Part shown: one piece after another, positions 1 to 41,514 of the stretch
Numbering within the stretch: the stretch's first letter is position 1
Layout: the number at the start of each line of letters is the position of its first letter
Origin: Deltaproteobacteria bacterium
GTDB lineage: Bacteria > Myxococcota_A > UBA9160 > SZUA-336
DNA length: 41,514 nucleotides
NCBI GenBank assembly: GCA_019311115.1
Contig: JAFDDB010000012.1
Location: 1-41,514, forward strand
Reading direction: 5' to 3'
Position numbers and translations under genes: made by a program
The notes under the pieces: model-generated
Told to the model about the DNA's origin: nothing
The model's database searches: none
Seen by the model: only the letters and a program-made list of their open reading frames with translations

Positions 1-91
1 CGCTCGCCGTAGAGTGGATGACGGTGCGAATGCGGAGTCGGCCTTTGCAGACGGGGCACCGGAGCAGGTCGACCTGCGTGAAGACATGAAA
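1..91 (-). pseudogene. possible C-terminal fragment of an IS91-like transposase (partial)
   Basis: Reading leftward, directly after the stop of the GST-like gene and in its frame, the sequence translates to a short stretch around VDLLRCPVCKGRLRIR. A Val-Asp-x-Leu-x-Cys-Pro-x-Cys zinc-knuckle with a basic tail resembles the C-terminal zinc motif of IS91/IS801-type transposases. No N-terminal part exists upstream because the GST occupies that place, so it would be a remnant that continues past the window edge. The resemblance is from memory of the motif only; it could also be part of another small zinc-ribbon protein. Confidence 0.25.
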
Positions 92-1210
92 CTACGACCA
101 GACTTCCATGTTGTTTTCGCGGCCGATGTCGCGCGACAAACGGATGCCCAGGACGTCGGTCATGTCACAGGCTGCCAACATGGCCTCGACCTCGGCCTTG
201 GCCGCGTCATCCAGTGCGGCATGTTCGTCCTGCACGCGCTTCAGTAGATAGAAGCGATACGGCTGCGCCATCGCACTGATGGTCGTGCCCCGGACCTCGA
301 AGGTTGCTTGACCCGCACTCCGAGCAGCCACGGTGCCCGGAGGAAGCTCGTCCTGGGCATCGATCCATGCGTTGATGAGGTCCGCAGCCGACTTCGTCTC
401 GGGCACGAAGTCCACGGCGAGGTGCTTCAGCACGGCGATCAGTGTGTCGGGGACGTTGTCGTCCGAAAGGTAGGCGTCGTCCTGAACCTCGAACTCGCCC
501 ACGTCTAGCTCCGGCCGATTCATCCGCTCCACCCACCTGAAGAGCCGGATAGCTTTCTCCTGCATCAGCGAGAGCGGCTTCGGATCGCGGCCCAGGTGCC
601 CATAGAACGGCGCGATCATGCCGAAGTCACCGATCGAGGGCTTGCCGCCGAGCAGATAGGGCTGATCTGAGAAGTGCGCGTTCAGCAGTTCGAGCAACTC
701 CAGATAGAGCTCCTCGATGATCTTGAACGTCGCCGGTACGGCGCCCCACAGCTGACCCGCAGTGCGCGCCCCCTGCATGGCCATCTTGGTCAGAGCCGCG
801 CGGTCGAGAAAGCTCGGCATCGCGGCTCCAAAGTGAAAGACCAGGAAGTCATGATTCAGGTCCGGGAAGTCCCACCGGTAGTGCAGGCCAGGCCGGAGCA
901 AACCCTCGGCACCGATCACGTCGAACAATCGGCTCAGGACCCTCTGCTTTGGCGTCGTCGGAGAGAAGCGATGACCGTTCCGCGCTTCGTAGTGGTCGAT
1001 GATCGCCGCGCCGTCCCGGATGACCTCGCCCGTTTCGGTCTCGAGGGTTGGAATACCCCGGCGGCCGCCGGCCTTCGGCAGAACGGTGTCGCGGTAGTGA
1101 AGGGTGTTCGGCGCGATCTCGCGATAGGCAAGCCCCGCCTTGATGAGGTAGCTGCGCGCCCGGCCGGTATAGAAGGATGCGGGTGCCCCATAGAGAGTGA
1201 TTTTGCTCAT
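92..1210 (-). CDS. glutathione S-transferase-like protein with long C-terminal extension
   Basis: A 372-residue protein starting ATG. The N-terminal ~80 residues look like the thioredoxin-fold domain of GSTs (start MSKITLYGAPASFYTGRAR, then a GIPTLE segment with the usual cis-Pro, and IIDHYEA at the end of the domain). An all-helical C-terminal domain follows at about 100-240, with the YLLGGKPSIGDF segment typical of GST C-domains. It is well over the usual 200-230 residues. The extra ~120 C-terminal residues do not match anything I recognise. No signal peptide is visible, so it should be cytosolic. It is divergent from the selenoprotein gene, with about 120 bp between the two starts. The exact substrate is unknown. 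Confidence 0.85.
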   Translation of the reverse strand: MSKITLYGAPASFYTGRARSYLIKAGLAYREIAPNTLHYRDTVLPKAGGRRGIPTLETETGEVIRDGAAIIDHYEARNGHRFSPTTPKQRVLSRLFDVIGAEGLLRPGLHYRWDFPDLNHDFLVFHFGAAMPSFLDRAALTKMAMQGARTAGQLWGAVPATFKIIEELYLELLELLNAHFSDQPYLLGGKPSIGDFGMIAPFYGHLGRDPKPLSLMQEKAIRLFRWVERMNRPELDVGEFEVQDDAYLSDDNVPDTLIAVLKHLAVDFVPETKSAADLINAWIDAQDELPPGTVAARSAGQATFEVRGTTISAMAQPYRFYLLKRVQDEHAALDDAAKAEVEAMLAACDMTDVLGIRLSRDIGRENNMEVWS

Positions 1211-1297
1211 GATCTTGCGAGTCTATCACCGGCCCGTTGCCGATCGCTCACACCAAGTAGAGAGACTGAACTCGGGTTCGGAGGGCGTTCTCTTGGT

Positions 1298-1312
1298 GTT
1301 AAACTTGTTAAC
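1298..1312. promoter_or_regulatory. inverted repeat upstream of the selenoprotein gene
   Basis: GTTAA-ACTTG-TTAAC is a perfect 5-5-5 inverted repeat ending 19 bp before the ATG at 1332, in the divergent region between the GST and the selenoprotein gene. It sits in the only AT-rich patch of this intergenic stretch, so it could be an operator or part of a promoter. Only the symmetry is seen; no regulator is known. Confidence 0.25.
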
Positions 1313-1331
1313 TCAGGAACGGGAGGACGGT

Positions 1332-2480
1332 ATGCAGCCAGAGCTGGAGACACGCGGGACCCGGACGGGCACGGGCTGGCAGGATCATGACGGCTTCGTT
1401 GGCCCGGTTCAGCCAGGCACGGGCCCCAGGAGCGATCCTCGTGGCGACTTCCCTACCGGGCCGGAAATCGGCGACGCCATGCCGGACGCGCGCTGCATTG
1501 CGGCGGACGCGACCCAATTCGATCTGCACGCGCACCGAGCCGGAAGGCCGGCGGTGTTCGTCTTCTACCGCTCCGCGGTCTGGTGACCCCCCTGCCGTGC
1601 GCAGCTGGTCGAGCTGCAAAAAGGCATGCAGGACTTCGATGCGGCGGGCGTCGCCGTGTACGCCTTGAGCTACGATGAGGCGGACGCGCTCAGGGATTTC
1701 GGCGTTGCCCACGGCATCACCTACACCCTGCTGTCCGATCCGGATTCAGACGTCATCCGGTCGTTCAGCATCCTGAATACCCTGATCGACCCGAACGCTC
1801 ATCCCTGGTACGGGATCCCGTACCCCGGCACCTATGTGGTGAGCGCGGAAGGTGCGATCACCCACAAGTTTTTCGACAACAACCTGGCCCTGCGTGCGGG
1901 GCCCGAGCAGTTGCTGCGGGCGGCGCAGGGCCAACCCATGTTGGAATCAAAGCCCAACGAGGCTGCACCGGAGGAGGTTCAGGTGCGCGTCGCGCTCGAC
2001 GGCGACAACCTCGCGCCCATGGTGCAGAAGGATCTCGTCGTGCGCTTCAGCGTTCCGACAGGCCGCCACGTTTACGCGAAACCTGCGCCGCAAGGAGCTG
2101 CAGCCGTCGAGGTAACGCTCGATGAAAACGAACGCCTCGTCCAGCGTCCGGTCGTTCGACCGACGAGCGAACCCCATGCTCTTGCCGGCACGGAAGAGTC
2201 CTTCCAGGTACATCACGATGTGTTCGAACTGCGCTTGCCGCTGACCGTCAACGGCTCTGCCGGCAGCGACGCGGCAGCGATCACGATCTCCGGCGAAGTC
2301 AGTTGGCAGTGCTGTGACGACGAGGTCTGTGACATCCCCACAAGCCAGCGCTTCGAGCTCACCCTGCCGGTGTCGGAACCGCCCGCGGTCGCCCTGGGGA
2401 ATAGAAGAGGCGCGACCCTCGAGCCAAACGCCATGGCGCACTTTCAGAGAATGTCTGAAAGGCGGAGGGGTTCCGACTGA
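1332..2480 (+). CDS. selenocysteine-containing redoxin fused to a DsbD-alpha-like domain (UGA at 1584-1586 read as Sec)
   Basis: A 382-residue protein if the in-frame UGA is read as Sec85. The ATG at 1332 has a GGAGG 5 bp upstream. Residues ~45-200 are an AhpC/TSA-type redoxin: EIGDAMPDA at the start of the fold, then VFYRSAVW-U-P-P-C-RAQL at the active site, where U85 replaces the nucleophilic Cys and C88 is the resolving position. After the UGA the same frame continues as normal redoxin sequence (LSYDEADALRDF, YPGTYVVSAEG). Residues ~214-347 resemble the N-terminal DsbD-alpha immunoglobulin-like domain, with VPTGRHVYA and WQCCDDEVCDIP. C327 and C333 have the five-residue spacing of the DsbD-alpha pair. 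No signal peptide is visible, which is odd for a DsbD-like domain. Ordinary gene callers would split this gene or start it at Met99 (1626). Role inferred: thiol redox or peroxide reduction. Confidence 0.87.
1587..1632 (+). promoter_or_regulatory. bacterial SECIS element
   Basis: Immediately 3' of the UGA. The apical stem GCAGCT (1601-1606) pairs perfectly with AGCTGC (1612-1617) around the loop GGTCG (1607-1611). The loop's GGUC matches the GGUCU loop of the E. coli fdhF SECIS that SelB binds. Below it, CCTGC (1591-1595) pairs with GCAGG (1628-1632) and GTGC (1597-1600) with GCAT (1624-1627, one G-U), leaving a single bulged C and an A-rich 3' bulge. There are 20 nt between the UGA and the first loop G, within the range usual for bacterial SECIS elements and close to the 18 nt of fdhF. 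Confidence 0.87.
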
Positions 2481-2538
2481 CCGCCGAAGGCCGAGTTGCC
2501 GGGAAGAGCGCTAGCTACGCGTGCTTGAGTATGTCCCC

Positions 2539-2649
2539 ATGCCCGACCAACCGTTGCGCCTGATCGGCATCCCGATCTCGCCCTACTCCCTCAAGGTGCC
2601 GGCTCCCCAGCTCGCTCCCCGGGGCGTGTTCAGCGCGCCGGCTGCCTGA
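2539..2649 (+). pseudogene. truncated GST N-terminus
   Basis: A 37-codon frame starting ATG whose first 20 residues (RLIGIPISPYSLKV) are a typical GST N-terminus. The sequence then breaks off, and the rest of the frame is encoded by the first copy of the direct repeat, ending in TGA inside it. It looks like a GST gene cut at the repeat junction. An expressed small peptide is possible but unlikely. Confidence 0.5.
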
Positions 2650-2657
2650 CGAAACTC
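2602..2657 (+). repeat. direct repeat, copy 1
   Basis: 56 bp that match 5562-5617 at 49 of 56 positions, in the same orientation and without gaps. Both copies contain CTCGCTCCCCGGGGCGTG with its CCCCGGGG palindrome and end in GCTGCCTGACGAAACTC. The differences cluster in the ten bases between these two blocks. This copy abuts a truncated GST start. The two copies bracket the GST and DUF3604 genes. Confidence 0.75.
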
Positions 2658-2714
2658 CGCACCTCTAGGCTAGACGTTGACTCAACCATCCGTGGAAAAG
2701 GAATAGAACCCCCG

Positions 2715-3353
2715 ATGATCAAGCTATACGGCGCCAACGCGTCTCCATTCGTCCGCAAGGTCATGGCCGTCCTGGCCATCAAGCAGCTGCCCTACGAGCA
2801 CATTCCGTCCATGCCCTTCTCGGGCGATCCGGAGCTGGCCAAGGTCAGCCCGCTCAGCAAGGTACCGGCGCTGATCGACGGCGAGCTCAACATCGCCGAC
2901 TCCAAGGTCATCTGCCGCTACCTGGAAGGCGCCTACCCGGACGTGCCGGTCTACCCCACCGACCCGCGGCAGCGCGCCCGCGCCGACTGGTTCGAGGAGT
3001 ACGGCGGCACCGTGCTGGCCGAGTCCGCGGCCGGAATCTTCTTCCAGCGCTTCATGCGCCCGCGGGTGTTCAAGCAGCCGGCAGACGAAGAAGCCGTCGA
3101 CAAGATCATCAACAAGAACTTGCCGCCCCTCCTGGACTACCTGGAGGCCCAGGTCCCGGTAGAGGGTTTCATCTTCGGGGACCTCACCGTGGCCGACCTG
3201 GCTCTGGCTTCTCCGTTCGTGAATGCCGGGTACGCCCAATACACCATCGACGCTGCGAAGTGGCCGAAGTTCTCCGCACTGGTAGAACGGGTCAAGGCGC
3301 ACAGCGCCATGGCTCCGCTGCTGGCAGTCGAAGCAAAAGCCTTCGGCGGTTAA
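2715..3353 (+). CDS. glutathione S-transferase family protein
   Basis: A 212-residue cytosolic GST of normal length. The thioredoxin-fold domain is at 1-78: MIKLYGANASPFVRKV, with the Ser of ASPF in the usual catalytic Ser/Cys position, then KVPALIDGE with cis-Pro, and IADSKVICRYLE closing the glutathione site. The helical domain at ~88-205 carries the conserved FGDLTVADLAL segment (N-capping box Asp). It lies 3 bp upstream of the DUF3604 gene, so the two are probably co-transcribed and were likely moved together. Natural substrate unknown. Confidence 0.92.
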   Translation: MIKLYGANASPFVRKVMAVLAIKQLPYEHIPSMPFSGDPELAKVSPLSKVPALIDGELNIADSKVICRYLEGAYPDVPVYPTDPRQRARADWFEEYGGTVLAESAAGIFFQRFMRPRVFKQPADEEAVDKIINKNLPPLLDYLEAQVPVEGFIFGDLTVADLALASPFVNAGYAQYTIDAAKWPKFSALVERVKAHSAMAPLLAVEAKAFGG

Positions 3354-3356
3354 CCG

Positions 3357-5375
3357 ATGTTGAAGAAGATCCTGCTGGGCTTCGCCGCGCTGTTTCTTCT
3401 GGCCGTCGCGGTGGTGGGCTGGAGGGTGTGGCCGATCTATCAGCTGTCGCGCGAGATCTCGCCGAGCACCGCCCCCGACGACTACGCAAAGCAGGACGAC
3501 AGCCGAGTCCAGCTTCCCACGCCGCGCGCGCTGGAGCCGCGGCACTTCGATCCGCTGAAGAACGTGTACTGGGGCGAAGTCCACGTGCACACGGTCGAGA
3601 GCCTGGACGCGGTGCTCTTCGGCACGACCGCGACGATCGAGGATGCCTACCGCTTTGCCCGCGGCGAGCCGCTCCGAAGCCCGGGCGGGGAGCTCATGCA
3701 GCTCTCGCGGCCACTCGACTTCATGGCCATCACGGATCACGCGGAAGGCTTCGGCTTGGGCACCCGTTGTGCAGAGCCCGATCTGCGCCTGGCCGGGCGG
3801 GCGATGTGCGGATTCATGCGGACCCCGGGCTTCGCGGCGGCAACGTTTCTGCGGAACCGCCAGACCCGAATGGCGGTCGAGCCCGATCCAACTCAGCCCG
3901 CCGGGGTGTATCGCAATCGCCCCCGGAGTCGTCAGCAGCGGGAAGACAACCCGATCTGTGGCGGCGAAGGCGGCCGGGAACGCTGCCTGCGCGCCGGCCG
4001 GTCGGATTGGGCGCGCTACATCGAGCTGGCCGACCGCCACAACGAGCCCGGCGTGTTCACGACCTTCGCCGGCTACGAGTTCTCGCCGGTACTCGAAGGT
4101 GCCGGGAAGCACCACCGCAACGTCATCTTCAACGGCGACGATCTCCCGGCCCACGCGATCTCTTCGCAAGACGTCGGAAGTGCCACCGAGCTGTGGCGAG
4201 GGCTGGAAGAGACCTGCACGGGCCGCTGCGACTTCCTGACGATCCCGCACAACATGAACAAGGGATGGGGCCTGTTCTACAGCCGGCACACCTGGGATGG
4301 CGACACCTACAGCGAAGACGACTGGCGCCTGAGGATGCGTCGCGAGCCGCTGGCGGAGATGTACCAGGTGAAGGGCACATCGGAGTGCGCGCTGGGTGTC
4401 GGAGCGACCGACGAGGAATGCGCCTTCGAACAGGTCCTGGAGCCGTGCGAGCAGGGGCAGGAGACCGGCTGCGCCTTCGAGTCGTCCTTCGCGCGGCAGG
4501 GACTCCAGATCGGCATGCAGCTCGAGCGCGAGTACGGCTTCAATCCCCTCGCCTTCGGTTTCGTCGCGGCCACGGACGCGCACAACGCGAACCCCGGCGA
4601 CGTCGAGGAGTGGGACTTCCCCGGGAAGGTCGGTGCGGTCAGCTCGCCCGCGGTCCGGCGGCTTCGTACGAGGCCGGGGGCGGAGCCTCACAATCAGATT
4701 CTGACGGACCATGGCTCGGGCGGTCTCGCCGCCGTGTGGGCCGAGGAGAACACCCGGGATGCGATCTTTGCGGGGATGAAGCGGCGAGAAGCCTATGCGA
4801 CCTCGGGGCCGCGCATCGTCCTGCGCTTCTTCGCGGGCTGGGGCTTCGACGCTGCGATCGCCGACGCTCGCAACCCGGTCGCGGTCGCCACCGAGGGTGG
4901 CATTCCGATGGGAGGCGTGCTGCGGCCCGAGGACGAGGGGGCCGGCAGCCCGACCTTCTTCGTCTGGGCCGGCGCCGACTTGATGAGCGCTCCGCTCCAA
5001 CGCATTCAGATCGTCAAGGGTTGGATCGACGCCGAGGGAGAAACGCACGAATGGGTCCGGGACGTCGTCTGCGCAGACGGCCTCGAGGTCGACCCGAATA
5101 CACTTCGCTGTCCGGACAACGGCGCCTCTGTCGACACCCGCTCCTGCCAGACGCGCGGCGAAAGCGGAGCGCGGCAGCTGATGGTGGCCTGGCAGGACGA
5201 GGACTTCGATGCGAGTCAGGGCGCGTTCTACTACGTCAGGGCCATCCAGAACCCGACCTGTCGCTGGTCGACGTACGACGCGATCCGCCTGGGCATCGAA
5301 CCTGATCCGCGCGTGCCCGCGACGATCCGCGAGCGGGCCTGGTCGTCACCGATCTGGATCGATCCTCCGAGCTGA
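3357..5375 (+). CDS. DUF3604 domain protein, membrane-anchored or exported
   Basis: A 672-residue protein of the DUF3604 family, whose members have a PHP-like metal-binding fold. Residues ~5-27 are a hydrophobic N-terminal segment, a signal anchor or signal peptide. Family landmarks seen are YWGEVHVHTVESLDA (~78-92) and DFMAITDHAEGFGLG (~121-135), His/Asp-rich motifs suited to metal binding, and later FVAATDAHNANPGD and RREAYATSGPRI. Several paired cysteines (for example ETGCAFE and DEECAFE) fit an extracytoplasmic location. The biochemical function of the family is not established. It starts 3 bp after the GST stop. A 276-bp gene-free stretch follows, with repeat copy 2 inside it and the tRNA at its end. 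Confidence 0.9.
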   Translation: MLKKILLGFAALFLLAVAVVGWRVWPIYQLSREISPSTAPDDYAKQDDSRVQLPTPRALEPRHFDPLKNVYWGEVHVHTVESLDAVLFGTTATIEDAYRFARGEPLRSPGGELMQLSRPLDFMAITDHAEGFGLGTRCAEPDLRLAGRAMCGFMRTPGFAAATFLRNRQTRMAVEPDPTQPAGVYRNRPRSRQQREDNPICGGEGGRERCLRAGRSDWARYIELADRHNEPGVFTTFAGYEFSPVLEGAGKHHRNVIFNGDDLPAHAISSQDVGSATELWRGLEETCTGRCDFLTIPHNMNKGWGLFYSRHTWDGDTYSEDDWRLRMRREPLAEMYQVKGTSECALGVGATDEECAFEQVLEPCEQGQETGCAFESSFARQGLQIGMQLEREYGFNPLAFGFVAATDAHNANPGDVEEWDFPGKVGAVSSPAVRRLRTRPGAEPHNQILTDHGSGGLAAVWAEENTRDAIFAGMKRREAYATSGPRIVLRFFAGWGFDAAIADARNPVAVATEGGIPMGGVLRPEDEGAGSPTFFVWAGADLMSAPLQRIQIVKGWIDAEGETHEWVRDVVCADGLEVDPNTLRCPDNGASVDTRSCQTRGESGARQLMVAWQDEDFDASQGAFYYVRAIQNPTCRWSTYDAIRLGIEPDPRVPATIRERAWSSPIWIDPPS

Positions 5376-5561
5376 GCCGCGCTGTAGACTCGGCGCCTCG
5401 AAGCGGCAAGGCTCGTTACAGAATCGTTCTCAGCCGGTAATCAACGAGACCCCACGGAACTCCCTGGCACCTTCCCGACTCCAGGGCTCCCCGGAGACGG
5501 GTGTCCCCACGGGACCGAGTGGAACCTCGCGGCACAACCGCCCAACGCAGACCCGTGTCTC

Positions 5562-5617
5562 GCTCCCCCGCTCGCTCCCCGGGGCGTGGTTCGCGTGCTC
5601 GCTGCCTGACGAAACTC
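5562..5617 (+). repeat. direct repeat, copy 2
   Basis: Second copy of the 56-bp element at 2602-2657 (49 of 56 identical, same orientation), lying between the DUF3604 gene and the tRNA-Pro. The rest of the 5376-5651 stretch shows no gene. Confidence 0.75.
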
Positions 5618-5651
5618 AGCGCGTAACCGGGAGCGCTCGCAAGCAAACCGA

Positions 5652-5728
5652 TGGTCGGGGCGGCCGGATTCGAACCGGCGACTTCTTGCTCCCGAAGCAA
5701 GCGCGCTACCAGGCTGCGCTACGCCCCG
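5652..5728 (-). tRNA. tRNA-Pro(CGG)
   Basis: A 77-nt cloverleaf on the minus strand with the 3' CCA encoded (5654-5652). Acceptor CGGGGCG pairs fully with CGCCCCG. The anticodon stem CTTGC/GCAAG closes the loop TTCGGGA, with anticodon CGG reading CCG codons. The T arm contains GGTTCGAATCC. CCG is a common Pro codon in this GC-rich sequence. It sits just downstream of the subtilisin-like gene, on the same strand. Confidence 0.95.
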
Positions 5729-5746
5729 ACGGGGGCGGAGGATAAC

Positions 5747-7849
5747 TCAATCCTCGTCTGGGTCCGAGGGGTTTGCCGGATCGGGCTCCGCGGGGAAGCT
5801 GACCTTCTTGCCGCCGGCGGACTGGGACGAGCCGCTCACCCGGGTGCGGCTCCACCACGGCTTGCCGTCGCTCCCGGCCTGGTAGCCGGGGCGCTGTGCG
5901 GCGCCGCAGCCGCCTACGATCTGGCCCTCCACGGCGTCGAGCGTGCCCGGGACCGAGACGGTGGCGTTCGGGCCGGCGCCCACGATCATCAGCTCGCGCA
6001 GCCGGTCGGGAGGCAGGTCTGGGCGGTCTTCCAGCGCCAGTGCGGCCGTGCCGGCGACGAGTCCCACCGCCAGCCCGGGGCCGCTGAACTCGGCTTCGCG
6101 GGCGTGGCTGCGCGTCCGGTCGGGCCACGAGGCCGGGAGCCTCGCGGAGCGCGCTGCGCCGCGGGGCGCGCGCAGGTCCGGGACCGGGCCGTCGGGGACC
6201 TCGCCCGCGATCATCAGGCCGTCGAGCCGTCGGTCGAGACGGTCGGGTTGGATCTCGCCGGTCCAGACGTCGAGCCGGGCGCGGCCGTTGCGCCAGCCCG
6301 CGGGGTACGAGCCCCGGGCGGGGATGCCGTCCGCTGACTCTTCGACTCCGCAGACGGGGATCGCGCAGTTGTCCTCGGCAAAGCGCAGCGCATCGTAGAG
6401 CAGCGCGTGCGGCTGCTGCGCGGGCCAGGCACAGGTGATGACGCGCGCACCCTCGGTCGCGGCGTAGGCGGTGCCGAGCGCGCGCGCCCAGAGAGGCTCG
6501 CGCAGCGGCTCGAGCGAGCGGCGCGCGCTCGCCCTGCGCGGCAGGTCGCGCATGCGCGGATCGTCGTCGGCAGGAGCGGTCCTGCCGGGAGGCCGGAGGT
6601 TCTCCTGCACATCCACGGGCAGCAGCCAGGCCTGCGGCGCGACTCCAGCCGCTCCACTGCGCGGATCGAAGCCGGCCGCGAGCGCGGCGATCCAGGTTCC
6701 GTGTCCCCACGTCTCGGGCGGGCGGCCCTCGGCCGCGCCGGACCAGTCCGACACGTCTCCGTGTAGACCGAGCCCCAACCGCGGCGGGCCGTAGGAGTGG
6801 GCGATGGCCAGGTGCGCGAAGTTGGCGCCCTGTGCGTCCCCCGGTATGCCGTTTCCGTCCGCGTTCTCGACCGGGGACTCCTCGTCCTTCGCGCGGATGT
6901 TCGAGCTGAGCGCGCGCTGCCGCCGGTCCACTCCCGTGTCTACGATCGCGATGCCGATGCCCCGGCCGCGCACGCCGTCCTTCCAGGCCTCGGGCGCACC
7001 GACCGCACGAACCGCGCGACTGGGCTTGGCGCGGTTCAGCGGATGATCCGTGACCGAGACCGGCGTGGCGTCGGGTCTTCGCGGACCGCGGAACGACTCG
7101 TCCTCGCGCGTCGCGGCGACCAGCCGCGCGGGCCAGGTCTTGCGGACGCCCACGCGCACGAACGGCGCCTCTTGCGGCAGGTACGAGGACGGCTCGATGG
7201 CAGGGTCGGCACGCAGCAGCGACACCGCCTGGTAGAAGTTCGTGCGCTTGGGCAGGTCGATCGCGACCCAGCGCGCGAGGCCCGCCTCGTCGACGTGCCC
7301 CTGCAGGTTGAGCGGGAACGCCGCCATCGCCCAGGCCCCGAACGCGTGGAGCTTGTCTTCGAGCCCGGCAAAGCCGAGGTCGCGTCGGCCGACGGCGTCC
7401 AGCGCAAAGGCCGGCGCCTCGCGCAGCTTGAACAGCACGACGCCGCCGGAATAGGGGTCCGCGACCGGAAGGGTCGCGGCGTCGGTAAAGGTGACCTGCG
7501 CGAACGCGGCCAGGTGCGCGCTCGTGCACTGCACCTCGACCACGCCGGGCGACGCTGGCGATTCGACCCGAAGCGAGAAGCCCTGGCGCGGCAGCGAGCA
7601 CTCTGCGCCCCCGGCGTCTCGCCCGTGCAGCACCAGCGTCACCGGCTCGCCGATCCGGGCGACGCCGACGCGCGGCTCGAGGGTCAGGCGCTCGGCGTCG
7701 TCGGGCTTCTGCGGTGCGGTCCAGAGCTCGGGCAGAGGCTCCGGCGGTGGGGCGGTGCCGAGCACCGCGCAGCCGCTACTCCACCACACCGGCGACAAGA
7801 ACAGGAGTGGGGTCAGGAACCGGACGCAGGCAGTGCGGAGCGCTCGCAT
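5747..7849 (-). CDS. subtilisin-like (S8 fold) lipoprotein, catalytic Ser apparently missing
   Basis: About 700 residues. From the ATG at 7849 there is a 26-residue signal peptide ending in the lipobox WSSGC. A GTG at 7876 would add nine residues, and neither start has a clear ribosome site. The S8 catalytic domain occupies the middle. The Asp motif [10 protein letters not shown] and the His motif [10 protein letters not shown] are present. At the Ser motif the sequence is [13 protein letters not shown]; aligned on the VAG of GTSMAAPHVAG, the nucleophile is Gly and the conserved Pro is also lost. It is therefore probably a non-proteolytic subtilisin fold, or the Ser has moved. It follows rpoD on the same strand. 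Envelope location inferred from the lipobox. Confidence 0.83.
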
Positions 7850-7902
7850 GCGAGCAGCTTCGGCCGCAAGTCCCACTGGCTTTAGGCGATTTCGAGCGCG
7901 GA

Positions 7903-9804
<1,902 letters not shown>

Positions 9805-9850
9805 GGTGGGGGGACTCCTAAGAGAGATAAGGGAGAGTGGGTACTGAACG

Positions 9851-11644
9851 TTACAAGTGGTGAACTTGATTCCAGAGCTCTCTGCGCTCTACCGAGTTCT
9901 GCTGCTTTCTTTCCAGCAATGCGTCGAGTTCTGCGGCGTCATTGCAGGATTCAAGCCGTCCGGTGATGGACCGGGTCTCGCGGTCCAGGCTCTGGATCTT
10001 CAGGCGAGCGATGCAGTCGCCTACGGCGCGTTCTGCGAGCTCGCGACTGATCGGTTGCGCACGGGCGGCGATCTCGCCGAGCGCGCGCTTGAGCGGAACC
10101 GGCAGCTCGTCGGCAGAGGGCGAGAGCAGGCGTGGAATGGCTGCGTCTCCGTGCTCGTGCACGGCACGGCAGAGCGTGACCAGCAACGCCGCGCCTTCGC
10201 CGGGGGGCAAGGACGCGGCGTCGAGTGCGTCTACGCGGTCGACGAGTGCGGGATGCGTCGAGAGCGCGTCTACCAGCGTGCGCGTGATCGCGTCGAGCTG
10301 GACCGGGCGCACGGCCTCGACGTTGGAGGACGGCGGCGCGGGCTCGCGCGGACTGCGCTCGACCGGCCGCGCGTTGCGAAGCTCCTGCTCGACCGTGGTC
10401 GGGGTGAGCTCGAGCTGGCTGGCGATCTTGCGAACGTAGGTCTCGCGCTCGATCGCGCCGGGCAGCGCCGCGAGCAGCGGCGCCAGGTCGCGCGCGCGGT
10501 CTTCGGCATCCCAGGCGTGCCGGGCCGAGGCCATCAGCCGCCGGTCGATCAGGTGGTCGAGCAGCGGGACGGCGGCATCGACACAGGCGCGGAGCGACGC
10601 CTCGCCCTGCTCCGAGTCCATGACCAGGCTGTCGGGATCGGCGCCCGGCGGCAGGAACGCGGCCTTGACGCGCAGCCCCTCGGAGGAGAGCACCGGCAGC
10701 GAGCGCTCGGCGGCGCGCTGTCCCGCCTCGTCCCCGTCGAAGAGCAGGACGACGTCGCGGGTGTAGCGGCGCAGCCGGCGCGCGTGGTCCCGCGTCAGCG
10801 CGGTGCCGCAAGGGGCGACGCCCTCGGCGAGACCCGCCCGGTGGAGCGCGATCAGGTCGAAGTAGCCCTCGACCAGCACCGCCCGGCCCTTCTCGCGGAT
10901 GGCGTCCACGGCGAGCGCCAGGCCGAAGAGAACCCGGCCCTTGTGGTAGATCGGGCTGTCGGGAGTGTTCAGGTACTTGGGCTCATCCGAGCCCAGCGAG
11001 CGGCCGCCGAACCCGGCGATGCGCCCGCCCGGCTCGACGATGGGAAACACGATGCGGTCGCGGAACCGGTCGTAGTGACCGTCGCCGGTGCGCCGCTCAC
11101 CGATCAACCCGGCCTCGAGAGCCACGCCGGTGGGCTGGCTCACGCGGCCCAGGTGCTGGATCAGGCCGTCCCAGCCCGGCGGCGCAAAGCCGACCTGGAA
11201 GCGGTCGAGCAGGTCGGCGGGTACGCCGCGTCCGTCCAGGTAGGCGCGGGCGCTGCGGCCCGCGGCGCCGCGGAGCCCTGCGCGGAAGTACTCGAGCGCC
11301 TGTTCGTTGGCCTTGTACAGGGTGGCGAGGCGGCTGCCCTCCTCTCCGGTCTCCGGGATCTCGACGCCCGCCTGACGCGCCAGCTCGCGCACGGCCTCGG
11401 GGAAGGAGAGGTTGTCGTGGCGCATGAGGAAGCCGAAGACGTCGCCGCCCTCGCCGCAGCCGAAGCAGTGGAAGATCTGCTTCTCGGAATGGACGTGGAA
11501 CGAGGGCGTCTTCTCGGTGTGGAAGGGGCAGAGCCCCTTGTGGCTGCTGCCGGACTGCTTGAGCCCGACGTAGCGGCCGACGACCTCTACGACGTCCGTG
11601 CGCTGGCGCACCTGTTCGACGACGTGTTCCGGAATCCTTCCCAA
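9851..11644 (-). CDS. dnaG: DNA primase
   Basis: A 597-residue primase that makes RNA primers for replication. The CHC2 zinc-binding domain is at ~36-65 ([11 protein letters not shown] and [11 protein letters not shown]). The catalytic core has the Toprim motifs [12 protein letters not shown] and [12 protein letters not shown], whose acidic residues bind Mg. The C-terminal DnaB-binding region is divergent. The only suitable start is TTG at 11644 ([13 protein letters not shown]). The ribosome site is poor, which fits the low DnaG levels known from the E. coli operon. It lies 147 bp after rpsU, behind a strong hairpin. Confidence 0.97.
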
Positions 11645-11755
11645 ACCCGCTGAGCCCCCTGCGCCTCTCCCTGGCCAGCTCCCCGTAGCGTGCCTCCGGA
11701 TCGCGATGACCCGGCGGCGATGGAGCTGGCGGCGTTTCGGTCTCTGAACGCGACA

Positions 11756-11784
11756 AAGCCCGGCGTCCCGAGGACGCCGGGCTT
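11756..11784 (-). terminator. hairpin between rpsU and dnaG (attenuating terminator)
   Basis: A perfect 13-bp stem, AAGCCCGGCGTCC pairing with GGACGCCGGGCTT, with a 3-nt loop. It starts 7 bp after the rpsU stop and is followed leftward by a short TTTG tract. E. coli has a terminator at exactly this place in its rpsU-dnaG-rpoD operon, which keeps S21 high and primase low. The short T tract suggests partial termination. Confidence 0.8.
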
Positions 11785-11791
11785 CGACGAT

Positions 11792-11986
11792 CTAGCGCTC
11801 CGCCCGAAGCTTCTTGATCAGCCGCTTGCGCGCGGCGATCGCCTTCTTCTTGCGGCGAACGCTTGGCTTCTCGTAGTGCTCGCGCCGGCGAAGCTCGTAC
11901 ATGATGCCCGCCTTCTCACACGACTTCTTGAAGCGCTTGAGCGCTCCCTCGAAGCTCTCGTTCTCCTTCAGCTTGACTCCAGGCAG
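11792..11986 (-). CDS. rpsU: 30S ribosomal protein S21, CTG start
   Basis: A 64-residue bS21. The sequence (x)[18 protein letters not shown], then [20 protein letters not shown] and a Lys/Arg-rich tail, is a full-length match to the family, which begins MPGVKV. The codon in the Met position is CTG (11986-11984). The next upstream in-frame codons are GTT, TTC, GGG and GAG, then TAG, so no ATG, GTG or TTG start is possible. An AGGAGGGG Shine-Dalgarno lies 6 nt upstream. First gene of the macromolecular synthesis operon. Confidence 0.93.
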
Positions 11987-12164
11987 AACGAACCCCTCCT
12001 AGTCGGACTTGCTGTGTGTCGAACCTGCAAACGAAAAACTACGAACCTGACCTACCTGATAGTGGGAACGGATGCTGGCTTACCCAGCCCCCGGGCCGCC
12101 CTGGGGGGACGGCGGCCTCGTCCACAGCCTGCGGTTCCGGCGAGTTCTCCCGAGCTGTTGCCGC

Positions 12165-12193
12165 ATCCTACCTGTTTCCGAAAAGACAAACAA
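12165..12193 (-). promoter_or_regulatory. candidate sigma-70 promoter for rpsU-dnaG-rpoD (inner)
   Basis: On the minus strand, TTGTTT (12193-12188) and TAGGAT (12170-12165) are separated by exactly 17 bp. Each box matches the consensus at 4 of 6 positions. It lies in the AT-richest part of the rpsU upstream region. Confidence 0.5.
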
Positions 12194-12227
12194 AACCGGG
12201 CACTTGAACCGTTGACTGCGACGGCGG

Positions 12228-12256
12228 AAACTAGCACGCCCTCCACAGTGACGCAA
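12228..12256 (-). promoter_or_regulatory. candidate sigma-70 promoter for rpsU-dnaG-rpoD (outer)
   Basis: On the minus strand, TTGCGT (12256-12251) and TAGTTT (12233-12228) have 17-bp spacing. It lies 63 bp upstream of the inner candidate. Either or both could drive the operon. Confidence 0.4.
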
Positions 12257-12303
12257 CTCACAGGGCCCGGTCGCGAGTCCAGCAGGCATCTAATTGGTCG
12301 GAC

Positions 12304-13101
12304 CTAGGACCTCGCCGGTGGCGTGGTTTCGTCGACAGGTCGGACCCTTACGCCCTTCTCTGCCAGGTAGCGCTTTGCCTCGGGCACGTCGTGCGTCCCG
12401 AAGTGGAAGATGCTCGCGGCGAGCACCGCAGACGCGCCGGCGTCGAGACCCTGGCGCAGGTGCTCGAGCGTCCCGACGCCGCCCGACGCGATCACGGGAA
12501 TCCGCACCGCCTGGCTCACCGCCCGGGTCAGGTCCAGGTCGTAGCCGACCCGGGTGCCGTCCCGATCCATGCTGGTCAGCAGGATCTCGCCGGCGCCCAA
12601 CGCCTCGACACGGCGCGCCCACTCGATCGCGTCGAGCCCGGTCGCCTCGCGGCCACCGTGGGTGTAGACCTCCCAGCCGGTTTCGGGGCGCTCGGCATCG
12701 CGCCGGCGCGCGTCGATCGCCACGATCAGGTTGGCGGATCCGAGGCGTTCCGCAGCCTCGGCGACCAGCTCGGGCCGCTCGACCGCTGCGGTGTTGACCG
12801 AGACCTTGTCGGCCCCGGCTTGGAGGAGCGCGCGAATGTCCCCGACCGAGCGCACGCCACCCCCCACCGAGAAGGGGATCGTGATGCGGTCGGCCGTGCG
12901 TGCGACCAGGTCCAGGATGGTGCCGCGGCGCTCGTGTGACGCAGTGATGTCCAGGAAGCAGAGCTCGTCCGCGCCCTGCGCGTCGTAGGCCTCTGCGGCC
13001 TCGACGGGGTCGCCCGCGTCACGCAGGTCGAGGAACTTCACGCCCTTCACGACGCGACCGTCCTTCACGTCGAGGCACGGGATGATGCGCTTGGTCAGCA
13101 C
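12304..13101 (-). CDS. hisF: imidazole glycerol phosphate synthase cyclase subunit
   Basis: A 265-residue (beta-alpha)8 barrel. With HisH it converts PRFAR plus ammonia to IGP and AICAR in histidine biosynthesis. The catalytic Asp11 is in [11 protein letters not shown], and the second catalytic Asp is in [11 protein letters not shown]. Phosphate-binding loops are SVGGGVRS and [11 protein letters not shown] start at 13101, overlapping the hisA stop by 7 bp, which indicates translational coupling. Last gene of the his cluster. Confidence 0.97.
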
Positions 13102-13820
13102 GCCGCCACCTCGCGCAGGGCGGTCTCGAGGTCGACGTCGCCCGTGTACAGCGCCCGGCCCACGATCGTGCCGGAAATGACGCGGGTCCGGGCCAGTGCG
13201 ACCAGGTCTTCCACCGAGCTGACGCCCCCCGACGCGATCACCGGCAGCCGGGTCTTGGACGCCAGCGCCTGCGTGGCCTCGACGTTCGGCCCCTCGAGCA
13301 TGCCGTCCCGACTGATGTCCGTGTATACGATTCCCCCCAAAGGGAGGCCCTCGAACTGCGCGAGCACGTCGAGCACCGTGACTTCGGCGATCTCGGTCCA
13401 GCCGTGCGTGGCCACGCGGCCATCCCGCGCGTCCAGGCCGAGCACGACGCGGCCGGGAAAGCGCTCGGACGCAGCCGCCAGCAGGTCCGGATCGGCGAGC
13501 GCGGCCGTGCCCAGGATGACGCGGTCGATCCCCAGCTCCAGCAGGGCTTCGACGCGCTCCAGGCTGCGGATGCCGCCGCCCAGCTGCACCGGCACCGGTC
13601 CGGCCGCGTCGACGATGCTGCGGATGGCGTCTCCGGCCTGCGTCACGCCGTCACGAGCGCCCTCCAGGTCGACCACGTGCAGTCGCGCCGCGCCCCCCTC
13701 CAGGAAGCGTCCGGCTGCGCGGGCGGGGTCCGACTCGTAGACCGTCTCGCGCGCGTAGTCGCCCTGCGTCAGGCGCACGACCTGGCCGCCGCGCAGGTCG
13801 AGCGCGGGGATCACTTCCAT
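13095..13820 (-). CDS. hisA: ProFAR isomerase
   Basis: A 241-residue (beta-alpha)8 barrel that isomerises ProFAR to PRFAR, the step before HisF/HisH. The ATG at 13820 gives [15 protein letters not shown], with catalytic Asp8. The second catalytic Asp is in [15 protein letters not shown]. The phosphate loops are QLGGGIRS and IASGGVSS. It overlaps the lipoprotein gene by 10 bp upstream and hisF by 7 bp downstream. A longer frame upstream is not supported by the family. Confidence 0.96.
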
Positions 13821-14452
13821 GACGCACGAGGTCCGGGAAGCTCTTCGATCAGCGCCCGCGCGCCGTACTGGGCGAGCGCCTCGGCCGTCACCCACTGAAA
13901 GCGGCGCGACCGGGCTCGGGCGAACGAGAGAGGGTCGTCACTGATGCTCTGCTGGCGCTCGTCGTACGTGCCCCGCCAGATCACCAGCCCGTCCGCGCCG
14001 CGCAGCTCGAGCGTGAAGGTGACCGCCGCAGGCCGGCTGGCCCCGCGGGGACCTCCCTCGCGCTGGTTGAAACGGCTGACCGAGCCCTGCAGGACGGCCT
14101 GCACGCCAAAGGTCCGGTTCAGCCGCACGTTCCGATCGATGAGACTCTCGTCGGGGACGGCCGCGAGGGCGATGGTGACCTCGCCCGGAGGCACGACATC
14201 GAAGGTGCGAAGCTCGTTCAACGCGTCGAGAACCCGCGCCGTCACCAGCTGCGCCGCCAGCTCGCGCGTCACGCCGCGCTCGCCGCGGAAGCGCGGCGCC
14301 GGCTCGACGGGGACCAGCGCCAGCTTGGTGAGTGGCGCGGCCGCCGAGTGCGCGACCCTCTCGGTCCGGATCGGCGTCGAGCAGGCGAGCAGGACCAGCC
14401 CGAGCAGGACCCACCGGCTGCCCTGGATCGCGGGGACGTTCAGGGGGACCAT
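13811..14452 (-). CDS. predicted lipoprotein inside the his cluster
   Basis: 213 residues. A signal peptide ends in the lipobox VLLAC, with the lipidated Cys at 24. The body begins KLALVPVEPAPRF and contains FGVQAVLQGSVSRF and ADGLVIWRGTYDE. This pattern of strands resembles small CsgG/LpoB/TolB-N-like envelope lipoproteins, but the family is not certain. It overlaps hisH by 13 bp and hisA by 10 bp, so it is firmly embedded in the operon despite having no obvious role in histidine synthesis. Confidence 0.8.
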   Translation of the reverse strand: MVPLNVPAIQGSRWVLLGLVLLACSTPIRTERVAHSAAAPLTKLALVPVEPAPRFRGERGVTRELAAQLVTARVLDALNELRTFDVVPPGEVTIALAAVPDESLIDRNVRLNRTFGVQAVLQGSVSRFNQREGGPRGASRPAAVTFTLELRGADGLVIWRGTYDERQQSISDDPLSFARARSRRFQWVTAEALAQYGARALIEELPGPRASWK

Positions 14453-15054
14453 CGGCAGTACCTCTCGAGCATCGCGAGGCCCGCGCGCTGGCTCTTTTCA
14501 GGGTGGAACTGTACGGCCACGCTCGCGTCCCGGCCCACGGCCGACGCGAAGCGCTCGCCATACTCGGTGGTGCCGACGACCCAGGGCTCCGGCACGTCGG
14601 TCGGGTGGTACGAGTGCACGAAGTAGAAGTATCCCCCCTGGACCACCGGATGGGGGTGCTCGATCTCGATCGTGTTCCATCCCATGTGGGGCACCGCCAG
14701 GCCGAGCGAGTCCGGAAACCGCGTCACGCGGCCCGGAACCAGCCCCAGGCAGCTCGCGTCGCCCTCTTCGGTCCGCTCGAAGAGCACCTGCAAGCCGACG
14801 CAGAGCCCCAGGTAGGGCCGACCCTGGCGGAACCGCTCGCGCAGCGCCTCGGCGAGCCCCGCGGCCTCGAGCGCGCTCATCGCGTCTCCCGCCGCACCCG
14901 CCCCCGGTACGACCACGCGGCCGGCGCTGCGGACCTCGTCCGGATCGACGGACAGGCGCGGCTTCCCGCCCACGCGCTCGAAAGCGCGCGCGACGCTGCG
15001 CACATTGCCCATGCCGTAGTCGACCAGGACGATCTCGGGGGACGGCTCGCTCAA
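14440..15054 (-). CDS. hisH: imidazole glycerol phosphate synthase glutaminase subunit
   Basis: A 204-residue class I glutamine amidotransferase that supplies ammonia to HisF. The nucleophile Cys85 is in YLGLCVGLQVLFE, and the His184/Glu186 pair is in VQFHPEKS near the C-terminus. The N-terminus VLVDYGMGNVRSV is typical. The start is TTG at 15054, overlapping the hisB stop (TTGA). The lipoprotein gene separates it from hisA. Confidence 0.96.
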   Translation of the reverse strand: MSEPSPEIVLVDYGMGNVRSVARAFERVGGKPRLSVDPDEVRSAGRVVVPGAGAAGDAMSALEAAGLAEALRERFRQGRPYLGLCVGLQVLFERTEEGDASCLGLVPGRVTRFPDSLGLAVPHMGWNTIEIEHPHPVVQGGYFYFVHSYHPTDVPEPWVVGTTEYGERFASAVGRDASVAVQFHPEKSQRAGLAMLERYCRWSP

Positions 15055-15638
15055 AGAGATCCCTTGGTCGAGAGGGCGCCCTCGAGCCGCGGATCCGTTT
15101 GCGTGGCCTGGTCGAGCGCGCGCCCGAGCCCCTTGAATATCGCCTCCACCGAGTGGTGGACGTTGTGGCCGTACACGAGCTGCACGTGCAGGTCCACGCC
15201 GCCGTTCGTGGTGAGCGCGTACAGGAAGTCCTCGACCAGCGCGGCGTCGAACTGGCCCACCCAGTCGCGGGAGAGCGCCACGCCGTACACGAGGTAGGGG
15301 CGGTTCGACAGGTCCAGGTCGACCTGCACCAGCACGTCGGCCATGGGCACGCGCGACGAGCCGAAGCGCGCCAGCCCCGAGCCGTCGCCGACCGCCTCGC
15401 GCAGAGCCTGGCCGAGCACGATTCCCACGTCCTCGACCGTGTGGTGCTGGTCGACCTCCAAGTCACCGGTCGCGCGCACCTTCAGGTCGAAGAACCCGTG
15501 GCGCGAGAACGAGTCGAGCAGGTGATCGAAGAACGGCACGCCCGTCTGCGCGTCGCAGGTTCCGCTGCCGTCGAGCGTCAACTCGACCTCGATCTCGGTC
15601 TCGCGCGTCTTGCGCTTGATGCTCGCCTTGCGCTTCAT
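15051..15638 (-). CDS. hisB: imidazoleglycerol-phosphate dehydratase
   Basis: A 195-residue monofunctional IGPD that dehydrates IGP to imidazole-acetol phosphate. The metal-binding motifs are FFDHLLDSFSRHGFFDL and DLEVDQHHTVEDVG, with a second His cluster in the C-terminal half (YGHNVHHSVEAIFK). It has no HisN phosphatase domain, unlike the E. coli fusion. ATG at 15638 overlaps the hisD stop (ATGA). Confidence 0.96.
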   Translation of the reverse strand: MKRKASIKRKTRETEIEVELTLDGSGTCDAQTGVPFFDHLLDSFSRHGFFDLKVRATGDLEVDQHHTVEDVGIVLGQALREAVGDGSGLARFGSSRVPMADVLVQVDLDLSNRPYLVYGVALSRDWVGQFDAALVEDFLYALTTNGGVDLHVQLVYGHNVHHSVEAIFKGLGRALDQATQTDPRLEGALSTKGSL

Positions 15639-16936
15639 GACTCGTCCCCTTCCGTGCGAAGACGCACGGCTGCTGCGTGTGCGTACAGACCCTCGAGCTC
15701 CGCGAGCCGGATGGCGTCGTCCGCGACCCGCCGCAGGCCCTCGCGCGAGAACTCGATCACGCTGGTGCGCTTCAGGAAGTCCTCGACGCCGACCACCGAG
15801 AAGAAGCGCGCCGTCCCCCCCGTCGGCAGCACGTGGCTCGGTCCCGCGACGTAATCGCCCAGCGGGACGGGGCTGTACGGCCCGAGGAAGACCGCGCCGG
15901 CGTGCTCGATGCGGTCGAGCCAGCGCGCGGAGTCCTCGACGTAGAGCTGCACGTGCTCGGCGGCGTAACGGTTCGCCAGGTCACAGGCCTCGTCGAGGTC
16001 GCGCACCCGGATGGCGGCGCTGCGGTCGCCGAGCGAGGCGCGGATGATGTCGGCCCGTGGCTGGTCCGGAATCCGGCGGGCGAGCTCGGCCTCGACATCG
16101 TCGAGGAGCGCCGCGCTGGGCGTCACCAGCACGACGCTCGCAAGCTCCTCGTGCTCGGCCTGTGCCAGCAGGTCGGCCGCCAGGAACGCGGGTGATGCGC
16201 CCTCTTCGGCGACGATCAGCACCTCGCTCGGACCGGCCTCGGAGTCGATGGCGACTTCGCCGAAGACCAGGCGCTTCGCGGTCTGCACCCACACCGAGCC
16301 GGGCCCCACGATCTTGTCGACGCGCGCGACGCGCTCGGTGCCGTACGCCAGCGCGGCCACGGCCTGCGCGCCGCCGGCGCGGAGCAGGCGCTGTACGCCG
16401 GAGAGCCGGGCGGCCTCGAGCATGGCGGGGTGCGTGACGATGCCGGACGTCGCCATGACCAGGTCGGGCACCCCGGCGACCGACGCGGGCATCGCGAGCA
16501 TGAGCACGGTCGAGGCGAGCGGCGCCTTGGCGGCGGGCGCGTAGATGGCGACGGAGCTGAGCGGGCGCACGCGCTGGCCCAGTCGCTCGCCGTCGCGCTC
16601 GGTCATCCACGACTCGGGCACGCGCTCGGCGTGGAAGCGCCGGATGCGCTCCGCCGCGCGGACGAACGCTTCGCGTGCTTCGACCTCGAGGCCGGCGGCG
16701 CCCTTCTCGATCTGCTCGGGGCCCCACACCAGATCGTCCGGCTCGATGCGCACGCCGTCATAGCGCTCGACGGCCTCGACCACGGCGTCGTCGCCGCGCT
16801 GGCGCACGTCCTCGATGATCTCGCTGACGCGAAGCTCGACCGCGGCCTTGTCGTGCACGCGGCGGCGCTCGAGACGCTCGAACTCGGCCGCGAAGCCGGC
16901 GTCGCTCGCGTCGAGGCGGCGAAGGGGCGTGGCCAT
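15635..16936 (-). CDS. hisD: histidinol dehydrogenase
   Basis: A 433-residue Zn/NAD enzyme that performs the last two oxidations to histidine. Motifs seen: KIVGPGSVWVQTAKR, AGPSEVLIVAEEGASPA, LLAQAEHEELASVV (zinc-site Gln and His) and YVAGPSHVLPTGGTARF. The ATG at 16936 follows the murA stop by 2 bp. In many delta-type genomes hisG lies between murA and hisD; here it is absent. Confidence 0.96.
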   Translation of the reverse strand: MATPLRRLDASDAGFAAEFERLERRRVHDKAAVELRVSEIIEDVRQRGDDAVVEAVERYDGVRIEPDDLVWGPEQIEKGAAGLEVEAREAFVRAAERIRRFHAERVPESWMTERDGERLGQRVRPLSSVAIYAPAAKAPLASTVLMLAMPASVAGVPDLVMATSGIVTHPAMLEAARLSGVQRLLRAGGAQAVAALAYGTERVARVDKIVGPGSVWVQTAKRLVFGEVAIDSEAGPSEVLIVAEEGASPAFLAADLLAQAEHEELASVVLVTPSAALLDDVEAELARRIPDQPRADIIRASLGDRSAAIRVRDLDEACDLANRYAAEHVQLYVEDSARWLDRIEHAGAVFLGPYSPVPLGDYVAGPSHVLPTGGTARFFSVVGVEDFLKRTSVIEFSREGLRRVADDAIRLAELEGLYAHAAAVRLRTEGDES

Positions 16937-16938
16937 GG

Positions 16939-18194
<1,256 letters not shown>

Positions 18195-18195
<1 letters not shown>

Positions 18196-19072
18196 CAGCT
18201 CTTCCCCGCTTCCACGGTCTCGACCGCCGCCTGGCCGTAGCGCGCCACGGCGACGCGGTCGATCCCCGCCAGGTCCGGGCAGAGCGCGGTGTCGGCCGCA
18301 CCCGCTGAGCGCATCGCCTCGATCACCGCGTCGCCCTGCCCGGCGCCGATCTCGAGCAGCAGCCAGCCGCCCGGACGGAGTACGCCAGGTGCCGCCTCGA
18401 CGAGCCGGCGGATCAGGTCGAGTCCGTCCTCGCCGCCGTCGAGCGCAGCGCGTGGCTCGTGTTGCACCTCGGGCGGCAACGACGGCAGGTCGGCCGTGCG
18501 GATGTACGGTGGGTTCGAGACCAGCACGTCGAAGTCCGAGCCGATCCGCTCGGTCGCGTCGGCGCAGCGCAGGTCGCAGCGGTCGCCAACGCCAAGACTC
18601 GCCAGGTTCTCGCGCGCCAGCTCGACCGCCTCGGGCGATGTGTCGGTGGCGACGATCTCGGCCTCCGGAAGCTCGAGCGCCAACGCGGCCGAGATCGCGC
18701 CGCTGCCGACGCCGACCTCGGCGATGCGGCGCGGCTCCCGTGCCAGAGTCTCGCGCACCAGCGTCTCGGTCTCGGGACGCGGCACCAGCACGGCCTCGTT
18801 CACCTTGAAGGTCTGCGACCAGAACTCGCGGGTCCCCGTCAGGTAGGCCACGGGCGGCCGCTTCTGCGCCCGCTCGCGCACCAGCTCGCGGAAGCGATCG
18901 CGCTCGGCCGCTTCGACCGGCCGGTCGAACGCGGTGTACAGCTCGATGCGCGCCACGCCGAGCGCGTACGCCAGCAGGATCTCCGCGTCGAGACGCGGCG
19001 ATGGAATGCCGTTGTCCTTGAAGTAACCCGTCGTCCAGCGCACCAGCTCGAGCGGGGTCCATACCTTGTCGC

Positions 19073-19076
<4 letters not shown>
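18195..19076 (-). CDS. prmC: peptide chain release factor N5-glutamine methyltransferase
   Basis: 293 residues. It methylates the Gln of the GGQ motif in release factors. An N-terminal helical substrate domain is followed by a SAM-binding fold, with [10 protein letters not shown] at 120-129 and the substrate-Gln motif NPPY at 188-191. It is directly downstream of its target gene prfA (ATGA overlap), the usual pairing. Confidence 0.97.
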
Positions 19077-20143
<1,067 letters not shown>

Positions 20144-20247
20144 GGAGGGCCTCCCGAGCCTGCCCCGCCGGATTCCGGGCGCGCGCGTGCTCCGGGCGCA
20201 CGGCCGGCCTGGGGCGGGCGCGTGCTAATGGTGCTGGAGAAGGGGCG

Positions 20248-20268
20248 AAAAACCCCGTGGAAACGGGG
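20248..20268 (-). terminator. intrinsic terminator after rpmE
   Basis: On the minus strand, CCCCGT (20268-20263 complement) pairs with ACGGGG around a 4-nt loop, followed directly by TTTTT (20252-20248). It lies 33 bp past the rpmE stop and separates rpmE from prfA. Confidence 0.85.
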
Positions 20269-20301
20269 GGGTCCGCTCGCCGGTGCGGGGGGCGCCGGGC
20301 G

Positions 20302-20508
20302 TCACTTGGCGTTCCTCGCGTAGCGGCGGTTGAAGCGCTCGACCTTGCCCGCGCTGTCGACCAGCTTCTGCTTGCCCGTGTAGAACGGGTGGCAGTTCGA
20401 GCAGATCTCGACCCGGATCTCGGCCTTGGTCGACCGCGTCGCGAACTCGTTGCCGCAGGCGCAGTGCACCTTGGCGACCACGTATTCCGGGTGGATGTCG
20501 GGCTTCAT
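20302..20508 (-). CDS. rpmE: 50S ribosomal protein L31 (zinc-binding type)
   Basis: A 68-residue bL31: [20 protein letters not shown], then [15 protein letters not shown]. Four cysteines (16, 18, 36, 39) form the zinc site of the C+ type, so the protein should serve as a zinc reservoir under replete conditions. ATG at 20508. It is followed by its own intrinsic terminator. Confidence 0.97.
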
Positions 20509-20602
20509 GAGAAGGGGCACGGTAGCGGAGGAGGGGCCGGAGCTGCAACCCGCCGGAATTCCGGGGAATCGGGGACGCTGGCCGCGCGTGACCGGACCGG
20601 CC

Positions 20603-21268
20603 TCAGGCCCCCGGCGCGACCGGGCCGGGGGGCATGCGGATCCAGTGCAGCATGCGCCGGCCGGACCCGTCGCGCCGGTAGCTCGCATACCGATCCGGGT
20701 GACAGTGCGTGCACTCCCCGACACGCTGGATGCGGTCGCCGGAGACGCCGCTCCGCACGAGCTGACGGCGGTTGAGCTCGAAGAGGTCCAGCTGGTAGTG
20801 GCCGGGCCGCCCGGGGGCCAGCACGCGATCGTCTCGCACGGCCTGGCGCACCGGCTCGTCGACCTCGTAGCAGCACGGACCGATGTGCGGGCCGATCGCG
20901 ACGACGAGCGCGTCGGGCATCACGTGGAGGGCCGAGCAGAGGCCCGCGACCGCGGTCTCCGCCATGCGCGCCGCGCTGCCCCGCCAGCCGGCGTGCACGG
21001 CCGCGACTCCGCGGAGCCCGCCGTCCGCGATCAGCAGCGGGACGCAGTCCGCCGTCCGCACGCCGACGGCGGCGCCCGGCTCCGCGGTGTAGAGCGCGTC
21101 GGCTTCTACCTCTTCCAGCACGGGGGCCTCGACCAGGGCCGTGCCGTGCACCTGACGTGCGAGCGAGAGCGACGCCACCTGCGCGCGGTCGGAGTCGATC
21201 TCCCCGAACCCGTGCTCGATCCCCAGCTCGGACAGGGCCGGGCACCGCTCGAAGACTCCATCGCTCAC
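20603..21268 (-). CDS. pgeF: PgeF/YfiH-type multicopper-like purine nucleoside enzyme
   Basis: 221 residues of the DUF152/LACC1 family, reported to act on purine nucleosides and as a peptidoglycan editing factor. The zinc site is visible: His41 in RQVHGT, Cys75 in [10 protein letters not shown] and His92 in [18 protein letters not shown] and the C-terminal [16 protein letters not shown] are also typical. GTG start at 21268, overlapping the rluD stop (GTGA). Confidence 0.95.
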
Positions 21269-22188
21269 GACGCGGCCTCGTCCACCACGCGCGCCAGGTC
21301 GTCGGGCAGGGGAGAGTCGAAGCCGACGGCCTCGCCGCTGCGCGGGTGCTCGAAGCCGAGCCGCGTGGCGTGCAGGGCCTGGCGCTCCAGCCCCAATGCG
21401 CGCGTGACCGCGCGACCGCCCCCGTAGACCGGATCGCCGGCGACGGGCATGCCCGCGCTCGCCAGGTGCACGCGGATCTGGTGCGTGCGGCCGGTCTCGA
21501 GCCGGACCCGCAGCAGCGTCAGGTCGTTCAGCCGGCGCTCGACCCGCCAGTGAGTGACCGCGTGCCGGCCCCGGCGCGCGCGGGTGCTGAACCGCTTGCG
21601 GTCCGTGGGGTGGCGTCCGATCGGCGCGTCGATCGAGCCGCTTCTTGCCGACACCTGGGCGCGGACCAGTGCGAGGTACTCGCGGTCGATCGAGTGGCGC
21701 TTGAACTGCGCTGCCAGCGATCGATGGGCCAGGTCGTTCTTGGCCGCGACGATGAGCCCCGAGGTTCCCTTGTCCAGCCGGTGCACGATGCCCGGACGCA
21801 GCACGCCGCCTACGCCCGACAGGCTGTCGCCGCAGTGGTGAAGCAGCGCGTTCACGAGCGTCCCGCTGGCGTGACCCGCAGCGGGGTGGACGACGAGTCC
21901 GGCGGGCTTGTCGACGACGATCAGGTCGGAGTCCTCGAAGACCACCGACAGCGGGATGGCCTCGGACAGCACCCGGTCGGCAGGAACGGGCTCGGGCACC
22001 GCCCCGCTCACGCGCTCGCCTGCGCGAAGCCGGTGCGCCGCCTTCACCCGCCGGCCCGAGACCTCGACCGCGCCGGCCTCGATCATCCGCTGCACCTGCG
22101 CGCGCGACAGCGACGGCATGCGTTCGGCCAGCGCGCGGTCGAGCCGCCGGCCCGCGGTCGACTCGTCGACCTCGAACCGGAAGCTCAC
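21265..22188 (-). CDS. rluD: 23S rRNA pseudouridine synthase RluD
   Basis: 307 residues. An S4 RNA-binding domain at ~15-65 is followed by the RsuA/RluA catalytic domain. The catalytic Asp139 is in HRLDKGTSGL, with RTHQIRVHLA and PVYGGG further on. GTG start at 22188, overlapping the preceding stop (GTGA). The rluD-pgeF pair is a common arrangement. Confidence 0.96.
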   Translation of the reverse strand: MSFRFEVDESTAGRRLDRALAERMPSLSRAQVQRMIEAGAVEVSGRRVKAAHRLRAGERVSGAVPEPVPADRVLSEAIPLSVVFEDSDLIVVDKPAGLVVHPAAGHASGTLVNALLHHCGDSLSGVGGVLRPGIVHRLDKGTSGLIVAAKNDLAHRSLAAQFKRHSIDREYLALVRAQVSARSGSIDAPIGRHPTDRKRFSTRARRGRHAVTHWRVERRLNDLTLLRVRLETGRTHQIRVHLASAGMPVAGDPVYGGGRAVTRALGLERQALHATRLGFEHPRSGEAVGFDSPLPDDLARVVDEAAS

Positions 22189-22472
22189 CAGATATGCGTG
22201 CCGACCCTGCGGTGCGCGTAGACGAGCATGTCGACCACCGCCCACTCGAAGATGCGCTGCGCGTCGGCCAACGCGGGGTCGACCCGGTGGCGGTAGAACA
22301 CCAGGGCCTGCTCGATGTCGCGTCCGACGCGGTCGAACAGGTCGTCCTTCTCGAGTCCGAGCCGCACCTGGTCGCCCGTCGACAAGGCCACGTCCTGGCA
22401 CAGCACGCGGGCCAGCCGCCGCGCGCGGTGCGGATCCGAAATCAGCGGGCAGGGCTCTGCCGGAAGCGCCAC
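22185..22472 (-). CDS. small conserved-looking protein of unknown function
   Basis: 95 residues from GTG at 22472 (overlapping the upstream stop by one base) to 22185 (overlapping the rluD start). No domain is recognised. The sequence is mostly helical and charged, with GDQVRLGLEKDDLFDRVG and a C-terminal AHRRVGTHIW. The tight coupling on both sides and the normal codon use argue that it is real. Confidence 0.7.
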   Translation of the reverse strand: MALPAEPCPLISDPHRARRLARVLCQDVALSTGDQVRLGLEKDDLFDRVGRDIEQALVFYRHRVDPALADAQRIFEWAVVDMLVYAHRRVGTHIW

Positions 22473-23101
22473 TACGCGCGCCCCGGCCGGCGATCGTGCG
22501 CGATGAAGAGGGCCATGTAGCTCTCCGTCACCGCCTTCGGGTCGAGCTTCAGACACTTTGCGAACTCCCGCAGGAAGCCGCGCAGGTAGACGCCCGCGGG
22601 AAGGTGATCGTATCGGTTCTGCTCGATCGCAGACAGGTGCGACTCGTTGATCTTGGTGCGCGCCGATATCTCGTCGAGCTCGATGCCGTGACGGATGCGC
22701 ACGCGGCGTAGCGCCGGCCCGTCGTACACACCGTCGTCCGGCTCGTCGGGCTCGTCGAGCGAGTAGTCGGGCACGCTCGGCGCCGGAGGCTCGTTCTCCC
22801 GCACGGGCAGCGCGACCATCTTGGGTGCAGCGGACGGCGGAGCCGTGTGGCGGCTCGCGCGGTCACGGCGCAGCCGCGCATCGTACTCGCGGCGCATCCG
22901 CGGGTCGGAGAGCACGGCGTAGGCCTCCTCGATGCGCTGCAGGATCTCGGCGTTCTCGTCGTCGGAGAACAGCGAGTACGTCGCCGTCGAGGCCGGCTGG
23001 TAGGTCGCCCGCGCGATCCGATATGCGCGGTCGATGTCCTGCGAGGTCGCCGCGTCGATCAGCTCGAGTACTTCGTACAGGTTGGTGTCGGTGGCATTCA
23101 T
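22472..23101 (-). CDS. J-like domain plus RodZ-type helix-turn-helix protein
   Basis: 209 residues. Residues ~7-76 follow the J-domain pattern (NLYEVLELIDAATSQDI at the start, EEAYAVLSDPRMRREYD at the end). The HPD tripeptide between helices II and III is absent; the sequence there is ATYQPASTATY. An acidic Pro-rich linker (~105-127) leads to an HTH domain at ~128-200 (IRHGIELDEISARTKINES) like the cytoplasmic part of RodZ. No membrane segment is present. ATG at 23101 overlaps the ATPase stop (ATGA). Confidence 0.85.
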   Translation of the reverse strand: MNATDTNLYEVLELIDAATSQDIDRAYRIARATYQPASTATYSLFSDDENAEILQRIEEAYAVLSDPRMRREYDARLRRDRASRHTAPPSAAPKMVALPVRENEPPAPSVPDYSLDEPDEPDDGVYDGPALRRVRIRHGIELDEISARTKINESHLSAIEQNRYDHLPAGVYLRGFLREFAKCLKLDPKAVTESYMALFIAHDRRPGRA

Positions 23102-24072
23102 GGCTGCAGCATCTTCTTGACGATCTGGCGGATGTAGATTGCGCTGTCGCTCTGTGGATAGGCCACGACGAGCGGGCGCCGCTCCTTGATCGAGCGCCAG
23201 ACCAGGTCGTCGTAGCTGACGTAGCCCAGGTACTCGACGTCGAGTCCGAAGTACTTGCGGCAGACCGAGCGGATCGAGAAGCCCAGCTTGACCTCTTCGC
23301 GGTTCCGCACCTGGTTCACGACCAGCCGCGGCCGGAAGCTCGAGATGAGCTTGCGCAGGTTCTCGGCCGCGGCGGGCTCGAGGCGCTCGATCTCGGCGAT
23401 CAGGTCGGTCGGCGTGCGAATGCCTCGCTCGTTGCGCTGGTCCATGGCCTCGCGGACCAGATCGCGCACGGGTGAGTCGCGCAGCCCGTGCGCCAGCTTG
23501 CGGTAGAACGAGGCGCGCAGGAAGGAGTAGGCGTTCTCGATCGAGGTGGGCTCCGGTGTCGCGACCAGCATGCTCTCGTCGGTCTCGAGAAAGAAGTCGA
23601 GCGTGGCCCGGTCCATGCCGGCCGCCAGGTCGAAGATGACGAGGTCCGCGCCGAGTCCCCGGGACGCCTGCACGAGTTGCGTGCGCTGCTCGTGACTGGT
23701 GTCGGCCGTACCGGCGTGGCCGAGCGCGCCGCGGATCAGGCGCAGGCCCGGAATCGGCGTCTCCTCGGCCGCCTTGTCCAGGTCCTGGATGCGGTCCTCG
23801 ATGAAGTCGGACAGGTTCGGGCCGCGGCCGGCCGGCATGCCGAAGCACGTGTGCAGGTTCGCTCCGCCCAAGTCGGCGTCGATCAGCAGGACCTGGCGGC
23901 CGGAGCGCGCGGCGGTCGCGGCGACGTTCGCGGCGATGAAGCTCTTGCCGATCCCGCCCTTGCCGCCACCAATCGCCCACACGCGCGCCGGAAGCCGGGC
24001 GGCTTCGGGCGTGACCGTGCGGGTGGCCCTCCGCCTAACGTTCAACCAGCTCGGCGTTCCAGTAAGACGCAT
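23098..24072 (-). CDS. MinD/FlhG-like P-loop ATPase
   Basis: 324 residues. A deviant Walker A at ~35-44 (GGGKGGIGKS), DADLGGANLH for the switch region and DLVIFDLAAGMD place it in the ParA/MinD family. Length and C-terminal part resemble the FlhG-like proteins that accompany a J-like/HTH gene in deltaproteobacteria. No flagellar gene is nearby. The start is uncertain: ATG at 24072 overlaps the HNH gene by 38 bp, and TTG at 24045 would shorten it by nine residues. Confidence 0.9.
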   Translation of the reverse strand: MRLTGTPSWLNVRRRATRTVTPEAARLPARVWAIGGGKGGIGKSFIAANVAATAARSGRQVLLIDADLGGANLHTCFGMPAGRGPNLSDFIEDRIQDLDKAAEETPIPGLRLIRGALGHAGTADTSHEQRTQLVQASRGLGADLVIFDLAAGMDRATLDFFLETDESMLVATPEPTSIENAYSFLRASFYRKLAHGLRDSPVRDLVREAMDQRNERGIRTPTDLIAEIERLEPAAAENLRKLISSFRPRLVVNQVRNREEVKLGFSIRSVCRKYFGLDVEYLGYVSYDDLVWRSIKERRPLVVAYPQSDSAIYIRQIVKKMLQP

Positions 24073-24634
24073 CGACGATATTCAAGAAGGGCCTCCACTC
24101 GGGATAGCCCTGTCTCCCCCCCAAAAGACCGACGACCGGCGTCCAGCGAGGCCGCTCCGGCTTGCGAATCAGCCGCATGCCCGCCTGTGATGGCGTGCGG
24201 CCACCCTTGCGGCGATTGCAATCGATGCAGCTGCAGACCACGTTCGACCACGAGCTGCGCCCACCCTTGGAGCGCGGAATCACGTGGTCCAGGTTCAAGT
24301 CCGAACGCGAGAACCGGCGACCGCAATACTGACACGAGTTGCGATCTCGCGCGTAGATATTGATGCGGCTGAAGCGAACGTGCCGCTTCGGCACCCGGTC
24401 GAAGCCCTGCAGCAGGATCACGCGCGGCACGCGGATCATCGCACCCAGGCGCCCCACTCCGTCGTCCTGCACGCGCACGGCCACGTGCTGCCAGGAGTCG
24501 AAGTCGAACGTCTCGTACTGCTCGTTCACGACCCGGGCCGCGCCCTGGTAGAGCATTGCGAAGGCACGCCGCGCCGAGGTCACGTGGACCGGCAGATAGG
24601 AACGGTTCAGGACCAGGACGGCGGCGTCTAGCAC
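24035..24634 (-). CDS. HNH endonuclease-domain protein
   Basis: 199 residues. The HNH fold is at ~95-145: CQYCGRRF with Cys101/Cys104, LDHVIPRSKGG with His117, then WSNVVCSCIDCNRRKGG with Asn131 and Asn140 and the second Cys pair. The N-terminal ~90 residues (VLVLNRSYLPVHVTSARRA) match a widespread family of solitary chromosomal HNH proteins whose role is not settled. GTG start at 24634 with AAGG upstream. It begins 18 bp after selA. Confidence 0.9.
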   Translation of the reverse strand: MLDAAVLVLNRSYLPVHVTSARRAFAMLYQGAARVVNEQYETFDFDSWQHVAVRVQDDGVGRLGAMIRVPRVILLQGFDRVPKRHVRFSRINIYARDRNSCQYCGRRFSRSDLNLDHVIPRSKGGRSSWSNVVCSCIDCNRRKGGRTPSQAGMRLIRKPERPRWTPVVGLLGGRQGYPEWRPFLNIVDASYWNAELVER

Positions 24635-24652
24635 GGAAAAACCTTAGCTGGG

Positions 24653-26044
24653 TCAGGTACTTTGGTCAATCGCACCCACCTTGAAGGCCTCGCCGACGAG
24701 TCGCGCGTCGTCGTCGGTGAGAGTGCGCGGATCGAGCAGCAACGCACCCTGTGAGACGCGCACGAGCAGTGGCGGGTCACCGGCGCGCAGTGCGCGCGCG
24801 AGCGCGGCGGGGGACCGCGGCGACTCGACACGGACCACGAAGCCGGGAAGCTCGAAGTCGGGCAGCGCTCCCCCGCCGACGAGCGAGCCCTGCGGCACGA
24901 CCGAGCAGCTGAAGCCGCGCGTGGCGAGCGTCTTCGCCAGACGCTCCGCGCGCGCCTCGAGATCGGCGGGCGTCGCCAGCAGCATGCCGAGCACCGGAAG
25001 CGACTCGAGCCGGCCCTCGAGCAGCGTGCGCAGGGTCACGTCCAGGGCCGCGAGCGTCATCTTGTCGACGCGCAGCGCGCGGGCGAGCTGGCTGGTGCGC
25101 ATGCGCTCGATCAGCTCGTGGCTTCCGAGCGCGATCCCCGCCTGGGGTCCACCGAGCAGCTTGTCACCGCTGAACAGCACCAGGTCGGCGCCGTCGGCGA
25201 GCCCGCGCTGGACCTCGGGCTCGGGGATTCCGTACTCGGACAGGTCGACGATGGTCCCGCTTCCCCGGTCCTCGATCAGCGGCAGGCCATGCTCGCGAGC
25301 CAGCGGCGCGAGCTCTCGAAGGCCCGTGTCGTGCGTGAAGCCCCGTATCTCGAAGTTGCTGCGGTGGACCTTGAGCAGCGCGCCCGCGTTCGGGCCGATC
25401 GCGTCGCGGTAGTCGCGCAGGTGCGTCCGGTTCGTGGTCCCGACCTCGACCAGGCGTGCGCGGCTCTGACCCAGGATCTCGGGCACCCGGAACGAGCCCC
25501 CGATCTCGACCAGCTCGCCGCGCGAGAGCAGGACGTCGCGGTCCGGCGCCAGCGCGTCGAGCGCCAGCAGCACCGCCGCGGCGTTGTTGTTGACGACCAG
25601 GGCGTCCTCGGCCCCGGTGGCGCGGCAGAGCAACTCGCGCACCACGCCGAGACGCGAGCCCCGCCGCCCCGTGTCGAGGTCCAGCTCGAGGTCGCTGTAG
25701 CCGACCGCGGCCTCCGCCACGGCCGCGGCCGCCTCGGCCGAGAGCGGCGCCCGACCCAGGTTCGTGTGCAAAACCACCCCGGTCGCGTTCAGCACCCGCC
25801 GCGGCCAGGGCCGGCAGAGAGCCGTGGCCCGGGTACGGACTCGCGTGGCCAGGGGCTCCAGATCCACCGTTCCAGGGCCGTCCGGCGCCCCGAGCAGCTC
25901 TGCGCGTACCTCGTCCAGGACAGCTCTAGCGGCCGCCAGCAGGGCCCACCGAGGGGAAGAAACCCCACTCGAGGAAGCCTCCACCAGCAGATCCACCGCG
26001 GGCAGCTGGCGAAGCCGTGCATTGACCGGGTCTGGTCCGTCCAT
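24653..26044 (-). CDS. selA: L-seryl-tRNA(Sec) selenium transferase
   Basis: 463 residues, about the length of E. coli SelA. This PLP enzyme converts Ser-tRNA(Sec) to Sec-tRNA(Sec) using selenophosphate. The PLP Lys295 is in LVLFSGDKLLGGPQAG. Family blocks NATGVVLHTNLGRAPLS, ALVVNNNAAAVLLAL and VGTTNRTHLRDY are all intact. ATG at 26044. It shows that this genome can probably make selenocysteine, which supports the UGA reading at 1584. selB, selC and selD are not in the window. Confidence 0.97.
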   Translation of the reverse strand: MDGPDPVNARLRQLPAVDLLVEASSSGVSSPRWALLAAARAVLDEVRAELLGAPDGPGTVDLEPLATRVRTRATALCRPWPRRVLNATGVVLHTNLGRAPLSAEAAAAVAEAAVGYSDLELDLDTGRRGSRLGVVRELLCRATGAEDALVVNNNAAAVLLALDALAPDRDVLLSRGELVEIGGSFRVPEILGQSRARLVEVGTTNRTHLRDYRDAIGPNAGALLKVHRSNFEIRGFTHDTGLRELAPLAREHGLPLIEDRGSGTIVDLSEYGIPEPEVQRGLADGADLVLFSGDKLLGGPQAGIALGSHELIERMRTSQLARALRVDKMTLAALDVTLRTLLEGRLESLPVLGMLLATPADLEARAERLAKTLATRGFSCSVVPQGSLVGGGALPDFELPGFVVRVESPRSPAALARALRAGDPPLLVRVSQGALLLDPRTLTDDDARLVGEAFKVGAIDQST

Positions 26045-26377
26045 TAGCGTTGTCTGCGTGTTGATCCGAGCTCCGGGAGCTCCGGTCCCCAGGTGCAATC
26101 CCGCGGAATCCCTAGGGTCTTCCCGCGCCCACGGGCTGCTGCGCGGGGATTGCGATCTTAGCGGATTCCCCGGAATCGGATTGCATACCCGAGCTTGCGT
26201 GGGGCCGGACCCGTGGTCAGTTCCGCGGACGACCCGTCCCCGCTTCTCTGCAGAACGGAACATGCCGCAGAACTGCTGCATCACCCGTCTCAACCGCTTC
26301 CGACCTCGACGGACCCGCGTTCCCGAGCGCAGCGCTCCGCGGGCCCCTACAGGTCGAAGCCGTACAAAGGAACCAGA
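26045..26377. other. divergent selA/rng intergenic region rich in inverted repeats, no gene
   Basis: 333 bp between two divergent genes. Seen here: GAGCTCC-G-GGAGCTC (26068-26082), 24 bp before the selA start; a long-range pair GCAATCCCGCG (26095-26105) with CGCGGGGATTGC (26142-26153); and GATTCC-CC-GGAATC around 26164-26177. The last two could fold in the RNase leader RNA. No convincing -35/-10 pair is seen for either gene. Confidence 0.5.
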
Positions 26378-28326
<1,949 letters not shown>

Positions 28327-28330
<4 letters not shown>

Positions 28331-28800
28331 AGGTCCTCGTCCGCAGGGCAGGAAGGCGGGATCTCGACCCGATCCACGCGCGCTGGCTCCGGCTTCGCGA
28401 GGCCGAAGCCAAGGCCGACGCGCGGTTCGCGCCGTCGAAGAACGCGGACCCCGTGGCGCGCGACCACCGCGAGCTGATCCTGGCCGACCCGCGCACGGCC
28501 TTCTTCGTCGCCGAGGAGCGAGGCGAAATCGTCGGCTTCCTGCACGCACAGATCGAGCAGAACGACCCGAGCTACGACGTCGAGCGCTACGGGCGCATCG
28601 TCGACGTCTACGTCGACGACACTCGCCGCCGCCAGGGCGTCGGGAGCGCGCTGCTGCGCTGCTGCGTGGAGTGGTTCGCGTCGCTCGGGATGCCCGAGTA
28701 CCACGTGCGCACCCCGATCGCGCACCCCGACGCGGCCACGTTCTTCGAACGCGCGGGCGCCAGCGTCGTGTCGATCACGCTCAGCGCCCGCGTCGATTGA
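28327..28800 (+). CDS. GNAT family N-acetyltransferase
   Basis: 157 residues with one GNAT fold. The acetyl-CoA loop is at ~101-110 (RRQGVGSALL), after the strand GRIVDVYVDD. ATG at 28327 overlaps the RNase stop, so it is translationally coupled. The target is unknown; protein or small-molecule amines are both possible. Confidence 0.9.
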
Positions 28801-28832
28801 CGCCCCGCGACCCGGCTTCCCGCGCTGGGGCC

Positions 28833-29255
28833 GTGACCGCCGAGGCGGTGATCGATCGGCTCGGCCTCGAGCCGCACCCCGAAGGCGGCCACTACGCCGA
28901 GACCTGGCGCCACGCACCCGGGACCGGCCGCGGCTCGGGAACGGCGATCTACTTCCTGCTCCGCGCCGGAGAAGTGAGCGCCTGGCACCGCATCGACGCC
29001 GACGAGATCTGGCATCACTACGCAGGCGCACCGCTGGAGCTCCGCGTCTGCCTGGAGGACGATCGCCCCGACACGCTCGTGCTCGGCTCCGACCTCGAGG
29101 CGGGTGCTCGTCCGCAGCACCGCGTTCCCGCGCACGCCTGGCAGTCGGCACGGAGCCTCGGCGACTGGACGCTGGCGGGCTGCACGGTCTCGCCCGCGTT
29201 CGAGTTCGAGCACTTCGAACTCGCTCCCGACGGCTGGCAGCCCGGAGCGGGCTAG
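28833..29255 (+). CDS. DUF985 cupin-like protein
   Basis: 140 residues from GTG at 28833. VIDRLGLEPHPEGGHYAETW at the N-terminus, then AIYFLLRAGEVSAWHRIDADEIW, match the DUF985 cupin family, with His residues fit for a metal site. The biochemical role is unknown. An upstream TTG at 28797 is possible but less like the family. The stop TAG shares CTAG with the stop of the convergent gene. Confidence 0.87.
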   Translation: MTAEAVIDRLGLEPHPEGGHYAETWRHAPGTGRGSGTAIYFLLRAGEVSAWHRIDADEIWHHYAGAPLELRVCLEDDRPDTLVLGSDLEAGARPQHRVPAHAWQSARSLGDWTLAGCTVSPAFEFEHFELAPDGWQPGAG

Positions 29256-30220
29256 CGGCAGCGGACGGTGTCGACCCGCCGGTCGCCGCTGCGGCCGCGC
29301 AACTCGATCCGGTACAGGGGCTCGAAGCCCAGGACTTCCTGTGCGTGGCGCGTGTCGAGCACGATCCCGTAGCGGTCGAAGACACCCTCGCCGCCCGACC
29401 ACATCCCGCGCAGCAGCGACACCGCACCCGAGACCACGCGCGGCACGGGCAGCGGGCCCAGGCGTGACGCCGGAGGGCGCAGCTCGGAGCGCGGGAAGAC
29501 CTCGCGTCCCGCCACGTTGTAGATGCCCGGCTCGTCGCCGTGCAGTGCCAGCAGCAGCGCGCGAGCCACGTCGCGATCCGCCACGACCGAGAGCAGCGGG
29601 TCGAAGCCGAGGGCCGGGCGCGAGTCCTCGAGCGGCGGGCTCATCAGGAACTGGCCGCCGTCCCCTACGATGCTCGCGCAGCGAAGGATGGTCATCTTGA
29701 GGTCCGGGTCCTTGAGCTCGCCCTGGCAGATCAGGTCTGCGTCGATCCAGGCGCGCACCGTGGGCGCACCCTCGACGTCGAAGCCCAGCAGCGTGTCCTC
29801 GCCGACCAGGTTGCCGTTGCCCGGCTCGGCCCGGTAGACGAACGCCGTGGACAGGTAGACGAAGCGCTGGATCTCTTCACGCTTGCGGCACTCGGCGAGC
29901 AGCCGGCGCGTCTCGGAGACGAGCGTCGGCACGTTCCCGGGAATGTGCTCGCTCTCGATCTCGCTGGTGAACGGCAGGTGGATGACCGAGTCGCATCGCG
30001 CGCGCAGGAAGCGCTCGGAGCGCACGAAGGAGTTCAGGTGCCGCGCCTTCGCCAGGTCGATGCGCTCGTAGAAGCACTTGTCCCGGTACGGATCCAGGAA
30101 GCTCGGCGGCGGACCCGTGCCGACCCCGAGCACGAGCGACACGTCCGGATCGTGGTAGAGCGCCTTGACCAGGCGCCGGCCTACCGACGAGTCCAGGTGC
30201 GTCACCAGGACGCGTCGCAT
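29252..30220 (-). CDS. atypical extended SDR / NAD-dependent epimerase-like protein
   Basis: 322 residues with an epimerase-like layout: a Rossmann start MRRVLVTHLDSSVGRRLVKAL, RFVYLSTAFVYRAEPG at the active-site region, and ILRCASIVGDGG later. The usual TGxxGxxG is reduced to one Gly, and the YxxxK motif lacks its Lys. It may bind a nucleotide differently or be non-catalytic. ATG at 30220 overlaps the acyltransferase stop by one base, so the two are probably one operon of lipid-related function (inference). Confidence 0.83.
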   Translation of the reverse strand: MRRVLVTHLDSSVGRRLVKALYHDPDVSLVLGVGTGPPPSFLDPYRDKCFYERIDLAKARHLNSFVRSERFLRARCDSVIHLPFTSEIESEHIPGNVPTLVSETRRLLAECRKREEIQRFVYLSTAFVYRAEPGNGNLVGEDTLLGFDVEGAPTVRAWIDADLICQGELKDPDLKMTILRCASIVGDGGQFLMSPPLEDSRPALGFDPLLSVVADRDVARALLLALHGDEPGIYNVAGREVFPRSELRPPASRLGPLPVPRVVSGAVSLLRGMWSGGEGVFDRYGIVLDTRHAQEVLGFEPLYRIELRGRSGDRRVDTVRCR

Positions 30221-31317
30221 CAGCCCTTCCTCGCCCGCCGCTTGAGAGCGCCCCGGTCGACCATCTCCTGGATCCGCCGCCGCACCTGCTCCGCCATGTA
30301 CCGCACGGCATGGGGATCGTCGATGATGCGGTCCGGGAACTCCTCGTAGAAACGCATCGGCTGCCCGTAGGTGATCTCGTACTTGACCGGATAGGGAAGC
30401 AGACCCAGCGGCCCGAGCATGGGGAAGGTCGGCGTGACCGGGAAGAACGGCAGTCCCAGCACGCGAGCGAGCGGCTTCAGGTCGAGCAGGATCGGCGCCT
30501 GGTCGTCCGCACCCACGATCGCCACCGGAATGATCGGCACCCGGTGCCGGATCGACTCCTCGATGAACCCCACGTTGAAGCGCTGCAGCAGGTAGCGCTC
30601 GGCCGCCAGCTTGCGGATGCCCGCCATGCCCTCGGGGAACGTCAGCACGATCTGCTCGTCGCGCAGCAGCTCGCGGAAGTTCTCGCGCGTGCCAACGACC
30701 TGGCCGACGCGCGAGTAGAAGATGTTCACGAACGGCAGCCTGCCGGCCCACTTGTCGACGATCGCCCGCGCCAGCCGGGGCGGGTTGGCGCGCAGCAGCA
30801 CGTCCACCACGGTCATGGCGCCGTCGAAGGGAAGCAGACCTCCGTGGTTGGCGGCCAGGATCGCGCCTTCCTTTTCCGGGATGGCCTCGTGGCCATGGCT
30901 CTCGACCCGGAAGTAGTAGCGGTAGAGCAGCTTGAACAGCGCGAGCGTGCGCCGGGAAGTGCGCGGGCACAGCCCGAGGCGATCGTACGGCTGGGCCTGC
31001 AGCACGTTCGCCGTCAGGTTGAGGCGCTCCTCGTCCTCCCGGTCCAGGATCTGGCTCGCCAGCCGGTCGAGCCAGCCGGCTGCGTCATCCCCGTCGTCGA
31101 ACGAGGCGACCTCGGGGATCGGCGGACCCAGGTCGGGCGGCGCCTGCACCGCGCGGGTGGTCCGCGACGGCGAGCCGGGCGGATCGTCCGGCTCCGCGCG
31201 CACCAGCCGCACCGTGCGCTCCCGGAGCCGCAGCAAGTAGGGAAGCGTCCCGTCCCCCTGGGTGAACGGGTCGCTGCCGAGCGCCGGCTTTTCGCCGAGC
31301 GGGTCGGAATCTCTCAA
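30220..31317 (-). CDS. PlsC-type lysophospholipid acyltransferase
   Basis: 365 residues. A ~130-residue charged N-terminal extension precedes the acyltransferase domain. The catalytic motif is NHGGLLPFDG (His158 to Asp165, spaced as in the NHxGxLPxD subgroup rather than HX4D). VLTFPEGMAG (227-230) contacts the phosphate, and VPIIPVAIVGAD is the last conserved block. TTG start at 31317 with GGAG upstream. Likely acts at the inner membrane in glycerophospholipid synthesis. Confidence 0.9.
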   Translation of the reverse strand: MRDSDPLGEKPALGSDPFTQGDGTLPYLLRLRERTVRLVRAEPDDPPGSPSRTTRAVQAPPDLGPPIPEVASFDDGDDAAGWLDRLASQILDREDEERLNLTANVLQAQPYDRLGLCPRTSRRTLALFKLLYRYYFRVESHGHEAIPEKEGAILAANHGGLLPFDGAMTVVDVLLRANPPRLARAIVDKWAGRLPFVNIFYSRVGQVVGTRENFRELLRDEQIVLTFPEGMAGIRKLAAERYLLQRFNVGFIEESIRHRVPIIPVAIVGADDQAPILLDLKPLARVLGLPFFPVTPTFPMLGPLGLLPYPVKYEITYGQPMRFYEEFPDRIIDDPHAVRYMAEQVRRRIQEMVDRGALKRRARKG

Positions 31318-31336
31318 GACGCAAATCTCCGGGAAC

Positions 31337-32149
31337 TCACGGGGCCGTCCTTCGCGGATCGCGCTCGAGCAGTTCCTCGGCGACCGAGCTCAACCACTGC
31401 GCGGCCTTGGAACGTGGCGCGTACTCGAAGATGGTCTGCGAGCGGCTCTGCGCCTGGTCGATCTGCACGGAGTAGCCGAGCACGGCCTGCGAGAGCTGCT
31501 TGGGGAAATGCTCGCGCAACTTCTCGAGGATCTCGGCGGCCATCTTGGTGCGCCGCGCGAAGGTGGGGACGACCATCGAGATGCTCAAGCTCGGGTGGTT
31601 GAACCGCGTGCGCACCATCTCGACCGTCCGCACCATCTCGGCGGCGCCGTCCAGCGCCAGGTAGGTGAGCGGCACGGGCATCACCACCTCGGTCGCCGCG
31701 AGCAACAGGTTCAAGGTGATCGCGCCGAATGACGGCGGAGCGTCGAAGATGACGAAGTCGTAGTCGTCGGCACGCTCGAGCGCCTCGCGCAGGTAGTAGT
31801 ACTCCTCGCCCGACTGGTCGGCGACCTCCTGCGGGAACAGCGCCAACGACTTGTTCGACGGCACCAGGTCGAGGCGCGGATGTCGCGCACGTACGATCGG
31901 GAGTGCGGGGCGAAGCTCCTCGCCGATCACCGCGTCGAGCAGCATGTCGAGCGCCGTCTTGCGCGCCGCACCGACGTCGATGCCGAAGACCTTGCCGAGC
32001 TGACCCTGCGGGTCGAGATCGACGAGCAGCACGCGCTGGCCCTTCTCGCGCGCCAGATAATCCCCGACATTGGACGCCAGCGTCGTCTTGCAGCTGCCAC
32101 CCTTCTCGTTGATGAACGCGACCTGGCGGCGAATCGGCGTTCCCCCCAC
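31337..32149 (-). CDS. ParA family ATPase (KGGSCKTT type)
   Basis: 270 residues. Walker A is at 16-23 (KGGSCKTT instead of KGGVGKTT, keeping the signature Lys16), then VLLVDLDPQGQLGKVFG and DFVIFDAPPSFGAITLN. GTG start at 32149. No parB or parS is visible nearby, so this is more likely an orphan positioning ATPase than the chromosome partition protein. A good sigma-70 promoter lies upstream. Confidence 0.9.
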   Translation of the reverse strand: MGGTPIRRQVAFINEKGGSCKTTLASNVGDYLAREKGQRVLLVDLDPQGQLGKVFGIDVGAARKTALDMLLDAVIGEELRPALPIVRARHPRLDLVPSNKSLALFPQEVADQSGEEYYYLREALERADDYDFVIFDAPPSFGAITLNLLLAATEVVMPVPLTYLALDGAAEMVRTVEMVRTRFNHPSLSISMVVPTFARRTKMAAEILEKLREHFPKQLSQAVLGYSVQIDQAQSRSQTIFEYAPRSKAAQWLSSVAEELLERDPRRTAP

Positions 32150-32192
32150 CGCTGAAGTCCCCGAGAAGCGGGAACTCCCACCTCACACACTC

Positions 32193-32221
32193 TAAATATT
32201 TCAGTCGGGAGGCTGTGTCAA
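32193..32221 (-). promoter_or_regulatory. candidate sigma-70 promoter for the ParA gene
   Basis: On the minus strand, TTGACA (32221-32216) is a perfect -35, followed 17 bp later by TATTTA (32198-32193) in an unusually AT-rich patch. It lies 44 bp before the GTG start. Confidence 0.6.
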
Positions 32222-32231
32222 TTCCGTTGCG

Positions 32232-33047
32232 TCATTCGGGAGAGCCACGCTCGAATCTCCGCCTCAGGTCGTCGGGAAGATCGCTCGCGTGGGCGAGGCG
32301 AACTGGGGTAATCGACACCCGACCACTTCGAAGGACGGCGACGTCGGTACCTTCGCGGGGCGTCGCGCCACGCAGCTCACCGTCGAAGTCGTGCTCGAAC
32401 ACGTCGTCGGCTCCCGCATCTTCTACGGGCGAGAAGAGCCGGCCGTAACCCACGACGGCGAGCTGTGTCACGACGCGCTGCGTCTCGTGGTGGGCCTCGA
32501 CGGGAAAGTTCACGTTGAGCAGGTCGACCCCGTCCGGGTATCCGGCTTCGAGCACATGACGCACGATGTCAGCCGACAGCGCCGCCGCACGCTGCCACAG
32601 CTCGTCGCCGTCCTCGTGGACGCTGCGCTTCCACGCCCCGTCGCTGCCGGACCGGCCGACCGAGAACGCGATCGCCCCGAGCCCCGCGATCCAGCCCTCC
32701 ACAGCCGCCCCCACCGTGCCGCTGGACAGGAAGAATCCCAGCCCACTGTTCAGCCCTATGTTGACGCCGGAGACGACCAGCTCCGGGGGCTCGTCGAAGA
32801 GCGAGTGGACCGCCAGGTTGGTGCAGTCCGCCGGGAAGCCCCCCTCGACCGCCAGGATCTCGTGGCCTCCGCGCTCGACATGACGCACCCGGACACGATC
32901 CCAGCGCGAGATCGCCTTCGAGACCCAGCTCCGCTCCTCGGCGGGGACGACGACGCGGACCTCCCGAAGCTGCGACAGCGCGCGGATCAGGGGCACCAGC
33001 GCGGGCGAGTCGACCCCGTCGTCGTTCGTGACCAGCAGGTAGCCCAA
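32232..33047 (-). CDS. surE: 5'/3'-nucleotidase SurE
   Basis: 271 residues. The metal site begins at residues 8-11 (VTNDDGVDSP), followed by VVVPAEERSWVSKAI and the nucleotide-site block VVSGVNIGLNSG. GTVGAAVEGWIAG is also conserved. TTG at 33047 is the only start that places the NDDG motif at its normal N-terminal position. Divergent from the Nudix gene, with 39 bp between starts. Confidence 0.93.
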   Translation of the reverse strand: MGYLLVTNDDGVDSPALVPLIRALSQLREVRVVVPAEERSWVSKAISRWDRVRVRHVERGGHEILAVEGGFPADCTNLAVHSLFDEPPELVVSGVNIGLNSGLGFFLSSGTVGAAVEGWIAGLGAIAFSVGRSGSDGAWKRSVHEDGDELWQRAAALSADIVRHVLEAGYPDGVDLLNVNFPVEAHHETQRVVTQLAVVGYGRLFSPVEDAGADDVFEHDFDGELRGATPREGTDVAVLRSGRVSITPVRLAHASDLPDDLRRRFERGSPE

Positions 33048-33086
33048 GCGCGGCAGGATACCCCGGCAGCGGGTAGGATTCCCGCG

Positions 33087-33707
33087 TTGCCCCGCCTCGA
33101 CGACATCCGTACGCGCCTCGTGGACTACCGCCCGACGACGGCCCCCGACGAGGATCGGCCCGATTTCGAAGCTGCCGTAGCGCTCGTGCTCTACCAGCCC
33201 GACGCATCCGAAGCCGAGGGAGCGAGCGCCGAGCTGCTCTTCATCGAGCGCGCACAGCGCGAGGGTGACCCCTGGTCGGGCCACATGGCCTTCCCCGGGG
33301 GGCGTCGGGAGCAGGCAGATGTGGACCTGCAGCAGACCGCGGCGCGCGAGACGCTCGAAGAGGTCGGCCTGGCGCTGCGCGAGCCGATCGCCTCGCTCGA
33401 CCACTTCAGCGGCTCGCGCAACGTTCGCGTCCCGCCGCTGCTGGTGGCGCCCTACGTGTACGAGGTCCACGAGCGGCCGGTGCTCGAGGCCAACCACGAG
33501 GTGAACTCGACCGTCTGGGTGCCGCTTCGCTGGATCCTCGCGTCCGAGTCGTGGACCGCGTACGAGGTCGAGCGCGACGACGCGCGCATGGAGTTCCCGG
33601 CCTTTCGCTACGACCGCTACACGGTCTGGGGCCTCACCTACCGGATCCTGCGCAACTTCTTCGCAGTCGTGGGCCGCGAGATCCCGTCACCCGACGACGA
33701 GGGCTGA
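33087..33707 (+). CDS. Nudix hydrolase, CoA pyrophosphatase type
   Basis: 206 residues from TTG at 33087 (MPRLDDIRTRL), with GGTAGGA upstream. The Nudix box is preceded by the NudL-like MAFPGGRREQADVDLQQTA and continues as ARETLEEVGL. Spacing from GG to RE equals that of CoA-cleaving NudL proteins. The C-terminus (AYEVERDDARMEFPAFRY) also fits. It probably removes oxidised CoA or other NDP-X metabolites. Confidence 0.9.
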   Translation: MPRLDDIRTRLVDYRPTTAPDEDRPDFEAAVALVLYQPDASEAEGASAELLFIERAQREGDPWSGHMAFPGGRREQADVDLQQTAARETLEEVGLALREPIASLDHFSGSRNVRVPPLLVAPYVYEVHERPVLEANHEVNSTVWVPLRWILASESWTAYEVERDDARMEFPAFRYDRYTVWGLTYRILRNFFAVVGREIPSPDDEG

Positions 33708-33712
33708 GCCGG

Positions 33713-34117
33713 TCAGACCAGGGGCGGAAGGGGAGGGACGAGCAGCCGCAGCGAGGCGATCGTCTCGCCGGTGATCCCGAGCAGGCCCAGGATGGCGGGG
33801 CCGCGCGCGCCCTCGTTCCAGTAACGCCGCGCGAACGAGCTGGCCGCCAGCAGGTTCACGTACGGCACCAGCATGGCCAGCGACCAGAACGGGCCGCGGC
33901 GCAGCGCCAGCAGGAAGAACCAGAGCAGGGCGGTCAGGAGCGCGCCGAAGCCGGTCGCGAGCAGCAGCAGGTCGGCACTGCGGACCCCCGGCGCGTCGAG
34001 CGCGTGAATGAACCCCACGCTCAGGACCCCGAAGCTGACCAGCAACAGGGGTGCAGCCGAGGCGGGCAGGACGCCCGGCTCAGGACTCGTCGGACTCGTC
34101 AACGCCGGCCTCCGCAT
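33713..34117 (-). CDS. small membrane protein of unknown function
   Basis: 134 residues with three or four predicted membrane segments (for example PLLLVSFGVLSVGF, LLLATGFGALLTALLWFFLL and ILGLLGITGETIASLRLLV). No family recognised. ATG at 34117 overlaps the DUF6178 gene by 38 bp; no later start precedes the first membrane segment. The hydrophobic pattern and position in the leftward run support it. Confidence 0.7.
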   Translation of the reverse strand: MRRPALTSPTSPEPGVLPASAAPLLLVSFGVLSVGFIHALDAPGVRSADLLLLATGFGALLTALLWFFLLALRRGPFWSLAMLVPYVNLLAASSFARRYWNEGARGPAILGLLGITGETIASLRLLVPPLPPLV

Positions 34118-35273
34118 CCTCTCCCCGCTCGGAGGCGGGGGGTCTGCGCAGCGTATCGTCCAGCGTGACGCCGATCCTGAACAGGTCCGCCGGGCGCGTC
34201 CGGTCGAGGACATCCTGAACCGGCATCGCGCGCGCAGCGGCGAGCTCGCGAAGCCCGAGGTCGATGCCCCGGACCGCCTTCTCGGTAGCGGCGGGAATCG
34301 ACTCGCTCTCGGACAGGCGCAGCCCGTCGGCCACGGCGACGCAGTTGGCGACGCCAAGTACGTAGCCGAGCACCTCGGCCGCGCGATCGCCCCGCAGGCC
34401 TTCCAGCGCCTCCGCCAGCAGCGTTCCGCCCAGCTGGCGCGGCAGCGGCGCAGCCGGTACGACGGCCGCCTCCTCGTCCTCCTCCGGCACGTCCAGCAGT
34501 GGCGCGCTCTCCGCCGAGAGCGGACGGTAGATCTCCATCGCCTGCTCCAGGTCGGGGAACCCCAGGTCGCCCATGCGCGCCGTGTGCCACTTAAGCGCGT
34601 ACTCCTCCAGCTCGGGCGGCTGCTCGAAGAGCAGCCCGTACACCAGCTGCCAGTAGCGGGCGGTGTCCTCTGCGAACGACGCTTGCGCGATCTCGCGCAC
34701 GCGGGCGAAGTCCTCGTCGGAGTGGGCTCCCCAGTAGACGACACCGTCCTGCGTCATCCAGCCGTCCGGGGGGTCTTCCTCCTTGCCCACCACCGCCACG
34801 TCGGCCATGCCGCCCAGCGCCAGCAGCCAGAGTTCGGGGTCCCACTCGCGCAGGGCCTTCAGCAGGGTGGGACGCCCGGCCTCGATCAGCGCGTCGACCC
34901 ACTCCACCACGCGTCCGCGGTCGAGCGTCCAGCCGTCCCAGCAGTCCACGTCGGTGCAGGCGACGCGCTGCTCGGGGCTCGCGATCTCCAGCAGCCAGGC
35001 GGCTTCGGACATGCCGCTGGCCCGGATGCTGATGGCCACCTCGGCCTCGGGGAGCAGCGGTACGACCTGCTCCGGGTAGTCGCAGAGCATGAGGAACTCG
35101 CTGCGCACCTCGGGCCGCAGCTCGCGGCAGGCCTCGGCCTGCTGGCCGACGCTCAAACGCTGGAGCGCGCGCCGGCCTGCGGCGCGACTCGACCGCGCCA
35201 GCCGCAGCAGGGCCGGACCCGACGCATCCTCGGCGGGCGCCCCGGGCAGGCGGACGGTCTCGTTCTCAGGCAC
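34080..35273 (-). CDS. DUF6178 family protein
   Basis: 397 residues from GTG at 35273, overlapping the end of lon by 8 bp. Family-like blocks are LMLCDYPEQVVPLLPEAEV, EWVDALIEAGRPTLLKALRE and YWQLVYGLLFEQPPELEEYA. The C-terminal ~40 residues are acidic and disordered. Function unknown. A longer frame to 35312 would lie inside lon. The family is mostly seen in deltaproteobacterial lineages, which supports the taxonomic guess. Confidence 0.85.
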   Translation of the reverse strand: MPENETVRLPGAPAEDASGPALLRLARSSRAAGRRALQRLSVGQQAEACRELRPEVRSEFLMLCDYPEQVVPLLPEAEVAISIRASGMSEAAWLLEIASPEQRVACTDVDCWDGWTLDRGRVVEWVDALIEAGRPTLLKALREWDPELWLLALGGMADVAVVGKEEDPPDGWMTQDGVVYWGAHSDEDFARVREIAQASFAEDTARYWQLVYGLLFEQPPELEEYALKWHTARMGDLGFPDLEQAMEIYRPLSAESAPLLDVPEEDEEAAVVPAAPLPRQLGGTLLAEALEGLRGDRAAEVLGYVLGVANCVAVADGLRLSESESIPAATEKAVRGIDLGLRELAAARAMPVQDVLDRTRPADLFRIGVTLDDTLRRPPASERGEDAEAGVDESDES

Positions 35274-37686
35274 CCGCTCTACTTCTCGGCTCGCCGGGCT
35301 CCGTGGTCTCACGCGGCTCGGTCGGCTCGCCGGGCAAGAAGGAGGGGACGGCCTCGCGGAGCACGTCGATCGAGCGGTCCACGAAGTGGATCTGCAGGTC
35401 GTCGCGCACCTCCTGGGGCACGTCTTCGAGTTCCTTGCGGTTGCGGACCGGCAGGATCACGTCGCGGATACCGGCGCGGTGGGCGGCCAGGATCTTCTCC
35501 TTGATCCCGCCCACGGGCAGGACCTGTCCGCGCAGGGTGATCTCGCCCGTCATCGACAGGTCGCCGCGGACCGGCTCCCCCGACAGCAGGCTCGCGAGCG
35601 CGGCCAGCATGGTCACGCCGGCCGACGGTCCATCCTTGCGCATGGCCCCCGCCGGCACGTGGATGTGGATCTCGTTCTTCTCGAAGACCTGCGGATCGAT
35701 GCCGAAGTCCTCCGCGTTCGAGCGCAGGTAGGAGAGAGCTGCCTCGGCGGACTCTCGCATCACGTCGCCGAGCTGGCCGGTGAGCTTCAACCCGGGCTTG
35801 CCCTCGAGCATGGCGGCCTCGACGAAGACGATCTCTCCGCCGACCGGCGTCCACATCATGCCCGTGGACACGCCAGGCTTCTCGAAGCTCTCGGCGAGCT
35901 GGCGCGTGAACGGCGCGGGGCCGAGCAGGTCGGAAAGCTGCTCCGCGGTCGGCGACTCGCACGATCCCTTCTCCGCGATCTGGAGAGCGGACTTCCGCAC
36001 CAGCGCGGCGATCTGCCGCTCGAGATTCCGCACGCCCGACTCGCGCGTGTACTCCTCGACGACCCGGAGCAACACGTCGTCGCCGAACTCCACGGTTCCG
36101 TCGTCGAGTCCGTGCTCCTCGAGCTGGCGGGGGACCAGGAAGTCCCGCGCGATGCGCAGCTTCTCGCGCGTGGTGTAGCCCGGGATCTCGATCACCTCCA
36201 TCCGGTCGAGCAGCGGCGGAGGGATGGTGTCGGTGCGGTTCGCCGTGGTGACGAAGAGGACCTTCGACAGGTCGAAGTCGAGCTCCAGGTAGTGGTCGCT
36301 GAACGCGGTGTTCTGCTCCGGGTCGAGCACCTCGAGCAGCGCCGAGGAAGGGTCGCCCCGGTAGTCCGAGCCCACCTTGTCGATCTCGTCGAGTACGAAG
36401 ACCGGGTTGCAGCTGCCCGCTTTCTTCAGGTTCTGCAGGATGCGGCCGGGCAGGGCGCCCACGTACGTGCGGCGGTGACCGCGGATCTCGGCCTCGTCGC
36501 GCACACCGCCGAGCGAGGTGCGCACGAACTCGCGGCCCATGGCGCGCGCGATCGACTTGCCGAGCGACGTCTTTCCGACGCCCGGCGGGCCGACGAAGCA
36601 GAGGATCGGACCCTTCTGCTCATCGACCAACCGCCGAACCGCCAAGTACTCGAGGATGCGTTCCTTGATCTTCTCGAGACCGTAGTGGTCCTCGTCCAGG
36701 ATCTTGCGCGCGTGGGCCAGGTCGAGGTTGTCCTCGGTCTCGTTCTGCCACGGCAGGTCGAGCAGCCACTCGACGTAGGTACGCACGACGGAACGCTCGG
36801 GCGAGTGGCTGGGGATGGCGCCCATGCGGCCGACCTCGCGCTCCGCGACCTGGCTGACCTCTTCGGGCAGGTCGCAGGCCTCGATGCGGTCGCGCAGGTC
36901 GTCGATCTCGGCCTGCTGCTCCTCGGTCTCGCCGAGCTCCTCCTGGATCTGGCGCAGCTGGTCGCGAAGCAGGCGCTTGCGCTGCCCCTCGTCGATCTCG
37001 CCCGCGGCGCGCTCGGCGAAGCTGCGCGAGACCTGGGCGACGCGGATCTCGCGCATCAAGTGCCGGATCAGGACGCGGAGCCGCGCGAGCACGTCGCGCT
37101 GCGCGAGCAGGGCGGTTTTCTGCTCGAGCGGCAGGTTGCCCGCAAAGGCGATCAGGTCCGAGAGCCGCGCGGGATCCTGCATCCCCTGGATCATCTCGAC
37201 CAGCTCGTTGGGAAGATCGTCGCGCAGCCGGATCAGCTCGCCGGCCAGGCGTTGCACGGTACGCCGCGCGGCCTCGGCTTCGGGAGTGTCGGCGAGCACG
37301 TCTTCGACCCGTTCCATGCGCACGCTGTGCGTCTCGCTGCCTTCCACGAGCTCGAGCATGCGGAACCGCGCCAAGCCGAGCACGACGATAGACAGACCCC
37401 TGCCCGTATCGGCCGTCTGGAGCACGCGGACGATCGTGCCCACCTCGTACAGGTCGTCCGCGCCGGGCTGGTCCACCTCGGCGCGGCGCTGCGTCAGGAT
37501 CGCCAGCAACCCGTCGCCCGAGGCGGCCTGTCTCACGGCCGCGACCGAGCGCGACCGCCCGACGCTGAGCGGCAGGGTCGTGCCGGGAAAGACGACGAAG
37601 CTGCGCAGCGCGAGCATCGGCAGCTCGGACGGGACGCGGACGGCCTCGCCGCCCACTTCAAGCGTGAATTCAGGGACTTCGGGCAC
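35266..37686 (-). CDS. lon: ATP-dependent protease Lon
   Basis: 806 residues. The N-terminal substrate domain starts LPMLALRSFVVFPGTTLPL. A coiled-coil region at ~200-260 is followed by the AAA+ module with Walker A GPPGVGKTS and Walker B NPVFVLDEIDKVG. The Ser-Lys dyad is Ser688 in DGPSAGVTML and Lys731 in GGIKEKILAAH. GTG start at 37686. The last ~25 residues are a Pro/Glu/Thr-rich tail. Degrades misfolded and regulatory proteins in the cytoplasm. Confidence 0.98.
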   Translation of the reverse strand: MPEVPEFTLEVGGEAVRVPSELPMLALRSFVVFPGTTLPLSVGRSRSVAAVRQAASGDGLLAILTQRRAEVDQPGADDLYEVGTIVRVLQTADTGRGLSIVVLGLARFRMLELVEGSETHSVRMERVEDVLADTPEAEAARRTVQRLAGELIRLRDDLPNELVEMIQGMQDPARLSDLIAFAGNLPLEQKTALLAQRDVLARLRVLIRHLMREIRVAQVSRSFAERAAGEIDEGQRKRLLRDQLRQIQEELGETEEQQAEIDDLRDRIEACDLPEEVSQVAEREVGRMGAIPSHSPERSVVRTYVEWLLDLPWQNETEDNLDLAHARKILDEDHYGLEKIKERILEYLAVRRLVDEQKGPILCFVGPPGVGKTSLGKSIARAMGREFVRTSLGGVRDEAEIRGHRRTYVGALPGRILQNLKKAGSCNPVFVLDEIDKVGSDYRGDPSSALLEVLDPEQNTAFSDHYLELDFDLSKVLFVTTANRTDTIPPPLLDRMEVIEIPGYTTREKLRIARDFLVPRQLEEHGLDDGTVEFGDDVLLRVVEEYTRESGVRNLERQIAALVRKSALQIAEKGSCESPTAEQLSDLLGPAPFTRQLAESFEKPGVSTGMMWTPVGGEIVFVEAAMLEGKPGLKLTGQLGDVMRESAEAALSYLRSNAEDFGIDPQVFEKNEIHIHVPAGAMRKDGPSAGVTMLAALASLLSGEPVRGDLSMTGEITLRGQVLPVGGIKEKILAAHRAGIRDVILPVRNRKELEDVPQEVRDDLQIHFVDRSIDVLREAVPSFLPGEPTEPRETTEPGEPRSRAGA

Positions 37687-37696
37687 TCAGAGCCGC

Positions 37697-37724
37697 ATCC
37701 TAGACACCCGGTCCCGCGGGTCAA
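37697..37724 (-). promoter_or_regulatory. sigma-70 promoter of lon, leaderless or nearly so
   Basis: On the minus strand, TTGACC (37724-37719) and TAGGAT (37702-37697) are 16 bp apart. Transcription would start about 4-5 nt before the GTG at 37686, so the mRNA would have almost no 5' leader. Confidence 0.6.
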
Positions 37725-37797
37725 CCCGAAATCGGACGAGGCGAGGGGGCCGCCGCCTTTCCGGCCACAGCCCCCTGCGTCCGATATTCCGGGCCGA

Positions 37798-38322
37798 TCA
37801 GTACTTGAGCTTGGTGAAGTCGATCGTCTCGATGCCGCGGGCATCCCGAACGATCGAGAGCAGGCTCCCAGCCAGCGACCAGTCCTTGAGCTTGCCCTTG
37901 ATCACGACGTTCTTGTCCGTGACCGTGACCTCGAACTTGCCCTTCTCCTTCTCGCGAAGGAGCTCCTCGTCCTGGTCGATCCGCTTGTTGATGTGCGCCA
38001 TCAGCTCTTCGTCGGTCTTGGTGCTGACCTCGGGCTCGCGGACGCGGATGCGATTCCGGATGTCCTTGATGCCGCGGATGCCCTTGGCCAGCTCGTCGCA
38101 CTTGGCCTTGAGCTCCTCGTTCGGGACGTAGCCCGTCATCATGAGCGTGGTGCGCATGGCGCGCACGTCGACCTCGATCAGGCCGGGCTCCTTGTAGAAG
38201 AGCTTTTGCGCCTTGAGCGCGCGCTTCGCGTCGCCGGTGCTCTGCGCCTGGACGTCGGTTGCGAGTCCGAAGGCCGCTACCGCGATCGCGAGGGCCAGAA
38301 AGCTGCGAAACATTGAGGTCAT
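37798..38322 (-). CDS. exported double-BON domain protein
   Basis: 174 residues. A signal peptide at 1-26 ends in VQAQ. Two BON-like repeats follow: ~50-100 (VDVRAMRTTLMMTGYVPN to IKDIRNRIRV) and ~105-170 (MAHINKRIDQ to VVIKGKLKDW and IETIDF). BON domains usually bind membranes or scaffold envelope proteins. ATG at 38322 with GGAGGAA 7 nt upstream. It precedes lon on the same strand but has its own promoter. Confidence 0.88.
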   Translation of the reverse strand: MTSMFRSFLALAIAVAAFGLATDVQAQSTGDAKRALKAQKLFYKEPGLIEVDVRAMRTTLMMTGYVPNEELKAKCDELAKGIRGIKDIRNRIRVREPEVSTKTDEELMAHINKRIDQDEELLREKEKGKFEVTVTDKNVVIKGKLKDWSLAGSLLSIVRDARGIETIDFTKLKY

Positions 38323-38392
38323 GCGTCGTTCCTCCAGAAATCCGTCGGCGTGGCTCGCCGTGGACGGGCACCCCAGCCCGCGAATAGGGCGT

Positions 38393-38422
38393 AGCCTATC
38401 CAGACCCGCCGTCAGGGGTCAA
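38393..38422 (-). promoter_or_regulatory. candidate sigma-70 promoter of the BON-domain gene
   Basis: On the minus strand, TTGACC (38422-38417) and TAGGCT (38398-38393) have 18-bp spacing. The -35 box is identical to that of lon. Confidence 0.5.
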
Positions 38423-38477
38423 CCGCCACGGCCGACCCCTCCCCTACATACGCTTGCTGCAGGGAATTTGGATCTCT

Positions 38478-39848
38478 TCAGTACTTGGCGTATTCGATCA
38501 GGCGGTCGATCCTGCCCGCCCAGGCCCCGTCCCAGAGGTCCAGAACGGCCCTGGCGGGGCTTACGCCACGATCCAGGATCTCGTACAGCGACTCGAGGAA
38601 CAGCTCCTCGGTCTCGCCGCGGCGGTTCGGGGCGCCGATCCGGGCCAGCCCGGCCGCCGACAGATCCACCAACTCCCGGGCGATCTCGAGCACCGGCCCG
38701 CCGGGAGACACCGCGGACAGCCCTTTCCGGGCGACCTGGGCGTGGAGCGCGTCGACCTCGGCCGCGCTCCAGGGACGGACCCGCTCGAGGGCGGCGTCGA
38801 GCGAGGCGTCGTCGTAGAAGAGCCCCTTCCAGAAGGCGGGCAGCGCACAGACCAGCGAGGGTGGAACGGCGTCGGCGCCGCGAACCTCGATCACCCGCTT
38901 CATGCGCGCCTCGGGAAAGAGGGTCGTCAGGTGCACGTTCCAGTCGGCCAGCGTCGCGCGCTCGCCCGCGTGGCCGTTCTGCAGGTAGTCGCGGAACGTC
39001 CGGCCGCCTAGCGGCACGTGATGCTCGCCGCGCACGATGAAGAGACACGGCACGTCGAGCGCCCACTCGGCGTAGTGCCGGTAGGCACCGCCCTCGAGCC
39101 ACTCGTCCGAGAACACGAAGGCGGGAAACCCGCAACGGGCCGGATCGGTGTGGCGCCAGACCCAGGCGCGCCGCGACTCGAAGCCGTTCGGCCCGCCTTC
39201 GGAGACGCCCGAGTTCGCGTAGAGCGCCGTGATGATCGGCGACGCCGCGAGCGCGAGCCTGAGCTTCCGCGCCGCGTCGGCCTCCGAAGAGAAGTCGAAA
39301 TTGGCCTGCACCGTTCCGGTGCCGTGCATCATCCAGAGCGCCAGATCGCCGCGCTCCGACAGGAAGGAGCGCATCAGGCCGTAGCGCTCGCGCGGCATGC
39401 GCGGCAGGTCGTCGAGCTTCGCCAGCGGGTGGATCCCGAGGCCGAGCCAGGCGATGCCGAACCGCTCGGACACGTGCTTCATCAGCGCCAGGTGCTCGTT
39501 GAACTCGCGGCAGGTCTCGTGCAGCGTCGCGAGCGGCGCGCCCGATAGCTCGAGCTGTCCGCCCGGTTCGAGCGTGATGCTCGATCCCTCGCGCTCGAGA
39601 CCGACCAGGTTCCCGCCGTCCTCGAGCGGGTCGAATGCGTACTCACGGTGGAGCACCGCCAGCAGCGAGCCGATGCCGCGCTCGCCGTCGTACGGGACGG
39701 GGGACAGGGTCTGATCGTACAGGCCGATCTTCTCGTGCTCGGTGCCGACCCGGAAGTCGTCCGTCTCGCCGGCGCGGAAGAAGTCGGCGAGTTCAGCGAC
39801 GTCCTCGACGTCGCGCTCGAGCTCCGGATCGAGGCGCGTCAGACTCAC
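38478..39848 (-). CDS. gshA: glutamate-cysteine ligase
   Basis: 456 residues, GCS2/plastid-type. DFRVGTEHEKIGLY at the N-terminus binds metal-ATP; ITLEPGGQLELSGAPL and IAWLGLGIHPLAK are hallmark blocks, with MMHGTGTVQANFDF further on. It performs the first step of glutathione synthesis, which fits the GST genes at the other end of the window. GTG at 39848 overlaps the upstream stop (GTGA). Confidence 0.95.
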   Translation of the reverse strand: MSLTRLDPELERDVEDVAELADFFRAGETDDFRVGTEHEKIGLYDQTLSPVPYDGERGIGSLLAVLHREYAFDPLEDGGNLVGLEREGSSITLEPGGQLELSGAPLATLHETCREFNEHLALMKHVSERFGIAWLGLGIHPLAKLDDLPRMPRERYGLMRSFLSERGDLALWMMHGTGTVQANFDFSSEADAARKLRLALAASPIITALYANSGVSEGGPNGFESRRAWVWRHTDPARCGFPAFVFSDEWLEGGAYRHYAEWALDVPCLFIVRGEHHVPLGGRTFRDYLQNGHAGERATLADWNVHLTTLFPEARMKRVIEVRGADAVPPSLVCALPAFWKGLFYDDASLDAALERVRPWSAAEVDALHAQVARKGLSAVSPGGPVLEIARELVDLSAAGLARIGAPNRRGETEELFLESLYEILDRGVSPARAVLDLWDGAWAGRIDRLIEYAKY

Positions 39849-40273
39849 CGCGCGGTCGCCTCGCGCAGCAGCTCGAGCAGCAGGCCGTCGAAGGACGCCT
39901 CGAGCTCGGGTGCGTCGAACGCAACGTCGAGGCAGGGCTTCTCGGCCTTGTATCGCTTGTACGGCCCGACCAGCGTGACCTGACCGCACGCCTTGGCCAC
40001 GCACACGATCTCCCAGCGTCCACGCCGCAGCCTCAGCTGCACCGCGTCGACGTGCTTGTCGTCGGGCTCGACGGCGCCCACGTCGATGTGGCCCAGGTGC
40101 TCGGCGCCGCGCTCGCGCGCCTCGTCGCAGAACGCCTCGACGGCGCGCACTGCGCGCTCCCGAAGCCGCTCGGCGGCGGCGCGAGCTTCGGCCAGTGAGT
40201 CGGGCAGGTCCCGGTCCCGGTCGGCAAGCTCGCGGGCGAGCGCGCGCAGGGGCGCGAACGATTCCTCGGCCAT
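39845..40273 (-). CDS. hypothetical protein coupled to gshA
   Basis: 142 residues. The first ~55 are Arg/Glu/Ala-rich and probably helical; the second half (RGRWEIVCVAKACGQVTLV, GPYKRYKAEKPCLDVAF) looks like beta strands. No family recognised. ATG at 40273; it ends in the GTGA overlap with gshA, so it is probably co-translated. Confidence 0.75.
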   Translation of the reverse strand: MAEESFAPLRALARELADRDRDLPDSLAEARAAAERLRERAVRAVEAFCDEARERGAEHLGHIDVGAVEPDDKHVDAVQLRLRRGRWEIVCVAKACGQVTLVGPYKRYKAEKPCLDVAFDAPELEASFDGLLLELLREATAR

Positions 40274-40300
40274 GCCGGATCATGGCACATCCCACGGGGG

Positions 40301-40306
40301 TATAAT
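40301..40306 (+). promoter_or_regulatory. candidate -10 box of the symporter gene
   Basis: A perfect TATAAT, 9 bp before the ATG at 40316, in otherwise GC-rich sequence. No good -35 is seen. If used, the transcript would be almost leaderless. Confidence 0.4.
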
Positions 40307-40315
40307 CCGAGCCCG

Positions 40316-41514
40316 ATGAGCGGCGCTCGTGTGACCCTGGGAATCGCGATCGGCGTCGCCCTCTTCGGCGTCCTGCTGCCGCTGGGTCACGTCGCCCTGG
40401 CGTATACCGCCCTGCTCGGCGCCCTGGCCGTGCTCTGTTTCGGGACCGGTCTGTCGCTGAACGGCCAGATCCTCGTCGCGCTCGCGGGCGGCATCGGGCT
40501 CGGACTCTGGGACGGCAGCCACGTCGCCGAGGTCCGCGTCGTCGGGAAGCTCTTCATCGCCATGCTGAAGATGCTGATCGCACCGATGATCCTGCTCTCG
40601 ATCGTGAGTGGGATCGCAGGCATGGGACGCGCGGGCGACCTGGGGCGCCTGGGCGCGCGCACGGTCGGTCTCTACCTGCTCACCATGGCCCTCGCCGTCG
40701 GCACGGGCCTGGTCTTCGTGAACGTGTTCGAGCCGGGCAGCGGAGGCAGCCTGGCCGAATCGGAGTTCTTCGCGTCGTCGATCTCGCGCGACGCCGCCAG
40801 CGTCGGCATGGGACTCGGCGAGTTCCTCGGCCGCACGCTCTTCCAGGTGCTGACCAACCCGATGCAGTCGATCACCGAGGGGCGCATCCTGCCGATCGTC
40901 GCCTTCGCCGTGCTTTTCGGGCTGGCCCTGCTGCAGATCGGCCCGCCCGCGCAGGCGCTCGTGGACGCGCTCGCGTCGGCGAACCAGGCCGTGTTGCGGA
41001 TCGTGGGCTGGTTCATCCGCCTGGCGCCGTTCGGCATCTTCGCCCTGATCGGGCACCTGGTCGCGACGATCGGACTCGCGAGCCTGGTCGAGCACCTTGG
41101 AGCGTTCTCGCTCGTGGTGATCGGGGCGACCGCGGTCCACGCCGCGGTGACGCTCCCCCTGATCGCACGCGTCTTCGCGGGGATCGGACCGCTGCAGCTC
41201 TTTCGCGGCATCCAGGACGCATTGATCGTCGCGTTCACCACCAGCTCGAGCGCCGCGACGCTTCCGGTGACCACGCGCTGCGTCGAAGAGAACCTGGGCG
41301 TCCCCCCGCACGTGTCGAGCTTCGTGCTGCCGCTCGGCGCCACGGTCAACATGGACGGGACGGCGCTCTACGAGGCCATCGCCGCGCTCTTCGTCGCCAA
41401 CGTTTACGGCATCGACCTGTCGCTCGGCTCGCAGCTGGTGGTGTTCCTGGTCGCGATGCTCGCCGCCGTCGGCGCGCCGGGCATCCCTTCGGCCGGCATG
41501 GTGACGATGGTGGT
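40316..41514 (+). CDS. dicarboxylate/amino acid:cation symporter (DAACS), 3' end outside the window
   Basis: 399 residues visible, no stop before the window end. About seven membrane segments can be seen. Family signatures are all present: KLFIAMLKMLIAPMILLSIV, the Ser-rich hairpin AFTTSSSAATLPVT, the cation and substrate motif NMDGTALYEA, and GAPGIPSAGMVT in the second hairpin. It imports C4-dicarboxylates or acidic amino acids with Na or H. ATG at 40316. Divergent from the gshA pair. Confidence 0.93.
   Translation, partial: MSGARVTLGIAIGVALFGVLLPLGHVALAYTALLGALAVLCFGTGLSLNGQILVALAGGIGLGLWDGSHVAEVRVVGKLFIAMLKMLIAPMILLSIVSGIAGMGRAGDLGRLGARTVGLYLLTMALAVGTGLVFVNVFEPGSGGSLAESEFFASSISRDAASVGMGLGEFLGRTLFQVLTNPMQSITEGRILPIVAFAVLFGLALLQIGPPAQALVDALASANQAVLRIVGWFIRLAPFGIFALIGHLVATIGLASLVEHLGAFSLVVIGATAVHAAVTLPLIARVFAGIGPLQLFRGIQDALIVAFTTSSSAATLPVTTRCVEENLGVPPHVSSFVLPLGATVNMDGTALYEAIAALFVANVYGIDLSLGSQLVVFLVAMLAAVGAPGIPSAGMVTMV

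Follow-up and report, generated by a model that had tools for sequence, protein, structure and literature searches.

A predicted selenocysteine-containing redoxin fused to a DsbD N-terminal-like domain, with a putative intramolecular thiol-disulfide relay

In the window, the whole 41,514-nucleotide stretch of DNA analysed here, the gene at 1332..2480 on the forward strand probably encodes a selenocysteine (Sec)-recoded two-domain thiol-disulfide enzyme with a putative redox relay, and we hold this full explanation with good confidence. The in-frame TGA at 1584-1586 almost certainly codes the predicted Sec. The recoding context, the Sec machinery, the domain make-up, the conserved residues and the selection on the gene were established computationally. 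A relay between the Sec pair and a second, Cys pair within one chain is a reading towards which we lean only slightly.

The selenoprotein coding sequence is a 382-residue frame running from the ATG at 1332 to the TGA stop at 2478-2480 when the internal TGA is translated as a residue, and the relatives keep this frame. A Shine-Dalgarno-like GGGAGG (1321..1326, forward strand) was recognized by eye five bases upstream of the ATG. The original prediction held that the frame is interrupted at 1584-1586 alone, and the translation confirmed this. The TGA there is the sole internal stop, no frameshift occurs, and the codon (forward strand; also TGA in relatives) stands as residue 85 of a UPPC motif in the context FYRSAVW-U-PPC. 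The Cys expected three residues past the TGA is Cys88 (1593..1595, forward strand), the U-x-x-C partner of Sec85, and it is invariant in 36/36 aligned sequences. The truncated ORF foreseen from 1626 is also real: without recoding, the largest ORF in the frame is ATG 1626-2480, of 284 aa. The window protein stays below the cut-off of every NCBIfam model, so automatic annotation likely truncates the gene or calls it broken.

Relatives were gathered from genome_contigs, an 84,980-species collection, by a scan with alignment A1, which gave 149 confirmed relatives, and the best 80 were kept. A1 was made of TGA members alone; Cys was the residue at the site in one of the two scan patterns, and the codons permitted at the Sec site in relatives were TGA, Cys, Trp and Ser. 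All 80 relatives (the best 80 of 149), which are 33-78% identical to the window protein, carry TGA at the Sec codon. They come from Pseudomonadota, Actinomycetota, Acidobacteriota, Myxococcota and Planctomycetota, plus one MAG labelled Euryarchaeota. In a search of 377 genomes of the phylum, with the 5 best candidates scored per genome, every one of the 38 matches above 300 bits contained exactly one TGA; 37 extend over both domains, and the remaining match (G058:C190) is limited to positions 8-221. Among the weaker phylum matches listed, most are confined to the redoxin part; they include sequences with TGA, with other stops and without any stop. Within the class, 34/90 genomes had a match at E <=1e-15, in 41 places, of which 38 have one TGA, 2 have two and 1 has none, the last being a 3' fragment that stops short of the Sec site. 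Two full-length paralogues in the window's own genome (G000) also carry TGA. A Cys form of the two-domain protein was found neither among the best 80 relatives nor among the 38 phylum matches above 300 bits. Of the Cys homologues that were to be sought at position 85, none with two domains came up in these sets, so a Cys-for-Sec comparison is feasible with single-domain redoxins alone.

Some further redoxins came up in these searches. Many of the phylum rows below 100 bits are matches to the redoxin part from the same class with one or two in-frame TGA codons. They hint that the class may have more Sec redoxins, although some of these alignments may run past a true stop. A single-domain redoxin in G000 (L024 1501-1899, contig C123) has an in-frame TGA within W-U-P-F-C. 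Its N-terminal part is hydrophobic, with a membrane-anchored look by eye, and its hairpin stem differs from the other stems through compensating changes.

The genome of the window (4.17 Mb in 262 contigs, 93.8% complete) holds the Sec machinery. As the original prediction stated, selA, for L-seryl-tRNA(Sec) selenium transferase, lies in the same window, at 24683..26014 on the reverse strand (TIGR00474, 523 bits against a cut-off of 268; Pfam SelA). It is ~22 kb from the selenoprotein gene on the opposite strand, and the two therefore form no operon. The SelA match occupies only the last part of a 1298-residue open frame (window 24653-28549, reverse strand), the remainder of which probably stays open by chance, the DNA being GC-rich. 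The genes selB, selC and selD, to be sought elsewhere in the genome, are all present. The tRNA-Sec, with 68 bits, clears the gathering score of 47, and ARAGORN reported it as tRNA-SeC with anticodon TCA; one further match above this threshold, at 48.6 bits, is a tRNA-Ser. Two selD genes lie above the cut-off (L016 on contig C192 and L017 on contig C160), each with one in-frame TGA at the first position of a U-x-x-K motif, which is the selD Sec motif in Table 1 of PMC13188914. The selB gene is divided between two contigs, with bases 24-530 of C235 matching model positions 2-170 and 41580-43022 of C154 matching 143-580. Neither piece by itself reaches the family cut-off. The ends of the two contigs overlap exactly by 114 bases, so the selB gene is very probably whole. 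The original prediction would have fallen with a genome lacking selB or selC; both selB and a tRNA-Sec (UCA) were found. Sec use is near universal in the class of the host, with selA present in 84/90 genomes. Among the 34 class genomes that match the gene, 33 have selA, the exception (G084) being ~85% complete. We discarded co-occurrence of the gene with selA within the class as a test, because selA is in 84/90 genomes anyway.

Two other readings of the TGA were weighed. Decay is a frequent cause of a stop codon within a single assembled genome, and the TGA could be a real stop in a once functional redoxin, either as a pseudogene or by sequencing error. That the gene can be lost is seen in G002, a genome in the same family as the window genome. 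The TGA-free 3' fragment mentioned above (L137 2619-2807, G002 contig C295) is a remnant of 63 residues that shares 76% identity with the C-terminal end of the window protein. It directly follows the stop codon of another, unrelated frame, which looks like a phosphotransferase. Judged by its sequence, it is a trace of gene loss in a related genome. Decay or error is nevertheless highly improbable for the window gene, given the TGA at the same codon in every one of the 80 relatives (best 80 of 149) and the 38 phylum matches above 300 bits, a frame without any other stop or frameshift, and purifying selection that acts alike on both sides of the TGA. In comparisons with six relatives (66-79% identical), dN/dS was 0.15-0.32 on the 3' side (dN 0.15-0.28, dS 0.46-1.58) and 0.12-0.25 on the 5' side. 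Purifying selection persists past the TGA in these six comparisons, and the relatives keep the frame, so the downstream decay that was to count against recoding did not appear. An in-frame TGA with a continuous product would also be expected if UGA were read as an ordinary amino acid, for example Trp or Gly. The terminal stops of the 80 relatives are TGA in 40, TAG in 30 and TAA in 10, and the window gene also ends on TGA; this use of TGA as an ordinary terminal stop speaks against a changed genetic code. The presence of a UCA tRNA-Sec, selA, selB and selD and the position of the residue at a redox site preceding P-P-C argue in the same direction, and we give an altered code hardly any weight. 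Sec remains our reading of the codon.

A predicted bacterial SECIS hairpin lies at 1601..1617 on the forward strand, with the stem at 1601-1606/1612-1617 and the loop GGUCG at 1607-1611. The stem has 6 bp, the stability is -8.9 kcal/mol, and 20 nt separate the UGA from the loop. In PMC13188914, the bacterial SECIS model has a hairpin 16-37 nt after the UGA, a loop of 3-9 nt with G in the first two places, a stem of 4-16 bp and an MFE <= -7.5, and the window hairpin, with its loop of 5, agrees with this model throughout. The model is loose: 98/681 TGA triplets on both window strands fit it, 59 of them with hairpins at least as stable. When the 47-nt stretch was shuffled, 17/200 shuffles folded equally well (z = -1.17). 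We therefore rejected the window hairpin alone as proof of a SECIS, and since a lone hairpin is frequent by chance, only comparative evidence counts.

The hairpin was compared in 79 sequences (the window and 78/80 relatives, with one containing N and one identical row omitted), 72 of them distinct. Over the 72 distinct sequences, 99.1% of cells were paired. There were 6 double-change cells: in 5 rows the outermost pair is C-G in place of G-C, and in 1 row a different pair is A-U in place of G-C. Of 500 shuffles, none matched the observed paired percentage, double-change cells or covariation score; on the other two of the five measures, which count pairs or types, 28/500 shuffles reached the observed value. 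Hairpin versions slid along the sequence had 13-41% of cells paired. The change to C-G is confined to one Acidimicrobiia clade, and with the commonest change in a single clade there are few independent compensatory events, perhaps 2 or 3. Codon choice was examined in 97 distinct sequences of 113 collected, including the single-domain paralogue L024 and uncorrected for kinship. Codons in the stem were biased: ACG for the Thr at the stem base in 78/85 (background 0.389), GAG for Glu in 95/95 (0.654), CTG or TTG for the second Leu in 91/96 (0.485) and CAG for Gln in 92/95 (0.759). The first Leu, whose third base is at the loop edge, was unbiased for CTG (40/97 vs 0.381) and mildly raised for CTC (47/97 vs 0.366, p 0.011), which can add a seventh pair. 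The Cys codon preceding the stem had no bias to TGC (68/97 vs background 0.776). The SECIS-like hairpin of the original prediction is thus present and fits the model but is by itself within chance; across the relatives, judged by the covariation and synonymous-site constraint, it is clearly under constraint. In the cell, SelB would bind this hairpin just past the UGA and deliver Sec-tRNA(UCA), and Sec would be inserted at residue 85.

The encoded protein contains two domains. Residues 46-178 (1467..1865, forward strand) match the AhpC/TSA redoxin domain (Pfam PF00578, E 9e-26) with 90.7 bits against a gathering cut-off of 26. Residues 232-343 (2025..2360, forward strand) form a DsbD N-terminal-like domain, for which the window protein scored 28.3 bits with PF11412 (cut-off 25) and which is also identified by PDB fold matches. 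In alignment A2, consisting of 36 members (the window protein and 35 of the 80 relatives), both AhpC-TSA and DsbD_N were matched in 36/36, DsbD_N at E up to 0.001. The Pfam matches of the window protein are AhpC-TSA, Redoxin and DsbD_N alone; the membrane domain and the C-terminal thioredoxin-like domain of whole DsbD were not matched in its 382 residues. The redoxin named in the original prediction is therefore there, with an AhpC/TSA domain, but the protein also has a DsbD-N-like domain with a conserved Cys pair. These two residues, Cys328 (2313..2315, forward strand) and Cys333 (2328..2330, forward strand), form a C-x4-C pair, are each invariant in 36/36 and align with the Cys of E. coli DsbD. 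U85, C88, Q326, P336 and H246 are also invariant in all 36 members. In the wider set, Q-x-C-x4-C-x-x-P follows the Sec codon in 80/80 relatives, and all 80 have 275-342 residues from the Sec codon onward.

The AlphaFold2 model built on A2 had a mean pLDDT of 91.1 and a pTM of 0.89, and a fold search with the whole model gave Bcp/PrxQ and AhpC peroxiredoxins as the best matches. The C-terminal part modelled alone (pLDDT 87, pTM 0.75) had as its 8 best PDB matches seven E. coli DsbD N-terminal chains and one ScsB, including the disulfide-linked 1VRS and 1Z5Y. The TM-scores to DsbD-alpha are moderate, the top five lying at 0.62-0.65 when normalised by target length. The C-terminal profile compared with PDB sequences matched only four DsbD N-terminal sequences at E <=1, all weakly (0.12-0.3), and this weak alignment places both C328 and C333 on the E. 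coli DsbD cysteines. No hydrophobic stretch or export signal was seen by eye at the N-terminus of the protein, and for this reason we infer a cytosolic location. The periplasmic action of DsbD-alpha counts against our reading in this respect.

We propose that the most likely action of the protein would be thiol-disulfide exchange. The N-terminal AhpC/TSA (ResA/TlpA-like) domain would hold the redox pair Sec85-Cys88, and the C-terminal DsbD-alpha-like fold would hold the second redox pair Cys328-Cys333. Sec85 would attack an oxidised substrate, which may be a disulfide in a protein or perhaps a peroxide or a sulfenic acid, and a Sec85-Cys88 selenenylsulfide would form. Electrons may then pass between the selenenylsulfide and Cys328-Cys333 inside one chain. 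The model for such a relay is DsbD-alpha, which in the periplasm exchanges electrons with proteins of thioredoxin type. CcmG is one of the partners that receive electrons from DsbD-alpha, and we take PDB 1Z5Y to be the DsbD-alpha/CcmG complex. The fusion of two modules of partner type suggests electron movement between U85-C88 and C328-C333.

The main competitor to this mechanism is a strict Sec peroxiredoxin, in which Sec85 or Cys88 would reduce hydroperoxides and the DsbD-like domain would be a dedicated reductant or a structural add-on. The Pfam AhpC-TSA match and the Bcp/PrxQ and AhpC folds of the whole model are consistent with it. In the aligned peroxiredoxins the place of U85 is taken by Ser/Thr and C88 falls on their Cys, which in Bcp and Rv2238c is the peroxidatic one. 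U85 itself aligns with the N-terminal nucleophile position of ResA-type enzymes. The claim that the TGA occupies the place of the family's nucleophilic Cys therefore holds for ResA/TlpA-type proteins and not for true peroxiredoxins, in which C88 is on the peroxidatic Cys. The U-x-x-C of the window protein together with a G-x-P-x-P-G segment resembles the ResA/TlpA oxidoreductases, which were also matched, and the motif differs from the T-x-x-C/U of peroxiredoxins; the experimentally verified Sec peroxiredoxin has T-x-x-U and not U-x-x-C (Table 1, PMC13188914). Because U85 matches the ResA nucleophile while peroxiredoxins have Ser/Thr there, a Sec thiol-disulfide oxidoreductase is favoured over a classical peroxiredoxin, which we regard as possible but doubtful. 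Alternatively, the C-terminal domain could have the DsbD-alpha fold but serve in binding, its two Cys joined in a structural disulfide that does not take part in redox exchange with Sec85. Domains of the immunoglobulin type frequently act as binding modules, and a static bond might be favoured by the Cys spacing, which is four residues here and five in E. coli DsbD. Against this, stable disulfides are unusual in cytosolic proteins, and 80/80 relatives keep both Cys together with Q326 and P336, arranged as in the Q-x-C...C-x-P of E. coli DsbD. We think a purely binding role unlikely.

A DUF3604 gene (3357..5375, forward strand; Pfam PF12228), the only copy found in G000, starts 0.9 kb downstream of the selenoprotein gene. 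DUF3604 also occurs within 2.6 kb downstream in 7/80 relatives' loci (L057, L058, L062, L116, L130, L132 and L134; 752,837 flanking bases in all 80), whose hosts are Gammaproteobacteria/Pseudomonadales, Halieaceae and Acidobacteriota. In L062 and L134 it is the immediate same-strand neighbour of the selenoprotein gene, and in L134 it starts where the redoxin gene ends. Upstream of the selenoprotein gene, DUF3604 is absent among the 80 loci. The flank is shorter than 2.6 kb upstream in 20/80 loci and downstream in 13/80, and with so few short flanks the upstream absence is only slightly biased. By our estimate about 0.2 such loci would be expected at one copy per genome, compared with the 7 observed, some of which are close kin. 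DUF3604 had no PDB sequence match, and a term search of the literature returned nothing on its function by title. ORF clusters over the 80 loci, grouped without naming each family and with those overlapping the gene in other reading frames discounted by position only, revealed no other neighbour recurring across phyla. Glutathione S-transferase-like genes flank the selenoprotein gene in the window, at 92-1210 (reverse strand) and 2715-3353 (forward strand), and their counterparts (E up to 1e-10) occur in only 3 and 1 of 80 loci, respectively.

A tree of 83 rows places the window protein in a 9-row branch (support 100/100) whose other members are six sequences from Pseudomonadota and two from Acidobacteriota. 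The rest of the enclosing branch of 29 rows consists of 19 Actinomycetota, titled as Acidimicrobiia, and one MAG with the label Euryarchaeota, and the two G000 paralogues are placed in the other main branch of the tree. Horizontal transfer plus old paralogy would fit this topology, in which some bins may hold foreign contigs. A viral origin was rejected, as viral_contigs gave 6 pattern matches of which none was confirmed and phages gave none. A plasmid origin was likewise rejected: no plasmid place covers 80% of the query, and 31 records have weaker matches.

Sec-containing AhpC/TSA proteins with UxxC are already established. Table 1 of PMC13188914 lists Prx-like thiol:disulfide oxidoreductase selenoproteins with PF00578 and UxxC/UxxU, and the GOS survey has 'Prx-like 1' with pfam00578 and UxxC (PMC2398784). 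The window protein shares with these families the AhpC/TSA domain and Sec in U-x-x-C. Compared by description only, they are named by the redoxin domain alone, whereas the window protein adds a DsbD-N-like domain, and some listed Prx-like members may share the two-domain architecture unremarked. The combination of AhpC/TSA and DsbD_N is not named in Table 1 of PMC13188914, and no mention of such a selenoprotein was found in the main-text portions covered of PMC13188914, PMC9312934, PMC2398784 and PMC12013277. SelL-related redox proteins (NF040769) are redoxins too and match 36/36 members at E up to 0.001, but the window protein scores 36 bits against their cut-off of 120. Unknown_3 resembles the window protein in having a Prx-like Sec domain fused to a Cys-containing domain; its description gives three conserved Cys, some of them in a CxxC, whereas the window protein has two invariant Cys in C-x4-C. 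The two differ by description but may be the same protein family. TsoB (NF045694; Table 1, PMC13188914), rhodanese/DsbD fusion-like, is also a Sec protein with a part related to DsbD by name, but it has a rhodanese domain, U-x4-U with two Sec and no AhpC/TSA domain named.

Among proteins without Sec, the fold and the Q-x-C...C-x-P pair of the E. coli DsbD N-terminal (alpha) domain and ScsB are also found in the window protein, with four residues between the Cys in place of the five in E. coli DsbD. DsbD-alpha belongs to a membrane protein, of which it is the periplasmic portion. In contrast, the window domain is fused behind a Sec redoxin with no membrane part matched and no export signal seen by eye. 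ResA, TlpA and CcmG are exported or membrane-anchored Cys proteins. The N-terminal nucleophile position of ResA is that of U85, and the window protein differs from these proteins in having Sec, in the export signal not seen and in its fusion to a partner domain.

More speculatively, and with clearly less confidence than in the enzyme itself, the protein may represent a family with no Cys form found so far, present in at least four bacterial phyla, probably spread between them, in which a Sec enzyme and a DsbD-alpha-like partner are joined in one soluble chain as a cytosolic counterpart of DsbD-alpha/CcmG that works with the downstream DUF3604 protein. If true, this would give a functional lead for DUF3604. 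The periplasmic counterparts of both fused modules are known redox partners, and the fusion of such modules makes an intramolecular Sec-to-Cys relay directly testable. Every readable two-domain copy has Sec and none has Cys, making the family a good case for asking why selenium is indispensable. DUF3604 as a recurrent neighbour is a testable lead on a family of unknown function.
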